The notes beneath the pieces are model-generated. The model had not been told where the DNA came from. It did not search any database and worked only from the letters and a program-made list of their open reading frames with translations. From Cyanobacteria bacterium FACHB-471 (GTDB taxonomy: Bacteria; Cyanobacteriota; Cyanobacteriia; Elainellales; Elainellaceae), in contig JACJOC010000044.1 in NCBI GenBank assembly GCA_014695345.1, forward strand, positions 1-64,000: DNA of 64,000 nt, written 5' to 3'. Position numbers and translations under genes: made by a program. Positions 1-64,000 of this stretch are shown one piece after another (position 1 is the first letter of the stretch; the number at the start of each line of letters is the position of its first letter).

Positions 1-81
1 CCGATAGCTGAGCGGAAAGGTGTAATAGAGCCAGACGCAATAGCTGATGATTTCGGCAGGAAAGCGGTGACGAGAATACAT
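1..81 (-). CDS. IS6-family transposase, N-terminal 27 residues (cut by window edge)
   Basis: The minus strand reads ATG at 81-79 and stays open to the window edge. The peptide contains RFPAEIISYCVWLYYTFPL and then SYR, the classic N-terminus of IS6/IS240-type DDE transposases (F-P-x-E-I-I-x-x-C-V-x-x-Y-x-x-x-x-L-S-x-R). The full family length is about 230 residues, so nearly 90% lies outside the window. It catalyses movement of the element whose inverted repeat ends near 150. Whether the gene is intact cannot be judged. Confidence 0.75.
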   Translation of the reverse strand, partial: MYSRHRFPAEIISYCVWLYYTFPLSYR

Positions 82-150
82 AGACAGAACAGACAGGCAA
101 GACGGAATTCTGTATTTTATCTCTTATCCAAAGTTAAGTTGACAGTACCC
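1..150 (-). mobile_element. Left-edge end of an IS6-family insertion sequence
   Basis: Read on the minus strand, this stretch begins at 150 with a terminal inverted repeat, GGGTACTGTCAACTTAAC. A transposase start codon follows about 70 bp further in. IS6-family elements typically start with GG and have a short inverted repeat and an 8-bp target duplication. Only one end lies in the window, so element length and target duplication cannot be read. The plus-strand reading frame of the neighbouring nuclease gene opens exactly at the inner side of this end, which places the insertion junction at about 150/151. Confidence 0.75.
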
Positions 151-1621
151 ATTCGATGCATTACCAACGGACACTTTTGTTGCTAAGGTTCATCAGCGTC
201 TAAGTGATAGTGAGCTTGATACTACTAGTTCAGAAAGTCAAAGTTATATACGTGAAATAGCGCGCAAGTTTGGCTTAGTAGTAAGAGCAAATTCAAACCT
301 CGATAATTTACGAAAAGCAATTGTTGAGAAAATCGAAAGTAATACTGGAGGGCTAGTCATTTCAAGCTCAGCATTTCCCAGCTTCAACAACATTCAATTG
401 GATGGGCGACAGTTTGAAAATGTATCTGATTTTTTTAAGGAGGTTTTTTTAAAAGAGAAGCAAACTAGTATATGGCAGGAGTATGTTGATGAAAACACGA
501 CAATTGAAGATTTTATAAAAAGTCGAATACAAGAGTATTCAAATGAAATATCACAGCAACTTAAAAACTTAGGAATACTTGACAAGATGCGTATATTCCT
601 TCGAGACCTGACAGACGTAAAAATTGAGCTAACGCATCAACCTCGAAATTTAAACATAGACGCAAAAGCGATATTTCTTGAAGATGGTAACGAAATTAAT
701 ATAAACAACAAAGGAGATGGTACAAAGCGCAGGATCACGATGGCTCTTCTTGAGTTTAAAAAAGAGAAATCACTAGTTCCTGGAGACGATAAGACTGTCT
801 ATCTACTTGACGAACCAGACACACATTTGCATGTCAAAGCTCAGATGGATCTTATAAACACCGTTGAGTCATTCGCTTTATCTGGCAATCAGGTTATTCT
901 AACTACTCACTCGCCATTTATTGTGAATTCTGTGAAGCCAAGTCAGGTTAGATTGCTTAGTCGGAATAAGAGTAGCACATCCATCAATTTTCTAAAGGAA
1001 AACCCTTCTGCAATAACACAGCTACTCAGATCAATAGGGGTTGAAAATACTCATTTGTTCTTCTCTCGTCAAATTGTATTAGTTGAAGGTGAAACCGAAG
1101 AACATTTTATTCCATCATATTATTTAACAAGCACGCAACGTACAATTTCTTCTGGACTCATAAAGGTTTTGAATGCTCAAGGAATTCAAAACATTCCAGG
1201 CTTTGCAAGAGCAATGCTTGAGCTTCATGGTTCAGAGAAGATTTACGTTGTGTATGACAATGATGCTTCACCAGAACTTTTAGACCTCATTCGTCGGCTT
1301 GACCTTGGTGAAGATCAAAAGTTTCAAGTAGGCGACCGTGAGTTTGAAGATGCTTTTGATTCTCCAGTTCTGCATCGATGCTGGACCGAGTATCACAATG
1401 AATGCAATCGGAATCCTTCATCTGATTGGTGTGTTGATGCAATTGAAGATCTTAGAAAGAACTGTACTATTAATGGCGACAAATTTTCTAAAGCTCTAAG
1501 ATCCTTAAACCGTGGTGGGAAAAAAATGACTAAGCCTCTTTTCGGACAAGCTCTTGGAGCATACATAAAATCTCATGAGATTCCTGTAGTATTAGAGAAA
1601 CTTTTCAGTTCTCTAGGCTGA
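151..1621 (+). pseudogene. OLD-family ATPase/TOPRIM nuclease, 5' part lost at IS6 junction
   Basis: The frame that ends at the TGA at 1619-1621 is open back to 143 (an in-frame TGA lies at 140-142, inside the IS end). It therefore continues well upstream of the first usable start (TTG at 398), and sequence between 151 and 398 encodes plausible protein. The ABC-type ATPase C-lobe is present: Walker B YLLDEPDTHLH (about 814-846) and the switch His in LTTHSPF (about 898-918). A TOPRIM domain follows, with the acidic LVEGETEEH (about 1079-1105) and YVVYDNDAS (about 1246-1272). The Walker A half is missing. Families with this architecture include OLD nucleases and Gabija GajA, which act in phage defence. 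No helicase (GajB-like) or other defence partner follows. Loss of the N-terminal ATPase lobe makes the product very probably non-functional. Confidence 0.75.
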
Positions 1622-1822
1622 GTTCTATCTCTGACCCAATACTCTTTACTTATCAGCACAACTTACTGTGGCAGACACTAGAGTGCAACGAGGTAATGTG
1701 TTAAAAGCCATTCTATGGAAGTGGCGATCGCCTTTGTGGTTACACCAGTAGCATCAGGTAACAAGTACGATCGTCAGCCTTAGTAGTAAAGGCTTACAAG
1801 CACAATCGCACACGAAGGGCAT

Positions 1823-2166
1823 TTATTGAATCGGTAATGATTGTGACTGTATCGTTGTAATGCTAGATAGCTTCAGATCGTTTGTTAGCAAGAGTGCATT
1901 CAGAGATTGAGTTGTTGCTGAAACAATGGCATCGGGTAGTTTTAGACGGTGCTGTCTACGAACGCCATGCTTTTAATTGGCTCATCAATATTAACAATTA
2001 GCAGTTGAGCTAGAAAGTTTTGAATTTGCTGTTCTTCTATCTTGCTGAGATTAGGGTAGGAGAGCAATTCCATCTCAGTGATGATAGAAGCATGATACAA
2101 ACTGATAGGTAGAGGAGCAGTTAAGCGCCCGCCCAGATAATACAGAGCAATGTTTGTATCAAGCAC
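1823..2166 (-). pseudogene. vapC: VapC-like PIN-domain toxin, frameshifted
   Basis: The minus strand starts at GTG 2166 (upstream in-frame ATT or CTG are alternatives) with LDTNIALYYL, carrying the first PIN acidic residue, and continues with a Glu in ITEMELLSYP. The frame stops early at 1942 after 74 codons. A one-base shift near 1956-1962 recovers the rest of a PIN domain: RQHRLKLPDAIVSATTQ, then LLTNDLKL, ending at a TAA at 1823-1825. That tail carries the expected PDA and TND acidic motifs of PIN RNases. The frame break removes the second half of the active site. It lies 14 bp after the antitoxin gene, the usual arrangement. Either the toxin is dead and only the antitoxin persists, or there is a sequencing error at one base. 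Confidence 0.8.
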
Positions 2167-2180
2167 AATCAGGGGTTAGC

Positions 2181-2393
2181 TTATGACCATTCGTCTCTAA
2201 TTTGCTGTTGATAGTCTAAAGGGTCAACGGTAAGTTGAATCACACCTGCATAGGTAGCCAATGCTGATGTTGTATCCTGCTGCTGGTGGGTTTTCAAGAT
2301 TTTTTCGATCGCCTGCCAATCTTCATAATCAATCAAAACAGCAACGGGACGCATCGCTTCATCAGTGACAATTTGCTTTCTAATCGGTTTCAT
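2181..2393 (-). CDS. vapB: Phd/VapB-type antitoxin of a type II toxin-antitoxin pair
   Basis: This is a 70-residue acidic protein beginning MKPIRKQIVTDEAMRPVAVL, followed by an IDYEDWQAIEK segment typical of Phd/YefM-like and cyanobacterial VapB antitoxins. The N-terminal half should bind DNA and dimerise, and the C-terminal half (to DYQQQIRDEWS) should wrap the toxin. It lies immediately upstream of the broken vapC gene on the same strand with a 14-bp gap, so the two were co-transcribed. If the toxin is inactive this antitoxin may serve only as a repressor or as a decoy against related toxins. Confidence 0.75.
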   Translation of the reverse strand: MKPIRKQIVTDEAMRPVAVLIDYEDWQAIEKILKTHQQQDTTSALATYAGVIQLTVDPLDYQQQIRDEWS

Positions 2394-2546
2394 GGTTCAT
2401 CAAAGCTGGAGAACTATGATTTAGCTAACCCATATTGTGACTGACTTTATTGTGACTGACTTTCTTGAAGAGAAGATAGACATCCTGACTTTGAATTCCA
2501 GGTGGAGCCTGGAAAGGAGGGGTTGTTGCTCTTATTTCTCAGCATC

Positions 2547-2774
2547 TTAGCTTGAAGGACCTAAATCATCAGGTAGTTCAGCAACTGAGCATTGCAAAAT
2601 ATGAAGCAGCGCCTTGAACTGGCGAATAGTTAGCTTTGGTTCCGCTCTGCCCACTTCCCAATTGCTGACCGTCTGCACTGTAATTCCAAGAGCGTCTGCA
2701 ACTTGCTTCTGAGTCAGGTTACGAATTCGCCTTAACCGGACTAACGCAGATTCTTGTTCTAGCTCCTCGGTCAT
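2547..2774 (-). CDS. Small XRE-family helix-turn-helix regulator
   Basis: This 75-residue protein is essentially one HTH_3/XRE domain: LRRIRNLTQKQVADALGI, then TVQTVSNWEVGRAEPKL, then a third helical region. Residues 11-67 span the domain, and no sensor domain is present. The ATG at 2774-2772 is followed by an acidic N-terminus (MTEELEQES). Two palindromes lie directly upstream of the start and make autoregulation likely. It sits on the same strand as the vapBC remnant, but about 150 bp separates them. The target genes are unknown. Confidence 0.8.
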   Translation of the reverse strand: MTEELEQESALVRLRRIRNLTQKQVADALGITVQTVSNWEVGRAEPKLTIRQFKALLHILQCSVAELPDDLGPSS

Positions 2775-2781
2775 TTAAGCC

Positions 2782-2830
2782 TAAATTGATTTATATAAAG
2801 TAGATTGACAAGCAGCCCTAAATCGATTTA
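2782..2830. promoter_or_regulatory. Paired 12-bp palindromes, likely operator of the XRE gene
   Basis: TAAATTGATTTA (2782-2793) and TAAATCGATTTA (2819-2830, a perfect palindrome) differ at one base. They lie within longer direct repeats (CCTAAATYGATTTAKATAARGTAG) whose centres are 37 bp apart. The proximal site begins 8 bp before the XRE start codon. Spacing and symmetry fit binding by a small dimeric HTH repressor; this is inference, not proof. Confidence 0.55.
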
Positions 2831-3060
2831 GATAAGGTAGAGGCTCAAATCAAACCGCCTCGTCAGAGACAGCACTGGTCAGAGGTATATCCTCACCACC
2901 TGGCATCTCTAAGTTTCTCACTATCCAAGTAATTTAAGGCATTTTAGCCCAGTCAGATGACTGTTTGTTCTGCTTGCTCTTAAGCAGTCCAGTCATGCTG
3001 AGGCTTTGCCATGCCTATTTACCCTTGCTGCGACGCAATAGCGCGATCGCACCATTTCCC

Positions 3061-3273
3061 ATGCCATCCTATCGAGATTCCCTGCATCCCTGGTGCATCG
3101 TCCGCTCTTTTCCCAACGCTCATACCCTGGTTGTCGCTCGTTTTCGTCGTCGCAGCGATGCAGAAACTCAGCTGAGAGCCTTGCAACGTCTGATCCCAGC
3201 GGCTACCTTTTGCATCGTGTTCGATGCAGGACAACATTCTGACCAGCCTGAAACCGAGGGAGAAGACAGCTAA
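3061..3273 (+). CDS. Small conserved hypothetical protein
   Basis: This 70-residue protein starts at the ATG at 3061 (MPSYRDSLHPWCIVR). The frame is open further upstream to a TTG at 2965, but that extension is low-complexity and rich in rare contexts, so the internal ATG is preferred. The body reads VVARFRRRSDAETQLRALQR followed by an acidic tail (ETEGEDS). The pattern of a beta strand, a basic loop and an amphipathic helix resembles short proteins seen in other cyanobacteria. No function can be assigned. Confidence 0.55.
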   Translation: MPSYRDSLHPWCIVRSFPNAHTLVVARFRRRSDAETQLRALQRLIPAATFCIVFDAGQHSDQPETEGEDS

Positions 3274-3354
3274 AGGCGATCGCTAATCATGGCAGCACCC
3301 ACTTGTGAGGGCGATCGCTGAACTTTCTGATGGCGGAGAACAATTTGCCTCGCT

Positions 3355-3759
3355 TCACAGATGCCGTGTCTCTGCGGGTGCTGCCCACCAGTTGTTGTTG
3401 CGTCCATCGGCATACTGAACCGGAGCATCAACCAGCTCTTGCAAATCTACGTTGTCGAGGGCAGCCAGTTTGACCGAAACGTAGTCACCGCCAAGCTCTT
3501 CAAGGTATCCACGTCCAAACGGGCGGACACCACAGCGTTTACAGAATAGATGATGACTGCTCTGGGTATTAAACTGGTAGTCACTCAGATCGTCTTCACC
3601 CGCGAGCAGTCGAAATGCGTCAGGCTTGATGATTACGCTCCAGTTTCGAGTCTTAGTACAGATTGAGCAATTACACTTGCCTGTGCCCAAACTCAGATCG
3701 ATATCTGCTTCAAAACGAACAGCGCCGCAGTGGCAGCTTCCAGCGTATGTCTTTTTCAT
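3355..3759 (-). CDS. GFA/CENP-V family zinc protein
   Basis: This 134-residue protein has two zinc-binding clusters: [11 protein letters not shown] at residues 8-18 and [14 protein letters not shown] around 27-40, then [14 protein letters not shown] about 71-84. This cysteine set defines the GFA (glutathione-dependent formaldehyde-activating) fold, which binds structural zinc. True GFA activity is doubtful for most members, so a thiol adduct-handling role is only inferred. It is divergently arranged with the S41 peptidase gene. Confidence 0.8.
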
Positions 3760-3845
3760 GGGTGCATTTCCATAACGACCTCATAAGAACTTTGCTGACC
3801 GAGTTTCAGAAAATTCTTATCCTCAACCTCTCAGGAATCAGAACA

Positions 3846-5153
3846 ATGGTGGCTCGCTTTTTCTCTCGTATTATCTCTCGCCTTAATAGAACAAGGTTTC
3901 CTGCGATCGCTTTTGTTGGCTTTACAGCCTTGCTTCTGCTCTGGTTTATATCTCCCGTTTTGTCTCAAGAATCGTTAGAAGAGAAGGTGTTTAACGAGGT
4001 TTGGCAAACAGTTAATGATAATTTTTATGATGACAATTTTAACGGAATTGACTGGGCAGCAATGCCAGACAAGTATAGACCTCAAATCAGGCAAGTACAA
4101 AGTCGTCAGCAGTTTGCGGAGGTCATTAATCAGATGCTAGCTGAATTGCAAACCTCCCACACCTACTTTTACACCCCAAGCGAAACTGCTTACTACCAAC
4201 TTTTAGGGATTTTTCAACCTGAAATCAACGATCTACCAGCTGCTGCAAAAGCACTATTTCCCAACGATAGATATGAGTACACCGGCATTGGTATTTTCAC
4301 TAAAACCAGCCACGAAAAAACTTTTGTCAGCGCGATTTTGGAGGGTAGCCCAGCGGCGATCGCAGGTTTAAGGGTAGGTGATGAATTACTTAGCGTAGAC
4401 GGCAACCCCTATCAACCGATTGAGTCATTCACAGGTAAAGCAGGACAAGACGTAACGCTGTTGATTCAGCGATCTGCTGATCCCACTAGTCAGCAGGAGA
4501 TTAATGTTACTCCTCAAACATTCGACACAACGATCTTGTTCAAAGAGGCGCAGCAAGCAAGTACTCAAGTGATTGAGCAACAGGGTAAACGCATTGGCTA
4601 TATTCACATTTGGTCCAATGCGGCTGATCTTCATCAACAGCAGATGATGGAAGATTTGATGTTTGGCAAGCTCGCCGATGCCGATGGTTTGGTATTAGAT
4701 ATTCGTGACGGATGGGGAGGAGGTTCGATCGCTTATCTCAATTTCTTTACGGGTGAGAGTCCGAGCATCACCAGTATTAGACGAGATGGAAATGCATTCA
4801 TCGCCGATTACCGCTGGAAAAAACCCGTAGTTCTTCTGATGAATGAGGGCAGCAGAAGCAGCAAGGAAATTATCGCCTTTGGCTTTCGGCAATCTGAAAT
4901 TGGGACTTTAGTCGGCACAACCACCGCAGGCGCAGTTGTAGCAGGACGTGGCTTTGTGATGCAAGACGGCAGTTTGCTATATGTTGCTGTAGCGGATGTG
5001 TTGGTAGATGGCAATCAGAGATTAGAAGGAAAGGGAGTAACCCCAGATATTCCTGTGGCTTTTCCGTTGGAATACGCAGAAGGCGTTGACCCTCAAAAGC
5101 AGCAGGCGATCGCTACATTAGTTACTGCTATTGAACAGCAACACCACCATTAA
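3846..5153 (+). CDS. S41-family (C-terminal processing-like) peptidase with PDZ domain
   Basis: The ATG at 3846 is chosen over the longer frame (from 3663), which would overlap the divergent GFA gene. It gives 435 residues starting MVARFF with a membrane anchor or signal (AIAFVGFTALLLLWF) about residues 19-35. A helical N-terminal domain follows, then a PDZ-like region (IAGLRVGDELLSVDGNPY) and the S41 core (GLVLDIRDGWGGGS, then NEGSRSSKEI with the predicted nucleophile Ser). The Lys of the classical CtpA Ser/Lys pair, normally in a T-x-G-K-G motif, is replaced by VGTTTAGAVV, so the active-site chemistry may be of the tricorn or IRBP-like type. It should act in the periplasm or thylakoid lumen. 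Confidence 0.8.
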   Translation: MVARFFSRIISRLNRTRFPAIAFVGFTALLLLWFISPVLSQESLEEKVFNEVWQTVNDNFYDDNFNGIDWAAMPDKYRPQIRQVQSRQQFAEVINQMLAELQTSHTYFYTPSETAYYQLLGIFQPEINDLPAAAKALFPNDRYEYTGIGIFTKTSHEKTFVSAILEGSPAAIAGLRVGDELLSVDGNPYQPIESFTGKAGQDVTLLIQRSADPTSQQEINVTPQTFDTTILFKEAQQASTQVIEQQGKRIGYIHIWSNAADLHQQQMMEDLMFGKLADADGLVLDIRDGWGGGSIAYLNFFTGESPSITSIRRDGNAFIADYRWKKPVVLLMNEGSRSSKEIIAFGFRQSEIGTLVGTTTAGAVVAGRGFVMQDGSLLYVAVADVLVDGNQRLEGKGVTPDIPVAFPLEYAEGVDPQKQQAIATLVTAIEQQHHH

Positions 5154-5218
5154 CTGCAACCGCTTTATCAAGAGAAGATAAGAAACAAAGCAGAGTTTCC
5201 TACCCGCTAACGTAGCGC

Positions 5219-5325
5219 TACGCACATACTTTAAATTCGATGTGTAAATTTTGTAGGGGCATAGCAATACCATGCCCCTACGAGGGGGTTGAGAGCCGTG
5301 AATCATACCCGCATTCAGCAACGCC
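5219..5325 (-). repeat. Type A palindromic repeat element, copy 1
   Basis: The core hairpin GTAGGGGCATAGCAATACC continues to CCCCTAC at 5253-5281. The outer part matches copies at 10820-10932 and 55448-55549: on the minus strand it reads GGCGTTGCTGAATGCGGGTA, then TGATTCACGG, then the hairpin. The distal end is degenerate compared with the other copies. It lies between the S41 gene and the BON gene and carries no coding capacity. Confidence 0.75.
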
Positions 5326-5340
5326 TCAATTACTTTTTGT

Positions 5341-5853
5341 TTACGGTGTGCCCGTGTTCGACTCGGTGATGTCGTTGCTGTCACTTGGAGGTGGCTCTGG
5401 CTCTGCACCTGAACGAAGTGCAGCGTTCACCGTAACACTTTGAACACCCTTGATTTCTCTGGCAAGTGTCTCAATCTTATCGAGTTGAGCTTGGTCAACC
5501 ACTGTGCCTGCAACTGTTACCGCGCCATCTTTTGCTTCAACTGTTAACTCAGCTGCGGGTAGATTAGCTTCAAGTTTTGATCTCACCTCACTCCGCAGAT
5601 CGCCGTCCGCTTTCTCAGCATCGCCTCCCGTTATGTCATTGCGCTGCTCAGCAGAGCGAATATCAGAGTTTAGCTGCCTGCGACGTAGCTCGGAAGTTGC
5701 ATCGTCTTGGTTAGTTTCGGCAGTGGGTTGATCCAAATCAGCTTCAGCATTAGCCGCCGAATCAGGAGCACTGCTGCTGGTTCGAGCGGTAGAGCAACCT
5801 ACGGCACTGATTAACAAAACGCTACCCAAAAGTAATGAAGTTACTTTTTTCAT
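5341..5853 (-). CDS. BON-domain lipoprotein
   Basis: This is a 170-residue protein. A lipoprotein signal peptide ends in LISAVGC (Cys20), so it is predicted to be lipid-anchored in the envelope. A long acidic, Ala/Ser-rich linker follows, then one BON domain (about residues 75-145: RSEVRSKLEANLP, VEAKDGAVTVAGTV, LDKIETLAREIKGV). BON domains bind phospholipid surfaces and are common in osmotic-stress proteins such as OsmY. It is on the same strand as the YsnF-like stress gene but separated from it by a 152-bp spacer with an inverted repeat, so co-expression is possible but not evident. Confidence 0.85.
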   Translation of the reverse strand: MKKVTSLLLGSVLLISAVGCSTARTSSSAPDSAANAEADLDQPTAETNQDDATSELRRRQLNSDIRSAEQRNDITGGDAEKADGDLRSEVRSKLEANLPAAELTVEAKDGAVTVAGTVVDQAQLDKIETLAREIKGVQSVTVNAALRSGAEPEPPPSDSNDITESNTGTP

Positions 5854-5930
5854 AATCTGAATCCAATGATGTTGTTAAAAACGTTTACTGCACAAACTTT
5901 GAAGGCAAATTCAAAGGCAAATTATTTAGC

Positions 5931-5992
5931 AGCAATGCATTAGAAATAGCCTGAAATTTCTAATATTCATCTAATGCTTTTAATGCATTGCT
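5931..5992. repeat. Inverted repeat between the BON and YsnF-like genes
   Basis: AGCAATGCATTA (5931-5942) is perfectly repeated in inverse at TAATGCATTGCT (5981-5992). A nested pair, ATTAGAAAT and ATTTCTAAT (5939-5947 and 5956-5964), offers an alternative stem. No T-run follows directly, so a terminator is unproven. It may be a miniature repeat, an attenuator or an mRNA-stability hairpin. Confidence 0.5.
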
Positions 5993-6005
5993 GATAAAAC
6001 TACAC

Positions 6006-7055
6006 CTAAGTGCGATCGGATGGAAAATCAACCGGTCCCTCTACTCTTGGATGCCCTTTAACTTTGACATCCAGTTCCTCATGACGAACGGTCTCTTCAG
6101 CATTCACAACTTCCTGGTTGACTTCCTTCCGTAAGCTGACTTCTTCTCGCACAAAGGCTTGTTTTTGGATGTTTGGTGTTTCTTCGTACATCTCCATCCG
6201 CATTACTTCGCCTTCACGGAAGTCCGCATCGCTAGGAGCTACAGCTTTACCGATTTCAGACGAAATGCGCTTAACCACAATGCGCTCTTTCTCGATTGGA
6301 ACTGCAACCCTAGCTGTCTCTGTTTCAACGTGCTTGCTAACCGTTACCTCGCCTGCTTTTTGCCGGGTTTTCCCGACCCGCAGTTGTTCTTCGTAAAGCC
6401 GAACTGATTCACTATCAGTGACTGCTCGAACCGGGGTTTCAACGGTGCTACTCGGCGGGTTGATTGGAGCAGCAACAGGTTGCGCCTGCTCAACGGTTTG
6501 GGTGTGGGAAGCATCCGTTACGTTGTAAATGCCCCAGTCTTGAATGGTGTGCCGCTTGAGAACTTGTTCAGCGTGCTGAACGTCGGCATCTGTACCTTGC
6601 ACCATGACCAAGTAGTCACCACGAGAAACGCGATCGCTATAGACCTGCGCTTCTTTTTCAGGAATGCCTAGCCCAACCAACGCTCCTAGCAAACCACCTG
6701 CTGCTGCTCCAATTGCGGTTCCCGAAAGAGCCGTCGCCAGCACGGTTGCTCCAGCCCCAGCTAACATCACAGGCCCGATGCCAGGAATTGCTAAAACTCC
6801 CAAACCCACTAACAACCCAGTGAGTCCCCCCAAAGCGCCTCCTGATACTGCACCTGTTTTGGCTCCGTCATCAGCTTTGTTGCCTACATGCTCACTCACG
6901 CTTGCACCAGCAAGTTTATCAGTGCGGTCATCTCTGGCAATTACAGAGACTTTATCCATTGGGAAGCCACTACGCTCCAGCTCATGCAGCGCTTGTTCTG
7001 CTGCACGTCGAGTGGGAAACGTTCCGATCGCTCTTCTGGTTTGAGTTAAAGCCAT
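6006..7055 (-). CDS. YsnF/AvaK-type stress protein with DUF2382 domain
   Basis: This 349-residue protein has an N-terminal general-stress-protein-17M-like module (FPTRRAAEQALHELERSGFP, then KVSVIARDD). A Gly/Ala-rich hydrophobic segment follows (about residues 67-130; GGALGGLTGLLVGLGVLAI), which may form a membrane hairpin. The C-terminal DUF2382 (about 225-335) has repeating charged strands such as LRVGKTRQKAGEVTVSKHVE and VPIEKERIVVKR. Such proteins are induced by salt, desiccation or oxidative stress in bacteria. The biochemical role is unknown. The start at 7055 gives the usual MALTQTRRAIGTF opening. Confidence 0.85.
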   Translation of the reverse strand: MALTQTRRAIGTFPTRRAAEQALHELERSGFPMDKVSVIARDDRTDKLAGASVSEHVGNKADDGAKTGAVSGGALGGLTGLLVGLGVLAIPGIGPVMLAGAGATVLATALSGTAIGAAAGGLLGALVGLGIPEKEAQVYSDRVSRGDYLVMVQGTDADVQHAEQVLKRHTIQDWGIYNVTDASHTQTVEQAQPVAAPINPPSSTVETPVRAVTDSESVRLYEEQLRVGKTRQKAGEVTVSKHVETETARVAVPIEKERIVVKRISSEIGKAVAPSDADFREGEVMRMEMYEETPNIQKQAFVREEVSLRKEVNQEVVNAEETVRHEELDVKVKGHPRVEGPVDFPSDRT

Positions 7056-7503
7056 ACTTCCGCCCTTTCATCTAAAGTAAACCTGTATTTCTTACTTCAT
7101 GTTGGGTCAGCTTGACGGCAGTCGTGTTCCCCTAAAGACTGAGCCCAAAATGCTCGAAAGAAATAGCTTTCGGCTAATACCTTATATTGCTTTCAGCCCT
7201 ATGAATACTTTTGTTCACTCCTTTTCCACTAAATAATTCAGGGATGTATCCCTGCTTCCCTTGATCTTTTAGTACCTAATCTTTAATCGGGAAGAGAGTA
7301 AAGTATTTAGATAATTTTTACTTGAGGTGGTAGTGGTAAGATTAAAATACTCTACACAAGAGTGTTCGCGTAGCGCTTGCACTAGACTTGACTGCCCAAT
7401 TGGGTTGTGTGATTGAAGCACAATTCAGCGATCGCAAACACAAAGTAAATCAATCTGATATTTCTAATCCCTAACACCGAGCTTTAATCCTTGCTTTACC
7501 CGT
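7056..7503. other. Intergenic region between divergent genes
   Basis: 448 bp separates the minus-strand stress gene from the plus-strand HTH gene and should hold both promoters. It is AT-rich around 7200-7350. I see no long ORF, tRNA, palindrome of more than 10 bp or repeat-family member here. Confidence 0.5.
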
Positions 7504-8022
7504 ATGAATCCTTTGAAGTTGCGCCCTGAAGATTGCTCAGCCTTTGGACAGTTGGTGTTGCAGTATCTTCAAGACAACCCTCAAACCAACATGAGTCAGC
7601 TTGCTAAGCAAGTGCATATTTCTCGTGCTGGATTGGGCTGGATTTGCCTCAAGCGCAGTGGTCCCGATGAGGAAACTGCTAAGCGGATTTCAGAGGTGAT
7701 TGGCGCTGATCTACGAGAGGTTGCACGACTAGTGCATGAAAACAAAGTAGAAAATTTGTCAAATTTGGGTGGGTTAAACTACGTTGCTAAGGTGAATGGC
7801 AATAGGGTGAAGCGATTGATTCCTGTCTCTGATGCTCTCGCGGGATTAAATAGTCTTTATCAAGCATTTCATCAGGTCACAAGAAGCGTCTCACTTGCCG
7901 AGAAGCCGTCAGAGTTCCAAATTTACAAGCAGTCGTTTGAACTGCTAAAAGCACACCTTCTCAAACCGAAACAGAGATCTTCTAAACATTCTGATAGCTT
8001 TAATTCGCCTGATCAAAATTGA
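7504..8022 (+). CDS. Helix-turn-helix protein
   Basis: In this 172-residue protein, residues 15-75 form an XRE-like HTH domain (NMSQLAKQVHISRAGLGWI, then TAKRISEVIGADLREVARLV). The C-terminal half (residues 90-160) is helical and has no recognised ligand domain. The ATG at 7504 gives MNPLKLRPEDCSAFGQL. It is probably a DNA-binding regulator; targets and signal are unknown. The following gene is convergent. Confidence 0.65.
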   Translation: MNPLKLRPEDCSAFGQLVLQYLQDNPQTNMSQLAKQVHISRAGLGWICLKRSGPDEETAKRISEVIGADLREVARLVHENKVENLSNLGGLNYVAKVNGNRVKRLIPVSDALAGLNSLYQAFHQVTRSVSLAEKPSEFQIYKQSFELLKAHLLKPKQRSSKHSDSFNSPDQN

Positions 8023-8110
8023 TATCTTTACCAGATTGATATCCTTGTCAGGCTGAAGCAATGCCTTGCTCAAAGGTTCGCTCCAGACACACTGTCTCCT
8101 GACTAGCGTT

Positions 8111-8845
8111 TCATTCACCAATGACATGAGGAAGAAAAGCCCGTCTCACTTCCGATGCTCCCCGTAGGCTTGGCTCAATCGTCGCTGTGAACCAGGATAG
8201 ATCGCCTTTGAGGAAATGAGCGTGGAGATCAACGAGCTTTCCATAGCGGTTGGCGATCTCTTGAATTGCTGTATTTATGCGCTGTAGGTTTTTGCGGGCG
8301 AGCGCTGGCTCAATTCCTGAAAAATTGAGCCTGTCGTCTCCCAAAGTTGGATCGTACACATTACCTAGCAAAACAGGGCGAATGGGAAGGCGCTGCACAA
8401 AGGTGTCGAGAGCGTTAGCAAAGGTGGCAATTCCTGGTCCTGTATCTTGCATGAGTCCACGAAGCAGATCGTTCCCACCAACCGTGATCAGGGCAATTGC
8501 TTTTCCTTCAACCCGCAATCCTTGTGCTTGAGTGGGCAGACCCGCAACTGTTGCCCCATCAACGGCACGATGTTCAAGTCGGGCAGATCCATGTGAGGTA
8601 AGGTCTTGACCCTGAAATTCGGGAAACAGGCGCTCGTCGTTCTGAACCAGCAGTTGTCCTGGATGAACGCCAAATTCGTTGTATCGTCCACAGTCTAAGA
8701 TCGAATCACCGAATGTATAAAGGGTTGTCATGGTTTGCTCCTGCTGAGTGTTTTGCTCCCGCTGATTGCAGCCCAAAAGTGCCAGAAGGCTTACTCCTCC
8801 GACTGCCCGGAGCAATTGTCGTCGCGTCACTCGCAACGAAGTCAT
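8111..8845 (-). CDS. SGNH/GDSL-family hydrolase, Tat-type lipoprotein
   Basis: This is a 244-residue protein. The N-terminus has a twin-arginine-like start (TRRQLLRAVGG) and a lipobox (LLALLGC), so export and lipidation are predicted. SGNH block I is YTFGDSILDCG (nucleophile Ser), and block III is ITVGGNDLLRG (Asn). A late DLHAHF supplies an Asp and a His, although the usual D-x-x-H of block V is not clear. The substrate of this envelope esterase or lipase cannot be deduced. The gene lies 28 bp before the end of the upstream Ycf45-like gene on the same strand, so co-transcription is possible. Confidence 0.8.
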   Translation of the reverse strand: MTSLRVTRRQLLRAVGGVSLLALLGCNQREQNTQQEQTMTTLYTFGDSILDCGRYNEFGVHPGQLLVQNDERLFPEFQGQDLTSHGSARLEHRAVDGATVAGLPTQAQGLRVEGKAIALITVGGNDLLRGLMQDTGPGIATFANALDTFVQRLPIRPVLLGNVYDPTLGDDRLNFSGIEPALARKNLQRINTAIQEIANRYGKLVDLHAHFLKGDLSWFTATIEPSLRGASEVRRAFLPHVIGE

Positions 8846-8873
8846 CTCTATTCTCCTCCTTGTCCGACGTTGA

Positions 8874-10580
<1,707 letters not shown>

Positions 10581-10819
10581 TCTATAAACTGGCGTATCAG
10601 CGCCGATAAAAGAACGTAATTTATGTTGCAAAGCTTGCTTTTGCCAAGTCCCAGGTAGCAAAACGTAGCAGATGAGTGGGGACTGGGTGGACTGAGTGAA
10701 TTGTATAAATGTCTTTGATTTACATCCTAGACCTAGGAATCTTGCTATAGAAGATCTTGATTGTAACAAACCTACCTTTAAAGTATTGGATGAGAACCGA
10801 ACGTTTTAGTGCGGATCGT

Positions 10820-10932
10820 GGCGTTGCCAAATGCGGGTACGACTCCCGGATCTCAATCCCCTTTGTAGGGGCATGGCATTGCCATGTCCCCACGAAATTC
10901 ATACATCAAATTAGCAGTAAGTTGGCAATGCC
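10820..10932 (+). repeat. Type A palindromic repeat element, copy 2
   Basis: The left end is GGCGTTGCCAA (10820-10830) and the right end is TTGGCAATGCC (10922-10932), an 11-bp terminal inverted repeat with one mismatch. The core hairpin GTAGGGGCATGGCATTGCCA runs into TGTCCCCAC at 10865-10893. The intervening text GCGGGTACGACTCCCGG and CGAAATTCATACATCA is shared with copy 3 (55448-55549). Non-coding. Confidence 0.8.
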
Positions 10933-11396
10933 TGGAGCATTTCTTTCAATACAAAAGCTGCTTAAAGAAAATAAGCCAAATGGTAGAACGCACACAGGGG
11001 GAAAGCTCCCAGTTACAAAACTTTAGATGGAGCAAACTCAAGTATTGGATAGATTAACCTTAAAAGCATATTCTAAACAACACTTCCACTATGCAATCTG
11101 AATTCTCAATGCCCTATCAGACTGGTGCAAAAATGCCTCAAAACTCCAGTCATGTTAAAAACTCCAGCAAGGCAAAACTGACGACCTCAATTTCACCTCC
11201 CAACATTGAGGGTTCTCCAAAAGAGCAAAATTGACGTTCAGGAGTGTTGCAGTATCTCCAACAGTTGCTTGGAAGGTATGCTGAGGCGTTTCGCTACGAA
11301 ATAGGTAGTTTGTGTGGCGATCGCCCTCATCCAGAGCTTGCTCGAAACAACCATTTTCTACAACTTGCCTTTAGAAGATTACATCCAAAGTTGAAT
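10933..11396. other. Intergenic region with one doubtful 47-codon ORF
   Basis: About 460 bp lies after repeat copy 2. A 47-codon ORF at 11091-11234 on the plus strand (MQSEFSMPYQTGAKMPQNSS and onward) has neither a clear ribosome binding site nor a recognisable fold. A second frame from 11244 runs antisense into the esterase gene. Neither is called. No RNA gene or long palindrome is seen. Confidence 0.4.
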
Positions 11397-12740
11397 CTAC
11401 AGACCGGAAGGAAACGTTTCTGGAACTTCTGTCCCTTCAGGCTGACCTGGGCGATCGAGCGGTTCTACTGCGTGGGTATGGTCAATGTGAATTACTGCAT
11501 CAAATTGTGCCGGAAGTTGAGCTTTAAAGTAATGGCTTCTACGCTCAGTTCGGGGTGAATAAACCACCCCGATCGCCCTTTCTAGGCGTGCTTTTTGCAG
11601 TTCTGTGATGGCTGAATTCTCCTGACGTAGATTCAACCAAAACTGAGGCAGTTCAACCTGATGAAAGACTGCTTCGTAGCTTCCGGGTAAAGCCGGTCTA
11701 ACTTGCTTTACCTCGACCGGATCTCCCCAATGAGAAGCTGCTGCTACTGTTCCGCTGTAGGTAGTAAAACCAATGAGAACAGCCTCTTGTCCATAACGTT
11801 CTCGCACCAGTTGCCCTAAGTTCCACTCACCTGCTTTTTTCATATCGGTTGCCCGTGCATCTCCCAGGTGAGAATTGTGCGCCCAGATAACAATCTTGGG
11901 CTGTTTTCCCTGGCGGTTAAGGTGGGCAGTGAGATGATCTAATGCCTCTGCCATGTGGCGATCGCGCACATTCCAGGAACTCTCTCGATCTTGAAACACT
12001 GAGCGGTAATAGGCTTCTGCGTTTTTGACTAGACGGGCATTTTGTTCTGCGTAGAAGAAGTCATCCTCTGCTACACGTCCATCCCGTTGAGCATACTCTC
12101 CCTTATGGCGCTGCAATTCCATCAATTGATTGATAGCTTCATCTTCGCAGGGAGTGGTTAAGCCAAAAGTGGTCGCGTACCCGTAGCTTTGCGAGTCTTC
12201 GCCAGCCTGGTCAAAGCAGGAATAACGGTGACGGGCCTGTTTTGCTGCTTCCGGGTCAACCTGTTCTAGATATTTCAGCACGGCCTCAATGGAGGCGTAC
12301 ATACTGTAGAGATCTAGCCCATAGAACCCTACTTTTGCGCCATAGGCAGGCAGGGTGTCGTTATATTGACGAAGCCAGTCTACGAAGTTTAATACGTCGG
12401 TATTTCGCCACATCCACAGCGGAAAGTCTTGAAAATCGTCCAAAGCGTCTATTGCTGTTACATCTTTGCTAATGCCCCGGACAAAGCGATCGACCCGATC
12501 AGCGTTGGGAAAATCAGCTTCTACTGCTACTGCGACAAAACCTTTCTCCTGAATTAACTGTTTTGTCAGGTCTGCTCGCTGCTGATAAAACTCATGAGTG
12601 CCGTGGGAAGCTTCTCCAATCAACACAAATCGAGCATCCCCAATAAGCTCCAGCAAAGAATTATAGTCTTGCTCGGCTCCAGTTAAGGGATGAGCAAGTT
12701 GTTGAATACTGTTTATTAGAGGGGCGATCGCTTCCGACAT
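11397..12740 (-). CDS. Erythromycin-esterase family protein
   Basis: The ATG at 12740 (MSEAIAPLINSIQQLAH) gives 447 residues. Family motifs are clear: FVLIGEASHGTHEFYQQR with the conserved His, AVEADFPNADRVDRFVRG, and IVIWAHNSHLGDAR in the middle. EreA/EreB enzymes hydrolyse macrolide lactones, but chromosomal cyanobacterial homologues are mostly uncharacterised and often act on unknown succinoglycan-like or ester substrates. No export signal is present, so the protein is cytosolic. The gene stands alone between two spacers, so no resistance role should be assumed. Confidence 0.85.
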   Translation of the reverse strand: MSEAIAPLINSIQQLAHPLTGAEQDYNSLLELIGDARFVLIGEASHGTHEFYQQRADLTKQLIQEKGFVAVAVEADFPNADRVDRFVRGISKDVTAIDALDDFQDFPLWMWRNTDVLNFVDWLRQYNDTLPAYGAKVGFYGLDLYSMYASIEAVLKYLEQVDPEAAKQARHRYSCFDQAGEDSQSYGYATTFGLTTPCEDEAINQLMELQRHKGEYAQRDGRVAEDDFFYAEQNARLVKNAEAYYRSVFQDRESSWNVRDRHMAEALDHLTAHLNRQGKQPKIVIWAHNSHLGDARATDMKKAGEWNLGQLVRERYGQEAVLIGFTTYSGTVAAASHWGDPVEVKQVRPALPGSYEAVFHQVELPQFWLNLRQENSAITELQKARLERAIGVVYSPRTERRSHYFKAQLPAQFDAVIHIDHTHAVEPLDRPGQPEGTEVPETFPSGL

Positions 12741-13181
12741 GACTTTCAAAAAGCCTCGATTGAATTTAGCTATGATAGTGCCTACATCAGATCAATTTCG
12801 CGAAACAGTTTCCATCGCGATGATGTTATAGTGCTTCCCTTTAAATATCAGTGATGACAAAAAGCTGTGTTACTCTTTCGTGAGTTTGCTTTCATAGTAT
12901 TGAGGGTCGAAAATAGCTCCATCCACCCTTAGGATTAGTGCCATTTCACAAAGGACAGTATTCAGTGTCACGCTATTGGTAATTCACAACAGTGTATGGA
13001 CCTTTCCAACTTTGAATAACTGAGAGCAATCCTAACTGGATTGTGAGAAGACACTTTTTAGGGGGTGCCTCTCACAACCTGCTCATCTCACCAGTGATTT
13101 AGGACTGCTATAGATGTAGTGAAAACTACGAAGCTTCACGTGAGTCTAGCGACACAGACATGATGATTGATGCCAATCTTG
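12741..13181. other. Intergenic region
   Basis: 441 bp between the esterase start and the end of a response regulator gene on the same strand. It should contain the esterase promoter. I see no ORF with coding character, no tRNA, no repeat-family member and no strong terminator hairpin. Confidence 0.4.
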
Positions 13182-13592
13182 CTATTTAATCTTGCTAGAA
13201 GCCATTTTCAACACAGCTTGTAGCAATGTATCTGGGTCAACAGGCTTGGCCAAATGCTGCTGAAATCCTGCCGCAAGTGCTTGCTGTCGGTCTGATTCTT
13301 TAGCATCGCCTGTTAGGGCGATCGCTGGCACCTGTCCCCCTTGCTCCGCCGTCAATTCTCTAATTCGGCGAATCAAGGTATAGCCATTCTCCTCAGGTAA
13401 CCTAATCTCGCTCACCAAAATATCTAGTTGTCGCTTTAGAAACGCTTGCAGTGCGTCGCTGGTTGAACGAACTGCTGTTACATCCGCACCGTAAGTCTCA
13501 AACAGAAAAGCGAGAAATTGAAGGTTGTCATTCCCATCGTCTACGACCAACACCTTCAAACCGTTCAGGTTTAGATCATTATTTGAAGTCAT
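13182..13592 (-). CDS. Single-domain response regulator with Glu at the phospho-acceptor site
   Basis: This 136-residue protein is a stand-alone receiver domain: acidic pair in LKVLVVDDGNDN (residues 12-23), conserved Thr/Lys region in IALTGDA and LAKPVDPD. The position normally occupied by the phosphorylated Asp (in V-S-D-I-x-x-P) reads LVSEIRLPEENGY, with Glu62 encoded by GAG (13409-13407). Glu often mimics phosphorylated Asp, so it may be constitutively active or may work by protein binding alone. There is no output domain. No histidine kinase gene adjoins it. Confidence 0.85.
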   Translation of the reverse strand: MTSNNDLNLNGLKVLVVDDGNDNLQFLAFLFETYGADVTAVRSTSDALQAFLKRQLDILVSEIRLPEENGYTLIRRIRELTAEQGGQVPAIALTGDAKESDRQQALAAGFQQHLAKPVDPDTLLQAVLKMASSKIK

Positions 13593-13840
13593 AGAGCAGG
13601 AGCTTTAACAAAGTCTTTGAATATGGTTAATTATGCTCACTGAGAAACTCGCCTATCGTCGTCTAGCTTACCAAGCTTCAGATCTCCATCTTTAGATAGA
13701 TGCATTACAAAGGTTAGTAGTGGCGATCGACACATTGGCGGATTAAGCGTTATCCCTGCTCTTTCCATTCCCTTTAAAGATAGATGTTGTTCAAGACAGT
13801 TCAGGCAATGTTGGAATGACTCAATCAAAAAAGGGAAGTT

Positions 13841-14509
13841 ATGGCAATCGAAGGGGTAATTCTCGATGTGGACGGCACCCTGGTCGTGAGTAATGATGCT
13901 CATGCGCAAGCCTGGGTTGAAGCATTTGCGGACTATGGCTACGAAATTTCTTTTGACCAAGTTCGTCCTCTCATTGGCATGGGTGGCGACAAGGTTGTTC
14001 CTCGCATGGTTTCTTCCCTGAATGGCAAGAATGGCACTGGCAAGGAAATCGCCAATCGACGTAAGGAATTGATTATCAGTAAGTTCGGTGCTCAACTTCC
14101 ACCAACAAAGGGGTCACGGGAGCTAGTGAAGAAGTTGCAAGCAGAGGGGCTGCATTTAATCATTGCCAGTTCTGCGACTGAGGAAGAAATGGGAGTTTTA
14201 CTCAAGGCTGCTCAGGTCGATGATTTGATTTCGGAATTCACGACTTCTAGTGACGCAGAAGAGTCGAAACCAGAACCAGATTTGGTAGAAGCTGCTTTGG
14301 ATAAAGCCCAGTTGCAGCCCGATCGCACCATCATGCTAGGAGACACACCCTACGACATTGAATCAGCAGGGAAAGCGGGTGTGGGCGTAATTGCCTTTCG
14401 CACAGGTGGATTCAGTGATGAGCAGCTTCAAGGAGCGATCGCCATCTACGACGATCCGAGTGACTTGCTAAATCACTATGAAACCTCGGCGATCGCAGGG
14501 GAGGGTTGA
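13841..14509 (+). CDS. HAD-superfamily phosphatase (beta-phosphoglucomutase-like subgroup)
   Basis: The 222 residues show all HAD motifs: motif I VILDVDGTLV (residues 6-15), motif II HLIIASSAT, motif III Lys in ESKPEPDLV, and motif IV IMLGDTPYDIESA. The cap lies between motifs I and II, as in subclass I phosphoglycolate phosphatase and beta-phosphoglucomutase relatives. The second Asp of motif I favours phosphatase or mutase chemistry. The substrate is not predictable. A plausible ribosome binding site (AAAAGGGAAG) precedes the ATG. Confidence 0.85.
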   Translation: MAIEGVILDVDGTLVVSNDAHAQAWVEAFADYGYEISFDQVRPLIGMGGDKVVPRMVSSLNGKNGTGKEIANRRKELIISKFGAQLPPTKGSRELVKKLQAEGLHLIIASSATEEEMGVLLKAAQVDDLISEFTTSSDAEESKPEPDLVEAALDKAQLQPDRTIMLGDTPYDIESAGKAGVGVIAFRTGGFSDEQLQGAIAIYDDPSDLLNHYETSAIAGEG

Positions 14510-14788
14510 CCTTCTGCTAGAGCTACAAACCGGGGCGACAGCAGCGCAAAACGCAATGGATTAACTCAAAGGTTTTTGAAGCACTGGTTTGTAGTTTGAA
14601 TACCACTACAGCTTCATCATCGGCTCATTCTAAGGATATGGCGATCGCCCCTACACTCATTCCATTAGTTGGAGGGAAGCGAATAGTTCATAGCCGTAGA
14701 ATGGTTGCCAATGCTCCGTTTTGGAGTGATTTTCGCGTCACATTTTAGAGTTAAATTTTCACAACTTTTTAGCACCATAACAATAAAA

Positions 14789-15922
14789 ATGTTCCTCGCC
14801 CGGATTACGTTATCCTCACTGCGTGCGTATTGGATTCGGCTGCTCAGGCGACCCCAGGGGCGATCGCTGTCATCGTTTTCTCTGGTGTTTGCGATCGCCT
14901 TGAGCTTGAGTCTTGTGCTTTCTGCTTGCGATTCAGGTCTGTTGAATAAATATGTTGCAGTACCTCAATTTAGCATTGGGTTAGATCGAGAAAATGTGAT
15001 TCGGTTAGGGCATCAAAAATATGGAATGCTGAGCATTGTGAGAATGCAGCGGTCGGTCGAAGAACGACTGAAACCCCTCGGCGTTACGGTGCGCTGGAAT
15101 CAATTTTCCACCGGGCCACAATTGCTAGAAGCGTTGAACGCGGGTCGGCTTGACTTTGGCCATGCTGGAGAAGCACCTCCTGTCAACGCTCAAGCAGCAG
15201 GAGCTTCTCTCCTTTACGTTGGCAGCCAACCTCCCAACCCCGCAGGCGAGGCAATTTTAGTACTCCCAGATTCTCCAGTTCGTCAGGTTGCTGACCTAAA
15301 AGGCAAAAGAATCGCATTCAACAAAGGCTCAAACGTGCATTACTTCGTAGTGAAAGCACTGGAAAAAGCCGGATTAGACTATAGCGATATTGAACCTGTT
15401 TTCTTGCCACCCGCCGACGCACGAGCCGCCTTTGAGCGCAAGAATGTGGATGCTTGGGCAATTTGGGACCCCTTTTTCGCAGCGGCTCAATATGCAACTG
15501 ATGCTCGAATTCTGACAGACGGGCAGGATATTGTTGCCAATCGTGAGTTTTTTCTATCTTCACAGCACTTTGCCCAAACCCATCCCGATCGCCTTCAAAT
15601 GGTTTTAGATGTCATTGCAGAGACGGCTGAATGGGCAAAACCACGACCCAGAGAGGTTGCCGCTTTAATATCCCCCCTACTGGGCATTAATGTTGAGGTT
15701 TTGACACAGGTTTCTGCTCGAACAAGCTATGGTCTGAATCCCATCACACCAGAAGTTGTCGCTTATCAACAAGAGTTAGCTGACACATTTCATCGTCTGA
15801 AGCTAATTCCAAATCAGATTGATGTCAAACAAGTGGCGATGATGAATCCACAGATGAATCAACAAACAAATCAACAACAGTCATCATCGTTAGAGCGATC
15901 GCCAGTTACCACTAACCCATGA
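14789..15922 (+). CDS. ssuA: Aliphatic sulfonate ABC transporter, substrate-binding lipoprotein
   Basis: The ATG at 14789 (MFLARITLSSLRAYW) gives 377 residues and a well-placed lipobox (LSLVLSAC) after a basic, hydrophobic signal. The frame is open further upstream, but that extension is unlikely. SsuA/TauA-like core motifs are present: IRLGHQKYGML, LDFGHAGEAPPV, LKGKRIAFNKGSNVHYF, VDAWAIWDPF. It should capture alkanesulfonates in the periplasm. A Gln/Asn-rich tail (MNPQMNQQTNQQQ) is unusual. First gene of an ssuA-ssuC-ssuB operon (14-bp gap to ssuC). Confidence 0.88.
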   Translation: MFLARITLSSLRAYWIRLLRRPQGRSLSSFSLVFAIALSLSLVLSACDSGLLNKYVAVPQFSIGLDRENVIRLGHQKYGMLSIVRMQRSVEERLKPLGVTVRWNQFSTGPQLLEALNAGRLDFGHAGEAPPVNAQAAGASLLYVGSQPPNPAGEAILVLPDSPVRQVADLKGKRIAFNKGSNVHYFVVKALEKAGLDYSDIEPVFLPPADARAAFERKNVDAWAIWDPFFAAAQYATDARILTDGQDIVANREFFLSSQHFAQTHPDRLQMVLDVIAETAEWAKPRPREVAALISPLLGINVEVLTQVSARTSYGLNPITPEVVAYQQELADTFHRLKLIPNQIDVKQVAMMNPQMNQQTNQQQSSSLERSPVTTNP

Positions 15923-15936
15923 CCTAGAAAATTGAT

Positions 15937-16719
15937 ATGCACCGCAGACTTCCTAAAGTAGTCATAGGACAACTCACTCCTTGGATTTTGCCCATTACTT
16001 TGCTCATTCTTTGGCAAATTTTGGTACAAATAGGCTGGCTCTCAACCAAAGTATTGCCTGCACCATCTGATGTGGTGATTGCAGGAGGACGGCTAGCTCT
16101 GACAGGAGAATTATCTCGTAACCTGATTATTAGCACCGTGCGTGCCATCATCGGATTCTTAATCGGAGGCTCCATCGGCTTTGGTTTAGGATTGCTGAAT
16201 GGTATTGCCCGTCCTGCCGAAAAAGTGTTAGATACCTCTGTACAGATGATCCGCAACATTCCCCATCTAGCCCTGATTCCACTCTTCATCCTGTGGTTTG
16301 GCATTGGCGAAGAGGCAAAGATCTTTTTAGTCGCGTTGGGTGTCTTTTTCCCAATCTATCTCAACACCTTTCATGGAGTTCGCTCAGTTGATCCAGAACT
16401 GATTGAGATGGCAAAGTCCTACGGTTTACAGGGCTGGTCTTTATTCAGAAAGGTGATTTTCCCAAGAGCATTAAGTTCAATTTTGGTGGGTGTGCGCTAT
16501 GCGCTCGGCATCATGTGGCTGACGTTGATTGTGGCTGAAACCATTACCCTGGACTCTGGCATTGGCTACATGGCGATGAATGCGCGTGAGTTTATGCAAA
16601 CCGATGTCGTCGTCTTGAGTATTCTTATGTACGCCATTCTTGGAAAGTTAGCCGACGTTGCCACCCGTGCGGTCGAGAAGAAATGGTTGAAGTGGAATCC
16701 AAACTACCAGTCGGTTTAA
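15937..16719 (+). CDS. ssuC: Aliphatic sulfonate ABC transporter permease
   Basis: This 260-residue protein has about six transmembrane segments and the binding-protein-dependent transport signature EMAKSYGLQGWSLFRKVIFP (EAA loop). Its length and sequence (LALIPLFILWFGIGEEAKI) match SsuC/TauC. It forms the membrane channel of the importer, between SsuA upstream and SsuB 52 bp downstream. No odd features seen. Confidence 0.9.
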   Translation: MHRRLPKVVIGQLTPWILPITLLILWQILVQIGWLSTKVLPAPSDVVIAGGRLALTGELSRNLIISTVRAIIGFLIGGSIGFGLGLLNGIARPAEKVLDTSVQMIRNIPHLALIPLFILWFGIGEEAKIFLVALGVFFPIYLNTFHGVRSVDPELIEMAKSYGLQGWSLFRKVIFPRALSSILVGVRYALGIMWLTLIVAETITLDSGIGYMAMNAREFMQTDVVVLSILMYAILGKLADVATRAVEKKWLKWNPNYQSV

Positions 16720-16771
16720 GCAGAAGTTTTAAAGCATGTCATTAATAAGAAATTAATAAAGGTGTATCACT

Positions 16772-17521
16772 ATGGAAAGGGCAAGCGGTGCAGATGTAAA
16801 AATCATGGGTTTAACGAAAACCTATGGGGATAAAACAGTTCTACAAAATCTTGATTTAGAAATTGCACCCGGAGAGTTTGTGGCGATCGTTGGGCGCAGC
16901 GGTGGCGGTAAAAGTACGTTCCTGCGGCTGATTGCAGGATTTGAAGAGGCGACAGACGGAGGCATCCTGATTGATGGAATGCCACTGCATGGACGCAATC
17001 GAGCAGCCTGCACCATGTTCCAAAATGCGCGTCTCCTGCCCTGGGAGCGAGTGCTTGAGAATGTTGGATTAGGACTACACCAGAAAAACTGGCGACAACA
17101 AGCACAACAAGCGTTAGCACAAGTCGGATTAGCGGAACGAGCTGGGGAGTTTCCGGCTGTTTTGTCGGGTGGTCAAAAGCAGCGGGTTGCCCTCGCTAGA
17201 TCTCTGGTTAGAGAGCCGCGCTTACTTATGTTAGATGAACCGCTTGGTGCCCTTGATGCCTTGACTCGAATTGAAATGCAGCGGCTAATTGAAAGCATTT
17301 GGCAAGAAAAACAGTTCTCTGTGTTTCTCATTACTCATGATGTGGATGAAGCGGTAATGCTTGCCGATCGCGTCCTCTTAATCGAACATGGTCAGATCAG
17401 CCTGGATATGCCTGTGCCACTGCCCCGCCCCCGTCAACGAAAATCACGGGCGTTTGTAACCTTGGCAGAAGACATTCTAGAGCGGGTAATGGGAAATCAG
17501 GTTAATTTGATGAGTGTTTAA
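16772..17521 (+). CDS. ssuB: Aliphatic sulfonate ABC transporter ATP-binding protein
   Basis: The 249 residues have Walker [11 protein letters not shown] (Gly replaces the more usual Cys), a Q-loop in [18 protein letters not shown], signature [15 protein letters not shown], Walker [14 protein letters not shown] and switch His in LITHDVDEA. This set matches SsuB/TauB/NrtD-type ATPases. It powers the SsuAC importer. The absence of ssuD/ssuE desulfonation genes in the window means the substrate (sulfonate or taurine) is assigned by family only. Confidence 0.9.
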
Positions 17522-17782
17522 TTAGCTCAGTATTTAAGGGAAGCCAAAACCTCGTTGTAAGGGACAACGCCTGCGACAGCATGGTTCACCTACTTAGCCA
17601 TACGAGAATTCTGTTTCATCAACATGGGCGGACTTAATTTTGATTGCTTCTTCTACAAATTCATTAGACTGGAGGGATATCCCTATCTGCTGAAGACTTT
17701 CTGTGCGGCTAACGAGAGCGGAAACTTATAGAATGACCGTCAGGTAGAGCTAATGGAGAGGCAACACCACCAAGCATGATTT

Positions 17783-18840
17783 ATGAATGATGATCCGGTC
17801 AAACTTCATTTTCAAGTGATCCGGCAGCGAATTACGGCGTTGCAACAGGAAGATGCAGCAGCTTGGCAAGGAATTGATGTTGCGCTTGAAGACCTGCAGG
17901 TGATGTGTGAGGAGATGCAGAAAAATTTGGAGGCAACCGAGGTTGTCCAGAATGATTTACTGCATTATCGCGATTTGTTTCGGTCCTGCCCGATCGCCTA
18001 TTTAGTCACTGACGCTGATGGGGTGATTCTGGAAGCGAACGAGGCGATCGCCAAACTCCTCAATGTACCGGAACGTTATTTAGTTGGAAGACCTCTCGCT
18101 TTATATGTGGCAGAAGGCGATCACCCCGCTGGAGAACTGCGAAGCAACCGCTTGGACTTTCGGACTCGATTGAACCAGCTTTCTGAAGCCCGTGAGACAC
18201 AGATTTGGCAGATAAATTTATGCCCACGGGACGGGCAACCGTTTGCGTCTGAGTTGCATATTGCGCCCCTTGCGGTATCGACAAAGCAGCACGCTCATAG
18301 TCCGAATGGGCTAATCGAAATGCGAATTGGGGTGTACGACTTAAGCCGCTCTCAGCAGATCGTTTCGCCTACAGATTTGCACGAAACAATGGCTCGTCTG
18401 GCTGAGCAACAACCTTGGGAAGCCAAACGAGCAGAAGGGATATCCCTAATGAAAGTACCTCATGCTCTAGATGGCTTACGAGTGCTGGTGGTCGATGACG
18501 AAGCAGACATCCGTGAATTTATCACCACTGTTTTGAATCCTATGGCATTGGGGTCAGGGCAGTTGCTAGCGCAGCGGCAGCGCTAGAGGAGCTAGAGCAA
18601 TTTCATCCTGATATGTTGATGAGTGATATTCGGATGCCCAATGGAGACGGTTATAGCCTGATTCGGCAAATCCGGGCGTTAGAAGCTGGGCAGGGAGGGC
18701 ACATTCCTGCTGTCGCAATCACCGCTTACCTAGACGAGGATCGGGAGAAAGCGTTGAAGGCGGGCTATGAGACACATTTGCACAAGCTAGCTCATCCCAC
18801 TACATGGATTGAGATGGTGGCTCAATTAGCTGGATATTGA
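17783..18840 (+). pseudogene. PAS-receiver protein, frameshifted in the receiver domain
   Basis: The first frame (17783-18586) encodes an N-terminal coiled coil, a PAS domain (LFRSCPIAYLVTDADGVILE) and the beginning of a receiver (LRVLVVDDEADIREFITTV). It loses frame in GTTTTGAATCC near 18533. In the +1-corrected frame the receiver continues as ESYGIGVRAVASAAAALEE, MLMSDIRMPNGDGY with the phospho-acceptor Asp, and AITAYLDEDR, ending at 18840. The conserved K-P motif is degraded to LAHP. One missing base explains the break. A sequencing error is possible, but several neighbouring genes are broken too. Confidence 0.8.
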
Positions 18841-18865
18841 TGAAAGCGGTAAATTTTGAGGGCTG

Positions 18866-19113
18866 GGCATCGGGATTCATCCTGATTTTCTGCCTATGTC
18901 TTTGATCGCTTCGCTCAAGCGGAAGTCTCCAGCAGCCATTCACCGGGAGGAGTGGGAATTGGGCTGGCGATCGCACGTCACCTAACCGAGTTGCACCACG
19001 GCAGGATCGAGGTCGCCAGTGAGAGAGCAAGACAAGGAGCAACCTTGACCGTCCGATTACCATTCATGAACGCGGCTGAACTGAACTCAAACGCCTCGGA
19101 ACAGAAAGCGTAA
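18866..19113 (+). pseudogene. C-terminal fragment of a histidine-kinase ATPase domain
   Basis: Reading from 18866 gives GIGIHPDFLP, then after a one-base shift near 18893 VFDRFAQAEVSSSH, GVGIGLAIARHLTELHHG and GATLTVRLPF, ending at a TAA at 19111-19113. These are the G1, F and G2 boxes of a HATPase_c domain. The N-terminal kinase half is absent. It resembles the corresponding part of the intact kinase near 22.9-23.2 kb (VFDRFRQGRD, GLGLAIAHHLVELHNG), which suggests an ancient duplication or recombination remnant. Confidence 0.7.
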
Positions 19114-19118
19114 ATTTT

Positions 19119-19799
19119 ATGCAACTCGACAATGACAAGCAGCTCTGCATCAGCGATCCCTTGCAGGATTCGGAAGTACTCCTGCGGGCGATGGTTGAAA
19201 ATCTGCCGGGTGGAGCTGCGTTTGTGGTTGACTCCGATCTACGCTATCGGCTTGCTGAAGGTGAAGCGCTCTCCGCTGCTGGTTTCAAACCCGAAGATCT
19301 GGTTGGGCATACCATTTTTGAGGTATTACCGCCTGACTTAGCTGCGAGCTATGAGGGGCTGTACCGTAAAGGGTTGGCAGGTGAACCGTTTGAGCATGAG
19401 CACAATGCTCACGATCGCTTCTACATCTCACGGGGCACGCCTTTACGGTCTGCAAATGGTGAAGTCTACGCCGTGCTGGCCGTCTCCTACGACATTACCG
19501 ATCGCAAGCGTGTCGAAGCTGAGCGCAAACAAGCCGAAGCCGCTGCTGCTGCCGATCTCGAAGACACGCAACGGCTACGAGAACTTAGTACCCGACTGGT
19601 GGCTGAAGACGACATTCAAACGCTGTATCAAGAGATTGTAGCCACAGCGATCGCCCTCACCCGCGCCGATGCTGGATCAGTGCAAATTCTCGATGAAGCT
19701 ACGCAAGATTGTCTGCTGCTGGCGGCTCAGGGTTTTGAGCAAACTATAATCGAGCGTTTCTATCGCGTTAACGCGATAGAAACGCCTCCTGCGGTATGA
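19119..19799 (+). pseudogene. Hybrid sensor kinase, N-terminal piece (PAS and start of GAF)
   Basis: The 226 codons encode a PAS domain with PAC region (VENLPGGAAFVVDSDLRYRL, VSYDITDRKRVEAER), a coiled-coil linker and the first half of a GAF domain (STRLVAEDDIQTLYQEIV, DAGSVQILDEATQDCL). The frame stops at 19797-19799, directly after a 32-bp palindrome. Removing 11 bases (19775-19785) joins it in frame to the next piece as RFYRVNASCGMTLATG, a normal GAF stretch. It is therefore the broken 5' part of one long gene running to 23200. Confidence 0.8.
19754..19785. repeat. Perfect 32-bp palindrome inside a kinase gene
   Basis: Two 16-bp arms with no loop: GCGTTTCTATCGCGTT followed by AACGCGATAGAAACGC. 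It extends a natural 10-bp palindrome (GCGTTAACGC) by an 11-bp inverted copy of the upstream sequence. The copy breaks the reading frame. Confidence 0.9.
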
Positions 19800-21598
19800 C
19801 GCTGGCAACGGGCGATTGCGCCTTCATTGACTTTGATGGGCCCCATAAAGACCTCGATGCCTCAGTACGATGGCACTTTGAGGCAGGCTATCTCTCGGCT
19901 CAGTCTACGCCGCTGATTTCGCGTTCGGGCAAAGTGATTGGTATGGTTTCGACCCATTGGCGCAAACACCACCGACCGAGCGATCGCGAACTGCGCTTTC
20001 TAGATTTGCTTGCCCGCCAAGCGGCTGACCTGATTGAGCAGCGGCAAGCCCAAGTCACCTTACGCGAATCGGAAGAAAAATATCGATTGTTGTTCAACGC
20101 CATTAATGAAGGATACTTTCTCATTGATGTAATTTTTGATGAAACTAATCAGCCCGTTGACCTCTTGTATCTGGAGTCCAATCAAGCTGCGATCGCCATG
20201 ACTGGGCAAGATTTCACCGGACGACGGCTGAGCGAAATTAACCCGAATTATGAACTCTTTTGGTACGAAATCTTTGGTCGCGTTGCCCGCACCGGCAAAG
20301 GTGAGCGATTAGAGCGATATGCCAAGCCGGATCAAAAATGGTACGACTTCTACGTGGTTAAAGTCGGTAATGCCAGCGCTCGCCGCATTGCCGTCGTCTT
20401 TCAAGACATCACCGAGCGCAAACAGGCAGAAGAAAAATTGCACCGAGCTGCCGAGATGGATGCCTTTCGGGTCAAGCTGTCGGATGCACTGCGATCGCTC
20501 ACCGATCCGGTTGAAATTCAGGCAGTCGCCGCACGGGTGCTGGGCGAGCACCTCGGCGCGAATCAGGTACACTACGGCGAAACCATCGGCGAGTACGTGG
20601 TCATTAGTCAGGGGTACGGTAACGGACTTCCACCTATGGTCGGGCGCTTTCGCTTCATTGATTTTGGCGAACGACTCATAGCTGACTACCGGGCAGGTCG
20701 GATATCGCTATCGCGCGATGTGGTCAACGACCCCAACATTACCGAGTCCGAGCAACAAGTTATCACTGGAGCCGGTTTCCGCGCCTATGTCGCTGTGCCG
20801 CTCACCAAAGCAGAAGGATGGGTTGCCACCCTCGCCGTTCATAGTATCGCCCCCCACGGCTGGACGACCGATGAAGTAGAGTTGGTGCAGGAAACCGCCG
20901 AGTACACTTGGGCAGCGGTTGAACGTGCCCGCGCAGAAAAAGCCCTACGTGAATCGGAGATTCAACGGATTCAAGAACAATCTGCCCGTGAGCAAGAACG
21001 CCAACGCGCTGAAGCACTAACAGAACTCGATCACGCTAAGACTGTTTTCTTCAGCAACGTCAGCCACGAATTCCGTACTCCGCTAACGCTGATGCTGGCT
21101 CCCCTACAAGATGCCTTGAGCGATCGCGCCCTCCCTCCTGCTCATCGAGAAGGCTTAGATCTGGCTCATCGCAGCAGTCTTCGCTTGCTGAAACTGGTAA
21201 ACACCCTGCTCGACTTTTCTCGCATCGAAGCCGGACGGATGGAAGCCGTTTATGAACCAGTCGATTTAGCACAGTGCACAACCGAGCTAGCGAGTGTGTT
21301 TCGCTCTGCGATTGAGCGGGCAGGTTTGCGACTGATTGTCGATTGCCCTCCCCTACCAGAACCTGTCTTTGTAGACCGGGAGATGTGGGAAAAATTGTCC
21401 TCAACCTGCTCTCCAACGCCTTTAAGTTCACCTTTGAGGGCGAAATTACCTTATCCATCAGAGCGGAAGCAGGGGAAACGCTTCAGGCTTCGACTGCCAA
21501 AGTTGATAGTTTCACCTCAAAACTCTAAATGCCAGGCTCTGAACTCGAAACTTCGAGCTTGGAACTCGAAACTTCGAGCTTGGAACTTGGAGTCTTGA
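19796..21598 (+). pseudogene. Hybrid sensor kinase, central piece (GAF-PAS-GAF-HisKA)
   Basis: The piece contains the rest of the first GAF (MTLATGDCAFIDFDGP, GKVIGMVSTHWRKHHRPSD), a PAS domain (LLFNAINEGYFLI, VFQDITERKQAEE), a second GAF (about 20455-20935) and a HisKA dimerisation domain with H-box FFSNVSHEFRTPLTLML. Frame is lost at GGGAAAAATTG near 21392: adding one A restores IVLNLLSNAFKFTFEGEI, the N-box of the ATPase domain. After the break the annotated frame is nonsense to 21598. Loss of the ATPase domain means no kinase activity from this piece. Confidence 0.8.
21541..21590. repeat. 21-bp tandem repeat in the kinase ATPase region
   Basis: GAACTCGAAACTTCGAGCTTG occurs twice in tandem (21541-21561 and 21562-21582), followed by a partial third unit GAACTTGG. 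Each unit includes the short palindrome CGAAACTTCG. It encodes the repeated ELETSSL peptide. It lies next to the in-frame stop at 21526-21528. Confidence 0.85.
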
Positions 21599-21937
21599 GA
21601 TCAGAGGTCAAACCATCACCCTCAATCCCTCGTGTCGTTTTAGAAGTGCGAGATATAGGCGTTGGTATCTTGCTGGATGACCTGCCTGATCTGTTTGAGC
21701 GGTTCTATCAGGTGCGAGGCACCCAAGCACGAACCCACGAAGGATCAGGAATTGGTCTAGCCCTGGTAAATGAACTCGTTCGACTACATGGCAGCACCAT
21801 CAACGTGAGCAGCACTGTAGGACAGGGAACTTGCTTTACGATCGCCCTCTTCTTTGGCACAGAACACTTGCCCAGCGATCGCCTTCAGGTTGAAGGCGAT
21901 CGTATTCAGCCAACCCGTACCCTAACATCAACCGCGA

Positions 21938-23200
21938 TTGATGCAGCCCTTTGTGTCTCGGTGGACTCCTCTGGAGTCCACCGAGACACAGAGATACGGA
22001 GGCACGCAGAATTCTACTGTTTCTCCCTCTCAACGTCTCCCCCACTCCCCGCCTTCCTCTTCCCGCGTCCTCCTGGTGGATGACAACGCCGATATGCGAG
22101 AGTACCTGACCCGAGTACTCAGCAAACATGTTCAAGTGGAAGCCGTGGCAAATGGAGGAGCGGCACTGGCAGCCGCTCAAGCGCAAGTGCCCGATCTAAT
22201 CGTGAGTGATGTGATGATGCCAGAGCTAGATGGCTCTGGGTTCCTTCAGGCATTGCGGGCAGACCCACGCACGAAAGAAGTTCCCATCATCTTACTGTCG
22301 GCGCGTGCCGGAGAAGAAGCGATCGTGGAAGGACTGGAAGCCGGGGCAGACGACTACCTGATTAAACCCTTCTCAGCCCAAGAACTGGTGTCTCGCGTCA
22401 ATGCCCATCTTCAGATGGCACAACTGCGTGGGGAAGCGCTTAATCAAGCAAGAACCACCATTCGCAGAAAGGATGAACTGCTATCCACGGTTTCCCACGA
22501 ACTCAACACTCCTCTAGTCTCGATTTTGGGCTGGACGCGCCTGCTAAGAACTAATCCCCCCAGTTCGGCCATGTTAACCAAAGCGCTAGACACGATCGAG
22601 CGCAACGCGACGCTGCAAGCCAAACTCGTGCAAGATTTGCTAGATATTTCTCGAATCACCACAGGCAAGCTGCGGTTGCAGCTTCAACCCGTCGAACTAA
22701 AAGCCGTAATCGAGACGGCGATCGCCTCTATCCATCATCTCGCTGAAGCAAAAGAGATTGATTTGGTGAGTCGGGGCACAGGTCAAGGTCAAACGGTTGA
22801 TGCTGTGGTGATGGGAGATGGCGATCGCCTGCAGCAAGTCATCTGCAATCTTTTGACCAACGCGATTAAGTTTACGCCAGAAGGTGGGCAGGTAGACGCT
22901 CACCTTATCACTCATGCAATTTTGCAGCCCGCAGACTACGCCGAAATCCGTGTCACCGATACAGGCATTGGGATTGCTGCTGACTTTCTACCTCATGTCT
23001 TTGATCGCTTCCGCCAAGGCAGAGATTCCGATTCAGAGAATGGGCTGGGATTGGGACTGGCGATCGCCCACCACTTAGTCGAACTCCACAACGGGATAAT
23101 TCACGCTGAAAGTGCAGGAGAAGGAAAGGGCACAACCCTGATCGTCCGCTTGCCGCTGCTAATATCAATGCCCGTTGAGCAATCGACAGGACCATCATGA
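21938..23200 (+). CDS. Receiver-histidine kinase (C-terminal part of a hybrid kinase)
   Basis: An intact 420-codon frame. The receiver starts at about residue 42 (SRVLLVDDNADMREYL, phospho-acceptor in LIVSDVMMPELDG, LIKPFSAQELV). A HisKA domain follows with H-box LLSTVSHELNTPLVSIL (Asn for the usual Arg), then a HATPase with N-box VICNLLTNAIKFTPEGGQ, G1 VTDTGIGIA and G2 GLGLGLAIAHHLVELHNG. The first 40 residues are linker sequence read through a long palindrome, so the frame was probably once fused to the broken kinase upstream. It could still be made as a soluble REC-HK protein if a start near 21938 is used. Confidence 0.75.
   Translation: MMQPFVSRWTPLESTETQRYGGTQNSTVSPSQRLPHSPPSSSRVLLVDDNADMREYLTRVLSKHVQVEAVANGGAALAAAQAQVPDLIVSDVMMPELDGSGFLQALRADPRTKEVPIILLSARAGEEAIVEGLEAGADDYLIKPFSAQELVSRVNAHLQMAQLRGEALNQARTTIRRKDELLSTVSHELNTPLVSILGWTRLLRTNPPSSAMLTKALDTIERNATLQAKLVQDLLDISRITTGKLRLQLQPVELKAVIETAIASIHHLAEAKEIDLVSRGTGQGQTVDAVVMGDGDRLQQVICNLLTNAIKFTPEGGQVDAHLITHAILQPADYAEIRVTDTGIGIAADFLPHVFDRFRQGRDSDSENGLGLGLAIAHHLVELHNGIIHAESAGEGKGTTLIVRLPLLISMPVEQSTGPS
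21952..21990. repeat. Perfect hairpin with 18-bp arms and 3-nt loop
   Basis: TGTGTCTCGGTGGACTCC, loop TCT, then GGAGTCCACCGAGACACA. It lies in the linker between the kinase ATPase domain and the receiver domain, where the reading frame changes. Confidence 0.9.
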
Positions 23201-23370
23201 CTTGATGAAAGATACTCCCCTATCCGCAACAGATTTGATCTGCTCTCCTGTACCTTTTCTCTGCCATTTGACAGGGGCTTTGTTTCAGGGAAATTCCTAC
23301 GATCTTTGTGTGGAAAAACACATTTTCATTTCTCCTTAATTTCACTTCTCTTTGATTTTTCCTTAATAAT

Positions 23371-24528
23371 ATGAGCTTCCTTTCGATTGAAGAACTGAAA
23401 GAACTTGTTGACCAGCCGCAAGGATTGTGTGTATCGATCTACATGCCCACTGTGCAGCTTGGTTCTGAAACTCAGCAAAACTCTGTTCGCTTTAAGAATC
23501 TAATTCGACAGGCGCAAGCAGAGTTAGAAAAATATGAATCGCCACCTCTCGATCTAGGTGAATTTCTTCAGCCTGCGATCGCCTTGGATACGGATGAATT
23601 TTGGCAGCATCAGGACGCGGGTTTAGCTTTGTTCGTCTCAGAAGGATTTTTCCGCTTCTATCGCGTGCCGCTCGAAATGATTGAACTGGTGGTCGTGAGC
23701 AATCGCTTTCATCTCAAACCATTAATTCCGCTGTTGGGCGGAGATAACCGCTTCTACATTCTCACGCTTGGTCAGCGCGATATCCGTCTTGTGGAAGCTA
23801 ATCGCTACGGCATTACCCGTGAGGTTGAAATCGAAGGCTTGCCAAAAGACATGGATGAAGCCTTGCAGTATGACGAAACATCAAAAGATCAACAGCGGCG
23901 GCAGGAGGGCGGTGCAGGTCGTGCAGGCTTACAAGGTGGCGGCTCATATCACGGACAAGGAGCCGATCGCGAAAACGTGAAGGAAGATTTGCTGCAATAT
24001 TTTCACTTAGTGGATAAAGCGCTGCACGACTTCTTCCGCAACCGTCGCTCTCCGCTTGTTCTAGCTGGCGTTAACTATTTGCTGCCAATTTATCAGGAGG
24101 CAAATACCTACAATTTTATTGTGGAAGAAGGCATTCAACACAATGTCAAAGAGCGATCGGCGGAAGAGCTTCATGCGGAGGCTTGGGCGATCGTAGGGCC
24201 ACAGTTTGAAGCAGACCAGCAAAAGGCGATCGATTACTATCATGAGTCGATTGCTAATGGTAAAGGATCAAACGATTTGAATGAAGTGATTCAAGGTGCG
24301 TTTTATGGTCGTGTAGAACAGCTTTTTGTTCCGGTTGGAGTACAGAAATGGGGGCATTTTGATCCGGACTCAATGCAGCTTGAAATGCACGATGAGACTC
24401 AACCGGGTGATGAAGATTTGCTCAATGCAGCAGCTATTCAAACGGTTCTTCATGGTGGAACGGTGTATGCCGTTGAGCCAGAAGGAGTACCGGATGAGAC
24501 ACCCATTGCAGCAGTGTTTCGCTACTAA
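23371..24528 (+). CDS. Bacterial archaeo-eukaryotic release factor family 3 (baeRF3) protein
   Basis: The 385 residues begin SFLSIEELKELVDQPQGLCV followed by SIYMPTVQLGSETQQN, matching the baeRF_family3 domain pattern, which is related to the middle domains of archaeal/eukaryal peptide release factor aRF1/eRF1. A Gly-rich loop (GGAGRAGLQGGGSYHGQG, about residues 181-199) occupies the place where eRF1 carries the catalytic GGQ loop; GQG is present but GGQ is not. The C-terminal part (FFRNRRSPLVLAGVNYLLPI) fits an L7Ae/eRF1-domain-3-like fold. A ribosome- or tRNA-related role is predicted but unproven. It converges on rtcA. Confidence 0.75.
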   Translation: MSFLSIEELKELVDQPQGLCVSIYMPTVQLGSETQQNSVRFKNLIRQAQAELEKYESPPLDLGEFLQPAIALDTDEFWQHQDAGLALFVSEGFFRFYRVPLEMIELVVVSNRFHLKPLIPLLGGDNRFYILTLGQRDIRLVEANRYGITREVEIEGLPKDMDEALQYDETSKDQQRRQEGGAGRAGLQGGGSYHGQGADRENVKEDLLQYFHLVDKALHDFFRNRRSPLVLAGVNYLLPIYQEANTYNFIVEEGIQHNVKERSAEELHAEAWAIVGPQFEADQQKAIDYYHESIANGKGSNDLNEVIQGAFYGRVEQLFVPVGVQKWGHFDPDSMQLEMHDETQPGDEDLLNAAAIQTVLHGGTVYAVEPEGVPDETPIAAVFRY

Positions 24529-24565
24529 TTGCGATTTATAGAGCGACACGTCAATTTCTGTGAGG

Positions 24566-24581
24566 GCGCACCGCGGTGCGC
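24566..24581. repeat. 16-bp perfect palindrome with REP-like flanks
   Basis: GCGCACCGCGGTGCGC, flanked by GTGAGG and TCCTAC so that the extended stem resembles the GTAGGGG...CCCCTAC cores of the type A repeats. It lies in the spacer after the baeRF3 gene, about 40 bp before the bidirectional terminator. Confidence 0.6.
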
Positions 24582-24619
24582 TCCTACCCACATCTACAAC
24601 ATCTTCAAATCAATAGAAC

Positions 24620-24655
24620 AAAAAAGAGGACGGAGCTTTAGCTCCGTCCTCTTTA
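24620..24655. terminator. Bidirectional intrinsic terminator between baeRF3 and rtcA
   Basis: GAGGACGGAGC (24626-24636), loop TTTA, GCTCCGTCCTC (24641-24651): an 11-bp perfect GC-rich stem. Six A residues precede it (24620-24625), giving U6 for minus-strand transcripts of the rtc operon. CTTTAT follows for plus-strand transcripts. It lies exactly between the two convergent genes. Confidence 0.85.
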
Positions 24656-25717
24656 TCAACTTCGTGAAGGTGAGGGTGTGACCGTGACAAGTCGAGTGCT
24701 TGAGTCGATTGCCACTTTTGCCAGTCCAAATTGCTCAATCACCCAGGCATTGGTGATCAGATGAGTACTGATTTCTGCCACTCGATATTGGCTGGGTTCC
24801 AAAGCTAAGGCGGCTGGCAGGAGGAGCTGATCCGCTAAATGAACATCAACGGGTGCTCCATTTTCGTGGAACGCTAGAAACTCCTGGGTGGCGATCGCAG
24901 CAACTTCTTCGGCAGGTAATCCGATTTTTCCAACTGCCCCAAAGCCTGTCCGGGTATGCTCATACTCTGCCATCAAAAAGATGCCCGTTCCGGGACCAAC
25001 GCCTCGTTCTCGTTGGGGCTGCACCTGAGCTTTTAACTGCGCCTGCTCTAACAAATTCTGTGCTCTGTTTGCCATCCGTTGAGGAATGTGGGACGGCAGC
25101 TCTGTGGCGATCGCCAATCCTTTAACCTGATGTAAGTCTCCCCGCTCTAGCAGGTGAATTGGTTGAAGTGAACCCACTCCACCATTTCCACTAACCTGCA
25201 AGTTCAACTCACCGCCACCCCGCGGATACCAGCCCCAAGCCTTCAGTTTCACGGTTGCCTGTACACCCATCTGCTGCAAACAGGGCAAATACACCTGTTC
25301 AATGTAAGGAGCGGGTGGACTCCAGGGAATAAAAGTGCCTCCTCTCAAAGTCACGATCGACTCCCCTTGAGTAAGTGCCAAGGGCAGCAAAACCGTTTGT
25401 AGAGTTAGGGTTACGGCTCCGGCTGATCCAGTTCCTACCGTTTGTGCAACGTCAAAGGTATATTGTCCCGCTTGAATGGGTTGGCTGGGAGTAAATTCTA
25501 TCTGGGTTGAACCAACGCGATCGCCTACAACCTTCGCTTGACACAGCATTGCGGCTGCCCGCACTCCAGTTAAATGTTGGATTGCCAATCCTGGCTTTTC
25601 CCGTTTTGCTCGAATGCGATCGATCCGAATCGCTCGCCCGGTAATCGCCGCTAAACTCAAGCTGGTGCGAAGGATTTGCCCTCCCCCTTCTCCATAGGAA
25701 CCGTCGATATGTAGCAT
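24656..25717 (-). CDS. rtcA: RNA 3'-terminal phosphate cyclase
   Basis: This 353-residue protein is close to the family length of about 340. The hallmark N-terminus IDGSYGEGGGQILRTSLSL and a C-terminal HLITNAWVIEQF with the predicted adenylated His are present. The enzyme converts RNA 3'-phosphates to 2',3'-cyclic phosphates using ATP, making ends that RtcB can seal. Last gene of a four-gene operon; its start is 1 bp after the archease stop. It ends against a strong terminator. Confidence 0.92.
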   Translation of the reverse strand: MLHIDGSYGEGGGQILRTSLSLAAITGRAIRIDRIRAKREKPGLAIQHLTGVRAAAMLCQAKVVGDRVGSTQIEFTPSQPIQAGQYTFDVAQTVGTGSAGAVTLTLQTVLLPLALTQGESIVTLRGGTFIPWSPPAPYIEQVYLPCLQQMGVQATVKLKAWGWYPRGGGELNLQVSGNGGVGSLQPIHLLERGDLHQVKGLAIATELPSHIPQRMANRAQNLLEQAQLKAQVQPQRERGVGPGTGIFLMAEYEHTRTGFGAVGKIGLPAEEVAAIATQEFLAFHENGAPVDVHLADQLLLPAALALEPSQYRVAEISTHLITNAWVIEQFGLAKVAIDSSTRLVTVTPSPSRS

Positions 25718-25718
25718 C

Positions 25719-26150
25719 TTAAATATCCAGAATCACTTGTGCCATCCAACCCGACTCTGTTTTTTCGAGTTGAAACTGATGGAGCGTGACAGCTTTGACA
25801 TCCACTCGCTGATGATGGCGATCGCGATCTAACCTTTCTCCTTGAGTCATGGCTGTCAGATGATAAATAGATTCCTTTTGGGCAATTTCCACCTGTTGGG
25901 CTCGGAGTAATAACAACTCACTGTCCTTGTAATAAACAAATTCTTGTAAAAAGTTAAATAATAGTAAATCCAGCTCATCATTTTCTAGTTGAAATGTGCG
26001 CGCTTCAGTGAGTGCGATCGCTTCGAGATTATCAATCATTGTGTTAATTACAGCATCTCCTGCCGCTCTGAATACTTCCTCCAAATCGTCTCCCCAGGCA
26101 TGGAAGGCAATATCAGCCGTAGCGATATCTTCAAGGAATTCGTAGGGCAT
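25719..26150 (-). CDS. Archease, activator of RtcB RNA ligase
   Basis: The 143 residues show the archease pattern: YEFLEDIATADIAFHAWGDD near the start, acidic metal-binding residues, an AVINTMIDN helix and DLLLFNFLQEFVYYKDSE. A C-terminal KAVTLHQFQLEK strand carries the usual basic-His patch. Archease speeds guanylylation and turnover of RtcB in archaea, humans and some bacteria. The gene lies 5 bp after the COG0523 GTPase and 1 bp before rtcA, so co-translation is likely. Confidence 0.9.
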   Translation of the reverse strand: MPYEFLEDIATADIAFHAWGDDLEEVFRAAGDAVINTMIDNLEAIALTEARTFQLENDELDLLLFNFLQEFVYYKDSELLLLRAQQVEIAQKESIYHLTAMTQGERLDRDRHHQRVDVKAVTLHQFQLEKTESGWMAQVILDI

Positions 26151-26155
26151 AGCAC

Positions 26156-27043
26156 TTACTTTTGCTCACAGGATTGAAGGCGATCGCAAATTTCAGGTTT
26201 TTGTTGGGTGACGTGTTTGCCGATAAAAACAAGTTCTGTAGAAGAGGGTTCAAAGAGTTCTAAGTCCCAACGTCCGGCAACAAAATTGAACAGGTGGGTA
26301 CCTTCAGGAAATTGCACAAACCCCTTGGCTCGATAGATATCAGAACTGAGAGAATCGGCAAATTCAGTAAAACAGGTGCGATCGTAAACTGCCTGTGATG
26401 TGTAACTGAAAGACTCAAATTCAGGTTGATGGTGATGATGGGGCGATGGCTGTAAGCGATCTCGACCAATCCCAAATAACAAATCGGGGTCGATCTGACA
26501 GCGAATCGTGGAAATGATCGAGGCAATTTCATTCAGACTCTGAAGCTTGTCCGTAATCGTTGCCAATTCCTGTTCAGAAACTAGATCTACCTTGTTGAGC
26601 AGCAAAATATCTGCGGATTCAATCTGGATGCGACTGGTGTGTCCCACTTGAGGATACTTCACCAATCCATCCGCATCAATGACGGTGATAACGCCATCTA
26701 GTCGAACCTGGGGCAAACTTTCTTGAATATCAAACACCAGAGCATCAGGTTCTGCCACCCCAGTGGTTTCGACGACAAGATAGTCTGGATTCACCGTTGC
26801 GATAATTTCATCAACCGCCGCTTCAAATTCACCCAGCAGCGAACAACAGACACAGCCGCCGCCCAAATCTGCCATCTCTACATTCTTACCTTGCAGAATT
26901 TTAGTGTCGATCGCGATTTCGCCAAACTCATTCATCAAAATGGCAATCTTGCGCGGTACCACCGTCAGAATGTGCCGCAGCAGCGTCGTCTTACCGCTAC
27001 CCAGCGGCCCCGTAAGAACAGTCAGTGGTGTACGTCCTGGCAT
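26156..27043 (-). CDS. COG0523/CobW-family GTPase, putative metallochaperone
   Basis: The 295 residues contain Walker A TGPLGSGKTTLL (Lys18), the CxCC metal motif in GGGCVCCSL (Cys64, Cys66, Cys67), Walker B-like VVETTGVAEPDA and the base-specificity motif LLNKVDL. A His-rich stretch (SPHHHHQPEF, about residue 208-217) and a short CobW_C domain follow. G3E GTPases of this group insert or shuttle zinc, cobalt or other metals. The gene sits 3 bp after rtcB and 5 bp before the archease gene. I infer a link to RtcB metal loading (RtcB uses Mn2+ and is inhibited by wrong metals); this is not established. Confidence 0.88.
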   Translation of the reverse strand: MPGRTPLTVLTGPLGSGKTTLLRHILTVVPRKIAILMNEFGEIAIDTKILQGKNVEMADLGGGCVCCSLLGEFEAAVDEIIATVNPDYLVVETTGVAEPDALVFDIQESLPQVRLDGVITVIDADGLVKYPQVGHTSRIQIESADILLLNKVDLVSEQELATITDKLQSLNEIASIISTIRCQIDPDLLFGIGRDRLQPSPHHHHQPEFESFSYTSQAVYDRTCFTEFADSLSSDIYRAKGFVQFPEGTHLFNFVAGRWDLELFEPSSTELVFIGKHVTQQKPEICDRLQSCEQK

Positions 27044-27046
27044 ACC

Positions 27047-28507
27047 TCACCCCTTCACATTGCCGATCGGGGTTAGTCTGACCACCCGCCGACTGATGCC
27101 TGCTAACTCTGCGGCTTCGATTACCTCATCGACATCCTTGTAAGCACCTCCCGCTTCCTCCGCCAACCCTGCATAGGAGGTACTGCGAACATAAATGCCC
27201 TTTTGCTGCATTTCTTTCTGAAGCTGCTGCCCCTGCCAGGTTTTGCGGGCTTTCGTGCGGCTCATCGTGCGTCCGCTGCCGTGGGCGGTGCTAAAAAAAG
27301 TTTGATCGCCTGTAGCTACGCCTGTAAGCAAATATGATCCCGTTTCCATGCTGCCACCAATGATCACGGGCTGACCGGTTTCTTGATAACGGTAGGGCAA
27401 ATCACTCATGCCAGGACCAAAGGCGCGGGTGGCTCCCTTGCGGTGAACGAGCAGCGATCGCTCCTTACCATCCACGATATGTTTCTCTAACTTAGCGGTG
27501 TTGTGCGACACGTCGTAAACCATGTGCATTCCCAGATCTTCGGGCGATCGCTCAAACACTTGCGAAAACACCTCACGAATGCGGTGCAAAATCACTTGTC
27601 GATTGACAAACGACATATTGATGCCACATTTCATCGCCGAAAAGTATGCTTGTCCTTCGGGGGAATTAAAGGGGGCACAGGCTAATTCGCGATCGAGAAT
27701 TTTGATGCCATACTTGCTGTCCATCACCTTGAGAAAGCTTTGCAGATAATCCGTCGCGACCTGATGCCCAAACCCACGGCTGCCGCAGTGAAACATCACT
27801 ACTACCTGATCGGGACGGGTAATCCCCATCGCTTTAGCTAGATTCTTATCAAAAATATTTTCCCGTTTAGCAACCTGAATTTCCAGGTAATGATTACCGG
27901 AACCCAGCGTACCAATTTGGTGAACGCCGCGATCGATCGCCTTTTCACTAATCTTTTTGGCATCGGCTCCCTTTAAACAGCCTTGCTCTTCGATTAACTC
28001 CAAATCCTCTTCCCAGCCATAGCCATTATGAATGCACCATTGAGCTCCCTGCTCTGCCACCTTACGGAACTCATTACGGGAGAGTTTCACAAATCCAGTA
28101 CTGCCAACGCCTGCCGGGACCCGCTCATACAGCTTATCCACCAACTTTTTAATGTGGGGTTTGACCTCTTTGTAATCTAGATTAGTCGTCACCAGACGCA
28201 TTCCACAATTAATGTCAAATCCAATGCCACCAGGAGAAATTACGCCGCCCTGATCTACATCCATCGCTGCTACACCCCCAATCGGGAAGCCATAGCCAAA
28301 GTGTCCGTCGGGCATACACAAAGCATATTTGGTGATGCCGGGCAAAGTCGCGACATTGGTAATTTGGTCGTAAACCGCATCATCCAATTCTCGAATCAAT
28401 TTTTCAGTGCCGTAAATCCGCGCAGGTACCCGCATTCCATCTTTGTAAGAGACTGGAACCTCCCAAATTACATCCGAAATTTGGTTTAATACATCGATAG
28501 GAGCCAT
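27047..28507 (-). CDS. rtcB: RNA-splicing ligase RtcB
   Basis: The ATG at 28507, preceded by GAGGTAAAG, gives 486 residues; the frame is open to 28591, but that leader is atypical. The active-site set is complete: MPDGHFGYGFPIGG, FDINCGMRLV (metal Cys), GTLGSGNHYLEIQ, FHCGSRGFGHQ, VSHNTAKLEKH and the guanylylated His in TAHGSGRTMSRTKA. It joins RNA 2',3'-cyclic phosphate or 3'-phosphate ends to 5'-OH ends using GTP and Mn2+. First gene of rtcB-COG0523-archease-rtcA. No RtcR-type sigma-54 activator gene is nearby. Confidence 0.94.
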   Translation of the reverse strand: MAPIDVLNQISDVIWEVPVSYKDGMRVPARIYGTEKLIRELDDAVYDQITNVATLPGITKYALCMPDGHFGYGFPIGGVAAMDVDQGGVISPGGIGFDINCGMRLVTTNLDYKEVKPHIKKLVDKLYERVPAGVGSTGFVKLSRNEFRKVAEQGAQWCIHNGYGWEEDLELIEEQGCLKGADAKKISEKAIDRGVHQIGTLGSGNHYLEIQVAKRENIFDKNLAKAMGITRPDQVVVMFHCGSRGFGHQVATDYLQSFLKVMDSKYGIKILDRELACAPFNSPEGQAYFSAMKCGINMSFVNRQVILHRIREVFSQVFERSPEDLGMHMVYDVSHNTAKLEKHIVDGKERSLLVHRKGATRAFGPGMSDLPYRYQETGQPVIIGGSMETGSYLLTGVATGDQTFFSTAHGSGRTMSRTKARKTWQGQQLQKEMQQKGIYVRSTSYAGLAEEAGGAYKDVDEVIEAAELAGISRRVVRLTPIGNVKG

Positions 28508-28734
28508 AACTTTACCTCGTGAACTGCGCGAAGGGTGCCTTCTACTTATGGATAGAAATACACCTACGTTCTGAATCGTCAAATTACTCAATTCAAAACT
28601 GCTCCCTGAGCATCTTCGTCCTGTCTATTTGCGATTTATAGGGACTGCGTCCAGTTTCTAAAGACCCGGCAAAAAGAACCTCCCCCTATGGGTTTATCCA
28701 TTGAGCGATGGTCACGAGTAAAGTTCGCATGGCT

Positions 28735-29094
28735 TCAGTAAGGTGCAACTGGGAGAATATCGACTTCTGTCACCACGGTTTCTAATCGCGTTATTGCACA
28801 GGGCTCAGCCCCTTGACAACCGCTGACACGCACTTGCCTATACTCTAAGCTAACTCGTTGGTTCAGAAAGCGGTCCTGCTCGGCGCAAATGTCAAAGGTG
28901 GCTCCGATATTCTCATATCGATCGCCTTCATCATCCACAATAGTCAGATAACACAACACATCACCAGTCACTACGCTTTCAACTACACCGACGGTTGGAT
29001 GCTCCTCTGAATGAGGGGTTTGAGCAACAGCAGGAACAACAGAACCAAGAATTAAAGCAAAGAATAACGAAACACCAAAATTTAGACGCTGCAT
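28735..29094 (-). CDS. Exported hypothetical protein
   Basis: This 119-residue protein has a clear signal peptide (FGVSLFFALILGSVVPAVA before QTP). The mature part is small, acidic and Cys-containing (DVLCYLTIVDDEGDRYE, ATFDICAEQ, VSGCQGAEPC), with four Cys that could form two disulfides in the periplasm. No domain recognised. Possibly co-transcribed with the small membrane protein upstream (87-bp gap). Confidence 0.65.
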   Translation of the reverse strand: MQRLNFGVSLFFALILGSVVPAVAQTPHSEEHPTVGVVESVVTGDVLCYLTIVDDEGDRYENIGATFDICAEQDRFLNQRVSLEYRQVRVSGCQGAEPCAITRLETVVTEVDILPVAPY

Positions 29095-29180
29095 AGTTGG
29101 ATGCCCCTATTAGATTGAATACGGTTGAAAAGGTAGATGCGATCGCACAACATAAACGAACTTACCAGCCAAGCAGACGA

Positions 29181-29543
29181 CTAACCAGAAGGCAGTGAAG
29201 CCCACACGGCAACTAGCAAAGCCAATACCAGCAGATAAGCGAGTGGTACGAGGCTGATTTTGAAGGCGATTGCCGTTCTCCGAATTTTGGCCATCACCAG
29301 AGTCATGACAAGAGATACAAAATAAACCAATGGGTAACTGATAGACCCAATCAGGACGCTCTTAGCAACTACCGTCAATAGTGGTTCATTGTCCGTCCAA
29401 GGAGCAGCAAGGCTAATTGATACACCGATAAATACACCTGGATATATCAATAATGGCAGCCCTCCAGCAATTAGGGAAAGCGCTATTCTGAAACGAACTG
29501 CTCTGCTACTTCGTAGCCGGTAATTTGAAATTCTTTGAGACAT
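29181..29543 (-). CDS. Small membrane protein of unknown function
   Basis: The 120 residues contain a basic N-terminus (RISNYRLRSSRAVRFR) and three predicted transmembrane segments: about 20-48, 62-87 and 95-115 (SLVPLAYLLVLALLVAVWA). No conserved motif is visible. Same strand as the exported protein gene downstream. Confidence 0.6.
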   Translation of the reverse strand: MSQRISNYRLRSSRAVRFRIALSLIAGGLPLLIYPGVFIGVSISLAAPWTDNEPLLTVVAKSVLIGSISYPLVYFVSLVMTLVMAKIRRTAIAFKISLVPLAYLLVLALLVAVWASLPSG

Positions 29544-29705
29544 AGATGCAACCTACTGTTCCGAGTGTATAGGTAAGGCTCCGGGTAGCCCAATTGCTAT
29601 TTGTGTTTGGATAAACTCACTGTATGAAATTGGCTCTGGCTTGTCGTCCACTCAGAGTTGGCACTTTTATTAAACAAGTGATCGATCGTGAATCCATCTT
29701 GCAAC

Positions 29706-29743
29706 GGGTTCTGAATGCCAACTTTAGTTGGCATTCAGAACCC
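29706..29743. repeat. Perfect hairpin with 18-bp arms and 2-nt loop
   Basis: GGGTTCTGAATGCCAACT, loop TT, AGTTGGCATTCAGAACCC. There is no U-tract on either side (ACCATAAG follows), so it is not a standard terminator. The sequence is unrelated to the hairpins at 19754 and 21952. Confidence 0.85.
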
Positions 29744-29855
29744 ACCATAAGCACAAGTTGCAAACTGACAATGCTCTTCTTCAACACTTAATGCAGTGGC
29801 ATTGCACAAATTGAGAATGATGCGGCGGAAATTCCTAATGTGCAAATAGTCCACT

Positions 29856-29884
29856 GTAGGGGCACGGCAATGCCGTGCCCCTAC
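29856..29884. repeat. Type A core hairpin without type A flanks
   Basis: GTAGGGGCACGGCA, one-base centre A, TGCCGTGCCCCTAC: a 29-bp palindrome of the same design as the type A cores, followed by CGAAAGTCATTCGTTAA, which weakly resembles the CGAAATTCATACATCA tail. The outer GGCGTTGC terminal repeats are not seen. Confidence 0.7.
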
Positions 29885-30295
29885 GAAAGTCATTCGTTAA
29901 ATGGGCAACCCCTAATGCAGTTGCCCCCAATTGTATCAATCTCAGCAAAATCCGGAAGATTAAAGTGAAGTTGATTAGTATTAGCCGCTACATTGGATAA
30001 GCTGATGTGCCAAGTTCCTATTTGTCGTGTAGCTACTCGTCTCGTAAAATGCTACTGGAATTTTTTTTGTTATCCGCTAATCTTTCAGAGGCGATCGCCT
30101 CTTGAATATTAACAAGGTGAAGTATTATTGCTTCCACACCCGCTCTAAAACGTGTCATCTATCGTAGGGATAGAAATAATCAGTATGCTGTTCATCTAAT
30201 CCTGCTCAAAAGCCCACCCGATTGCCCTTTCCATACCTAATATGAATAAAAGCCGAACCTAGCCCTCTACTTCTATCCTAAGCACAAAAAAGAGA

Positions 30296-33200
30296 ATGAG
30301 TATTACGATCGCTGGCTACGAGTTGCTCGAATTTTTATATGAAGGAGCCACCACCTGCGTTTATCGAGCTAGGACGGCGTCTAAAAGCGATCTGAAACCA
30401 AATTCTGTCATTATCAAAACCCTAAAAGCCGAGTATCCGACCCTTGATCAATTGACTCGGTTGAGACACGAATATCAGATTCTTCAAGACTTAGATATCG
30501 CGGGAATTGCTAAACCATTAGGCTTAGAAAACTACCGCAATGGACTAGCCTTGATTCTGTCTGATTTTGACGGAGAATTGCTGGTTAAATTGATTGATTC
30601 GCAGTTCTCCAACGGGGTTGTCACCACGCGACAGTTCGAGATAAACAAATTTTTACAAATTGCAACTCATTTAGCTTCAATTCTGGCGCAGCTTCATCAG
30701 CAAAACGTTATTCACAAAGATATCAAGCCCCATAATATTCTCATTAATGAAGAAACGGACGAAGTCAGGCTGATAGATTTCGGTATTGCAACCCGTCTAT
30801 TTAGAGAAAATCTAACGATTACTAACGTTAATGTTCTCGAAGGTACGCTTTCATATATGTCTCCCGAACAGACCGGGAGAATGAACCGTTCACTTGACTA
30901 CCGCACTGATTTTTATTCATTAGGCGTTACTTTTTATGAGATGTTGACGGGGCAGTTGCCATTCCAAGCGACCGATGCCCTAGAGATCATTCATTGCCAC
31001 ATTGCTAAAACACCGGTTTCGCCTCATTTGGTCAATTCAGACATTCCAGAGGTAGTGTCTGACATTGTGATGAAGTTACTCGCCAAGACGGCAGAAGACC
31101 GTTATCAAAGTGCATTAGGACTAAAGGCTGACTTAGAAACGTGTCTAGAAATGCTGCAATCTTTTGGGGCGATCGCTCCTCTCAAAATAGGAGAGTTTGA
31201 CCTATTTAGCCAATTTTCGATTCCAGAGAAGCTATATGGGCGCGATCGCGAAGTTAGTTTGTTAATGGAGACCTTCGATCGCGTCAGTGCTGGCAAAACT
31301 GAAGCCATATTAGTAAAGGGCTACTCTGGCATCGGTAAAACATCATTAGTCAATGATATTCGTAAACCCATTGTTGGAACGAGAGGATACTTCATCTCCG
31401 GTAAATTTGACCAGTTTCAACGCAATATTCCTTACTCTGCAATCATCACTGCCTTTCAAGCATTAGTGAAACAACTTTTGACTGAAAGCGAAACCCAACT
31501 CACCCAGTGGCGAACCAAACTTTTAACGGCTCTGGGCAACAATGGTCAAGTCATTATTAATGTTGTTCCAGATGTAGAGTTAATTATTGGCAAGCAACCT
31601 GCTGCTCCTGACCTAGCACCTACAGAAGCACAGAACCGATTTAATCTCGTTTTTCAAAACTTTATCCGAGTCTTCTGTTCAGCAGAACATCCTCTAGTCT
31701 TGTTTCTAGACGATTTGCAATGGGCTGATTCCGCCACGCTAAAGCTGCTGGATGTGATCCTGACGGACGTAGAAACAGGCTATTTATGCTTGATTGGAGC
31801 CTATCGAGATAACGAGGTTAACCCAAGCCATCCCTTAGTCATGGCTTTAAACGCTCTACGATCCAAAGGTGTTGTCATTCATGAAGTTAATTTAGCTCCC
31901 TTAGCCCTCGTAGATATTAGTAATCTTATTGCTGACACGCTGCATAGTGATGATTCTGTTCAACCATTGGCAGAATTAATCATCCGCAAAACATCAGGTA
32001 ACCCATTCTTTGTCAATCAGTTTCTCAAAACGCTACATCAGGAAAACCTTTTGACTTTTGAAACTCCAGCTAGTGGAGACAAAGCTTATTGGCAATGGGA
32101 TATTACACAGATTGAAGCGATCGACATTACAGACAATGTCATTGAATTGATGATTCAGAAGTTGAGAAAATTACCTGAATCGACTCAGCACGTCTTGCAG
32201 TTAGCGGCCTGTGTGGGTAGCGCGTTCGGCTTGCAGACGCTTTCCACAATTCATGGGCGATCGCCAGTCCATACTTATCAAGATCTTTTGCCAGCGATTG
32301 AAGAAGGTTTAGTCTTACCTATCTCTGAGCTAACCCTTACACAAAATTTGACTGATACGCATCCAGTCAACCTAGAATCGAGATTTCTGCATGACCGAGT
32401 GCAACAGGCAGCATACGCCTTGATTGGCAATAGTTCTAAGCAAGCAACTCACCTGCAAATTGGTCGTTTGCTTCGACAAAACATGTCACCCGAAACGTTA
32501 TCAGAAAAGATATTTGAGATTGTCGATCATCTCAACTTAGGAATCGAGCTCGTTACAGATACAGCAGAACGAACCGAAGTCGCCCAACTTAATTTAATAG
32601 CTGGACAGAAAGCCAAAGCAGCAATGGCTTGTGCGGTGGCTACAGAATATTTGCAAACAGGGATGAACTTCCTCGCAGAAGATAGCTGGACTCATCAGTA
32701 CGAACTTACGTTAGCACTGCATACCGAAGCGGCAGAGTCAGCCCATCTGAGCGGTGACTTTAAAGCAATGCAGAGATTCATCGACCCCGTACAAAATCAC
32801 GGTAACAGCCTATTAGACAAATTAAAGGTTTATGAAATCCAGATTCAAACTCATGTACTGCAAAACAAGCTGCTAGATGCAGTGAATACAGCATTACAAG
32901 CCCTAAAGCTATTGGGGGTAAATTTTCCCGAACAGCCAACTCCATCTGATATTGGGCAAGCACTTTCAGAAACTGCGGCAATTTTGAACGGCAAGCAAAT
33001 TGAGGATTTAGTTGATCTGCCTCAAATGAGCGACCCCTATCAATTGGCAGCTATTAGACTTTTAGCGAGTATCTTTGCTCCTGCTTATATTGCGGCTCCT
33101 ACCCTGTTGCCGTTGACGCTATGTAAACAGGTAGATTTATCCGTTCAATATGGCAATGCTTCCATTTCTCCGATGGCTTATGCCAATTATGGTCTTCTGC

Positions 33201-36200
33201 TGTGTGGAGTTGTGGGAGATATTGATTCGGGCTATCAGTTTGGACAACTCGCGTTAAATCTGCTGTCAACATTAAACGCTCAAGAAATTATCACCAAAAC
33301 AACCGTCATCGTTAATATATTTATTCGTCCCTGGAAAGAGCATCTGAGACAAACCTTAGAGCCTTTGCTATCAGCTTACTCTAGCGGAATGGAGACAGGA
33401 GATTTAGAATTTGGGGCTTTTGGTCTGTTAGTGTATTCCTATTTTTCTTACTACAGCGGCAAAGAACTGAATGCCCTTGAAAAAGAGATGGCAGTCAATA
33501 GAGAGGCAATTGATAAAATTAAGCAAAAAACAGCGCTTAATTATCATGAAATCTATTGGCAGTCTGCCTTGAATTTGTTAGGAAAAAGTGAAAATCCTTG
33601 CTGTCTTCAGGGTGAAGCGTTTGACGAGCAGATCAGATTGCCACTACACGAGCAAGCAAACGACAAAGCAGCGATCGCCTACATTTATTTGAACAAACTT
33701 CTACTCTGCTATTGGTTTGAAAATTACTCAGAAGCAATTGAACATGCTGCAACTGAAGAGAAGTATTTGGATGCAGTGGTTGCGACCCCTCACATTCCTC
33801 TCTTCCATTTCTATGATTCTTTAGCAAAACTGGCGGTTTACTCTGATGCTTCACAGTCAGAGCAACAAGGCATTCTGGATAGCGTAAAAGCTAATCAAGA
33901 AAAAATGCAAAGATGGGTACATTTTGCGCCAATGAACCATCTTCATAAATTTCATCTCGTTGAGGCAGAAAGGCATCGAGTTTTAGGCGAAGAAGTAGAA
34001 GCAATGGAACGGTATGACCAAGCCATTGCTCTTGCTAAAGAAAACGAATATGTGAACGAAGAAGCACTGGCTTATGAACTGGCTGCTAAATTTTATTTAA
34101 GCTGGGGAAAAGAAGCGATCGCCCAACTCTATCTGCAAAAAGCACATTATGCTTATCAGGTTTGGGGTGCTCAGGCTAAAGTTGAGCATTTAGAAGAGAA
34201 GTATCCCCAATTACTAGACAGAACAACCTATAGTAGAAGCAATACAGATCATCAAACAACTGTCTCTACTCACAATCATTTTGAAACTGGCACTAGCTTA
34301 GATTTAACAACCGTGATGAAAGCCGCTCAGGCATTTTCGGGTGAAATCGTTTTAAGCAGGCTGCTAAACAAGTTGATGCAAATTGTGCTTGAAAATGCGG
34401 GAGCAGAAACTGGGATATTAATTCTAGAAAAAGCTGAAAGACTTTTCATCGAAGCAACGGGACATGTTAATCAAAGTGAGATTGTTGTGCAGCAATCTAT
34501 TGCTGTAGAAATGAATCGATCCTTGCCGCAATCTATCATCAACTATGTCCGGCAAACCCAGGAGAATGTTGTTTTAAAAGATGCGATCCGTGAGGGAATT
34601 TTTACGACAGACGACTACATTCTGAATCACCAACCCAGATCCATTTTGTGTACGCCAATTGTGCATCAAGGCAAGCTGATTGGCATTCTTTATTTGGAAA
34701 ATAATTTAACAACAGGTGCTTTCACGGCAGAGCGAGTAGAAGTTTTACAGCTTTTATCGTCACAAGCTGCTATTTCAATCGAGAATGCCCGTCTTTATCA
34801 AGATTTAGCTGCCGCCAATGCTGATTTGAAGCGATCGCACGAACAGTTAGCCGACTATAGCAAAACCCTAGAAGCAAAAGTAAAAGAGCGAACCGTACAG
34901 CTTCAGCACGAAGTGCGCGATCGCCAATGTGCCGAAGAAATTGCTCAATCTGCCAATCGAGCCAAAAGCGAATTTCTGGCAAACATGAGCCACGAACTGC
35001 GTACCCCACTTAACGGCATTTTGGGATACACCCAGATTTGCCAAAAAGACCGAGCCTTATCGGAACAGCAAAAGAATCGCATTTCAATCATCCATCACTG
35101 TGGAGAACACCTACTCACGCTAATTAATGATGTTTTAGATCTTTCTAAAATTGAAGCTCGCAGAATGGAACTGTATCCGAGAGAGTTTCATCTTGCTGAC
35201 TTCCTGCAAAGCATTGTAGAAATTTGTAGAATTAAAGCTGAACAAAAAAGAATTTCCATAACTTATCAATCGCGCTCTCCCCTGCCCAAAGTCATTCGAG
35301 CAGATGACAAACGCCTACGTCAAGTTTTGCTGAATCTGCTGGGCAATGCTGTCAAGTTTACCGAAACGGGGGCAATCGCCTTCACAGTGGGGTATCACGA
35401 GCAAAAAATTCGCTTTCAAGTCGAGGACTCCGGCATTGGCATTGCCTCCAATCATCTAAGTGAGATTTTTAAGCCGTTCCAACAGGTGGGTGAAGACAGC
35501 CGTAAGACAGAAGGAACAGGGTTAGGGTTAGCCATCAGCGGTCAACTGGTTGAGATGATGGGCGGAACGCTTCAGGTCAAGAGTACCCTGGGAATAGGCA
35601 GTACCTTTTGGTTTGATCTAGACTTGCCGACCGCTGATGCATTGATGGAGGCTGCTCATGCTTCAAAGCGCACAATTATTGGAGTCAAAGGTGACAAGCC
35701 CAAGATTTTAATCGTAGATGACAAACCCACCAACCGCTCTGTCCTGATTAATCTCTTAGAACCCATCGGGTTTGACGTGCTAGATGCTGTGGATGGACAA
35801 GACGGACTCAACAAAGCACAGTCTTTTCAGCCCCATGTCATCCTGATTGACTTAGTCATGCCCAAGTTAGACGGTTTTGAGGCAACCCGTCGACTTAGAG
35901 CCATGCCAGCCCTGAAAGACGTTATTGTGATCGCAGTCTCAGCCAGCGTTTTTGAATTCGATCACCAACAGAGCCTCCAGGTCGGCTGCAACGACTTTCT
36001 GGCAAAACCGATTCAAGAAGATAATTTGCTTCAGAAATTGCAAGAACACCTGAAACTGGAATGGATTTACGAGAATGAGAGTGAAGTCGGGGAATCCTCG
36101 AAGAATGTAGACAACCAGGACAGCCAGGTGAGTTTCTCAACTTCTGACCTCTCAATCCCGCCCGCAGAAGAAATCGCTATTTTCCTGGACCTAGCAATGC

Positions 36201-36343
36201 GAGGAGATTTGCGAGCCATCGCTAAACGAGCTACGCAGCTAGAGGAGGCAAACCAGCAGTGGAGTCCTTTTGCCGCTCACCTACGACAGCTTGCCAAGGG
36301 CTTTAAAGGACGGCAGATTCTGGAATTTTTACAGCAATTTTAA
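30296..36343 (+). CDS. Giant Ser/Thr kinase - AAA ATPase - GAF - histidine kinase - receiver protein
   Basis: The 2015 residues are ordered as follows. A Ser/Thr kinase (about 1-275; Lys in VIIKTLKAE, catalytic loop IHKDIKPHNIL, LIDFGIA, GTLSYMSPEQTGR) is followed by an AAA/NACHT-like ATPase (KGYSGIGKTSL near 342, LFLDDLQWADS near 470). Next come a long helical TPR-like region (about 700-1310), a GAF domain (about 1335-1500), HisKA (EFLANMSHELRTPLNG near 1558), HATPase (LLNLLGNAVKFTETG near 1675) and a receiver (ILIVDDKPTNRS near 1804, phospho-acceptor in LIDLVMPKLDG). The kinase loop has HKD rather than HRD. This trifunctional architecture is typical of filamentous cyanobacteria. Ligands and targets are unknown. 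The next gene starts 9 bp downstream. Confidence 0.92.
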   Translation: MSITIAGYELLEFLYEGATTCVYRARTASKSDLKPNSVIIKTLKAEYPTLDQLTRLRHEYQILQDLDIAGIAKPLGLENYRNGLALILSDFDGELLVKLIDSQFSNGVVTTRQFEINKFLQIATHLASILAQLHQQNVIHKDIKPHNILINEETDEVRLIDFGIATRLFRENLTITNVNVLEGTLSYMSPEQTGRMNRSLDYRTDFYSLGVTFYEMLTGQLPFQATDALEIIHCHIAKTPVSPHLVNSDIPEVVSDIVMKLLAKTAEDRYQSALGLKADLETCLEMLQSFGAIAPLKIGEFDLFSQFSIPEKLYGRDREVSLLMETFDRVSAGKTEAILVKGYSGIGKTSLVNDIRKPIVGTRGYFISGKFDQFQRNIPYSAIITAFQALVKQLLTESETQLTQWRTKLLTALGNNGQVIINVVPDVELIIGKQPAAPDLAPTEAQNRFNLVFQNFIRVFCSAEHPLVLFLDDLQWADSATLKLLDVILTDVETGYLCLIGAYRDNEVNPSHPLVMALNALRSKGVVIHEVNLAPLALVDISNLIADTLHSDDSVQPLAELIIRKTSGNPFFVNQFLKTLHQENLLTFETPASGDKAYWQWDITQIEAIDITDNVIELMIQKLRKLPESTQHVLQLAACVGSAFGLQTLSTIHGRSPVHTYQDLLPAIEEGLVLPISELTLTQNLTDTHPVNLESRFLHDRVQQAAYALIGNSSKQATHLQIGRLLRQNMSPETLSEKIFEIVDHLNLGIELVTDTAERTEVAQLNLIAGQKAKAAMACAVATEYLQTGMNFLAEDSWTHQYELTLALHTEAAESAHLSGDFKAMQRFIDPVQNHGNSLLDKLKVYEIQIQTHVLQNKLLDAVNTALQALKLLGVNFPEQPTPSDIGQALSETAAILNGKQIEDLVDLPQMSDPYQLAAIRLLASIFAPAYIAAPTLLPLTLCKQVDLSVQYGNASISPMAYANYGLLLCGVVGDIDSGYQFGQLALNLLSTLNAQEIITKTTVIVNIFIRPWKEHLRQTLEPLLSAYSSGMETGDLEFGAFGLLVYSYFSYYSGKELNALEKEMAVNREAIDKIKQKTALNYHEIYWQSALNLLGKSENPCCLQGEAFDEQIRLPLHEQANDKAAIAYIYLNKLLLCYWFENYSEAIEHAATEEKYLDAVVATPHIPLFHFYDSLAKLAVYSDASQSEQQGILDSVKANQEKMQRWVHFAPMNHLHKFHLVEAERHRVLGEEVEAMERYDQAIALAKENEYVNEEALAYELAAKFYLSWGKEAIAQLYLQKAHYAYQVWGAQAKVEHLEEKYPQLLDRTTYSRSNTDHQTTVSTHNHFETGTSLDLTTVMKAAQAFSGEIVLSRLLNKLMQIVLENAGAETGILILEKAERLFIEATGHVNQSEIVVQQSIAVEMNRSLPQSIINYVRQTQENVVLKDAIREGIFTTDDYILNHQPRSILCTPIVHQGKLIGILYLENNLTTGAFTAERVEVLQLLSSQAAISIENARLYQDLAAANADLKRSHEQLADYSKTLEAKVKERTVQLQHEVRDRQCAEEIAQSANRAKSEFLANMSHELRTPLNGILGYTQICQKDRALSEQQKNRISIIHHCGEHLLTLINDVLDLSKIEARRMELYPREFHLADFLQSIVEICRIKAEQKRISITYQSRSPLPKVIRADDKRLRQVLLNLLGNAVKFTETGAIAFTVGYHEQKIRFQVEDSGIGIASNHLSEIFKPFQQVGEDSRKTEGTGLGLAISGQLVEMMGGTLQVKSTLGIGSTFWFDLDLPTADALMEAAHASKRTIIGVKGDKPKILIVDDKPTNRSVLINLLEPIGFDVLDAVDGQDGLNKAQSFQPHVILIDLVMPKLDGFEATRRLRAMPALKDVIVIAVSASVFEFDHQQSLQVGCNDFLAKPIQEDNLLQKLQEHLKLEWIYENESEVGESSKNVDNQDSQVSFSTSDLSIPPAEEIAIFLDLAMRGDLRAIAKRATQLEEANQQWSPFAAHLRQLAKGFKGRQILEFLQQF

Positions 36344-36352
36344 GAGGTTTTC

Positions 36353-38752
36353 ATGGCTACAGGGACTGCGGAAGAAGGTGTGATTTTGATCGTGGATGAT
36401 ACCCCCACGAATCTAGATGTGCTGCTCGATTTACTAGAGGCTGCTGGGTTCAAAGTGGTGGTGGCTGAAGATGGGGAAAGAGCGATCGCCCTGGCAGAAT
36501 ACGCCCCACCTGATTTGATTTTGCTAGACATCCTTATGCCCGGTATAGACGGGTTTGAAACCTGCCGTCGGCTCAAAAGCAAGCCAGCTACCCAGGAAAT
36601 TCCAATTATTTTTCTGACCGCGGTTAGCGATAACGACGACAAGGTCAAAGGCTTAAATCTTGGAGCAGTTGATTACATCACTAAACCGCTCAACCACGAA
36701 GAGGTTCTAGCGCGAGTCAACACTCACGTTCGACTGCAAAATTTAGCCAAGCGGCTAACAGAACAGAATGAGCGGCTAGAAAAGGAAATCCAACAGCGTC
36801 AGCAGCTAGAAGCAGAACGCGAGCAAGCATTTAAAGCACTACAGCGTAGTGAAGCTCGATTTAGACATTTAATCGAGTCCAACGTGATTGGGGTGATTTT
36901 TAGCATGGCTGATGGCAGGATTACAGATGCCAATGACGCCTTCCTCCAAATCATTGGATACAGTCGCGCTGACCTACAGGCTGGAAAGATCAATTGGCAG
37001 ACCCTTACGCCTCCAGAATATGATTATCTCAATCAGGCAGCAATAGCAGAACTAGCCAGTTCTGGAGCGTTTAGTGCTTTTGAGAAAGAATATTTCCGCA
37101 AGGATGGACACCGCATTCCTGTGATGATCGGCGGGGCTTTGCTGGATGAATCTGAAGAGGCGATCGTTAGCTTTGTGCTTGATTTGACACAGTACAAGCA
37201 AGCAGAAGACAAGATCCGGGAACAGGCAGCTCTACTCAACATCACAACAGATGCCATCCTGGTACGAGACTTAAACAACAAAATTAAGTATTGGAATAAG
37301 GGAGCAGAGCAAGTCTACGAATGGAAGGCTGAAGAGGTCATCAACCAGGACGCAAATCGGCTCTTGTATCGGTTAGACTCGCTTGACCAACTTGAAACGG
37401 CTCAAAGAGGCTTAATGGAGTGCGGTACCTGGCAAGGCGAATTGCATCAGGTGAATAAACAGGGCAAAGAAATCATCGTCGCTAGCCGTTGGACATTAAT
37501 GCGCGATGCCCAGGGGCAACCCAAATCTGTTTTGACGGTTAATACAGACATCACTGAGAAGAAACAGCTCGAGAGCCAATTCTTGCGAACGCAACGGCTC
37601 GAAAGCTTGGGCACTCTTGCAGGTGGTATTGCTCATGATCTCAACAACATTCTGACTCCCATTTTAAGTACGGCACAGCTGTTGCAGTTGAAGTTTCCCA
37701 ATGCCGACGAGCAAAGTAAGCATTTGCTTAAAATCGTTGAAACCAACACCAAACGTGGGGCAGCTCTGGTCAAGCAAGTGCTTCAGTTTGCTCGCGGTGT
37801 CGAGGGCAAACGGACGATTGTGCAGGTCAAGCACCTAGTCCACGAGATTGAGCAGATTGCTGAAAAGACATTTCCTAAATCTATTGAGTTGTCGACTAAT
37901 GTGGAGCCAGAGCTTTGGTTAGTGTCTGGAGACGCGACCCACCTACATCAGGTGCTGATGAATCTAGTCGTCAATGCGCGTGATGCGATGCCTCACGGCG
38001 GCACACTCACCATTTCTGCTAAAAACCTGTTTATAGATGAACACTACGCCCGCATGAATCTTGACGCATCCGTTGGTTCTTATATTGGGCTGAGCGTCAA
38101 AGATACCGGAACCGGGATGTCAACCGAAATCGTAGATAGAATTTTTGAACCGTTTTTCACCACGAAAGAGATTGGGAAAGGGACAGGGTTAGGACTTTCT
38201 ACGGTAAGAGGTATTGTCAAGAGTCACAGAGGATTTATCGAGGTATTGAGCAAAGTGGGCGAAGGAACTGAATTTAGAGTGTTTTTACCAGCCGTCGAAG
38301 CCTCCGTTTCTCCCCGAGTAGAGCCTGCTGCCTCATCCAACGGGAATGCAGAATGGATTCTCGTGGTGGACGATGAAACGGCAGTTTTAGAAACAATCAA
38401 AGTTTCGCTAGAAGCCTACAACTATCATGTGTTGACAGCCAATGATGGGATTGAAGCAATTGCACTTTGCGCTCAATACAAACACAGAATTGCTGTTGCG
38501 CTGGTCGATATGATGATGCCCTCTATGGATGGCATCACAACCATTCAAACTCTCCTAAAAATTGATCCGCAGATCAAGGCGATCGCCATCAGTGGATTTG
38601 TGTCTAACGGTAAGTTGAGAGAGGCTAGCGGAATCAAAGGTTTTGTTGTGAAGCCCTACACCATTCAAGAGCTGCTGCAAACGTTGCAGGCTGTATTAGA
38701 ACAGCCCGTTCAACCAGGATTTCAGCCCAATATCAATATCAATTCCCTCTAA
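36353..38752 (+). CDS. Hybrid histidine kinase REC-PAS-PAS-HK-REC
   Basis: The 799 residues contain an N-terminal receiver (VILIVDDTPTNLDVLLD, phospho-acceptor in LILLDILMPGIDG near 59), a coiled coil and two PAS domains (about 165-285 and 290-405, each ending in a DLTQYKQ or DITEKKQ type PAC end). A HisKA domain follows with H-box LAGGIAHDLNNILTP (His near 427), then HATPase (LMNLVVNARDAMPHGG, DTGTGMS, GTGLGLSTVRGI) and a C-terminal receiver (WILVVDDETAVLET, VALVDMMMPSMDG). It is coupled to the giant kinase gene (9-bp gap), so the two very probably form one phosphorelay. No transmembrane segments; cytoplasmic. Confidence 0.92.
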   Translation: MATGTAEEGVILIVDDTPTNLDVLLDLLEAAGFKVVVAEDGERAIALAEYAPPDLILLDILMPGIDGFETCRRLKSKPATQEIPIIFLTAVSDNDDKVKGLNLGAVDYITKPLNHEEVLARVNTHVRLQNLAKRLTEQNERLEKEIQQRQQLEAEREQAFKALQRSEARFRHLIESNVIGVIFSMADGRITDANDAFLQIIGYSRADLQAGKINWQTLTPPEYDYLNQAAIAELASSGAFSAFEKEYFRKDGHRIPVMIGGALLDESEEAIVSFVLDLTQYKQAEDKIREQAALLNITTDAILVRDLNNKIKYWNKGAEQVYEWKAEEVINQDANRLLYRLDSLDQLETAQRGLMECGTWQGELHQVNKQGKEIIVASRWTLMRDAQGQPKSVLTVNTDITEKKQLESQFLRTQRLESLGTLAGGIAHDLNNILTPILSTAQLLQLKFPNADEQSKHLLKIVETNTKRGAALVKQVLQFARGVEGKRTIVQVKHLVHEIEQIAEKTFPKSIELSTNVEPELWLVSGDATHLHQVLMNLVVNARDAMPHGGTLTISAKNLFIDEHYARMNLDASVGSYIGLSVKDTGTGMSTEIVDRIFEPFFTTKEIGKGTGLGLSTVRGIVKSHRGFIEVLSKVGEGTEFRVFLPAVEASVSPRVEPAASSNGNAEWILVVDDETAVLETIKVSLEAYNYHVLTANDGIEAIALCAQYKHRIAVALVDMMMPSMDGITTIQTLLKIDPQIKAIAISGFVSNGKLREASGIKGFVVKPYTIQELLQTLQAVLEQPVQPGFQPNININSL

Positions 38753-38754
38753 GG

Positions 38755-40308
38755 CTATTTCTCAACGATTTCCCAAAGGTGCGTAACCTCAGCTTTAGCG
38801 TAGATAGACATCAGTTCAAATCCTTGTTGGGTCTGGAGCGTTTCACGAAATCTGTAAGACGCATCAAACAAGAAGCGCTCTCCCGGATAGGCAGGAATTC
38901 GAGGAATCTCAGGTGGGAAAACCAGCAACATGGGAGTATCTGGCTGTAAATAGCGGCTGGTAGCAAGCAGCGCAATGGGGTCAGCATCACTAATGAGCAA
39001 AGGTCGATTGGATCCATTTAGAATGTCGGCGACTGGTAGATAATGTCCGCTGCGATCGCGGCTTTTTGTCCACCAAACGTCTGCCTGCGCACTAAGGGAA
39101 TTACCAATCACACCCAATGTAATAAGGATTGCCAAAAATGCTTTTGCAATTCTGCGTTGGCGCACCTTCTCACCATTCAGTTGGGTTGCAATTAGATAGG
39201 AAACGGCAAGCTGAACTCCTAAACAGCATGGAGTTGCATATCGCATCAGAGTAGAGCGTCGACCTCCCAGAATGACGTCTGGCAAGAGCAAGGTGAGCGC
39301 AGTCACTCCAGTTAAGCTAAGCACAAATAGCCAAACTGACCTGGGTGTTTTGCGGCAAAGAAAGTAAAGGGAATAGATCGTCAAAACCACAAACAGGATA
39401 TTTAACGAACCTTGTTCATGGTCAAGAAAAATCCGGTTGAAATTGAGAAACCACTTGTCTATCAGTGATGAAAAAGTCAAGCCCCTGCGGGAACCTGCTG
39501 TGATGTCGTGAATTTTGAAAAACCCTGAAATGACGACAATTAACCAGGGTGTAAAAGACAAAATTCCAGCCCCCGAAGCGAGCAGGTAAGGCTTAAATGC
39601 TTTATCACGCAGATTTTTGCTTAGCAGAACATAAATGCCGTGGCTCACGCTCACCAACACCGCTAAGAGGTGAGCATAAAGCCCCAATGCAATGGTGATT
39701 GCGTAAAGCCCCCAGTTCACAGCTTTCCCCAGCCGAATTGCTTTGAGCAGGGCTGCACTAGATAGCAGAATTGTGACGGTCCAGAGGCTATATTCTCTCG
39801 CTTCCTGAGAATACAGCACGTGGAAGGGGGAGATGGCAATGACTGCCATTGCGATTAATCCGACCTGGGCAGAACCAAACAGTTCCAGGCAAAGCCAGTA
39901 GGCGCAGGGAAGTGCCAAAACGCCAATTACCGCAGTCAGGCTTCTCATGGCAGCAACTGAACTACCAAACCAGCTTGCCCACAGCCGCGCCATCAGATAG
40001 TAGAGGGGTGGATGCTCGGCGTTTCCGGCGAGGGCGGTGAGGGTATCGCCCAGGTCTTTTTCGGGGCTGGGCTGCTGGAATTGCTGAAGCTGCTCAGCGG
40101 TAATGATTTCACCGTCAAATGCTTTTTGAACCAGTTCTGTCTCGGTGTGACCAAAGATTCGCAAAGAGGTGAGCGTTTCGTCATGCCAGTAGACTTTGCG
40201 GTCGAGGTTAACAAAGCGAAAAAAGATGCCGAGAACCAGCACAATCGCGATGAAGACGTGTAACCCGGTTAAATGTTTCCTCAAACGCCATATTGATTTG
40301 CTGTTCAT
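38755..40308 (-). CDS. Membrane glycosyltransferase, GT39/ArnT-like
   Basis: The ATG at 40308 (MNSKSIWRLRKHLTG) gives 517 residues with about ten transmembrane segments. The first periplasmic loop carries the GT-C signature Asp-Glu (KVYWHDETLTSLR) and a second motif NAEHPPLYYLMARLW; both are typical of dolichol- or undecaprenyl-phosphate-sugar-dependent transferases. A soluble C-terminal domain follows. Donor and acceptor are unknown; envelope polysaccharide or protein glycosylation is inferred. It is divergent from the next large membrane protein gene (140-bp spacer). Confidence 0.8.
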   Translation of the reverse strand: MNSKSIWRLRKHLTGLHVFIAIVLVLGIFFRFVNLDRKVYWHDETLTSLRIFGHTETELVQKAFDGEIITAEQLQQFQQPSPEKDLGDTLTALAGNAEHPPLYYLMARLWASWFGSSVAAMRSLTAVIGVLALPCAYWLCLELFGSAQVGLIAMAVIAISPFHVLYSQEAREYSLWTVTILLSSAALLKAIRLGKAVNWGLYAITIALGLYAHLLAVLVSVSHGIYVLLSKNLRDKAFKPYLLASGAGILSFTPWLIVVISGFFKIHDITAGSRRGLTFSSLIDKWFLNFNRIFLDHEQGSLNILFVVLTIYSLYFLCRKTPRSVWLFVLSLTGVTALTLLLPDVILGGRRSTLMRYATPCCLGVQLAVSYLIATQLNGEKVRQRRIAKAFLAILITLGVIGNSLSAQADVWWTKSRDRSGHYLPVADILNGSNRPLLISDADPIALLATSRYLQPDTPMLLVFPPEIPRIPAYPGERFLFDASYRFRETLQTQQGFELMSIYAKAEVTHLWEIVEK

Positions 40309-40448
40309 ACTCAAAGCGGTTTCTCAGCAGGTTCGATCTTTCACAGAAGCTTACAATATTTCAGGCTGATTCAGTTGCAGGGGTGGACGATGGTTCACCC
40401 TACAATCGGATGTGAGCAACCTGTACCTTCCTTATCGCTGCTATTCTA

Positions 40449-42176
40449 ATGGCTCGTCTACATCACTTGTTTATGTCTGAAACGGCTCATAAATCTGGGT
40501 CTCAGCTAAAGTTTTGGTTTGGCTTTAGTTTAGCTTTCGCGGCAATTTATGGCATTTTGGGGCTTCAGCAGGCGTTTGGCAGTGAGTATGTGGTGCAGGA
40601 TGATGCTCGTCAACATGTTTTTTGGATGCAGCGGTTCATGGATGCGGCGCTGTTTCCAGGAGACTTGATTGCTGACTATTTTCAGTCTGCTGTACCCGTT
40701 GGCTACACCAGTTTGTATCGGTTGGGAGCTTTGCTGGGCATTGACCCGATGATTTTTAATAAGCTGCTGCCGATCGCCCTCAGTCTAATCACGACGGGCT
40801 TTGTGTTTGGCATCAGTCTGCAGATTTTGCCGATTCCGGTGACGGGTTTTCTAACGACGCTGCTGCTGAATCAAAACGTGTGGATGAAGGACGATCTGTC
40901 CTCTGCGACCCCTAGAGCCTTTCTGTATCCGTTATTTGCAGCTTTTCTGTATTTTTTGCTGCGGCGATCGCTCCTCCCGATGCTGGGGGCGATCGCCCTT
41001 CAAGGATTGTTTTACCCGCAATGTGTCCTAATCTCAGCCGGAGTTCTCTGCCTCCAACCGCTTCAGTGGAACCAGGGGAAACCAGGCTTTTCTAAAGTTC
41101 GGTCAGACTATGGATTTTGTCTAGCAGGTCTGGCTGTAGCGGTACTGGTGCTATTGCCATTTGCGCTGCAATCGTCAGAATTTGGCCCGACTATTACACC
41201 TGCTGAGGCGCGAGAACTGGCTGACTTTGGTGAGAATGGGCGATCGCGCTTCTTCATCAAAGATCCGTTTGAGTTTTGGCTGGTGGCAGAGCGCAGCGGT
41301 ATTTTTCCGGCGCTGTGGGTGCCCCGATTGATGCTGAGCGGTTTACTATTGCCGCTCATCTGGCGCTTTCCCGATCGCTTTCCGCTGCTGCGGCAGGTGA
41401 CCAGTCAGGGGAAGCTACTGCCGCAGATCATTTTGGCATCAGTGGGTTTGTTTTTCATCGCGCATCTGTTGCTGTTTAAGCTTCAGCTACCCAGCCGCTA
41501 TACTCAGCACAGCTTTCGCTTTGTCATGGCAATTGCAGCGGCGATCGCTATTACGGCAATTCTGGATGCTCTATTTCAGTGGGCAAATCGACCAGGCGAT
41601 CGGGTTGCCTACAAAAAACTTCTAGCCGTGGGGCTTACTGCCCTACTGAGCGGCGGACTGATTTTTTACCCCAGCCTGGTCGAAGAATTTCCTCAGCCTA
41701 ACTACAAAGTCGGTGAAATTCCAGCCCTATATGAGTTTTTTCAGCAGCAGCCCAAAGATACGCTGATTGCTTCCTTGTCTAACGAAATTAACAACATTCC
41801 CTCCTTTGCTCAGCGATCAATTTTGGTCGGTCGGGAATATGCCATTCCCTATCAGCTTGGCTACTATCGCAAGTTTCGAGAGCGTGTTGTTGATTTAATT
41901 CGAGCGCAATACAGCTCCGATTTATCCGCTGTGAAGGCGTTTATTCAGCAATATGGAATTGACTTTTGGGTGCTGGAGCAAGATTCACTCACCGCCGAAT
42001 ATGTCGTAGACGAACGCTGGGTCAGGCAGCACGAAGAAGTTGCGGCAGAAGTAGTCACCACGATGCAGCAAGGCAACGTCCCTGCGCTGAGCCGCGCATT
42101 AGAACAGTGTTCTGCCTTCGAAGTTGAAAATTTGATCGTGTTACAAGCTGACTGCCTTTTAGGATTGTCAGACTGA
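40449..42176 (+). CDS. Polytopic membrane protein, glycosyltransferase-like
   Basis: The 575 residues have about ten transmembrane segments. An early loop EYVVQDDARQHVFWMQRFMD contains an Asp-Asp pair in the position of the GT-C catalytic Asp motif. The C-terminal soluble part (IDFWVLEQDSLTAEYV) ends near a Cys-containing tail. Similar proteins are annotated as hypothetical in cyanobacteria. Its divergent pairing with a GT39-like gene supports a role in surface glycan assembly, but this is inference. The start could also be the second Met (residue 9). Confidence 0.7.
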   Translation: MARLHHLFMSETAHKSGSQLKFWFGFSLAFAAIYGILGLQQAFGSEYVVQDDARQHVFWMQRFMDAALFPGDLIADYFQSAVPVGYTSLYRLGALLGIDPMIFNKLLPIALSLITTGFVFGISLQILPIPVTGFLTTLLLNQNVWMKDDLSSATPRAFLYPLFAAFLYFLLRRSLLPMLGAIALQGLFYPQCVLISAGVLCLQPLQWNQGKPGFSKVRSDYGFCLAGLAVAVLVLLPFALQSSEFGPTITPAEARELADFGENGRSRFFIKDPFEFWLVAERSGIFPALWVPRLMLSGLLLPLIWRFPDRFPLLRQVTSQGKLLPQIILASVGLFFIAHLLLFKLQLPSRYTQHSFRFVMAIAAAIAITAILDALFQWANRPGDRVAYKKLLAVGLTALLSGGLIFYPSLVEEFPQPNYKVGEIPALYEFFQQQPKDTLIASLSNEINNIPSFAQRSILVGREYAIPYQLGYYRKFRERVVDLIRAQYSSDLSAVKAFIQQYGIDFWVLEQDSLTAEYVVDERWVRQHEEVAAEVVTTMQQGNVPALSRALEQCSAFEVENLIVLQADCLLGLSD

Positions 42177-42180
42177 ACTC

Positions 42181-42270
42181 ACAGCCGTTTCCCCTTGGAT
42201 AAACCACAAATCCCTGTAGGGGTCGTTCGCGAACGACCCCTACGCTATGGACCCATCGGAACATGGCTGT
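42181..42270. repeat. Type B inverted-repeat element, copy 1
   Basis: The ends are ACAGCCGTTTCC (42181) and GGAACATGGCTGT (to 42270). The core GTAGGGGTCGTTCGCGAAC runs into GACCCCTACGC. An inner arm (ATAAACCACAAAT / CTATGGACCCAT) pairs imperfectly, so the whole element can fold into one long hairpin. The second copy is at 55940-56036. It lies between a membrane protein gene and the IMPase gene, which converge. Confidence 0.75.
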
Positions 42271-42286
42271 AATATTGCTTCTATAC

Positions 42287-43108
42287 CTAGCTATATTCCG
42301 CCAAAGGTTTTGTCTGCAGAAGTTCCTGGCTCAGTGCCTGATGAATTTGCCCATTGGTTGCCAGAATTCGTCCCGAATTAATCACAAAAGGGCTTTCATC
42401 ATAAGCAGTCACCTGACCGCCCGCCTCTTCTACCAAGATGACTCCAGCAGCCATATCCCAGGGTGATAGTCCCCGTTCCCAGTAGCCATCTAATCGCCCA
42501 CAGGCAATATATGCTAGGTCAATGGAGGCAGACCCACCGCGCCGTACTCCCTGAGTTAGATGGGTCAGGCGGCAGAACTCAGCATAGTTATTGTCAGGGG
42601 TTTCGCGGCGATCGTAAGCAAAGCCTGTCACCAGTAGGCTTTTACCTAACTCTGCAGTTTTTGAAACATAGATGGGGCGGCGGTTGCGGGTTGCTCCCAG
42701 TCCTTTTGCAGCCCGAAACAAATCCTCGTGAAATGGATCAAAAATTGCGCCAACTTGTGGAACTCCATCAATCAGCAAACCGACCGAAACGGAGCAAAAG
42801 GGATATTGGTGGGCATAGTTGGTGGTGCCATCCAGCGGGTCGATCGCCCACAGGTACTCACTTGTCGCTTCTCCCAGTTGCCCTGACTCTTCCGCCAGGA
42901 TGGGATGGTCGGGCAGATGCCGCTGCAACACTTCCAAAACGGCTACCTCTGACGCTTTGTCTGCCTCAGTCACCAGATCTCCGGGTCGTCCTTTTTCCTG
43001 AATTTCCTCCAGTTTCCCCCAGTAAGATTGCAAGACTGCTCCTCCTGCAAGGGCCGCTTCGGTTGCAATGTCGAGCAGGGTTTGGAGTTGGGTGGAGGAG
43101 TGGGGCAT
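42287..43108 (-). CDS. Inositol monophosphatase family protein
   Basis: The ATG at 43108 (MPHSSTQLQTLLDIATEAAL) gives 273 residues; the longer frame is low-complexity. All metal-binding motifs are present: ILAEESGQ, WAIDPLDGTTNYAHQYPF and the C-terminal LSPWDMAAGVILVEEAGG. It dephosphorylates inositol-phosphate-like substrates; cyanobacterial members can also act on fructose-1,6-bisphosphate, PAP or histidinol phosphate, so the substrate is not fixed. Mg2+-dependent, cytosolic. Its start lies 37 bp after the end of the nuclease gene on the same strand. Confidence 0.88.
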   Translation of the reverse strand: MPHSSTQLQTLLDIATEAALAGGAVLQSYWGKLEEIQEKGRPGDLVTEADKASEVAVLEVLQRHLPDHPILAEESGQLGEATSEYLWAIDPLDGTTNYAHQYPFCSVSVGLLIDGVPQVGAIFDPFHEDLFRAAKGLGATRNRRPIYVSKTAELGKSLLVTGFAYDRRETPDNNYAEFCRLTHLTQGVRRGGSASIDLAYIACGRLDGYWERGLSPWDMAAGVILVEEAGGQVTAYDESPFVINSGRILATNGQIHQALSQELLQTKPLAEYS

Positions 43109-43145
43109 GGGATTGGGGGTTAGAGGTTGGGGAGGAGGGAAGATA

Positions 43146-43685
43146 TTAACTGGGGCAGGAGATGGTTTCGTCCGGCGATCGCTGTTGTCGAAATTCACAG
43201 GGTAATTGTCGCATTGGCTGCTGCGGATTCCAAATGCCAACACCTAAGAGTCGCGCTTTTTCTTGGGCACGAGTGAGGCGATCGCCATATTTGGGGTGGG
43301 GCGGCCCAACTGCTAGCGCCAAACCGTCCTCAACTAGCTGCTGGTTGACGAGCACATCATTCAGCCAGACATAGCCCCAAATTCGGTCATAACTGTCTCG
43401 CGTTGCTACATCTGCCTCTAGCAAAACCGTCTGTCCCTCTACCAGTTCTGCCAATCGTTCTCTCGCCTCAGTTCCCCAAGGTTCCTGCTCTGGATGAGGC
43501 GCATCAATTCCCATCAGTCGAACTTCCTGATTGAGAACTGTTTGTCCAGTCGGGTCTAAAACCTCAATAGTTTGTCCACTAACGGCTCGCGACACCTGCA
43601 CCGCTGTGCCTTGAGGCTTAACAGACGATTGGCAGCCGATGAGCAACAGACAGCAAAGAAGCAGGAGAAATTCCCTAATCTTCAT
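43146..43685 (-). CDS. Secreted thermonuclease-family lipoprotein
   Basis: The ATG at 43685 overlaps the last 11 bp of the ferredoxin gene and gives 179 residues. An N-terminal lipobox (LLLIGC) predicts an envelope-bound product. The SNase fold is shown by VRLMGIDAPHPEQEPWGTEA (Arg and Asp of the active site), DSYDRIWGYVWLNDVLVN (second Arg) and LVEDGLALAV. It should cut DNA or RNA outside the cytoplasm with Ca2+. The overlap with the ferredoxin gene implies translational coupling, an unexpected pairing with no obvious functional link. Confidence 0.82.
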   Translation of the reverse strand: MKIREFLLLLCCLLLIGCQSSVKPQGTAVQVSRAVSGQTIEVLDPTGQTVLNQEVRLMGIDAPHPEQEPWGTEARERLAELVEGQTVLLEADVATRDSYDRIWGYVWLNDVLVNQQLVEDGLALAVGPPHPKYGDRLTRAQEKARLLGVGIWNPQQPMRQLPCEFRQQRSPDETISCPS

Positions 43686-44043
43686 CCAACGGTAAACCTG
43701 CTCGAACCCGTCCTTTGCCAAAATAGCGACCAAACTGAAGCTCATACACCTCGTCTTCATTTTGAGTCTCTACCTCCAGATCCGAGCGAGGATAGCTGAC
43801 ACATAACAGCGCATAGCCAGAATCCTTTAGCTTGGGAGAAAGCCCCATTGCTTCAGGCTGGTGAATTTCACCAGAGAGTACTCGCACCGCACAGGCTGTG
43901 CAAGCTCCATTGCGGCACGAAAAAGGCAATTGCACGCCCTGCTCCTCAGCAGTTTGCAAAATATAGCGATCTTCAGGAACCTGTACCGTGTGATAGGTTT
44001 CTGTCTGGCTATTGTGAATCCGGACAGTGTAAGAGCGAATCAT
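43675..44043 (-). CDS. Plant-type [2Fe-2S] ferredoxin
   Basis: The ATG at 44043 (MIRSYTVRIHNSQTETYHTV) gives 122 residues. Cluster ligands are in FSCRNGACTACAVRVLSG (C-x4-C-x2-C) with the fourth Cys in YALLCVSYPRSD. The C-terminal extension of about 25 residues (QFGRYFGKGRVRAGLPLDED) is longer than in PetF and marks the cyanobacterial ferredoxin subgroup often found beside chlororespiratory or unknown partners. It carries single electrons at low potential; the partner is unknown. The downstream nuclease gene overlaps its end. Confidence 0.88.
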   Translation of the reverse strand: MIRSYTVRIHNSQTETYHTVQVPEDRYILQTAEEQGVQLPFSCRNGACTACAVRVLSGEIHQPEAMGLSPKLKDSGYALLCVSYPRSDLEVETQNEDEVYELQFGRYFGKGRVRAGLPLDED

Positions 44044-44157
44044 GGATCTCGATAACCAGAAAAACACACAACCTCTGTATGATAAAGCGCTCTGCGCCCA
44101 ACAAAGCATCACTTTAAGAGCTACCGTTCACGCACGAGGTCTAATATAAGACTGGGT

Positions 44158-44547
44158 TTGCTATTTTTAATAAAGCTTAAAGTCGTAAAATCAGACGTTT
44201 TGGATCAGCTATTGAACGACCCAACCGATCAACCCGCTCAAGCCAAGCGTCGCTGTGTCTTGGTTTGCCAGCACCGCTCTTGCCTGCGAAGTGGCTCGGC
44301 TGATGTGTTGGCTGCCTTTCAAGCTGCTGCAACTCCTGGCGTATTTGTCAGCGCTAGCGATTGCATGGGGCAGTGCGGTTCTGGTCCAACGGTGAAGGTT
44401 GCTCCTGACAACACCTGGTATTGCCGGGTTAAGCCCACTGATGTACCTGTGATCATTGAGCAGCACTTGCAGTCGGACAAACCTGTAGAAGCATTGCTGC
44501 ATCCCCGGTTTCATCCTCGGATGGATGCTTTCTCATCCCAAGACTAA
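44158..44547 (+). CDS. Thioredoxin-like (2Fe-2S) ferredoxin domain protein
   Basis: The 129 codons from TTG 44158; no ATG is available in the first part, so the true start is uncertain. Cys residues RRCVLVCQHRSCLRSGS and ASDCMGQCGSGPTVKV match the thioredoxin-fold [2Fe-2S] ferredoxins (NuoE-like, COG3411). Such proteins act as electron carriers or in Fe-S assembly in cyanobacteria. It is divergent from the plant-type ferredoxin gene (114 bp between starts) and converges on the DUF2973 gene across a terminator. Confidence 0.78.
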   Translation: MLFLIKLKVVKSDVLDQLLNDPTDQPAQAKRRCVLVCQHRSCLRSGSADVLAAFQAAATPGVFVSASDCMGQCGSGPTVKVAPDNTWYCRVKPTDVPVIIEQHLQSDKPVEALLHPRFHPRMDAFSSQD

Positions 44548-44549
44548 AA

Positions 44550-44576
44550 AAGCAGGGGCGGAATGCACCCCTGCTT
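44550..44576. terminator. Bidirectional terminator
   Basis: AAGCAGGGG (44550-44558), loop CGGAATGCA, CCCCTGCTT (44568-44576). An A-run precedes (CTAAAAA) and CAAATTTAAT follows. It lies between convergent genes ending at 44547 and 44599, so it should stop transcription from both. Confidence 0.75.
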
Positions 44577-44598
44577 CAAATTTAATAAAACTTATATT

Positions 44599-44931
44599 CT
44601 AAACTTCGCCGTGTGCCTCATCGTTCTTGCTGGGTGACGAGTTGTAGAGTGCATCAAGCTGCTCACGCGCATCTTCAACTGTGAAGGAGCGCATCACTAA
44701 GAATGGCTCATTCACAATGTTTCCAGCCTCATCCAACAGTTCTGGGTGGGGCACAGAACGCACTCGCCCATATCCTACTTGAGGCTGACCCGTTGAGTTG
44801 GGTGAAAATCGACCTTGCGGAGCATAAGAACGCTGAGACTCAATGCCAAGAGTCATTAAATTGCGAATCAAATTGCCAACCGCTAGAAACGCCAAAACTG
44901 TAAAGGCAAGAATGTAAATTAGATGTAACAT
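44599..44931 (-). CDS. DUF2973 domain protein, single membrane span
   Basis: The 110 residues begin with a membrane helix (LIYILAFTVLAFLAVGNLIRN). A cytosolic tail follows (RSVPHPELLDEAGNIVNEPF, VMRSFTVEDAREQLDALYNS), the DUF2973 pattern limited to cyanobacteria. Function unknown. Its usual neighbour DUF2605 lies 199 bp upstream on the same strand, suggesting a shared pathway. Confidence 0.82.
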   Translation of the reverse strand: MLHLIYILAFTVLAFLAVGNLIRNLMTLGIESQRSYAPQGRFSPNSTGQPQVGYGRVRSVPHPELLDEAGNIVNEPFLVMRSFTVEDAREQLDALYNSSPSKNDEAHGEV

Positions 44932-45130
44932 AACCGCTCTCCTTTAGACCGACTGCTCACCGGAACAAAATACTCTTACTAAAACGCGCTCTTGGTAGTT
45001 ACAGAACCTGAAGCCATGCAGACGACTAAATCGACTGCAACAAAAGTACCTATCTAACTTGTAGGGTATTCAGCTAATCTAAGCATCCATATTTTCTCAG
45101 ATTTTTTGCCTCAACCATAGGCTTAGGAAC

Positions 45131-45472
45131 CTAATCAACCGGATTTTCTAAGCGAAATTGAATGGCAACCTGCCAGCACTCCGTAACCAACTGATGCCAA
45201 GGCATTAATACCGAAGTTTCTACCCCAACCTGGTTGTCGGTTGCTTTCATCAACATTTGAGCAGTGCTAACCTGCTGCTGGGCTTGTTTGACTCGCTCTA
45301 ACAGGTCTGCCTGCTTCTCGTCACCCAAAAAGTTGATGGTTTGGGATTCGAGTAAAGTGCGCGATCGCCCAAACCAATACTGAAAATCTTCCAGCAGAGG
45401 CTCCAACAAAGTCTTGAGCAATTCAGGCTCAGGCACATTGAAATTAGAAGAGTTAAACATTGATTCAGACAT
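45131..45472 (-). CDS. DUF2605 domain protein
   Basis: This 113-residue, mostly helical, soluble acidic protein contains ELLKTLLEPLLEDFQYWFGR, which matches DUF2605, found in cyanobacteria and linked to DUF2973. No catalytic residues can be named. It is divergent from thrS across a 307-bp spacer that contains G-rich repeats. Confidence 0.82.
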   Translation of the reverse strand: MSESMFNSSNFNVPEPELLKTLLEPLLEDFQYWFGRSRTLLESQTINFLGDEKQADLLERVKQAQQQVSTAQMLMKATDNQVGVETSVLMPWHQLVTECWQVAIQFRLENPVD

Positions 45473-45538
45473 AAAATTCTAGCTTAACTAAAATCTTAAC
45501 TTAATTTACGTTTCGTAACAATTATTAGAAGGGAATTA

Positions 45539-45569
45539 GGGGCTAGGGGCTAGGGGCTGGGGGCTAGGG
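45539..45569 (+). repeat. G-rich tandem repeat, candidate G-quadruplex
   Basis: Four to five units of GGGGCTA-type repeat (GGGCTAGGGGCTAGGGGC followed by TGGGGGCTAGGG) on the plus strand, 210-240 bp upstream of the thrS start and in the shared spacer with the DUF2605 gene. Four runs of at least three G separated by CTA or CT could fold into a G-quadruplex in DNA, or in RNA if the thrS leader extends this far. No ORF lies in the 307-bp spacer. Confidence 0.65.
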
Positions 45570-45779
45570 TTAAGAATAAGGATCACCTTCTACTCGCTAA
45601 CTTTTCATCCTTCATCCTTCCTCGTCCCCCGTGTAAGATAGAGGCTGTAGAATACTCAACCCTATGACCTATGCGAACTAGCACAGCTTTAACCCCAAAC
45701 CGAACTACGGAATTGCTGAACGACTCATTCTTTGACCGATTTTGTCCATTTGTAGTCTCTATCAACCGATCACCAGACA

Positions 45780-47648
45780 ATGCCTAACCTAGAATCATCT
45801 CTTTCCCAACAGCCTGAACCGCTTCAACAGCAGTCAGAAAAGCAGCCAGAGAAAGTCTACCTGCCGCGCACCAGCGAATCTGAGCATTTAAGAAAAATTC
45901 GTCACACCGCTTCACATGTGATGGCGATGGCCGTACAAAAGCTATTTCCCAAGGCGCAGGTAACTATTGGACCCTGGATCGAAAACGGTTTTTATTACGA
46001 CTTTGACAGTCCTGAACCGTTTACCGAGAAGGACTTGAAGGCAATTAAGAAGGAGATGACTAAGATCATCAACCGAAAGCTGCCCGTGACGCGGGAAGAA
46101 ATCAGCCGGGAAGAAGCTGAACGCCGCATCAAGGAAATTAATGAGCCTTACAAATTAGAAATCCTGGAAGGGCTAGAAGCCCCGATTACGATTTACCATT
46201 TGGGTGACCAATGGTGGGATTTGTGTGCTGGACCGCACCTGGAGAGCACGGTTGAATTGAATCCTGATGCGATCGCCCTGGAAAGCGTGGCGGGTGCCTA
46301 CTGGCGCGGCGACGAAACCAAAGCGCAGCTTCAGCGTATCTACGGCACTGCCTGGGAAACGCCAGAGCAGTTAGCTGAATATAAGCGCCGCAAAGAAGAA
46401 GCCCTTAAGCGCGACCACCGCAAGCTGGGCAAAGAACTAGGGCTATTTATCTTCGCAGATCCGGTTGGACCGGGTTTGCCGCTGTGGACTCCTAAGGGAA
46501 CGGTATTGCGGTCGACGCTAGAAGATTTCCTTAAGCAAGAGCAAGTCAAGCGCGGCTATCTGCCTGTCGTTACACCGCATATTGGACGGGTTGACCTGTT
46601 CAAAATTTCGGGACACTGGCAGAACTACAAAGAAGACATGTTCCCGATGATGGCGGAAGATGACGACGCCCGTCAGGCAGAGCAGGGATTTGCGCTAAAG
46701 CCAATGAACTGCCCCTTCCACATTCAGATCTATAAGAGTGAATTGCGCTCTTACCGAGAACTGCCCATGCGACTGGCAGAGTTTGGCACGGTCTACCGCT
46801 ACGAGCAATCGGGCGAACTGGGCGGACTGACCCGCGTTCGAGGCTTTACGGTAGATGACTCTCACCTCTTTGTCACGCCCGAACAGCTGGATGAGGAATT
46901 CCTCAGCGTTGTGGACTTAACCCTATCGGTGTTTAAGAATCTGCAGCTGAAAAACTTCAGAGCCAGACTTAGCTTCCGTGACCCTGCGCTAGATAAATAT
47001 ATTGGCTCTGATGAAGCCTGGGACAAGGCAGAATCTGCCATTCGCCGTGCAGTAGAAACGCTGGGCATGGATCACTTTGAAGGCATCGGGGAAGCAGCTT
47101 TCTACGGGCCAAAACTCGACTTTATCTTCCAGGATGCGCTCGATCGCGAGTGGCAGTTGGGTACGGCGCAGGTTGATTACAACTTACCCGAACGGTTTGA
47201 ACTGGAATATGTAGCCAAAGACGGCACCCGTCAACGTCCCGTGATGATTCACCGTGCCCCCTTTGGTTCTCTAGAACGACTAGTCGGCATTCTAATTGAA
47301 GAATATGCAGGCGACTTTCCACTCTGGCTATCGCCCGTTCAGGTGCGATTGCTGCCTGTGGGTGAAGAGCAAATGCCTTTTGCCAAAGAAATTGTGGCTA
47401 AGATGCGATCGCTTAACATTCGAGCTGAAGTCGACAACAGTGGGGATCACCTGAAGAAACAGGTTCGCAATGCTGAGAAGGAAAAGATTCCTGTGACGGC
47501 TATTGTTGGTGCAAAAGAGGTGGAAGCAAACTCGCTCAGCATCCGCATCCGTGAAGCCGGAAAGGCAACTCAGGATCTCGGCGCAATTCCGGTTGAGCAA
47601 GTGATTGAGCGGGTGAAAGGGGCGATCGCCAACTACACCCACTTCTAA
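45780..47648 (+). CDS. thrS: Threonyl-tRNA synthetase (TGS-less cyanobacterial form)
   Basis: The 622 residues open with a short Gln/Pro-rich lead and go straight into the editing domain (RKIRHTASHVMAMAVQKLFP with the H-x3-H motif, and later C and H in WWDLCAGPHLEST). The class II catalytic core has motif 1 near VVTPHIGRVDLFKISGHW, motif 2 FGTVYRYEQSGELGGL, and motif 3 HRAPFGSLERLVGILIEEY; zinc ligands Cys (MNCPFH) and two His are visible. The anticodon-binding domain follows (RLLPVGEEQMPFAKEIV). The N-terminal TGS domain of E. coli ThrS is absent, as in other cyanobacteria. Essential for translation. Confidence 0.95.
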   Translation: MPNLESSLSQQPEPLQQQSEKQPEKVYLPRTSESEHLRKIRHTASHVMAMAVQKLFPKAQVTIGPWIENGFYYDFDSPEPFTEKDLKAIKKEMTKIINRKLPVTREEISREEAERRIKEINEPYKLEILEGLEAPITIYHLGDQWWDLCAGPHLESTVELNPDAIALESVAGAYWRGDETKAQLQRIYGTAWETPEQLAEYKRRKEEALKRDHRKLGKELGLFIFADPVGPGLPLWTPKGTVLRSTLEDFLKQEQVKRGYLPVVTPHIGRVDLFKISGHWQNYKEDMFPMMAEDDDARQAEQGFALKPMNCPFHIQIYKSELRSYRELPMRLAEFGTVYRYEQSGELGGLTRVRGFTVDDSHLFVTPEQLDEEFLSVVDLTLSVFKNLQLKNFRARLSFRDPALDKYIGSDEAWDKAESAIRRAVETLGMDHFEGIGEAAFYGPKLDFIFQDALDREWQLGTAQVDYNLPERFELEYVAKDGTRQRPVMIHRAPFGSLERLVGILIEEYAGDFPLWLSPVQVRLLPVGEEQMPFAKEIVAKMRSLNIRAEVDNSGDHLKKQVRNAEKEKIPVTAIVGAKEVEANSLSIRIREAGKATQDLGAIPVEQVIERVKGAIANYTHF

Positions 47649-47660
47649 CCAAACTTAGTG

Positions 47661-47680
47661 GGGTGCGTCACGACGCACCC
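47661..47680. repeat. Palindrome after thrS
   Basis: GGGTGCGTC, AC, GACGCACCC, flanked by TAGT and TACT. Similar GTAGGGTGCGTC-type palindromes are dispersed in cyanobacterial genomes. It may help terminate thrS transcription, though no long T-run follows. Confidence 0.55.
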
Positions 47681-47738
47681 TACTTCATGTCTTAGCCTAG
47701 TTTTGCCCGATGCTATTTATCAAGGATATAAGTATGAA

Positions 47739-48359
47739 ATGGTACAGCTTCAGCTAAGGCAAATTAGAGTTCCGCCAGGGCAACGGGTATTGCTTGAAGA
47801 TGTAACTTGGCAAGAATTTGAGGCGATTTTAGTAGAACTAGGAGAACATCGGGGAACTCGTCTTGCCTACAGTGAAGGAACGTTAGAAATTGTGGCTCCG
47901 CTCCCAGAGCATGAGGTTAGCAAGGAAATCATCGGAGATATGGTAAAAATCTTGCTAGAGGAACTAGAGATCGACCGAGAGTGCTTTGGCTCTAGTACCT
48001 TCAAGCGAGAAGACATGAAGCACGGCATTGAGCCGGATAACTGTTTTTATATTCAAAATCACCAGCAGATGAGAGGTAAATCAAGAATTGATTTGGCGAT
48101 TGATCCGCCTCCCGATCTGGCGATTGAAGTAGATATCACTTCCAAAACACAACTTAGCGCTTATGAGGCATTAGGTGTTCCTGAACTGTGGCGTTACGAG
48201 AATGGCAGGTTAAAGGTTAGCGTTCTTCAAGCTGGTAAATACAGTGAATCTGCGACCAGTCCGACCTTCCCTAATTCGCCTATTGTTGAAACCATTCCTC
48301 AGTTCATAGAACAGAGCAAAAGTAAGGGTACAAGCCCTGCTTCAAGGGCATTTCGGTAG
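47739..48359 (+). CDS. Uma2-family (PD-(D/E)XK-like) protein
   Basis: The ATG at 47739 (MVQLQLRQIRVPPGQRVLLE) gives 206 residues. The Uma2 pattern is visible: TWQEFEAILVELGEHRGTRL, an EGTLEIVAPLPEHEV motif, DNCFYIQ, and the active-site-like DLAIEVDITSKTQ (Asp, Glu and Lys). The domain belongs to the restriction-endonuclease-like fold and is greatly expanded in cyanobacteria; nuclease activity is presumed rather than shown. Alone, with no methylase or defence partner nearby. Confidence 0.82.
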   Translation: MVQLQLRQIRVPPGQRVLLEDVTWQEFEAILVELGEHRGTRLAYSEGTLEIVAPLPEHEVSKEIIGDMVKILLEELEIDRECFGSSTFKREDMKHGIEPDNCFYIQNHQQMRGKSRIDLAIDPPPDLAIEVDITSKTQLSAYEALGVPELWRYENGRLKVSVLQAGKYSESATSPTFPNSPIVETIPQFIEQSKSKGTSPASRAFR

Positions 48360-48478
48360 TGGGTAAAGGATAAAATTTGCTAGAAAGAGGAAATCTCTCC
48401 ATCTGGGGCGGTTGTCTGGGGTGAATTCTATTGGCTCAAGATCTATCTTGAAAGAGCTGATGAATTGGATTTTGTGTT

Positions 48479-49582
48479 TTGAGTTTGAAGATTGCCACGC
48501 CACAAGAGCAAGACCGTGAGGCGCTTAACCGCCTTCTCAACATTCAGACGATCTATTATGAACCCGCTGTTTTAGAAGTTCCGCGAGGGCAGGAGATTTT
48601 TGCTCAATATCCCGATACGCAGCGAATTGAGGTCGAGTCACACTGGCAGATTCCTGAACTACATGGCAACGAGGGAGCCGTAGAAGACTGGAACCGGATC
48701 AAGCGAAGTGTCTTAATTCTGGGTGTGAAAAAGTCACTTCAGGCACGTCCTAACTCTCGCAGTTCTGACTTTATTGCACCTTCCCATGCAAATGGCTGTG
48801 CGATGGCTTGTTCATACTGCTACGTGGCCCGGCGCAAGGGCTTTGCTAATCCTATTACTACATTTGTCAACATCGAGCAGATTCAGCGATATCTTCAGCG
48901 TCATACAGCTAAGCAGGATAACAAGTCTGAGCCAAATCAGGTCGATCCACAGTATTGGGTTTATGAGATTGGTGAGAATAGCGATTGCTCGGTAGATGCA
49001 GCCATTTGTGACAATGTGAAGGATATCATTCAGCTTTTTCGCACCATTCCAAATGCAAAAGCAACTTTTGCCACCAAGCGTGTTAATCGTGAGTTGCTTG
49101 ACTATGACCCACAGGGCAAGACTCGCATTCGGTTTAGCTTAATGCCTCAGTCAAAAGCGCAGATTGTGGACATTCGCACTTCTAGTATTGGCGATCGCAT
49201 CTCCGCCATCAACGATTTTGTCGAAGCGGGTTATGAAGTTCACATTAACCTTGCACCGGTGATCTACACCGATACTTGGCTGACTGACTACGAGGAGCTG
49301 TTGCAGCAGATCGACGACACGCTGTCACCCCAAGCAAAAGCCCAACTGAAAGCAGAAATCATTTTCCTGACTCATAACGATAAACTGCACGCGGTTAACA
49401 TGGGCTGGCATCCGCAAGGAGAGACCCTACTCTGGCAACCTGATTTGCAGGAACAGAAGCATTCTCAGACGGGTGGCAAGAATGTCCGCTATAAGCGCGG
49501 CTTTAAAGGAACTCTCGTGGATGCCCTTACTCAGTTAATGCAGGAGCGCTTACCCTATTGCACCATTCGCTACGCGTTTTAG
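48479..49582 (+). CDS. Spore-photoproduct-lyase-like radical SAM protein
   Basis: The 367 codons from TTG 48479; an in-frame stop 15 bp upstream and no ATG until later make this start the best choice. The radical SAM cluster motif is GCAMACSYCYVARRKGF (C-x3-C-x2-C). C-terminal features include NLAPVIYTDTWLTDYEE and KRGFKGTLVDALTQLM. The family includes SplB, which repairs the spore photoproduct thymine dimer using SAM, but cyanobacteria form no endospores, so this member may repair other lesions or modify another substrate. Confidence 0.82.
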   Translation: MSLKIATPQEQDREALNRLLNIQTIYYEPAVLEVPRGQEIFAQYPDTQRIEVESHWQIPELHGNEGAVEDWNRIKRSVLILGVKKSLQARPNSRSSDFIAPSHANGCAMACSYCYVARRKGFANPITTFVNIEQIQRYLQRHTAKQDNKSEPNQVDPQYWVYEIGENSDCSVDAAICDNVKDIIQLFRTIPNAKATFATKRVNRELLDYDPQGKTRIRFSLMPQSKAQIVDIRTSSIGDRISAINDFVEAGYEVHINLAPVIYTDTWLTDYEELLQQIDDTLSPQAKAQLKAEIIFLTHNDKLHAVNMGWHPQGETLLWQPDLQEQKHSQTGGKNVRYKRGFKGTLVDALTQLMQERLPYCTIRYAF

Positions 49583-49662
49583 ATGAGAGGATTAGAGTAG
49601 GTCTGTGGGCATCCAAGAAACCACCCTTAAAACCTGCTCCTTGTATCTTTCGGAGATAGTTG

Positions 49663-50397
49663 TTATTGGTCTAAATTGCTATCTATCGTGCTATCAATTC
49701 CCCCTGACTGCAAGAACTCACGCCAAGTCGTATCGACACTTAGATCATCAGGTTGGCTGCGCTTTAACTCAAATAGGAGAGTAAGGGCATCGTACCAAAT
49801 GCCATCCTCTTGATATAGTGCAATACGTCGGGCAGGGGGAGATTGCTCAATTTGACTCAGACGGACTGGGTTTAGCTCGATACGTTGAATGCTGCCTGTA
49901 ACAAACTGATCTTCGAGACGATTGTCTGGGTTGCAAATGATAGCAAATGACCATGTATAGAGACTGCCAATTTCTAAAGGAGCAACCTGATCGGGAAGGG
50001 AAATGCTGATTAAAGTAGGAGTATCCGTTAGGGGGACTGTTGTTCGATAAATGCCTCGTCCGTCTCGGCTGCGAAGGCTAAACTCTGCGTTCTCGGCACT
50101 GGTGCTGGGCACGTATACCAGAAACGTAGGGCGCTCTGCCAGGCTTAAACCCGGTGTAGTCGTTGGGCTAAGAGCAGTCAATAAGGGATCGGTTGTTGCC
50201 GCGATCGCATCTTGGGGGCAGGTGGATGCACTGCGCCGTCCTCCTGCGGCTGAGCTACCTGGATTGTTAGGCGGGGGTGGGGGTAAGGTTTGCTTGAGCG
50301 TCTGCTGAACAGCCGTTGCTTGGGGGGCGATCGCCAGTTCTAAAATCAAGACAACTGCAATAGATAGGCGGCACAGCAAAGATTGGATGTAAGTCAT
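49663..50397 (-). CDS. DUF928 domain exported protein
   Basis: The 244 residues have a signal peptide (LSIAVVLILELAIAPQATA), then a Pro-rich segment (LPPPPPNNPG) and a DUF928 domain (AERPTFLVYVP, GIYRTTVPLTDTPTLISISL, WSFAIICNPDNR). DUF928 proteins accompany haemagglutinin-type exoproteins and often CHAT proteases in cyanobacteria; no function is established. The gene lies 36 bp after the exoprotein gene on the same strand, so one operon is likely. Confidence 0.88.
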   Translation of the reverse strand: MTYIQSLLCRLSIAVVLILELAIAPQATAVQQTLKQTLPPPPPNNPGSSAAGGRRSASTCPQDAIAATTDPLLTALSPTTTPGLSLAERPTFLVYVPSTSAENAEFSLRSRDGRGIYRTTVPLTDTPTLISISLPDQVAPLEIGSLYTWSFAIICNPDNRLEDQFVTGSIQRIELNPVRLSQIEQSPPARRIALYQEDGIWYDALTLLFELKRSQPDDLSVDTTWREFLQSGGIDSTIDSNLDQ

Positions 50398-50433
50398 GAC
50401 GTTGTTATAACCGGTTTTCTAGAAGGGCAAAAC

Positions 50434-53400
50434 TTAAGTATCAGGGAAACGGTGGATTAGGTAACTCCTTTCAGTGTTGCCACGTGAACAAGTGGCTGGT
50501 TGATTGAAGGAGTTCTGCACGACTGGCTCAGGAGTGATAGCCCTCAGGAGAACCTCTCCAGTGGAAGTAGTTTGCCATCCCGTAGCTTCGGTGAGTGGGA
50601 TATTGGGGACGTGGGGAGGGTTTGCGATAAATTCCCCGGACCCCCGTGTCTCTATGTCTCCCCGACCTTCCCCCTCATCCCTTTGCTGAGTTATTGTTAA
50701 CCTGCGTCTATCCTGCCAACCTGCGTCATCGTCTAGTTGCTGTTCGAGGTTGGGGGGCAAACCCCCTCGACCACTAATGACGAATGAATTGCCCTCGTCT
50801 GCCGGACAGCCTTGAGCAATTAACTGGGATGAGTCTACTAAGTCAGTGGGAAGTTCAACTAAACCGGGTGTGGGATCAGTTCCGGTAAGGGTGAGGGCAA
50901 TGGTTCCATCTAGAGCGGCATTTGCGCCTGTAGCGGTGATGTCGCTTAAAGGGGTAGGAGTAAGACGCGGCTGGATACCCAAAATACCAGATGCGTTGAT
51001 GCTGATGTTGCCACCCCGAAAATTCTCTGAATTGGCGCTGATATTGCTATCTTCGTTGGACACAGCAATTAGAAATTGAGTATTGATTGCAATGTTGCCG
51101 CCAGGAATGTTGCTTCCAGTGGCGTTGGTTGTGATGTTGCTACCGTTGCGTAGGAGAATGAAGGGCGATCGCAAGTTAATATCACCCCCACCACCAGACG
51201 TGTCCGCCCGAATACTACCTTGATTATTGAGAAAGATCTGACCTGCATCTACAAACAGGGAACCTGCACGTCCCCGACCTGAACTACTCACCGTCACTTC
51301 TGCTTGATCTTGAATGTTCAGCGTTTCGGTTTGCAGGTTTAGGTTACCTCCCGCTCCTCTGCCGCTGGTTTCGGCTGAGATGATGGAGCCATTACCTGTT
51401 AACGTGATAGACTCTGGAGCCGTAATGGTCAGCGCTCCACCTCGACCGCCCCCAGAGGTAGAAGCAGAAATTTGCGCTCCTTCCTGTAACTGCACTGTTA
51501 TGCTCTGCCCGTTCCCTTGGGGCTGAATCCTCAAGTTACCTGCATTCGCATCGGTGGTTGTCTGAGCGAACAGTCCACTTGATGCACCAGAGAGCCGCAG
51601 ATTAGATGAGTTTACTGTGATGTCTCCGGCATCCCCTTGTCCTGCAGTGCTGCTAACTAGACGACCACCATTCAGCAATGAGAGGAAGTCAGTAGTAAGG
51701 GCGATCGCCCCGCCTGCACCACTAGAGTTAACTTCAGTGTTGGTAAACAGTCCACTAGCCGCACTCACCGGATCAACCGTGGTTCTGCCAAACCGAGCTA
51801 GTCGAGCGTCAAAGGCAGAGTCACTGCCTGCGATGTAGAGGCGATCGCCCGCATTCACAGTGATGCTTCCCGCTTGACCGCTACTAAAAGCAGTGGTGAG
51901 TAGTTGTCCGCCCCCAGTTAGATCAACAGTTTCAGCATTCACAATAATTTCACCCCCTCTTTCGGTGCTGGAAGAGCGGGCACTCAAGACTGCTCCCTCC
52001 TCTACCCGCAAGGCGTTAGTATCGATACGAATGGCACCGCCCCGCCCTGTTGATGTGTTCTCTGTATTGGTGAGCAAGCCGCTGGAAAATCCAAAGGAAC
52101 TGGTGCCGGAGAGCGTCACTGCATCGGTCGCCCGAACTCGAATGTTGCCTGCATCCCCTCGTCCAGACGTACTGGCAACCAATCGCCCACCCGCTTCAAC
52201 GGTTAGTTCGCCCGTCGCTATCCGAATACTTCCTCCGCGCCCGATCGAGTTTGGTTCTGTATTGGCATATAGCCCACTGGCTGGACCTGCACTAATCGCA
52301 TCAATCTCATCATCAGGTTGAGGAACACGACTGGTGTAGTTTGCATCTGTTCCAGAAATGGCTACCCGCTCTCTAGCGTTAATTGAGATATTTCCGGCTC
52401 GCCCCTGACCTAACGTAGTCGTCGCCAATTGTGCTCCATTGATCAACGAAACTGAGTCTGCTGTGATCTCGATTTGCCCTCCGATGCCGATGGCTCCAGC
52501 GTCTACACGAGTGTTAATCGCACTGGCGGATACGCGATTTGCTCCATCCAGGAGAACGGTATCACGAGCATCAACCGTTACATTCCCAGCATCACCGCGT
52601 CCCCTAGTGCTGGTAGACAGTTGAGCACCATTGAGCAGAGTGAGCGATCGCGCAGCAATATCAATATCACCGCTTCTACCAATGGCATCTCGATCTAATG
52701 TGCTGACAGCATCTCCACCATTAAAGGAAACGGTATCCCTTGCCTGAATTCGGATGTTTCCAGCCCTGCCTTGTCCCTCAGCATTGGTGATAATCCTTCC
52801 CCGATCAGAAACGGAAAGTGAGCCTGTGGTGATGATGACATCTCCTCCGTTGCCCGTTGATCCTTCCGTTGCTGAGGTGAATATTCCACTGCGGTTGGTA
52901 GTCTGAACGGGGGCTGTACCACGAATCTGTATAGCGTTACGAGCCTCGATACTGACGCGACCTGAGTTACCCGTTCCACCAACATTTGCAGTATTGATTG
53001 CCCCTCCATTGGTCAGAAACAGTGAGCCAGTTGTGATATTTACCGCCCCTCCCTGCCCCACCGCTCCTGGCTCCACTCGTGTAAAAATAGTGCTTGCAAT
53101 GGTGCCATCGGAAGACTCACCATCCAGGGAAACGCGATCGCGCGCATTGATGGTAATGTTGCTGGCATTCCCCCGTCCAGAAGTTCCAGCAACCATTTGA
53201 GCCCCATTGGTGAGAGTGAGTGTCCCCGTCGTGATATTGATACCGCCAGCATTACCGATAGCAGTTGAGCCCACCGTGTTGGATATCTGTCCACCCTCCA
53301 TCAAGACGGTGTCGCGAGCATTGATATTGACACTGCCACTATCCCCTTGCCCTAGCGTGGATAACAGCATCCTAGCGTTTTCTGTAAAAGCAAGTGACTC

Positions 53401-54840
53401 CGTAGTAATGTTAAGGTCACCACCGTTGCCAATACCCGTTGGTTCCACATAATTGAATACAGCACTGTCCTCTGAAAGAACGGTATCACGGGCATTGATA
53501 TTAAGATTGCCAACGTCTCCTCTCCCTGCTGTGAATAGAATGAGTTGAGCGTTCTCGGTAAGAGCAAGAGACCCTGTGTTGATATTGATGTTGCCACCGT
53601 TGCCGGTGCTCGTTGGTTCTACGGTATTGTATACAAAACTGTTGTTGAACAAGACGCGATCGCGAGCGTTGATGAAGATATCACTCGCATCCGTTTGCTG
53701 AGAGGTATTGGAAATTAAAAGTGTACCGTCGAACAAGATTGTTCCCGCTGAGATGGTCACATTTCCCGTATTGCCGCTGCTGCCAGGTTCGGCTGTGCTG
53801 AGCAACCTATTTCCCAGGATCGTGATGCGATCGCCTGCTGTGAGATAGATGCTGCCGGTATTTCCCTGTCCAGCCAAGATGTTGGTTACGGGAGTGTTGG
53901 AAATTGTGATCGAGCCAGTTGCATTTAGCTCAAGATCCCCAGTTTGAGTATTGGGAGATCCTGTATCTCTTAAAACCCCAACTCGAAGTGACCCTCCAAA
54001 AACCTCAATGTTTTGGGCAAGAATTCTGATACTGCTACCACTGTCTCCTTCGACACTAACATCAGGACTACCATTCCTTAAGAAAACATCCGCTCTGGTT
54101 ACTTCATTGGGTATATTTAATCGCCAATTCTCGCGCACCGTGGATAACCTGATGGTTCCCGCCTCACCAACACTTCCTAATTCGACATGGCTCCCTGGAC
54201 TAATCAGCCGCCCGCCATCTAGTTGAATTTCTCCTCCAACTAGCAATAGATTCTGTCTAGGAAGAACTTGTAAACCCTGCTCGTTAAAGATGGATTGGTT
54301 AACAATAGGCTGTGGAGTGGGTTGGTTGAAGAAGAGCGCATTGGGATTAATGCTGAGCAATTGATTGGGCAGGGGTTGAGCTATATCGCTGCTGAACACT
54401 TCCCCATTGGGAAAGCTGATCGCATCCGCAGTCGTAGCAACGAATGAGCCACCAATATTAAGTGCCGCATTCGGCCCAAACAGAATGCCATTGGGATTGA
54501 GCAAAAATAGGTTAGCAGTCCCATTCGCTCGAATCACGCCATCAATCTCTGAGACTGACCCGCTTGTAACGCGGCTGAAAATGTTTTGGATACCGGCAGC
54601 ATTATTAAAGAAGGCAGAACCGTCAGTAGGCACCGAAAACTGGCTAAAACTGTGGAATAGATTTCCCCCTCGCCTTGCTCCACCATCAATCTGAAAATTG
54701 GGGTTGCCTGTAACTTGCGATCGCTCCCTTGCAGGCAGAGTAACATCAGGAATGACCTCTGCAACACTGGGTTGCACCCAACCCAATATTCCTACAGCAC
54801 TGGTCAGCAGAAACCATACATTCAGATGCCCCTTACTCAT
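50434..54840 (-). CDS. Two-partner-secretion exoprotein (filamentous haemagglutinin family)
   Basis: The 1468 residues have a signal peptide (LLTSAVGILGWVQPSVAE) and an N-terminal TPS domain with RRGGNLFHSFSQFSVPTDGS and the NPNG motif in NLFLLNPNGILFGP. About 25 beta-helix repeats of roughly 45-60 residues follow, each built like GNGGDVIITTGSLSVSDRG. A Cys pair lies near the end (IAQGCPADEGN and PATCSRGN). It should be secreted by an Omp85-type TpsB pore; no TpsB gene lies in the window. Likely role: surface adhesion or biofilm. It is followed by DUF928. Confidence 0.92.
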   Translation of the reverse strand: MSKGHLNVWFLLTSAVGILGWVQPSVAEVIPDVTLPARERSQVTGNPNFQIDGGARRGGNLFHSFSQFSVPTDGSAFFNNAAGIQNIFSRVTSGSVSEIDGVIRANGTANLFLLNPNGILFGPNAALNIGGSFVATTADAISFPNGEVFSSDIAQPLPNQLLSINPNALFFNQPTPQPIVNQSIFNEQGLQVLPRQNLLLVGGEIQLDGGRLISPGSHVELGSVGEAGTIRLSTVRENWRLNIPNEVTRADVFLRNGSPDVSVEGDSGSSIRILAQNIEVFGGSLRVGVLRDTGSPNTQTGDLELNATGSITISNTPVTNILAGQGNTGSIYLTAGDRITILGNRLLSTAEPGSSGNTGNVTISAGTILFDGTLLISNTSQQTDASDIFINARDRVLFNNSFVYNTVEPTSTGNGGNININTGSLALTENAQLILFTAGRGDVGNLNINARDTVLSEDSAVFNYVEPTGIGNGGDLNITTESLAFTENARMLLSTLGQGDSGSVNINARDTVLMEGGQISNTVGSTAIGNAGGINITTGTLTLTNGAQMVAGTSGRGNASNITINARDRVSLDGESSDGTIASTIFTRVEPGAVGQGGAVNITTGSLFLTNGGAINTANVGGTGNSGRVSIEARNAIQIRGTAPVQTTNRSGIFTSATEGSTGNGGDVIITTGSLSVSDRGRIITNAEGQGRAGNIRIQARDTVSFNGGDAVSTLDRDAIGRSGDIDIAARSLTLLNGAQLSTSTRGRGDAGNVTVDARDTVLLDGANRVSASAINTRVDAGAIGIGGQIEITADSVSLINGAQLATTTLGQGRAGNISINARERVAISGTDANYTSRVPQPDDEIDAISAGPASGLYANTEPNSIGRGGSIRIATGELTVEAGGRLVASTSGRGDAGNIRVRATDAVTLSGTSSFGFSSGLLTNTENTSTGRGGAIRIDTNALRVEEGAVLSARSSSTERGGEIIVNAETVDLTGGGQLLTTAFSSGQAGSITVNAGDRLYIAGSDSAFDARLARFGRTTVDPVSAASGLFTNTEVNSSGAGGAIALTTDFLSLLNGGRLVSSTAGQGDAGDITVNSSNLRLSGASSGLFAQTTTDANAGNLRIQPQGNGQSITVQLQEGAQISASTSGGGRGGALTITAPESITLTGNGSIISAETSGRGAGGNLNLQTETLNIQDQAEVTVSSSGRGRAGSLFVDAGQIFLNNQGSIRADTSGGGGDINLRSPFILLRNGSNITTNATGSNIPGGNIAINTQFLIAVSNEDSNISANSENFRGGNISINASGILGIQPRLTPTPLSDITATGANAALDGTIALTLTGTDPTPGLVELPTDLVDSSQLIAQGCPADEGNSFVISGRGGLPPNLEQQLDDDAGWQDRRRLTITQQRDEGEGRGDIETRGSGEFIANPPHVPNIPLTEATGWQTTSTGEVLLRAITPEPVVQNSFNQPATCSRGNTERSYLIHRFPDT

Positions 54841-55447
54841 CTAGTCTCGTCCCCAGAATTGAATAATTTGGTGCAGACAGTCTTGTTGCATAAGTGCGAT
54901 CGCGCTATCCGTGGCTAATCCTCTCCTAAACGCCATACAGTTATCCCGATTCAGCCATTATTTTCTGGCTGACTTGCTTTCAGTCAATATTTAACGGGTA
55001 GGGACTCCACAGCTCCTTCTCAAATTTCCGTTTTTTATTGTCGTATTTATTTTTCAACATTTCTTCATTTCTTACCACTTAAGTTCATTGAGTTAACTCT
55101 TAACTTAAGCTGACATCAGGTTATTGCTCAATTAAATTCGATTTAGGCTACCTATATCTTAATAAAGCGTTATAACTCTATAAGCCGGAGTATCTATATT
55201 GTGCTGATACCCCATTTGTTTGAAATGACTCTGATACCACTTAGAGCCCAATTTGAGGTAGTAGTGTAGCGATCGCTACAAAATTTCTCACCCTTAGAAG
55301 AGTGGTTGAGAATGTGCTATCTATGCTGTTACGAGTGTTATGTCGCAAAAACTGTTTAAGGACAAACGATCTGTATCGTTTGGATACTCGAAACGTAATT
55401 CCAAAGAGTGCTTAAATAAACTTGGCTGAGAGACTCTACTTCCTTAA
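54841..55447. other. AT-rich spacer upstream of the exoprotein gene
   Basis: About 600 bp with runs such as GTTTTTTATTGTCGTATTTA and no coding character. It should hold the exoprotein promoter. No palindrome longer than 10 bp was noticed until the type A repeat at 55448. Confidence 0.4.
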
Positions 55448-55549
55448 GGACGTTGCTGAATGCGGGTATGATTCACGGGTCTCAATCCTCTCTGTAGGGC
55501 ATGGCAATGCCATGCCCCTACGAAATTCATACATCAGATCAGCAATGCC
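55448..55549 (+). repeat. Type A palindromic repeat element, copy 3
   Basis: The left end is GGACGTTGCTGAATGCGGGT and the right end is CATCAGATCAGCAATGCC, an 11-bp imperfect terminal inverted repeat (TTGCTGA / TCAGCAA). The core hairpin GTAGGGCATGGCAATGCCAT continues to GCCCCTAC (55494-55521). The adjoining transposase fossil ends at the right terminus, so the element was probably inserted into, or recombined with, that IS remnant. Confidence 0.8.
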
Positions 55550-55780
55550 TCCTTGAGCAATTCCATTAACTCGTCCCTTGCGGACCATATTCATTGCTTC
55601 AATTCCACTGGAAGTTCTTCTCGCGCTATTGAACGATTTGAATCCCATCATCGCTTCACAACACGGTTGATGCTTCAATGATCTTGCTCAACGAGGTTAT
55701 TCAAATATTTGCTTTGCCTCAATTCGGTCTTATTTCCAATCGTCTCATCTTCCTTAAGAGTCCCGTTGCCGCTGAGTAAG
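55550..55780 (-). pseudogene. Fossil of an IS6-family transposase C-terminus
   Basis: The minus strand decodes in pieces: LRQSKYLNNLVEQDH, a stop and frame change, then MGFKSFNSARRTSSGIEAMN and MVRKGRVNGIAQ. These match the C-terminal quarter of IS6/IS240-type transposases (the KYLNNLVEQDHR...GFKSF region). The N-terminal part and element ends are not recognisable. It is dead by both a stop and a frameshift. Confidence 0.75.
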
Positions 55781-55939
55781 CGATATCCTCGTCCACCATA
55801 ATCACCAGTAGAGGCTAGGTGTGCTGTACTTGGGCGATCGGCAAAAAGCCAATCGAAAAAACCAGCGTGGACAAACCAGGATTAAAACACCTTGTATGGA
55901 TAACCTCCTGAATTGATAGCCTTGACTGGTTTTACAGAA

Positions 55940-56036
55940 TTACAGCCGTTTTCACTCGTATAAGCCACAGACCGCTATAGGGGCAGTTCACGAACCGCCC
56001 CTACGCTATGGCTTACCCATCCGAAAATGGCTGCAA
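55940..56036. repeat. Type B inverted-repeat element, copy 2
   Basis: The ends are ACAGCCGTTTTC and GAAAATGGCTGC. The inner arm GTATAAGCCACAGACCGCTA pairs with TACGCTATGGCTTACCC, and the core is AGGGGCAGTTCACGAACCGC followed by CCCT. Sequence and layout match the copy at 42181-42270, including CCCCTACGCTATGG. Non-coding; the element can fold end to end. Confidence 0.8.
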
Positions 56037-56322
56037 GTTTTGGTAACTTCCATAAATTAGCTACAAAAAATTAGCTACAAAACAACAGTGAAACCTTCTT
56101 TATTTCAAGTAGTGTTCTAGATGTTCCACAAGATGTTTCTTTAAAACGATCACCATTTGCTACTCCTTGCCACGATTGGGTGAGGAGTCTCAGGAGTTGG
56201 ACGTGCTTGAGGTACAAACAGCGTTTCAAGGAAAAAGGAATGACCAGAAAGTTCAATACTCGGATTTCACCTTCACTATCTGAACCAGTTACCTTTAATG
56301 GTTGGTAGTATTGCAAAATGGT

Positions 56323-56430
56323 AGTTCTGTCGCAAAAAAAGTGACTACTTTATATCAAGGACAAAAGTTTGTTAGAATCCCATATCGGTTTCCTAAGCAT
56401 AGTGTCCCTAAAAATTCTTGCGACAGAACC
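56323..56430. mobile_element. 108-bp miniature element with IS6-like ends
   Basis: The left end GTTCTGTCGCAA (56324-56335) is repeated in inverse as TTGCGACAGAAC (56418-56429), a 12-bp perfect terminal repeat. GGTTCTGTYGCAA is close to ends of IS6-family elements, such as GGCACTGTTGCAAA of IS26. The interior (about 80 bp) has no ORF. No clear 8-bp target duplication was found. It ends about 40 bp from the carbonic anhydrase stop codon. Confidence 0.7.
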
Positions 56431-56466
56431 GGAACGAGCACTTTAACAGTACGGCTCCAGAGGAGC

Positions 56467-57234
56467 CTAGCTCACCAAGCTCACCTCTCCTGTATCAAGG
56501 TCGTAGTAGGCTCCAACCACCTTAAGCTTGCCTTGTTCTACTGCGTTGGCAATGACTGAAGAGGTTTGTAGCCGTTGCACCTGAAGTCGAACATTCTCTT
56601 TGATCGCATTTGTTAGTCGATCGCCTGATTGTCCTTCAGATGCTCCAACAGCAGGTCGAATGGCGTACACGAGGGACTCAATCACACCAGGAAGTTCTGT
56701 ACCAACTTCTAGAGCAGCTTGCACTGCGCCACAGCGTTCATGTCCCAAGACAACGAGTAACGGTGCTCCGAGCACGCCAACAGCAAACTCTTCACTCGCA
56801 ATACCTTCTGTAATGGCAATATTGCCTGCAACCCGTACCACAAAGAGATCGCCGATGCCCTGGTCGAAAACCATCTCTGAAACAACCCGCGAATCAGCAC
56901 AACCGAGAATGGCAGCAAAGGGAGCCTGTCCAGTTGCTACCTGGCTAATGCGAACGCTGTCTTGATTGGGATTCAGCCGTCTATTTGTCACAAAGCGCTG
57001 GTTGCCCTCCATCAACTTGGTTAGTGCTTCATCGGGAGTCAAAGTGGATGAAGACGTATACGGAGTACTGCCCGAAGCTTGAGCCACTTGAGTTCGATCA
57101 GCTCGGTTTTGAACGGTACGAGCCAACGCTCCAGACCCTAACCAAGCAGTGAGCGAAGTTGCACCCACGAAGACGCTACCCAATTGCAAAATGTTTCTTC
57201 TTGAAACCAAAGATTTATCTGAATGCTGCTTCAT
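56467..57234 (-). CDS. Exported beta-carbonic anhydrase (EcaB-like)
   Basis: The 255 residues have a Tat-like signal (SRRNILQLGSVFVGATSLTAWLG), then the beta-CA core: zinc ligands in LGCADSRVVSEM (Cys, Asp-Arg) and LGHERCGAVQAAL (His, Cys). It converts CO2 and bicarbonate; periplasmic placement is predicted, as for cyanobacterial EcaB. The terminal VVGAYYDLDTGEVSLV is typical of clade members. A role in carbon supply or CO2 leak control is plausible. No carboxysome or bicarbonate transporter genes adjoin it. Confidence 0.9.
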   Translation of the reverse strand: MKQHSDKSLVSRRNILQLGSVFVGATSLTAWLGSGALARTVQNRADRTQVAQASGSTPYTSSSTLTPDEALTKLMEGNQRFVTNRRLNPNQDSVRISQVATGQAPFAAILGCADSRVVSEMVFDQGIGDLFVVRVAGNIAITEGIASEEFAVGVLGAPLLVVLGHERCGAVQAALEVGTELPGVIESLVYAIRPAVGASEGQSGDRLTNAIKENVRLQVQRLQTSSVIANAVEQGKLKVVGAYYDLDTGEVSLVS

Positions 57235-57461
57235 ATTCTCTCCTCTCTGCGTAGATCTCCATCACAATTCGATCGCCACGCAAAACGAACTCAGCTGCCC
57301 AAAATGGTAGAAGCTTGCTGTACTAATGAGTGCGATCGAGTGTTGATTGAGTTTCGAAACAGCTTATCATAGATTAATCTCAATTCTCGCGAAATAAACC
57401 ATTGAATTTAATCGATGGTTTTCATTAGTGCAACACGACCCGATCGCACCGTCACTGTTTT

Positions 57462-57801
57462 TTATTCCTGCTTAGATGAGTAGAGAAGACGCATTGTGCC
57501 ATTGATGAAACCCAATCCCGCGCAAAGGCTTAACCACAGCATGACATCCAACATCGCTCGGAACAGTTTGTCGTAGCCAAAGATGTGATCGCAAATAGTC
57601 TGAAAAGGGTTGACCGCTGACCACTTCCACCACTCTCGCCAAAACATCATAGTTAGGATTGAAATAGTGAAACTCAGTTCCGGGAGCCGCAACTGGATGG
57701 GCTTTGTGCAAACTATTTACTCGTTCTGCATTGGTTGTGGGTTGAGGTTGCAGTGATTCTGGAAAGCCACGATCAGACAATCCACTGGTCTGATTTAGCA
57801 A
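57462..57801 (-). pseudogene. Serine hydrolase (beta-lactamase family) fragment
   Basis: The piece starts mid-protein with LLNQTSGLSDRGF, continues through PGTEFHYFNPNYDVLARV (Y-x-N motif in YFNPNYD) and FSDYLRSHLW, then changes frame into FGYDKLFRAMLDVML and a hydrophobic tail ending YSSKQE at 57462. The N-terminal region with the S-x-x-K nucleophile and the C-terminal third-motif region are missing. It directly abuts the truncated FAD-monooxygenase fragment, so a deletion probably fused two genes. Confidence 0.75.
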
Positions 57802-58160
57802 CTAGGGAAGTGAGTTTTAAGGTGAGTGAAGGTCGGAGAGAAGATAATACTACCATCACTTGCTCTCACGGTAATGCTGCGTAGCTTCGTGTGGGGCAAT
57901 TCCAGGAGACGATCTGCTAAACCCATCTCCTCCATAATTTCCATTGCGGAGGGTTGGAGGGTATCTCCTCGAAAGTCGCGATCGAAGTCCCGATGGGCTT
58001 CCAAAAGCGTTACGGCAATGCCTTGACGAGCTAGAAGTAATGATAGAACTGCGCCTGCTGGGTCACCTCCGATAATGCAGCAGTCTACTTCCTGTACATC
58101 TGCTATTTCATGAGTCTGGGAAACTGGCTCAGTTTGAGGTGAACTGGAATGGATTGACAT
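57795..58160 (-). pseudogene. FAD-dependent monooxygenase, N-terminal fragment
   Basis: The 121 codons contain the dinucleotide-binding strand VDCCIIGGDPAGAVLSLLLA, a LLEAHRDFDRDFRGDTLQPS segment and MEEMGLADRLLELPHTKL, typical of p-hydroxybenzoate-hydroxylase-like enzymes of about 400 residues. The frame ends soon after FTHLKTHFP, about a third of the way in. The third Gly of the G-x-G-x-x-G motif region reads GGDPAG, an unusual Asp. Truncated, very probably inactive. Confidence 0.75.
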
Positions 58161-58206
58161 CGCGAACCTCCTCGGGATGTTTTGCTCCCTCTTCTACAAA
58201 GCTCAA

Positions 58207-58770
58207 TTAACAGAGCCTTGGCGAAGGAAATAAATGCTCCCACGATTCTCTTGTAAGCTGCCACTCAATCTGATTCCATCCTCGCACATTCATCCAATCA
58301 GGACTGGGTTGTATACCAATCTCAACGAATCCGTAACGTTTTGCTAGTCGGGATACCCTCAGGTTAGCGCTCACAGAAATACCGATGATTTCTTTTAGCC
58401 CCAAATCGCGAAACCCAAAGTCAATTAACGCCTTACCGATCTCAATCGCGTAGGCATAACGTCCCCAAAATTGAGGTGCCAGTTCAATTCCCAGTTCTGC
58501 TTGTTCGGAGCCATAGCCATTCTGTCGCAAACCGCCGCAGCCAACTAACTCTAGAGTCCGGTGATCGACGATCGCTAACTGGTAATTGCGTCGAGGAACT
58601 TCGGTTGCCCACTGTCTGAACCGTTGAAACAGTTCTTGAATAAACTCTGGTGTCGATTCTTCTGCTGAACAAAATTCGGCATATCGAGGCTCAGCATGAT
58701 AGGCAAGAAATGCAGGCTCATCCTCTTGAACAAAATCACGCAGAATAAATCTCTTGGTAATAATCTCCAT
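58207..58770 (-). CDS. GNAT acetyltransferase, RimJ/RimL-like
   Basis: The 187 residues begin MEIITKRFILRDFVQEDEPA, the characteristic N-terminal strand and motif of RimJ/RimL acetyltransferases. The acetyl-CoA-binding region is approximated by ELGIELAPQFWGRYAYAIEI, with NLRVSRLAKRYGFVEIG further on. The substrate (protein N-terminus or small amine) is unknown. The start at 58770 is the family-typical one. Confidence 0.85.
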   Translation of the reverse strand: MEIITKRFILRDFVQEDEPAFLAYHAEPRYAEFCSAEESTPEFIQELFQRFRQWATEVPRRNYQLAIVDHRTLELVGCGGLRQNGYGSEQAELGIELAPQFWGRYAYAIEIGKALIDFGFRDLGLKEIIGISVSANLRVSRLAKRYGFVEIGIQPSPDWMNVRGWNQIEWQLTRESWEHLFPSPRLC

Positions 58771-58827
58771 AATCAGTACTCTGCCCTCTTATTGCTCAGT
58801 GTAGTTACTCGGTGTAGTAACTTATGT

Positions 58828-59958
58828 TTACGTTTCTCCATCAGGGCTAGAAAGAAAGCCCGTCTCATTCAGCAACTGTTGTAGTTTTTTGTGAGGTAAC
58901 TCTGTATCTTTTTTAGGATTGCTCCACATTGTAGAAAAGAAGTTTTGCATCAACACGACAATGCTGTGATATTTAACAACGCTATCCACATAAAACTGAT
59001 CTAGATTCAGATCCTCATCCACATGAATCTGTTTGATGTTGTTGAGTAGTATGGCTCCCACTTGGTAAGGTTGTAGACCCTCGTTTATGCCATATTTCTC
59101 CATTATCTTGCGTTTGCTATTGTCTGAGCATGAATCAAATGCCCAGCGAATTGGATGTCCTAAATTTCGCAGGACTTCCCCGTAATCATAAAAAGTGTTT
59201 TGCTCAAAGAAATTTTCTTCCTCTTCCGTCGGTGCAAAACTCTTGTCCAAAGCTAGACCAAAATCGGTTAAATAAGTTTGTTCGCCATCAGTGAGAACAT
59301 TGCGAAAATGTGCGTCGAAATGGATGATGCCCTTCGTTCTCAAGAAAGCGATCGCCCTCCACAAGTCGTTGAGAGATTGCCGAAGCTTGCTAGGGTTTTC
59401 TTGCAACCATGTTTCTAGCACATGAGGAACGTACTCCAGAAATAGAACCAACTCGTGCTGAGCATTTGACCTATCTAACACATATTTCTTGACGTTGATA
59501 TGATTGCCCCAGTGCTCTACATCAATCTCTAAATCTGCACGCTCTCCAGTGGAAGGAACAATTCGATAATGGTACATCAATGGAAATGTTGCGTGAGCGT
59601 CACTGCTGGAGGCGATCGCACCTTCTAGTACCCAGTGAGTTGTTTTGAGATGAGTCACAAGTTCACGGAAAATCCCTAACCCAGTAGAACCGAAGCCATA
59701 GTTGTAAGTGGGCGGAAGATCATAAAGATTTTTAGTAGAAAATAGGTTGTCATATTCAAGATCCGTAACTGGAACCCGTTTCACAAAGACTTTAGATTGT
59801 TCAAAGATGACGATGTGATTCATCCCCCAACCTGTGCCCGATTCATTCGATGCACTTTGGTCAAGCAAAGAACGTAGTTCTCTATCATCTAACTGGGTAA
59901 GTTTTGAACTAATCTCGAAATATTTCTGTCTTCTAAGTTCTAAAGAGTTTCTAGGCAC
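58828..59958 (-). CDS. Protein-kinase-like phosphotransferase of unknown class
   Basis: The 376 residues carry an N-lobe with Lys in KVFVKRVPVTDLEYDNLF and an alpha-C-like Glu in GIFRELVTHLKTTHWVL. The catalytic loop reads IIHFDAHFRNVLTDGE (HFD in place of HRD, with Asn) and the metal motif TDFGLAL. There are no Gly-rich loop G-x-G-x-x-G, no transmembrane segment and no C-terminal repeat. It could be a small-molecule (APH-type) or protein kinase. The unusual HFDxHFxN loop and solitary position give no partner. Confidence 0.7.
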   Translation of the reverse strand: MPRNSLELRRQKYFEISSKLTQLDDRELRSLLDQSASNESGTGWGMNHIVIFEQSKVFVKRVPVTDLEYDNLFSTKNLYDLPPTYNYGFGSTGLGIFRELVTHLKTTHWVLEGAIASSSDAHATFPLMYHYRIVPSTGERADLEIDVEHWGNHINVKKYVLDRSNAQHELVLFLEYVPHVLETWLQENPSKLRQSLNDLWRAIAFLRTKGIIHFDAHFRNVLTDGEQTYLTDFGLALDKSFAPTEEEENFFEQNTFYDYGEVLRNLGHPIRWAFDSCSDNSKRKIMEKYGINEGLQPYQVGAILLNNIKQIHVDEDLNLDQFYVDSVVKYHSIVVLMQNFFSTMWSNPKKDTELPHKKLQQLLNETGFLSSPDGET

Positions 59959-60089
59959 GTCCTAAACACCTCATGTAGGTCGAGCAATAGTTTTATCCGT
60001 AGTGTAGCGATCAATCTAGTTCAAAGACCTTTCCATCTTTGCTCAAACTGTGCCATTCTTGCATTCAAACACAGCATCTTTGAAGAGGT

Positions 60090-61058
60090 TCATTCAACAT
60101 CTGTGTAAAGTGCGATCGTCTCCTTAGCCGCTTGTACAACGCGATCGCGCAATTCTAAAGGTTCAATAACTTCCATCTGTGCACCAAACCCCAACACATA
60201 AGCACAAGCCGCTTTCTCAACGTCAAATCGTAACGAGACGGGAAGCCAACCCTCGGCATCAGGCGCATCAATCATCTGTTCGATGCGAGCAAAGTATCCA
60301 GCGTAGCGCAACCAGGACATTGCTTCTGGCGCGACCCGCACCGTCACGCCATAGTACGGTAGATTCGCTTTGAACTCTACCATTGATCGCTGCCAATAGT
60401 CAGCTAAGTCGAACCCAATTGGACGAACACAGTGAGCATCCATCAATACAGCATTCTGCACTCGTGAAATACGGTAAGAACGCACCTCTCCCTCTACGCC
60501 TGCCACTAAGTACCAAACACTGCCTTTGGCAACCAGTCCCAAAGGGTTAACCAATCGTTCAACCCGCTTACCAGTGCTACGCTCATAGCTCAAAAAGACT
60601 TGCCGCTCTTGCCAAATTGCGGCTTGCAGAACCGGAAATGCTGACATCTCTTCGTCCCAATGATGCCATCCGGTTGGGTCAACATGAATGCGCTGACTCA
60701 CCACTTCTGCCTGCTGACGATTAGCAGCAGGCAATGCTGCTAGAAGTTTGAGTAGTGCGGCTTCAAACGCCTGATTCCAGCCTAAATCTGCTAGCACATG
60801 GGTCGGTTTCGGCAAAAATAGTGCTTGAATTTCTGCCAGGTTGAGTCCGGTCAGGGTGGTTTGATAGTCCTCCAGTAAGCCCCATCCGCCGCCCTTGCCG
60901 CGCTCTGCCACCACCGGAACCCCGGCACTGCTGAGGGCATCCATATCGCGGTGAATAGTGCGCTCAGACACTTCCAGCCGCTCTGCCAAATCTCGTGTGG
61001 TTAACCGAGAATGAACCTGCAACAACATCAGAATGGAGAGAAGTCGATCGGCACGCAT
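60090..61058 (-). CDS. YafY/WYL-family transcriptional regulator
   Basis: The ATG at 61058 (MRADRLLSILMLLQVHSRLT) gives 322 residues with an N-terminal HTH_11 domain (TRDLAERLEVSERTIHRDMD). A WYL ligand-sensing domain follows (GSVWYLVAGVEGEVRSYRIS, containing WYL), and a C-terminal WCX-like segment. WYL regulators sense small ligands or nucleic acids. It is transcribed divergently from the SDR gene, whose start lies 108 bp away, so it probably regulates that gene. Confidence 0.88.
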   Translation of the reverse strand: MRADRLLSILMLLQVHSRLTTRDLAERLEVSERTIHRDMDALSSAGVPVVAERGKGGGWGLLEDYQTTLTGLNLAEIQALFLPKPTHVLADLGWNQAFEAALLKLLAALPAANRQQAEVVSQRIHVDPTGWHHWDEEMSAFPVLQAAIWQERQVFLSYERSTGKRVERLVNPLGLVAKGSVWYLVAGVEGEVRSYRISRVQNAVLMDAHCVRPIGFDLADYWQRSMVEFKANLPYYGVTVRVAPEAMSWLRYAGYFARIEQMIDAPDAEGWLPVSLRFDVEKAACAYVLGFGAQMEVIEPLELRDRVVQAAKETIALYTDVE

Positions 61059-61165
61059 AACGATTTTTAGAACGATCGCAACTTCTTCTACACTACTGCT
61101 GAAATATGACAAAGGGTGTCAGGAAGTTGTCTTTATGCTGTTAGCTAGAACGATTTTGAGAGGTC

Positions 61166-62077
61166 ATGATGCAGCCATTAAAAGATAAGATTGCGATCGT
61201 TGCAGGAGGTACGCGCGGTGCAGGACGGGGCATTGCGACAGAACTGGGTGCAGCCGGAGCAACGGTTTATGTAACTGGACGCACAACTCGCACACAACAG
61301 TCAGACTACAACCGCCCAGAAACCATTGAAGAAACCGCAGAGCTAGTGACTCAGGCGGGTGGACAAGGGATTGCAGTTCAGGTGGATCATCTAGATCCGG
61401 AGCAGGTGCGATCGCTCGTAACTCGGGTTGAACGAGAGCAAGGACAGTTAGACATTTTGATCAACGATATTGGAGCAGAACATTTCGTAGAATTTGACAA
61501 GCCCGTCTGGGAGGTTGATTTGGAGCGGGGTCTACGCTTGTTGCGATTGGCGATCGATACTCATCTCGTTACCAGTCACTTTGCCCTACCGCTACTGATT
61601 CAAAAGCCCGGAGGATTAGTGGTTGAACTCACTGATGGAACGGCAGACTACAATAATCAGCACTATCGGCAAGCATTAATGTATGATCTTGCCAAGAATT
61701 CAATCATTCGCATGGCGTGGGGACTGGCGCAGGAGCTTAAACCCCATCACTGCACGGCAGTGTGCCTGACTCCAGGCTGGTTACGATCAGAAATGATGCT
61801 AGATCACTTTGGCGTGAGTGAAGCCAATTGGCAGGATGCTACAGCAAAGGAACCGCATTTCATCATTGCCGAAACTCCCCGCTATGTAGGACGTGCCGTT
61901 GCCCATCTTGCTGGTGATCCAGAGGTGGCTCGTTGGAATGGTCAGTCTCTTTCCAGTGGGCAACTCGCGAAAGTTTATGGTTTTACGGATCTGGATGGTT
62001 CTCAACCGGATGCTTGGCGTTATATCCAGGAGGTGACAGAGATGGGTAAACCTGCTGATGCGACTGGATACAGGTAA
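61166..62077 (+). CDS. SDR-family oxidoreductase
   Basis: In this 303-residue protein, the Rossmann motif AIVAGGTRGAGRGIATELG (G-x3-G-x-G type, residues about 10-28) binds NAD(P). The NNAG-equivalent is ILINDIGAEHF. The Tyr-x3-Lys pair lies in ALMYDLAKNSIIRMAWG (Tyr and Lys visible). The C-terminus is extended by about 40 residues. Similar SDR genes sit next to WYL/YafY regulators. Substrate unknown. The start at 61166 is used; a second Met follows at residue 2. Confidence 0.87.
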   Translation: MMQPLKDKIAIVAGGTRGAGRGIATELGAAGATVYVTGRTTRTQQSDYNRPETIEETAELVTQAGGQGIAVQVDHLDPEQVRSLVTRVEREQGQLDILINDIGAEHFVEFDKPVWEVDLERGLRLLRLAIDTHLVTSHFALPLLIQKPGGLVVELTDGTADYNNQHYRQALMYDLAKNSIIRMAWGLAQELKPHHCTAVCLTPGWLRSEMMLDHFGVSEANWQDATAKEPHFIIAETPRYVGRAVAHLAGDPEVARWNGQSLSSGQLAKVYGFTDLDGSQPDAWRYIQEVTEMGKPADATGYR

Positions 62078-62180
62078 GGTTAACCATTTAATTTGGAGCA
62101 ATTAAAGAGACTTTAGCCAGAATTGAAATGCAGTTCGTGCCCTACATACAACTTCTCTTGATCACCTCTGCAAAACACAG

Positions 62181-62392
62181 TTATTTCACTATATACTTCC
62201 GTTTAAATTGCTTATGCAAGTTTTGGGTTGCAGTCTCACCAAATGACGCTTTGACAAGCGCAAAACTAGAAAAGTCTTTTGCACGCCACTCATTTTGTGG
62301 GACCTCTTCAATGTAGTAAAAATAATCCCAGAGGATGGCTTCCCAGCTTGTGCAGCGAAGCAGTTTGCTGCCAAGACTTCCCGTAGGCTCTA
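62181..62392 (-). pseudogene. Start-less fossil coding stretch
   Basis: The minus-strand frame ending at TAA 62181-62183 reads CTSWEAILWDYFYYIEEVPQ and then KASFGETATQNLHKQFKR. It is open for about 70 codons but has no ATG, GTG or TTG start in the useful part, and a stop lies just before, inside the hydrolase 3' end. The composition, rich in Trp, Tyr and Phe, looks like real protein. I do not recognise the family. It is the C-terminal remnant of a lost gene. Confidence 0.45.
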
Positions 62393-63235
62393 ACGTGCGG
62401 TGTGTCGCTGTATTGCCTCAATCATGATGAACCAATCATCATGATGCAGCTCATGTCCTGTCCCAGGCAACGTGAGTAATTCAGCGTTAGGAATCTCTGC
62501 TTTTAATGCCAAAGCATGAGCATAGGGCAGCACAAGATCTTCTGTACCGTGAATAATCAGTGTTGGAGCAGCGATCGCGGCGAGACGGTTCAGCCATTTC
62601 TCTCCTCCTTGAAGCAGGGCATGGTTAAAAGCAGTTGTTGGATTGGGTGTGCGATCAAAATCAGCAATCACCAATTCACGTATAGCTGATTCATCAAAGG
62701 GATGGGCCGAGCCAGAGAGCAACCGCCATGCCTCAACCTGGTATTCAACCACTGCCTCACGGTTCGTCCAATCCAGTTCACTGGCTTTTGCATGATAGTT
62801 GAGGACAGACGGATCAATCCCAGGTATAGTGGGGTCTGTCTCAGCCAACCGTTCTGAGGCAATCAAGGTTAAACTTTTGATGCGTTGAGGATGCTTAAGC
62901 GCCATGAGTTGACTGAGATAGCCTCCCAGTGACATCCCAACTAAATGAGCACTCTGAAGACCATAGCCATCGAGTACCCCAAACGCATCATCTGCCAGAT
63001 CTTCAACGGAATAGTTGATCTGTCCTGGCTCGTAGCTGGTTGAGCATCCAGTATCTCGGTGATCATAACGAATCACATATCGTCCCACAGCAGCCAACTG
63101 ACGGCAGAATGCTTCCGGCCACCAGATCGCTGAAGCCGTTGCTCCCATGATTAACAAAATTGGAGTATCCTCTGGAGAACCAAACGATTCTGAAAAAAGG
63201 TGAACTCCGTTGATGCTAATTTGTTTGCTTTTCAT
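62390..63235 (-). CDS. Alpha/beta-hydrolase
   Basis: In this 281-residue protein the nucleophile elbow is [13 protein letters not shown] (G-x-S-x-G), the oxyanion region is [18 protein letters not shown], the Asp of the triad is in [17 protein letters not shown] and the His in [13 protein letters not shown]. Full length for the family, cytosolic. Substrate unknown (esterase, lactonase or dienelactone-type). The start at 63235 ([20 protein letters not shown]) is preceded by AACGT and no strong ribosome binding site. Confidence 0.85.
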
Positions 63236-63411
63236 ACGTTGCTTTATTCAGTTCGGTTTTGTAATTCCAGTTGCTTGAACTGGTGCTGCATATTTAGTTC
63301 GCTGTAATTGGCGATCGCTTCTAAATTCGCAATCGTTCCTCAAGGAATTACATGATGAACGCTGCAAAGCTCAAGCTATGTCTCCATCGGAACTCCAATT
63401 AATGTTTATTG

Positions 63412-63894
63412 TCATGGTTCTAATGGTTCAAAGGGCTTGGCATCTGAGAAATCATAGATTTCGACCGCTTCTTCACGCCGAATCATCCGTTTTCTCAAAC
63501 GAGGAAACTCAGCAATCTCAACATCCAGGTTCTCTCCTCCTGCCAGATACACGAGGTCTTGAGTCCCTGTATTCCTGAGATGGTGAGCTACTGAAGGGGT
63601 AGGAAATCCCATAAAATCTCCAGCACTCACCTCAAATTCTGCCCCATCAATTTCTGCAACACCATCACCCGATAGGACATAAATCCATTCTTCTTCCCGA
63701 TGATGGGAATGATAGATAAACGATTCTTTACCGGGAGGCACTTTGATGAAGTTCACTCCTGTACGCTGTAGCCCAACCGTTTTGCCTAACTGCATTCCTG
63801 CCAACTCAGAGTTTGGATTCCAGGGATGTGAGAAGTTTTGCAAGTTTTCAACAATTTGTTTGGATTGGAGAAGCAAAGGGTGTTGATCTGTCAT
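63412..63894 (-). CDS. Cupin-domain protein
   Basis: The 160 residues form a single-domain cupin. Cupin motif 1 is SFIYHSHHREEEWIYVLSGD (His and Glu metal ligands) and motif 2 is DFMGFPTPSVAHHLRNTG with a His. It may bind Fe, Mn or Zn and could be a dioxygenase, isomerase or sugar-binding protein; no more can be said. A separate transcription unit from the hydrolase upstream is likely (176-bp spacer). Confidence 0.85.
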   Translation of the reverse strand: MTDQHPLLLQSKQIVENLQNFSHPWNPNSELAGMQLGKTVGLQRTGVNFIKVPPGKESFIYHSHHREEEWIYVLSGDGVAEIDGAEFEVSAGDFMGFPTPSVAHHLRNTGTQDLVYLAGGENLDVEIAEFPRLRKRMIRREEAVEIYDFSDAKPFEPLEP

Positions 63895-64000
63895 GCTAAT
63901 TATCCTCCGAAAACTAATTAGTACAGCTCACTCGTAAGTTGGTATGCCCTACCGTACTCTAACTTTGGTTTGTGTGCTGGCGAGATGGATGCGATCGCAC

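Follow-up and report, generated by a model that had tools for sequence, protein, structure and literature searches.

Why should a GTPase of the COG0523 type be encoded between an RNA ligase and the protein that activates it? The question is raised by a minus-strand gene cluster in a 64,000-nucleotide stretch of DNA from Cyanobacteria bacterium FACHB-471 (hereafter the window), where rtcB, a COG0523-type GTPase gene, an archease gene and rtcA follow each other in this order with gaps of 3, 5 and 1 bp, counted after the stop codons. Coordinates and family profile matches bear out this four-gene arrangement as given in the preliminary description, and the strong terminator said to close the operon was likewise recovered. 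The features are as follows.

28620..28705, minus strand: leader element 5' of rtcB, kept in the three nearest relatives sharing the leader (L009-L011)
27047..28507, minus strand: rtcB RNA ligase, 486 aa (PF01139, 2.8e-171, 570.9 bits), of a distinct RtcB subtype by tree and signature
26156..27043, minus strand: COG0523/G3E GTPase of an rtcB/archease-linked clade, 295 aa (PF02492, 9.6e-46; CobW_C, 6e-13)
25719..26150, minus strand: archease, predicted from sequence to be the RtcB activator, 143 aa (PF01951, 3.2e-39, 134.8 bits)
24656..25717, minus strand: rtcA, a local addition, 353 aa (PF01137; TIGR03399, 400.3 bits against a cut-off of 250.05)
24623..24654, minus strand: intrinsic terminator at the operon end, 14-pair stem with a T-rich tail

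In the terminator scan the total number of sites did not exceed that of shuffled controls, and the remaining three sites had stems of 5 to 7 pairs each. The ATG at 28507 is favoured as the start of rtcB, close relatives and Pyrococcus horikoshii RtcB aligning there or a few residues later; the list of open reading frames also holds an alternative TTG start at 28591. The leader element is probably a promoter or operator: an Rfam search returned no family above threshold, and its predicted RNA fold is ordinary (z -0.16). The neighbouring baeRF gene and two upstream open reading frames had no tblastn match in loci L001-L088, and a scan for defence systems with PADLOC gave no meaningful match, just two P-loop-sized ones of about 18 bits.

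The association of the GTPase with RNA ligation genes extends far beyond this strain. Among 78 related GTPase loci, rtcB lies within 1 kb upstream of the GTPase gene in 68 and archease within 1.1 kb downstream in 70, both holding in 63, and uninterrupted rtcB-GTPase-archease trios are known from 12 bacterial and archaeal phyla, a recurrence that places the arrangement beyond chance. Chlorogloeopsis fritschii and Fischerella, which are tractable in the laboratory, are among the carriers of the trio. In the neighbourhood survey no families other than these three return from phylum to phylum; a fourth conserved operon gene was not found there, the next commonest family occurring in 12 loci and on the opposite strand. 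The gene rtcA is present in the window and in 6 of the 78 related loci, all from close relatives (L009-L014), so that of the operon first described the rtcB-GTPase-archease core is conserved and rtcA does not belong to the conserved unit. Genomes carrying the GTPase encode RtcB in 23 of 25 cases and archease in 24 of 25, the GTPase occurring without RtcB or archease just in two partial genomes of small size. Several archaea have rtcB away from the GTPase gene, loci L043 and L048 have no rtcB within about 6 kb upstream, and at loci L077 and L079 the GTPase adjoins rtcB and archease is located elsewhere. The linkage to rtcB claimed earlier is therefore real, but since the archaeal GTPase can stay beside archease after rtcB has moved, its partner is the RtcB/archease pair and not rtcB alone.

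The GTPase itself is a clear member of its family (PF02492 score of 156 bits against a cut-off of 20.7). It has a P-loop at G12-T20, an invariant Walker B glutamate (E92), an NKxD motif at residues 150-153 that is kept in all 83 clade rows, and a CxCC motif, C64-V-C66-C67, that is kept in 82 of the 83, the clade member at locus L080 lacking it at the aligned place. Its cysteines are found at positions 64, 66, 67, 182, 224, 286 and 292. The CxCC motif thus lies where it had been reported, and the His-rich stretch (H202-H205, in the linker) slightly before the position near 210 given for it; fewer than two linker histidines are found in 7 of the 83 clade rows. Residues G62, E72, E74, E79, P131 and G134 are among the signatures of the clade, which falls on one side of a branch with an SH-aLRT of 96 in a tree built by a short search, with long branches flagged, and from which two distant G3E rows and YeiR were excluded. 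In an earlier tree that included them, the G3E rows joined within the clade through a branch of 9.55, and the clade therefore needed two changes. The GTPase also scored below the cut-offs for CobW (TIGR02475, 125.8 against 332.1 bits), YjiA (NF008578, 113.4 against 361 bits) and ZigA/YciC (NF038288, 109.1 against 600 bits), YjiA lies outside the clade, and the extra conserved cysteine pair described for CobW (C56 and C61; PMC7895991, in the portion used here) is missing. The GTPase belongs to a COG0523 subgroup of its own, a point that the preliminary description had proposed to check with a tree. As the neighbourhood is conserved beyond this strain and the subgroup is its own, the genomic record goes against both a strain-specific adjacency and membership of a known chaperone group, the two genomic outcomes that had been named as counting against the proposal. 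A structure model (mean pLDDT 79, below 50 in the CxCC loop 61-69) was used solely for a fold search, in which the modelled fold best matched Zn-bound YjiA, followed by HypB, UreG and MeaB.

The ligase encoded beside this GTPase retains the metal ligands D98, C101, H206, H240 and H335 and the catalytic H409, which align with D95, C98, H203, H234, H329 and H404 of P. horikoshii RtcB. The subtype tree and signature set it apart by Y207, E388 and A408, which replace F204, G382 and C403 of the P. horikoshii enzyme and change the nucleotide pocket, A408 standing beside the catalytic histidine. In the genomes tested the GTPase is confined to this one RtcB subtype. Within Micrarchaeota it is found in 8 of 14 subtype genomes and in none of 132 others (p 7e-10, uncorrected for relatedness), and in all eight archease follows it on the same strand at a distance of no more than 1.1 kb, rtcB being within 1 kb in three. 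Of the Acidobacteriota rtcB genes, 6 of the 12 that belong to the subtype have the GTPase next to them, one decayed remnant remaining at locus L186, and none of the 18 others do; for Cyanobacteriota the counts are 2 of 2 with the subtype and 0 of 3 without it. The same subtype occurs without the GTPase in 6 of 14 Micrarchaeota and in 5 to 6 of 12 Acidobacteriota, so that the GTPase is not essential for the ligase; rtcB-archease pairs show its repeated loss. The changed pocket is equally present in all 12 subtype members lacking the GTPase, and a comparison including these 12 unlinked rows found no RtcB residue that tracks its presence. Positions C177, C277 and S299 had been suggested as such markers with six unlinked rows and were not strict with twelve. 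Sequence searches found no solved structure for this newly named subtype, the nearest chains being those of P. horikoshii RtcB, the TTHA1785 protein and human RTCB.

RtcB is a Mn-dependent enzyme. It had been proposed that the GTPase supplies or guards its metal, or couples repair to zinc starvation. Because the two COG0523 proteins whose affinities are given in the part of PMC7895991 drawn on here barely bind Mn and prefer Zn, simple Mn supply to RtcB is unlikely. The P. horikoshii, E. coli and human enzymes are described as active in vitro when Mn or Co is supplied, with no such GTPase present (PMC10630183, in part), a point against a dedicated metal factor of any kind. Coupling to zinc starvation is unsupported by the genomic data. 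A cyanobacterial Zur consensus had a single match in the 64-kb window, at 4016 and far from the operon, fewer than the chance mean of 3.2, and the GTPase is the sole match of COG0523 strength in 15 of 20 non-cyanobacterial genomes.

Alongside the directly computed observations (a neighbourhood that is conserved, a GTPase tied to one RtcB subtype, GTPase and CxCC motifs that are kept, and repeated loss from rtcB-archease pairs), we propose, with a probability of about 0.55, that the protein is a dedicated G3E GTPase which would load, swap or clear a thiophilic metal in subtype RtcB together with archease, the metal most likely being Zn or Co rather than Mn. By analogy with the COG0523/G3E family, metal handling would be coupled to GTP; the identity of RtcB as client, the type of metal and the direction of transfer are put forward more tentatively. 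The GTPase would act as a metal insertase or metal-exchange factor, as HypB does for hydrogenase and UreG for urease. In its GTP state it would hold a thiophilic ion, likeliest Zn(II) or Co(II), through the CxCC motif, to which the HxH of the linker and perhaps C182 and C292 would contribute, and the protein would dock on RtcB, perhaps with archease, a physical contact that we infer. Hydrolysis of GTP would then open the metal site, the ion would be passed to the Cys101/His240/His335 site of RtcB, or a wrong ion removed from there, and a second ion would enter RtcB afterwards with the nucleotide.

These observations could also be read in other ways. The GTPase might be a GTP switch that acts with archease in the guanylylation step or in freeing stalled RtcB, its bound metal being structural or regulatory. 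The constant proximity to archease in Micrarchaeota, where rtcB is far less often close, would fit such a role, as would the altered nucleotide pocket of the linked subtype and the reported action of archease on nucleotide use (PMC3973293, in part). Nevertheless, we consider it unlikely: the pocket is changed just as much in subtype members without the GTPase, CxCC is almost invariant, loci L077 and L079 keep the GTPase by rtcB and not by archease, and every characterised G3E protein named here handles a metal or a metal cofactor, as far as the cited descriptions go.

The GTPase might instead report zinc status, as ZigA or YciC does, with its main client elsewhere and RNA repair merely co-expressed under metal stress, which would agree with the broad link between COG0523 proteins and zinc limitation (PMC2770081, in the sections cited). 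This reading is nonetheless quite improbable given that the clade stands apart from the tested paralogs and reaches 109 of the 600 bits required for ZigA, that no Zur-like box matching the consensus used lies near the operon, and that the GTPase is restricted to one RtcB subtype and leaves RtcB/archease genomes just in the two partial ones. Horizontal transfer of an rtcB-archease operon could finally have carried along a GTPase of unrelated function. Its scattered occurrence (1 of 194 Verrucomicrobiota at E 1e-40; 2 of 146 Cyanobacteriota) and the repeated losses are in keeping with this. Searches of viral contigs, and of plasmids at E 1e-40, found no relative. Such hitch-hiking is very doubtful in view of the archaeal linkage that outlasts the break-up of gene order, the unconserved flanking genes and the fact that, in the genomes tested, the GTPase is not found alongside RtcB of any other type.

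Metal handling by a dedicated GTPase remains our preferred reading. The placing of such a gene between rtcB and archease in many unrelated bacteria and archaea suggests that one RNA ligase family has its own metal-handling helper. The wider statement, that a whole RtcB subtype of bacteria and archaea with a changed pocket has a dedicated GTP-driven metal-exchange factor loading Zn or Co at the Cys/His site or stripping a poisoning ion from it, which would gate RNA repair by metal loading, has in our estimate somewhat less than an even chance. Text searches, which took in neither the figure nor the supplementary files of the principal survey of COG0523, found no paper pairing COG0523 with RtcB; Haas 2009 counts ten less-described subgroups in the family. 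More than half of the COG0523 family has no known target according to the sections of PMC2770081 consulted, and RtcB metal coordination is described as incompletely understood (PMC10630183, in part). How RtcB gets and keeps the right ions and what COG0523 proteins target both become directly testable through a clade whose one candidate client is well assayed. The system is practical, with a simple ligation assay, small soluble parts and, within single phyla, natural pairs that differ in having or lacking the GTPase. If the proposal is true, the GTPase would be a metal insertase devoted to a ligase of nucleic acids, which would constitute a new class of COG0523 client.

Compared with known systems, the operon is closest in its enzymes to the rtcB-archease tRNA splicing operon of P. 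horikoshii and others (Desai 2014, PMC3973293), which has both enzymes encoded by adjacent genes with similar catalytic and metal residues. The archease aligns with P. horikoshii archease (4n2p), keeping the N-terminal Asp, the C-terminal Asp-Ile and the metal-site Asp residues. The portion of that report used here mentions no GTPase, and its RtcB is of a different subtype (about 54% identity). The rtcBA operon of the E. coli type brings rtcA and rtcB together as here, whereas E. coli, as control genome, had no archease match; in the window, rtcA has been added locally to an operon of the archease type. Human RTCB is inactivated by Cu and requires a guard, PYROXD1, which protects it from Cu-induced oxidation and is said to shield the corresponding cysteine of the active site along with the metal site (PMC12263435, in part). 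PYROXD1 is a flavin oxidoreductase with a fold unrelated to that of the GTPase, and its case tells us no more than that the metal site of RtcB can require a guard. CobW, YjiA (the nearest solved structure), YeiR, ZigA/YciC and Nha3 have the G domain, CxCC, NKxD and CobW_C in common with the GTPase, which differs from the characterised COG0523 groups by its separate clade, its scores below the CobW, YjiA and ZigA cut-offs, its own signatures and its RNA-ligase neighbourhood. HypB, UreG and MeaB, which match its fold in the model-based search, are likewise G3E GTPases encoded next to their client enzymes (PMC2770081, in the sections cited); HypB- and UreG-like sequences are very distant from it, and the candidate client here is an RNA ligase.

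The four minus-strand genes reported in the preliminary description were recovered at their coordinates, with the claimed gaps of 3, 5 and 1 bp, and profile matches made the family identity of all four products secure. The strong terminator claimed for the operon was found after rtcA as a 14-pair terminator.

27047-28507 (-): rtcB, PF01139
26156-27043 (-): COG0523 GTPase, PF02492 and CobW_C
25719-26150 (-): archease, PF01951
24656-25717 (-): rtcA, PF01137, and TIGR03399 above its cut-off
28620-28705 (-): element of ~80 bp upstream of rtcB
24529-24541 and 28629-28641 (-): identical 13 bases flanking the operon on both sides, CTATAAATCGCAA
23371-24528 (+): gene of the baeRF type (bacterial archaeo-eukaryotic release factor families), facing the end of the operon in convergent orientation

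The upstream element shows 76-81% identity in three relatives' loci (L009-L011), in which the sequence further upstream is not conserved; it looks like a promoter, with possible TTTAGA and TATAAA boxes picked out by eye, and its RNA fold was not unusual in a fold test. For the 13-mer, 0.11 matches are expected in the window. The baeRF-type gene scores below cut-off with the NCBIfam ribosome hibernation factor model, and tblastn gave no match to it near the trio (rtcB-GTPase-archease) in other loci.

Genome contigs were scanned for the GTPase with six peptide patterns and the best 80 of 84 relatives were retained, so that the following counts are not a census; two Thiobacillus loci among them were unrelated paralogs (33-41% identity) and were left out. 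In the remaining 78 loci, rtcB lies at most 1 kb upstream of the GTPase gene in 68 and archease at most 1.1 kb downstream in 70, with both on one strand in 63; the median gaps are 19.5 bp (rtcB-GTPase) and 41.5 bp (GTPase-archease). The other 15 loci, in which the trio is incomplete, are cut at contig ends or broken (L029, L063, L069, L082, L086), archaeal or archaeal-like with dispersed genes (L058, L060, L064, L065, L066, L070), devoid of rtcB within ~6 kb (L043, L048), or have archease elsewhere in the genome and not nearby (L077, L079). The 78 loci comprise Cyanobacteria (36), Verrucomicrobia (16), Acidobacteria (5), Gemmatimonadetes (4), desulfobacteria in the wide sense (3: L072, L077, L079), loci labelled Deltaproteobacteria (2), Aenigmatarchaeota and Micrarchaeota (three each), and Nitrospirae, Nitrospinota, Latescibacterota, Kerfeldbacteria, Woesearchaeota and Crenarchaeota (one each). 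The Kerfeldbacteria-labelled locus, L060, clusters with Aenigmatarchaeota in the GTPase tree; its contig has probably been binned wrongly. The trio is contiguous in 12 phyla, Micrarchaeota being counted from a separate genome survey. When all ORFs of the loci were clustered, only rtcB, the GTPase and archease recurred across phyla; the family next in frequency, encoded on the opposite strand, reached 12 loci, and rtcA was near the trio only in L009-L014 among the relatives' loci. In Microseira wollei (L026, 6873-10587) the trio is followed by a further full-length archease-like copy (72% identity) and by a fragment. In a Woesearchaeota locus (L061, 3121-5963) a long insert, probably an intein, splits rtcB around residue 100; long reading frames from residue 100 onward are likewise seen in many rtcB genes of Micrarchaeota that fall outside the GTPase-linked RtcB subtype described below.

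In a quick-search tree with flagged long branches, a single branch (SH-aLRT 96) separates the GTPases from 21 further COG0523 rows, among them E. coli YjiA and own-genome paralogs; in an earlier tree that included distant G3E rows the clade was not on one branch. CxCC is found in 82 of 83 clade rows and NKxD in all 83 (three rows duplicate others), a short linker His motif (at least two His) in 76, C182 in 75% and C292 in 87%. Signatures rare or absent in 22 paralogs include G52, G62, E74, E79, E98, A101, P131 and G134. PF02492 matches eight proteins of the window organism's genome, three of the others resembling the window GTPase at 30-41% identity; among the 24 genomes scanned with this profile, 15 of the 20 non-cyanobacterial GTPase carriers have no second match above 100 bits. 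Two trio-bearing Acidobacteria (L115, L116) encode a second COG0523 protein (~35% identity), on contigs other than that of rtcB and near the clade base in one tree.

Among 146 Cyanobacteriota genomes, PF01139 was detected in 62, long archease-type RtcB (>500 bits) in five and full archease in the same five, with weaker partial matches in two further genomes. The GTPase was present in two, both times within the trio, the next COG0523 match in any of the 146 scoring 157 bits versus 468; RtcB of the three GTPase-less genomes shows only 44-49% identity. Of 194 Verrucomicrobiota genomes, one carries the GTPase, the sample's centre genome itself. GTPase-bearing genomes contain RtcB in 23 of 25 cases and archease in 24 of 25, and the two without RtcB measure 1.0 and 0.5 Mb.

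The RtcB subtype in question, set apart from the other rows by a single branch (SH-aLRT 100; 35 of 55 rows), retains every metal ligand as well as the catalytic His. Its markers Y207, E388 and A408 align with P. horikoshii F204, G382 and C403, of which F204 is described in a passage of one study as contacting guanine (PMC3973293); 76 of the 78 RtcB rows linked to the GTPase carry all three markers, as do all 12 rows of the subtype that come without the GTPase, and none of the 37 remaining rows does. In Micrarchaeota, RtcB was found in 139 of 146 genomes (E 1e-60), with at least 67% identity to the L070 protein in 14 and at most 52% in 125, and archease in 140. The GTPase (E 1e-30) is present in 8 of the 14 subtype genomes versus 0 of 132 others (p 7e-10, ignoring relatedness of genomes), or 5 of 11 without three known from the initial scan (G163, G162, G158). 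In all eight, archease follows downstream at a distance of at most 1.1 kb and on the GTPase strand, and rtcB is within 1 kb in three, farther on the contig in two and on another contig in three. In Acidobacteriota, RtcB (E 1e-150) was found in 35 of 396 genomes, 12 at 67% identity or more and 23 at 50-53%; the GTPase gene is next to rtcB in six of the former, or in 3 of 9 without the three known beforehand, versus 0 of 18 loci examined from the 23. In L186, an out-of-frame C-terminal part alone of the GTPase gene is left between rtcB and archease and, unless this is an assembly fault, would represent a gene in the course of decay. GTPase presence requires five changes on the RtcB tree.

Among the near-complete genomes tested, the GTPase always came with RtcB and archease, it is limited to one RtcB subtype in the three phyla tested both ways, and it was repeatedly lost while rtcB-archease remained; it is therefore an accessory dependent on the RtcB/archease pair, and not the reverse. 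Literature text searches found no publication treating COG0523 and RtcB, or RtcB and CobW, together. As to what such an accessory would do, we infer the metal's identity, the direction of its transfer and a direct GTPase-RtcB contact. According to a passage in PMC2770081, a G3E protein encoded next to an enzyme usually serves to mature it, and in a fold search the predicted GTPase model resembled Zn-bound YjiA first, followed by HypB, UreG and MeaB. RtcB uses two metal ions and has a Cys among their ligands; excerpts of two studies report that Zn can be one of the two ions in the P. horikoshii protein (PMC10630183) and that Cu inactivates human RTCB (PMC12263435), and the relevant part of a third gives YjiA a Zn affinity of 3.7e-12 M and YjiA and YeiR an Mn affinity no tighter than ~1e-4 M (PMC7895991). 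Mn supply is therefore less likely than loading or exchange of Zn or Co or the extraction of an incorrect ion.
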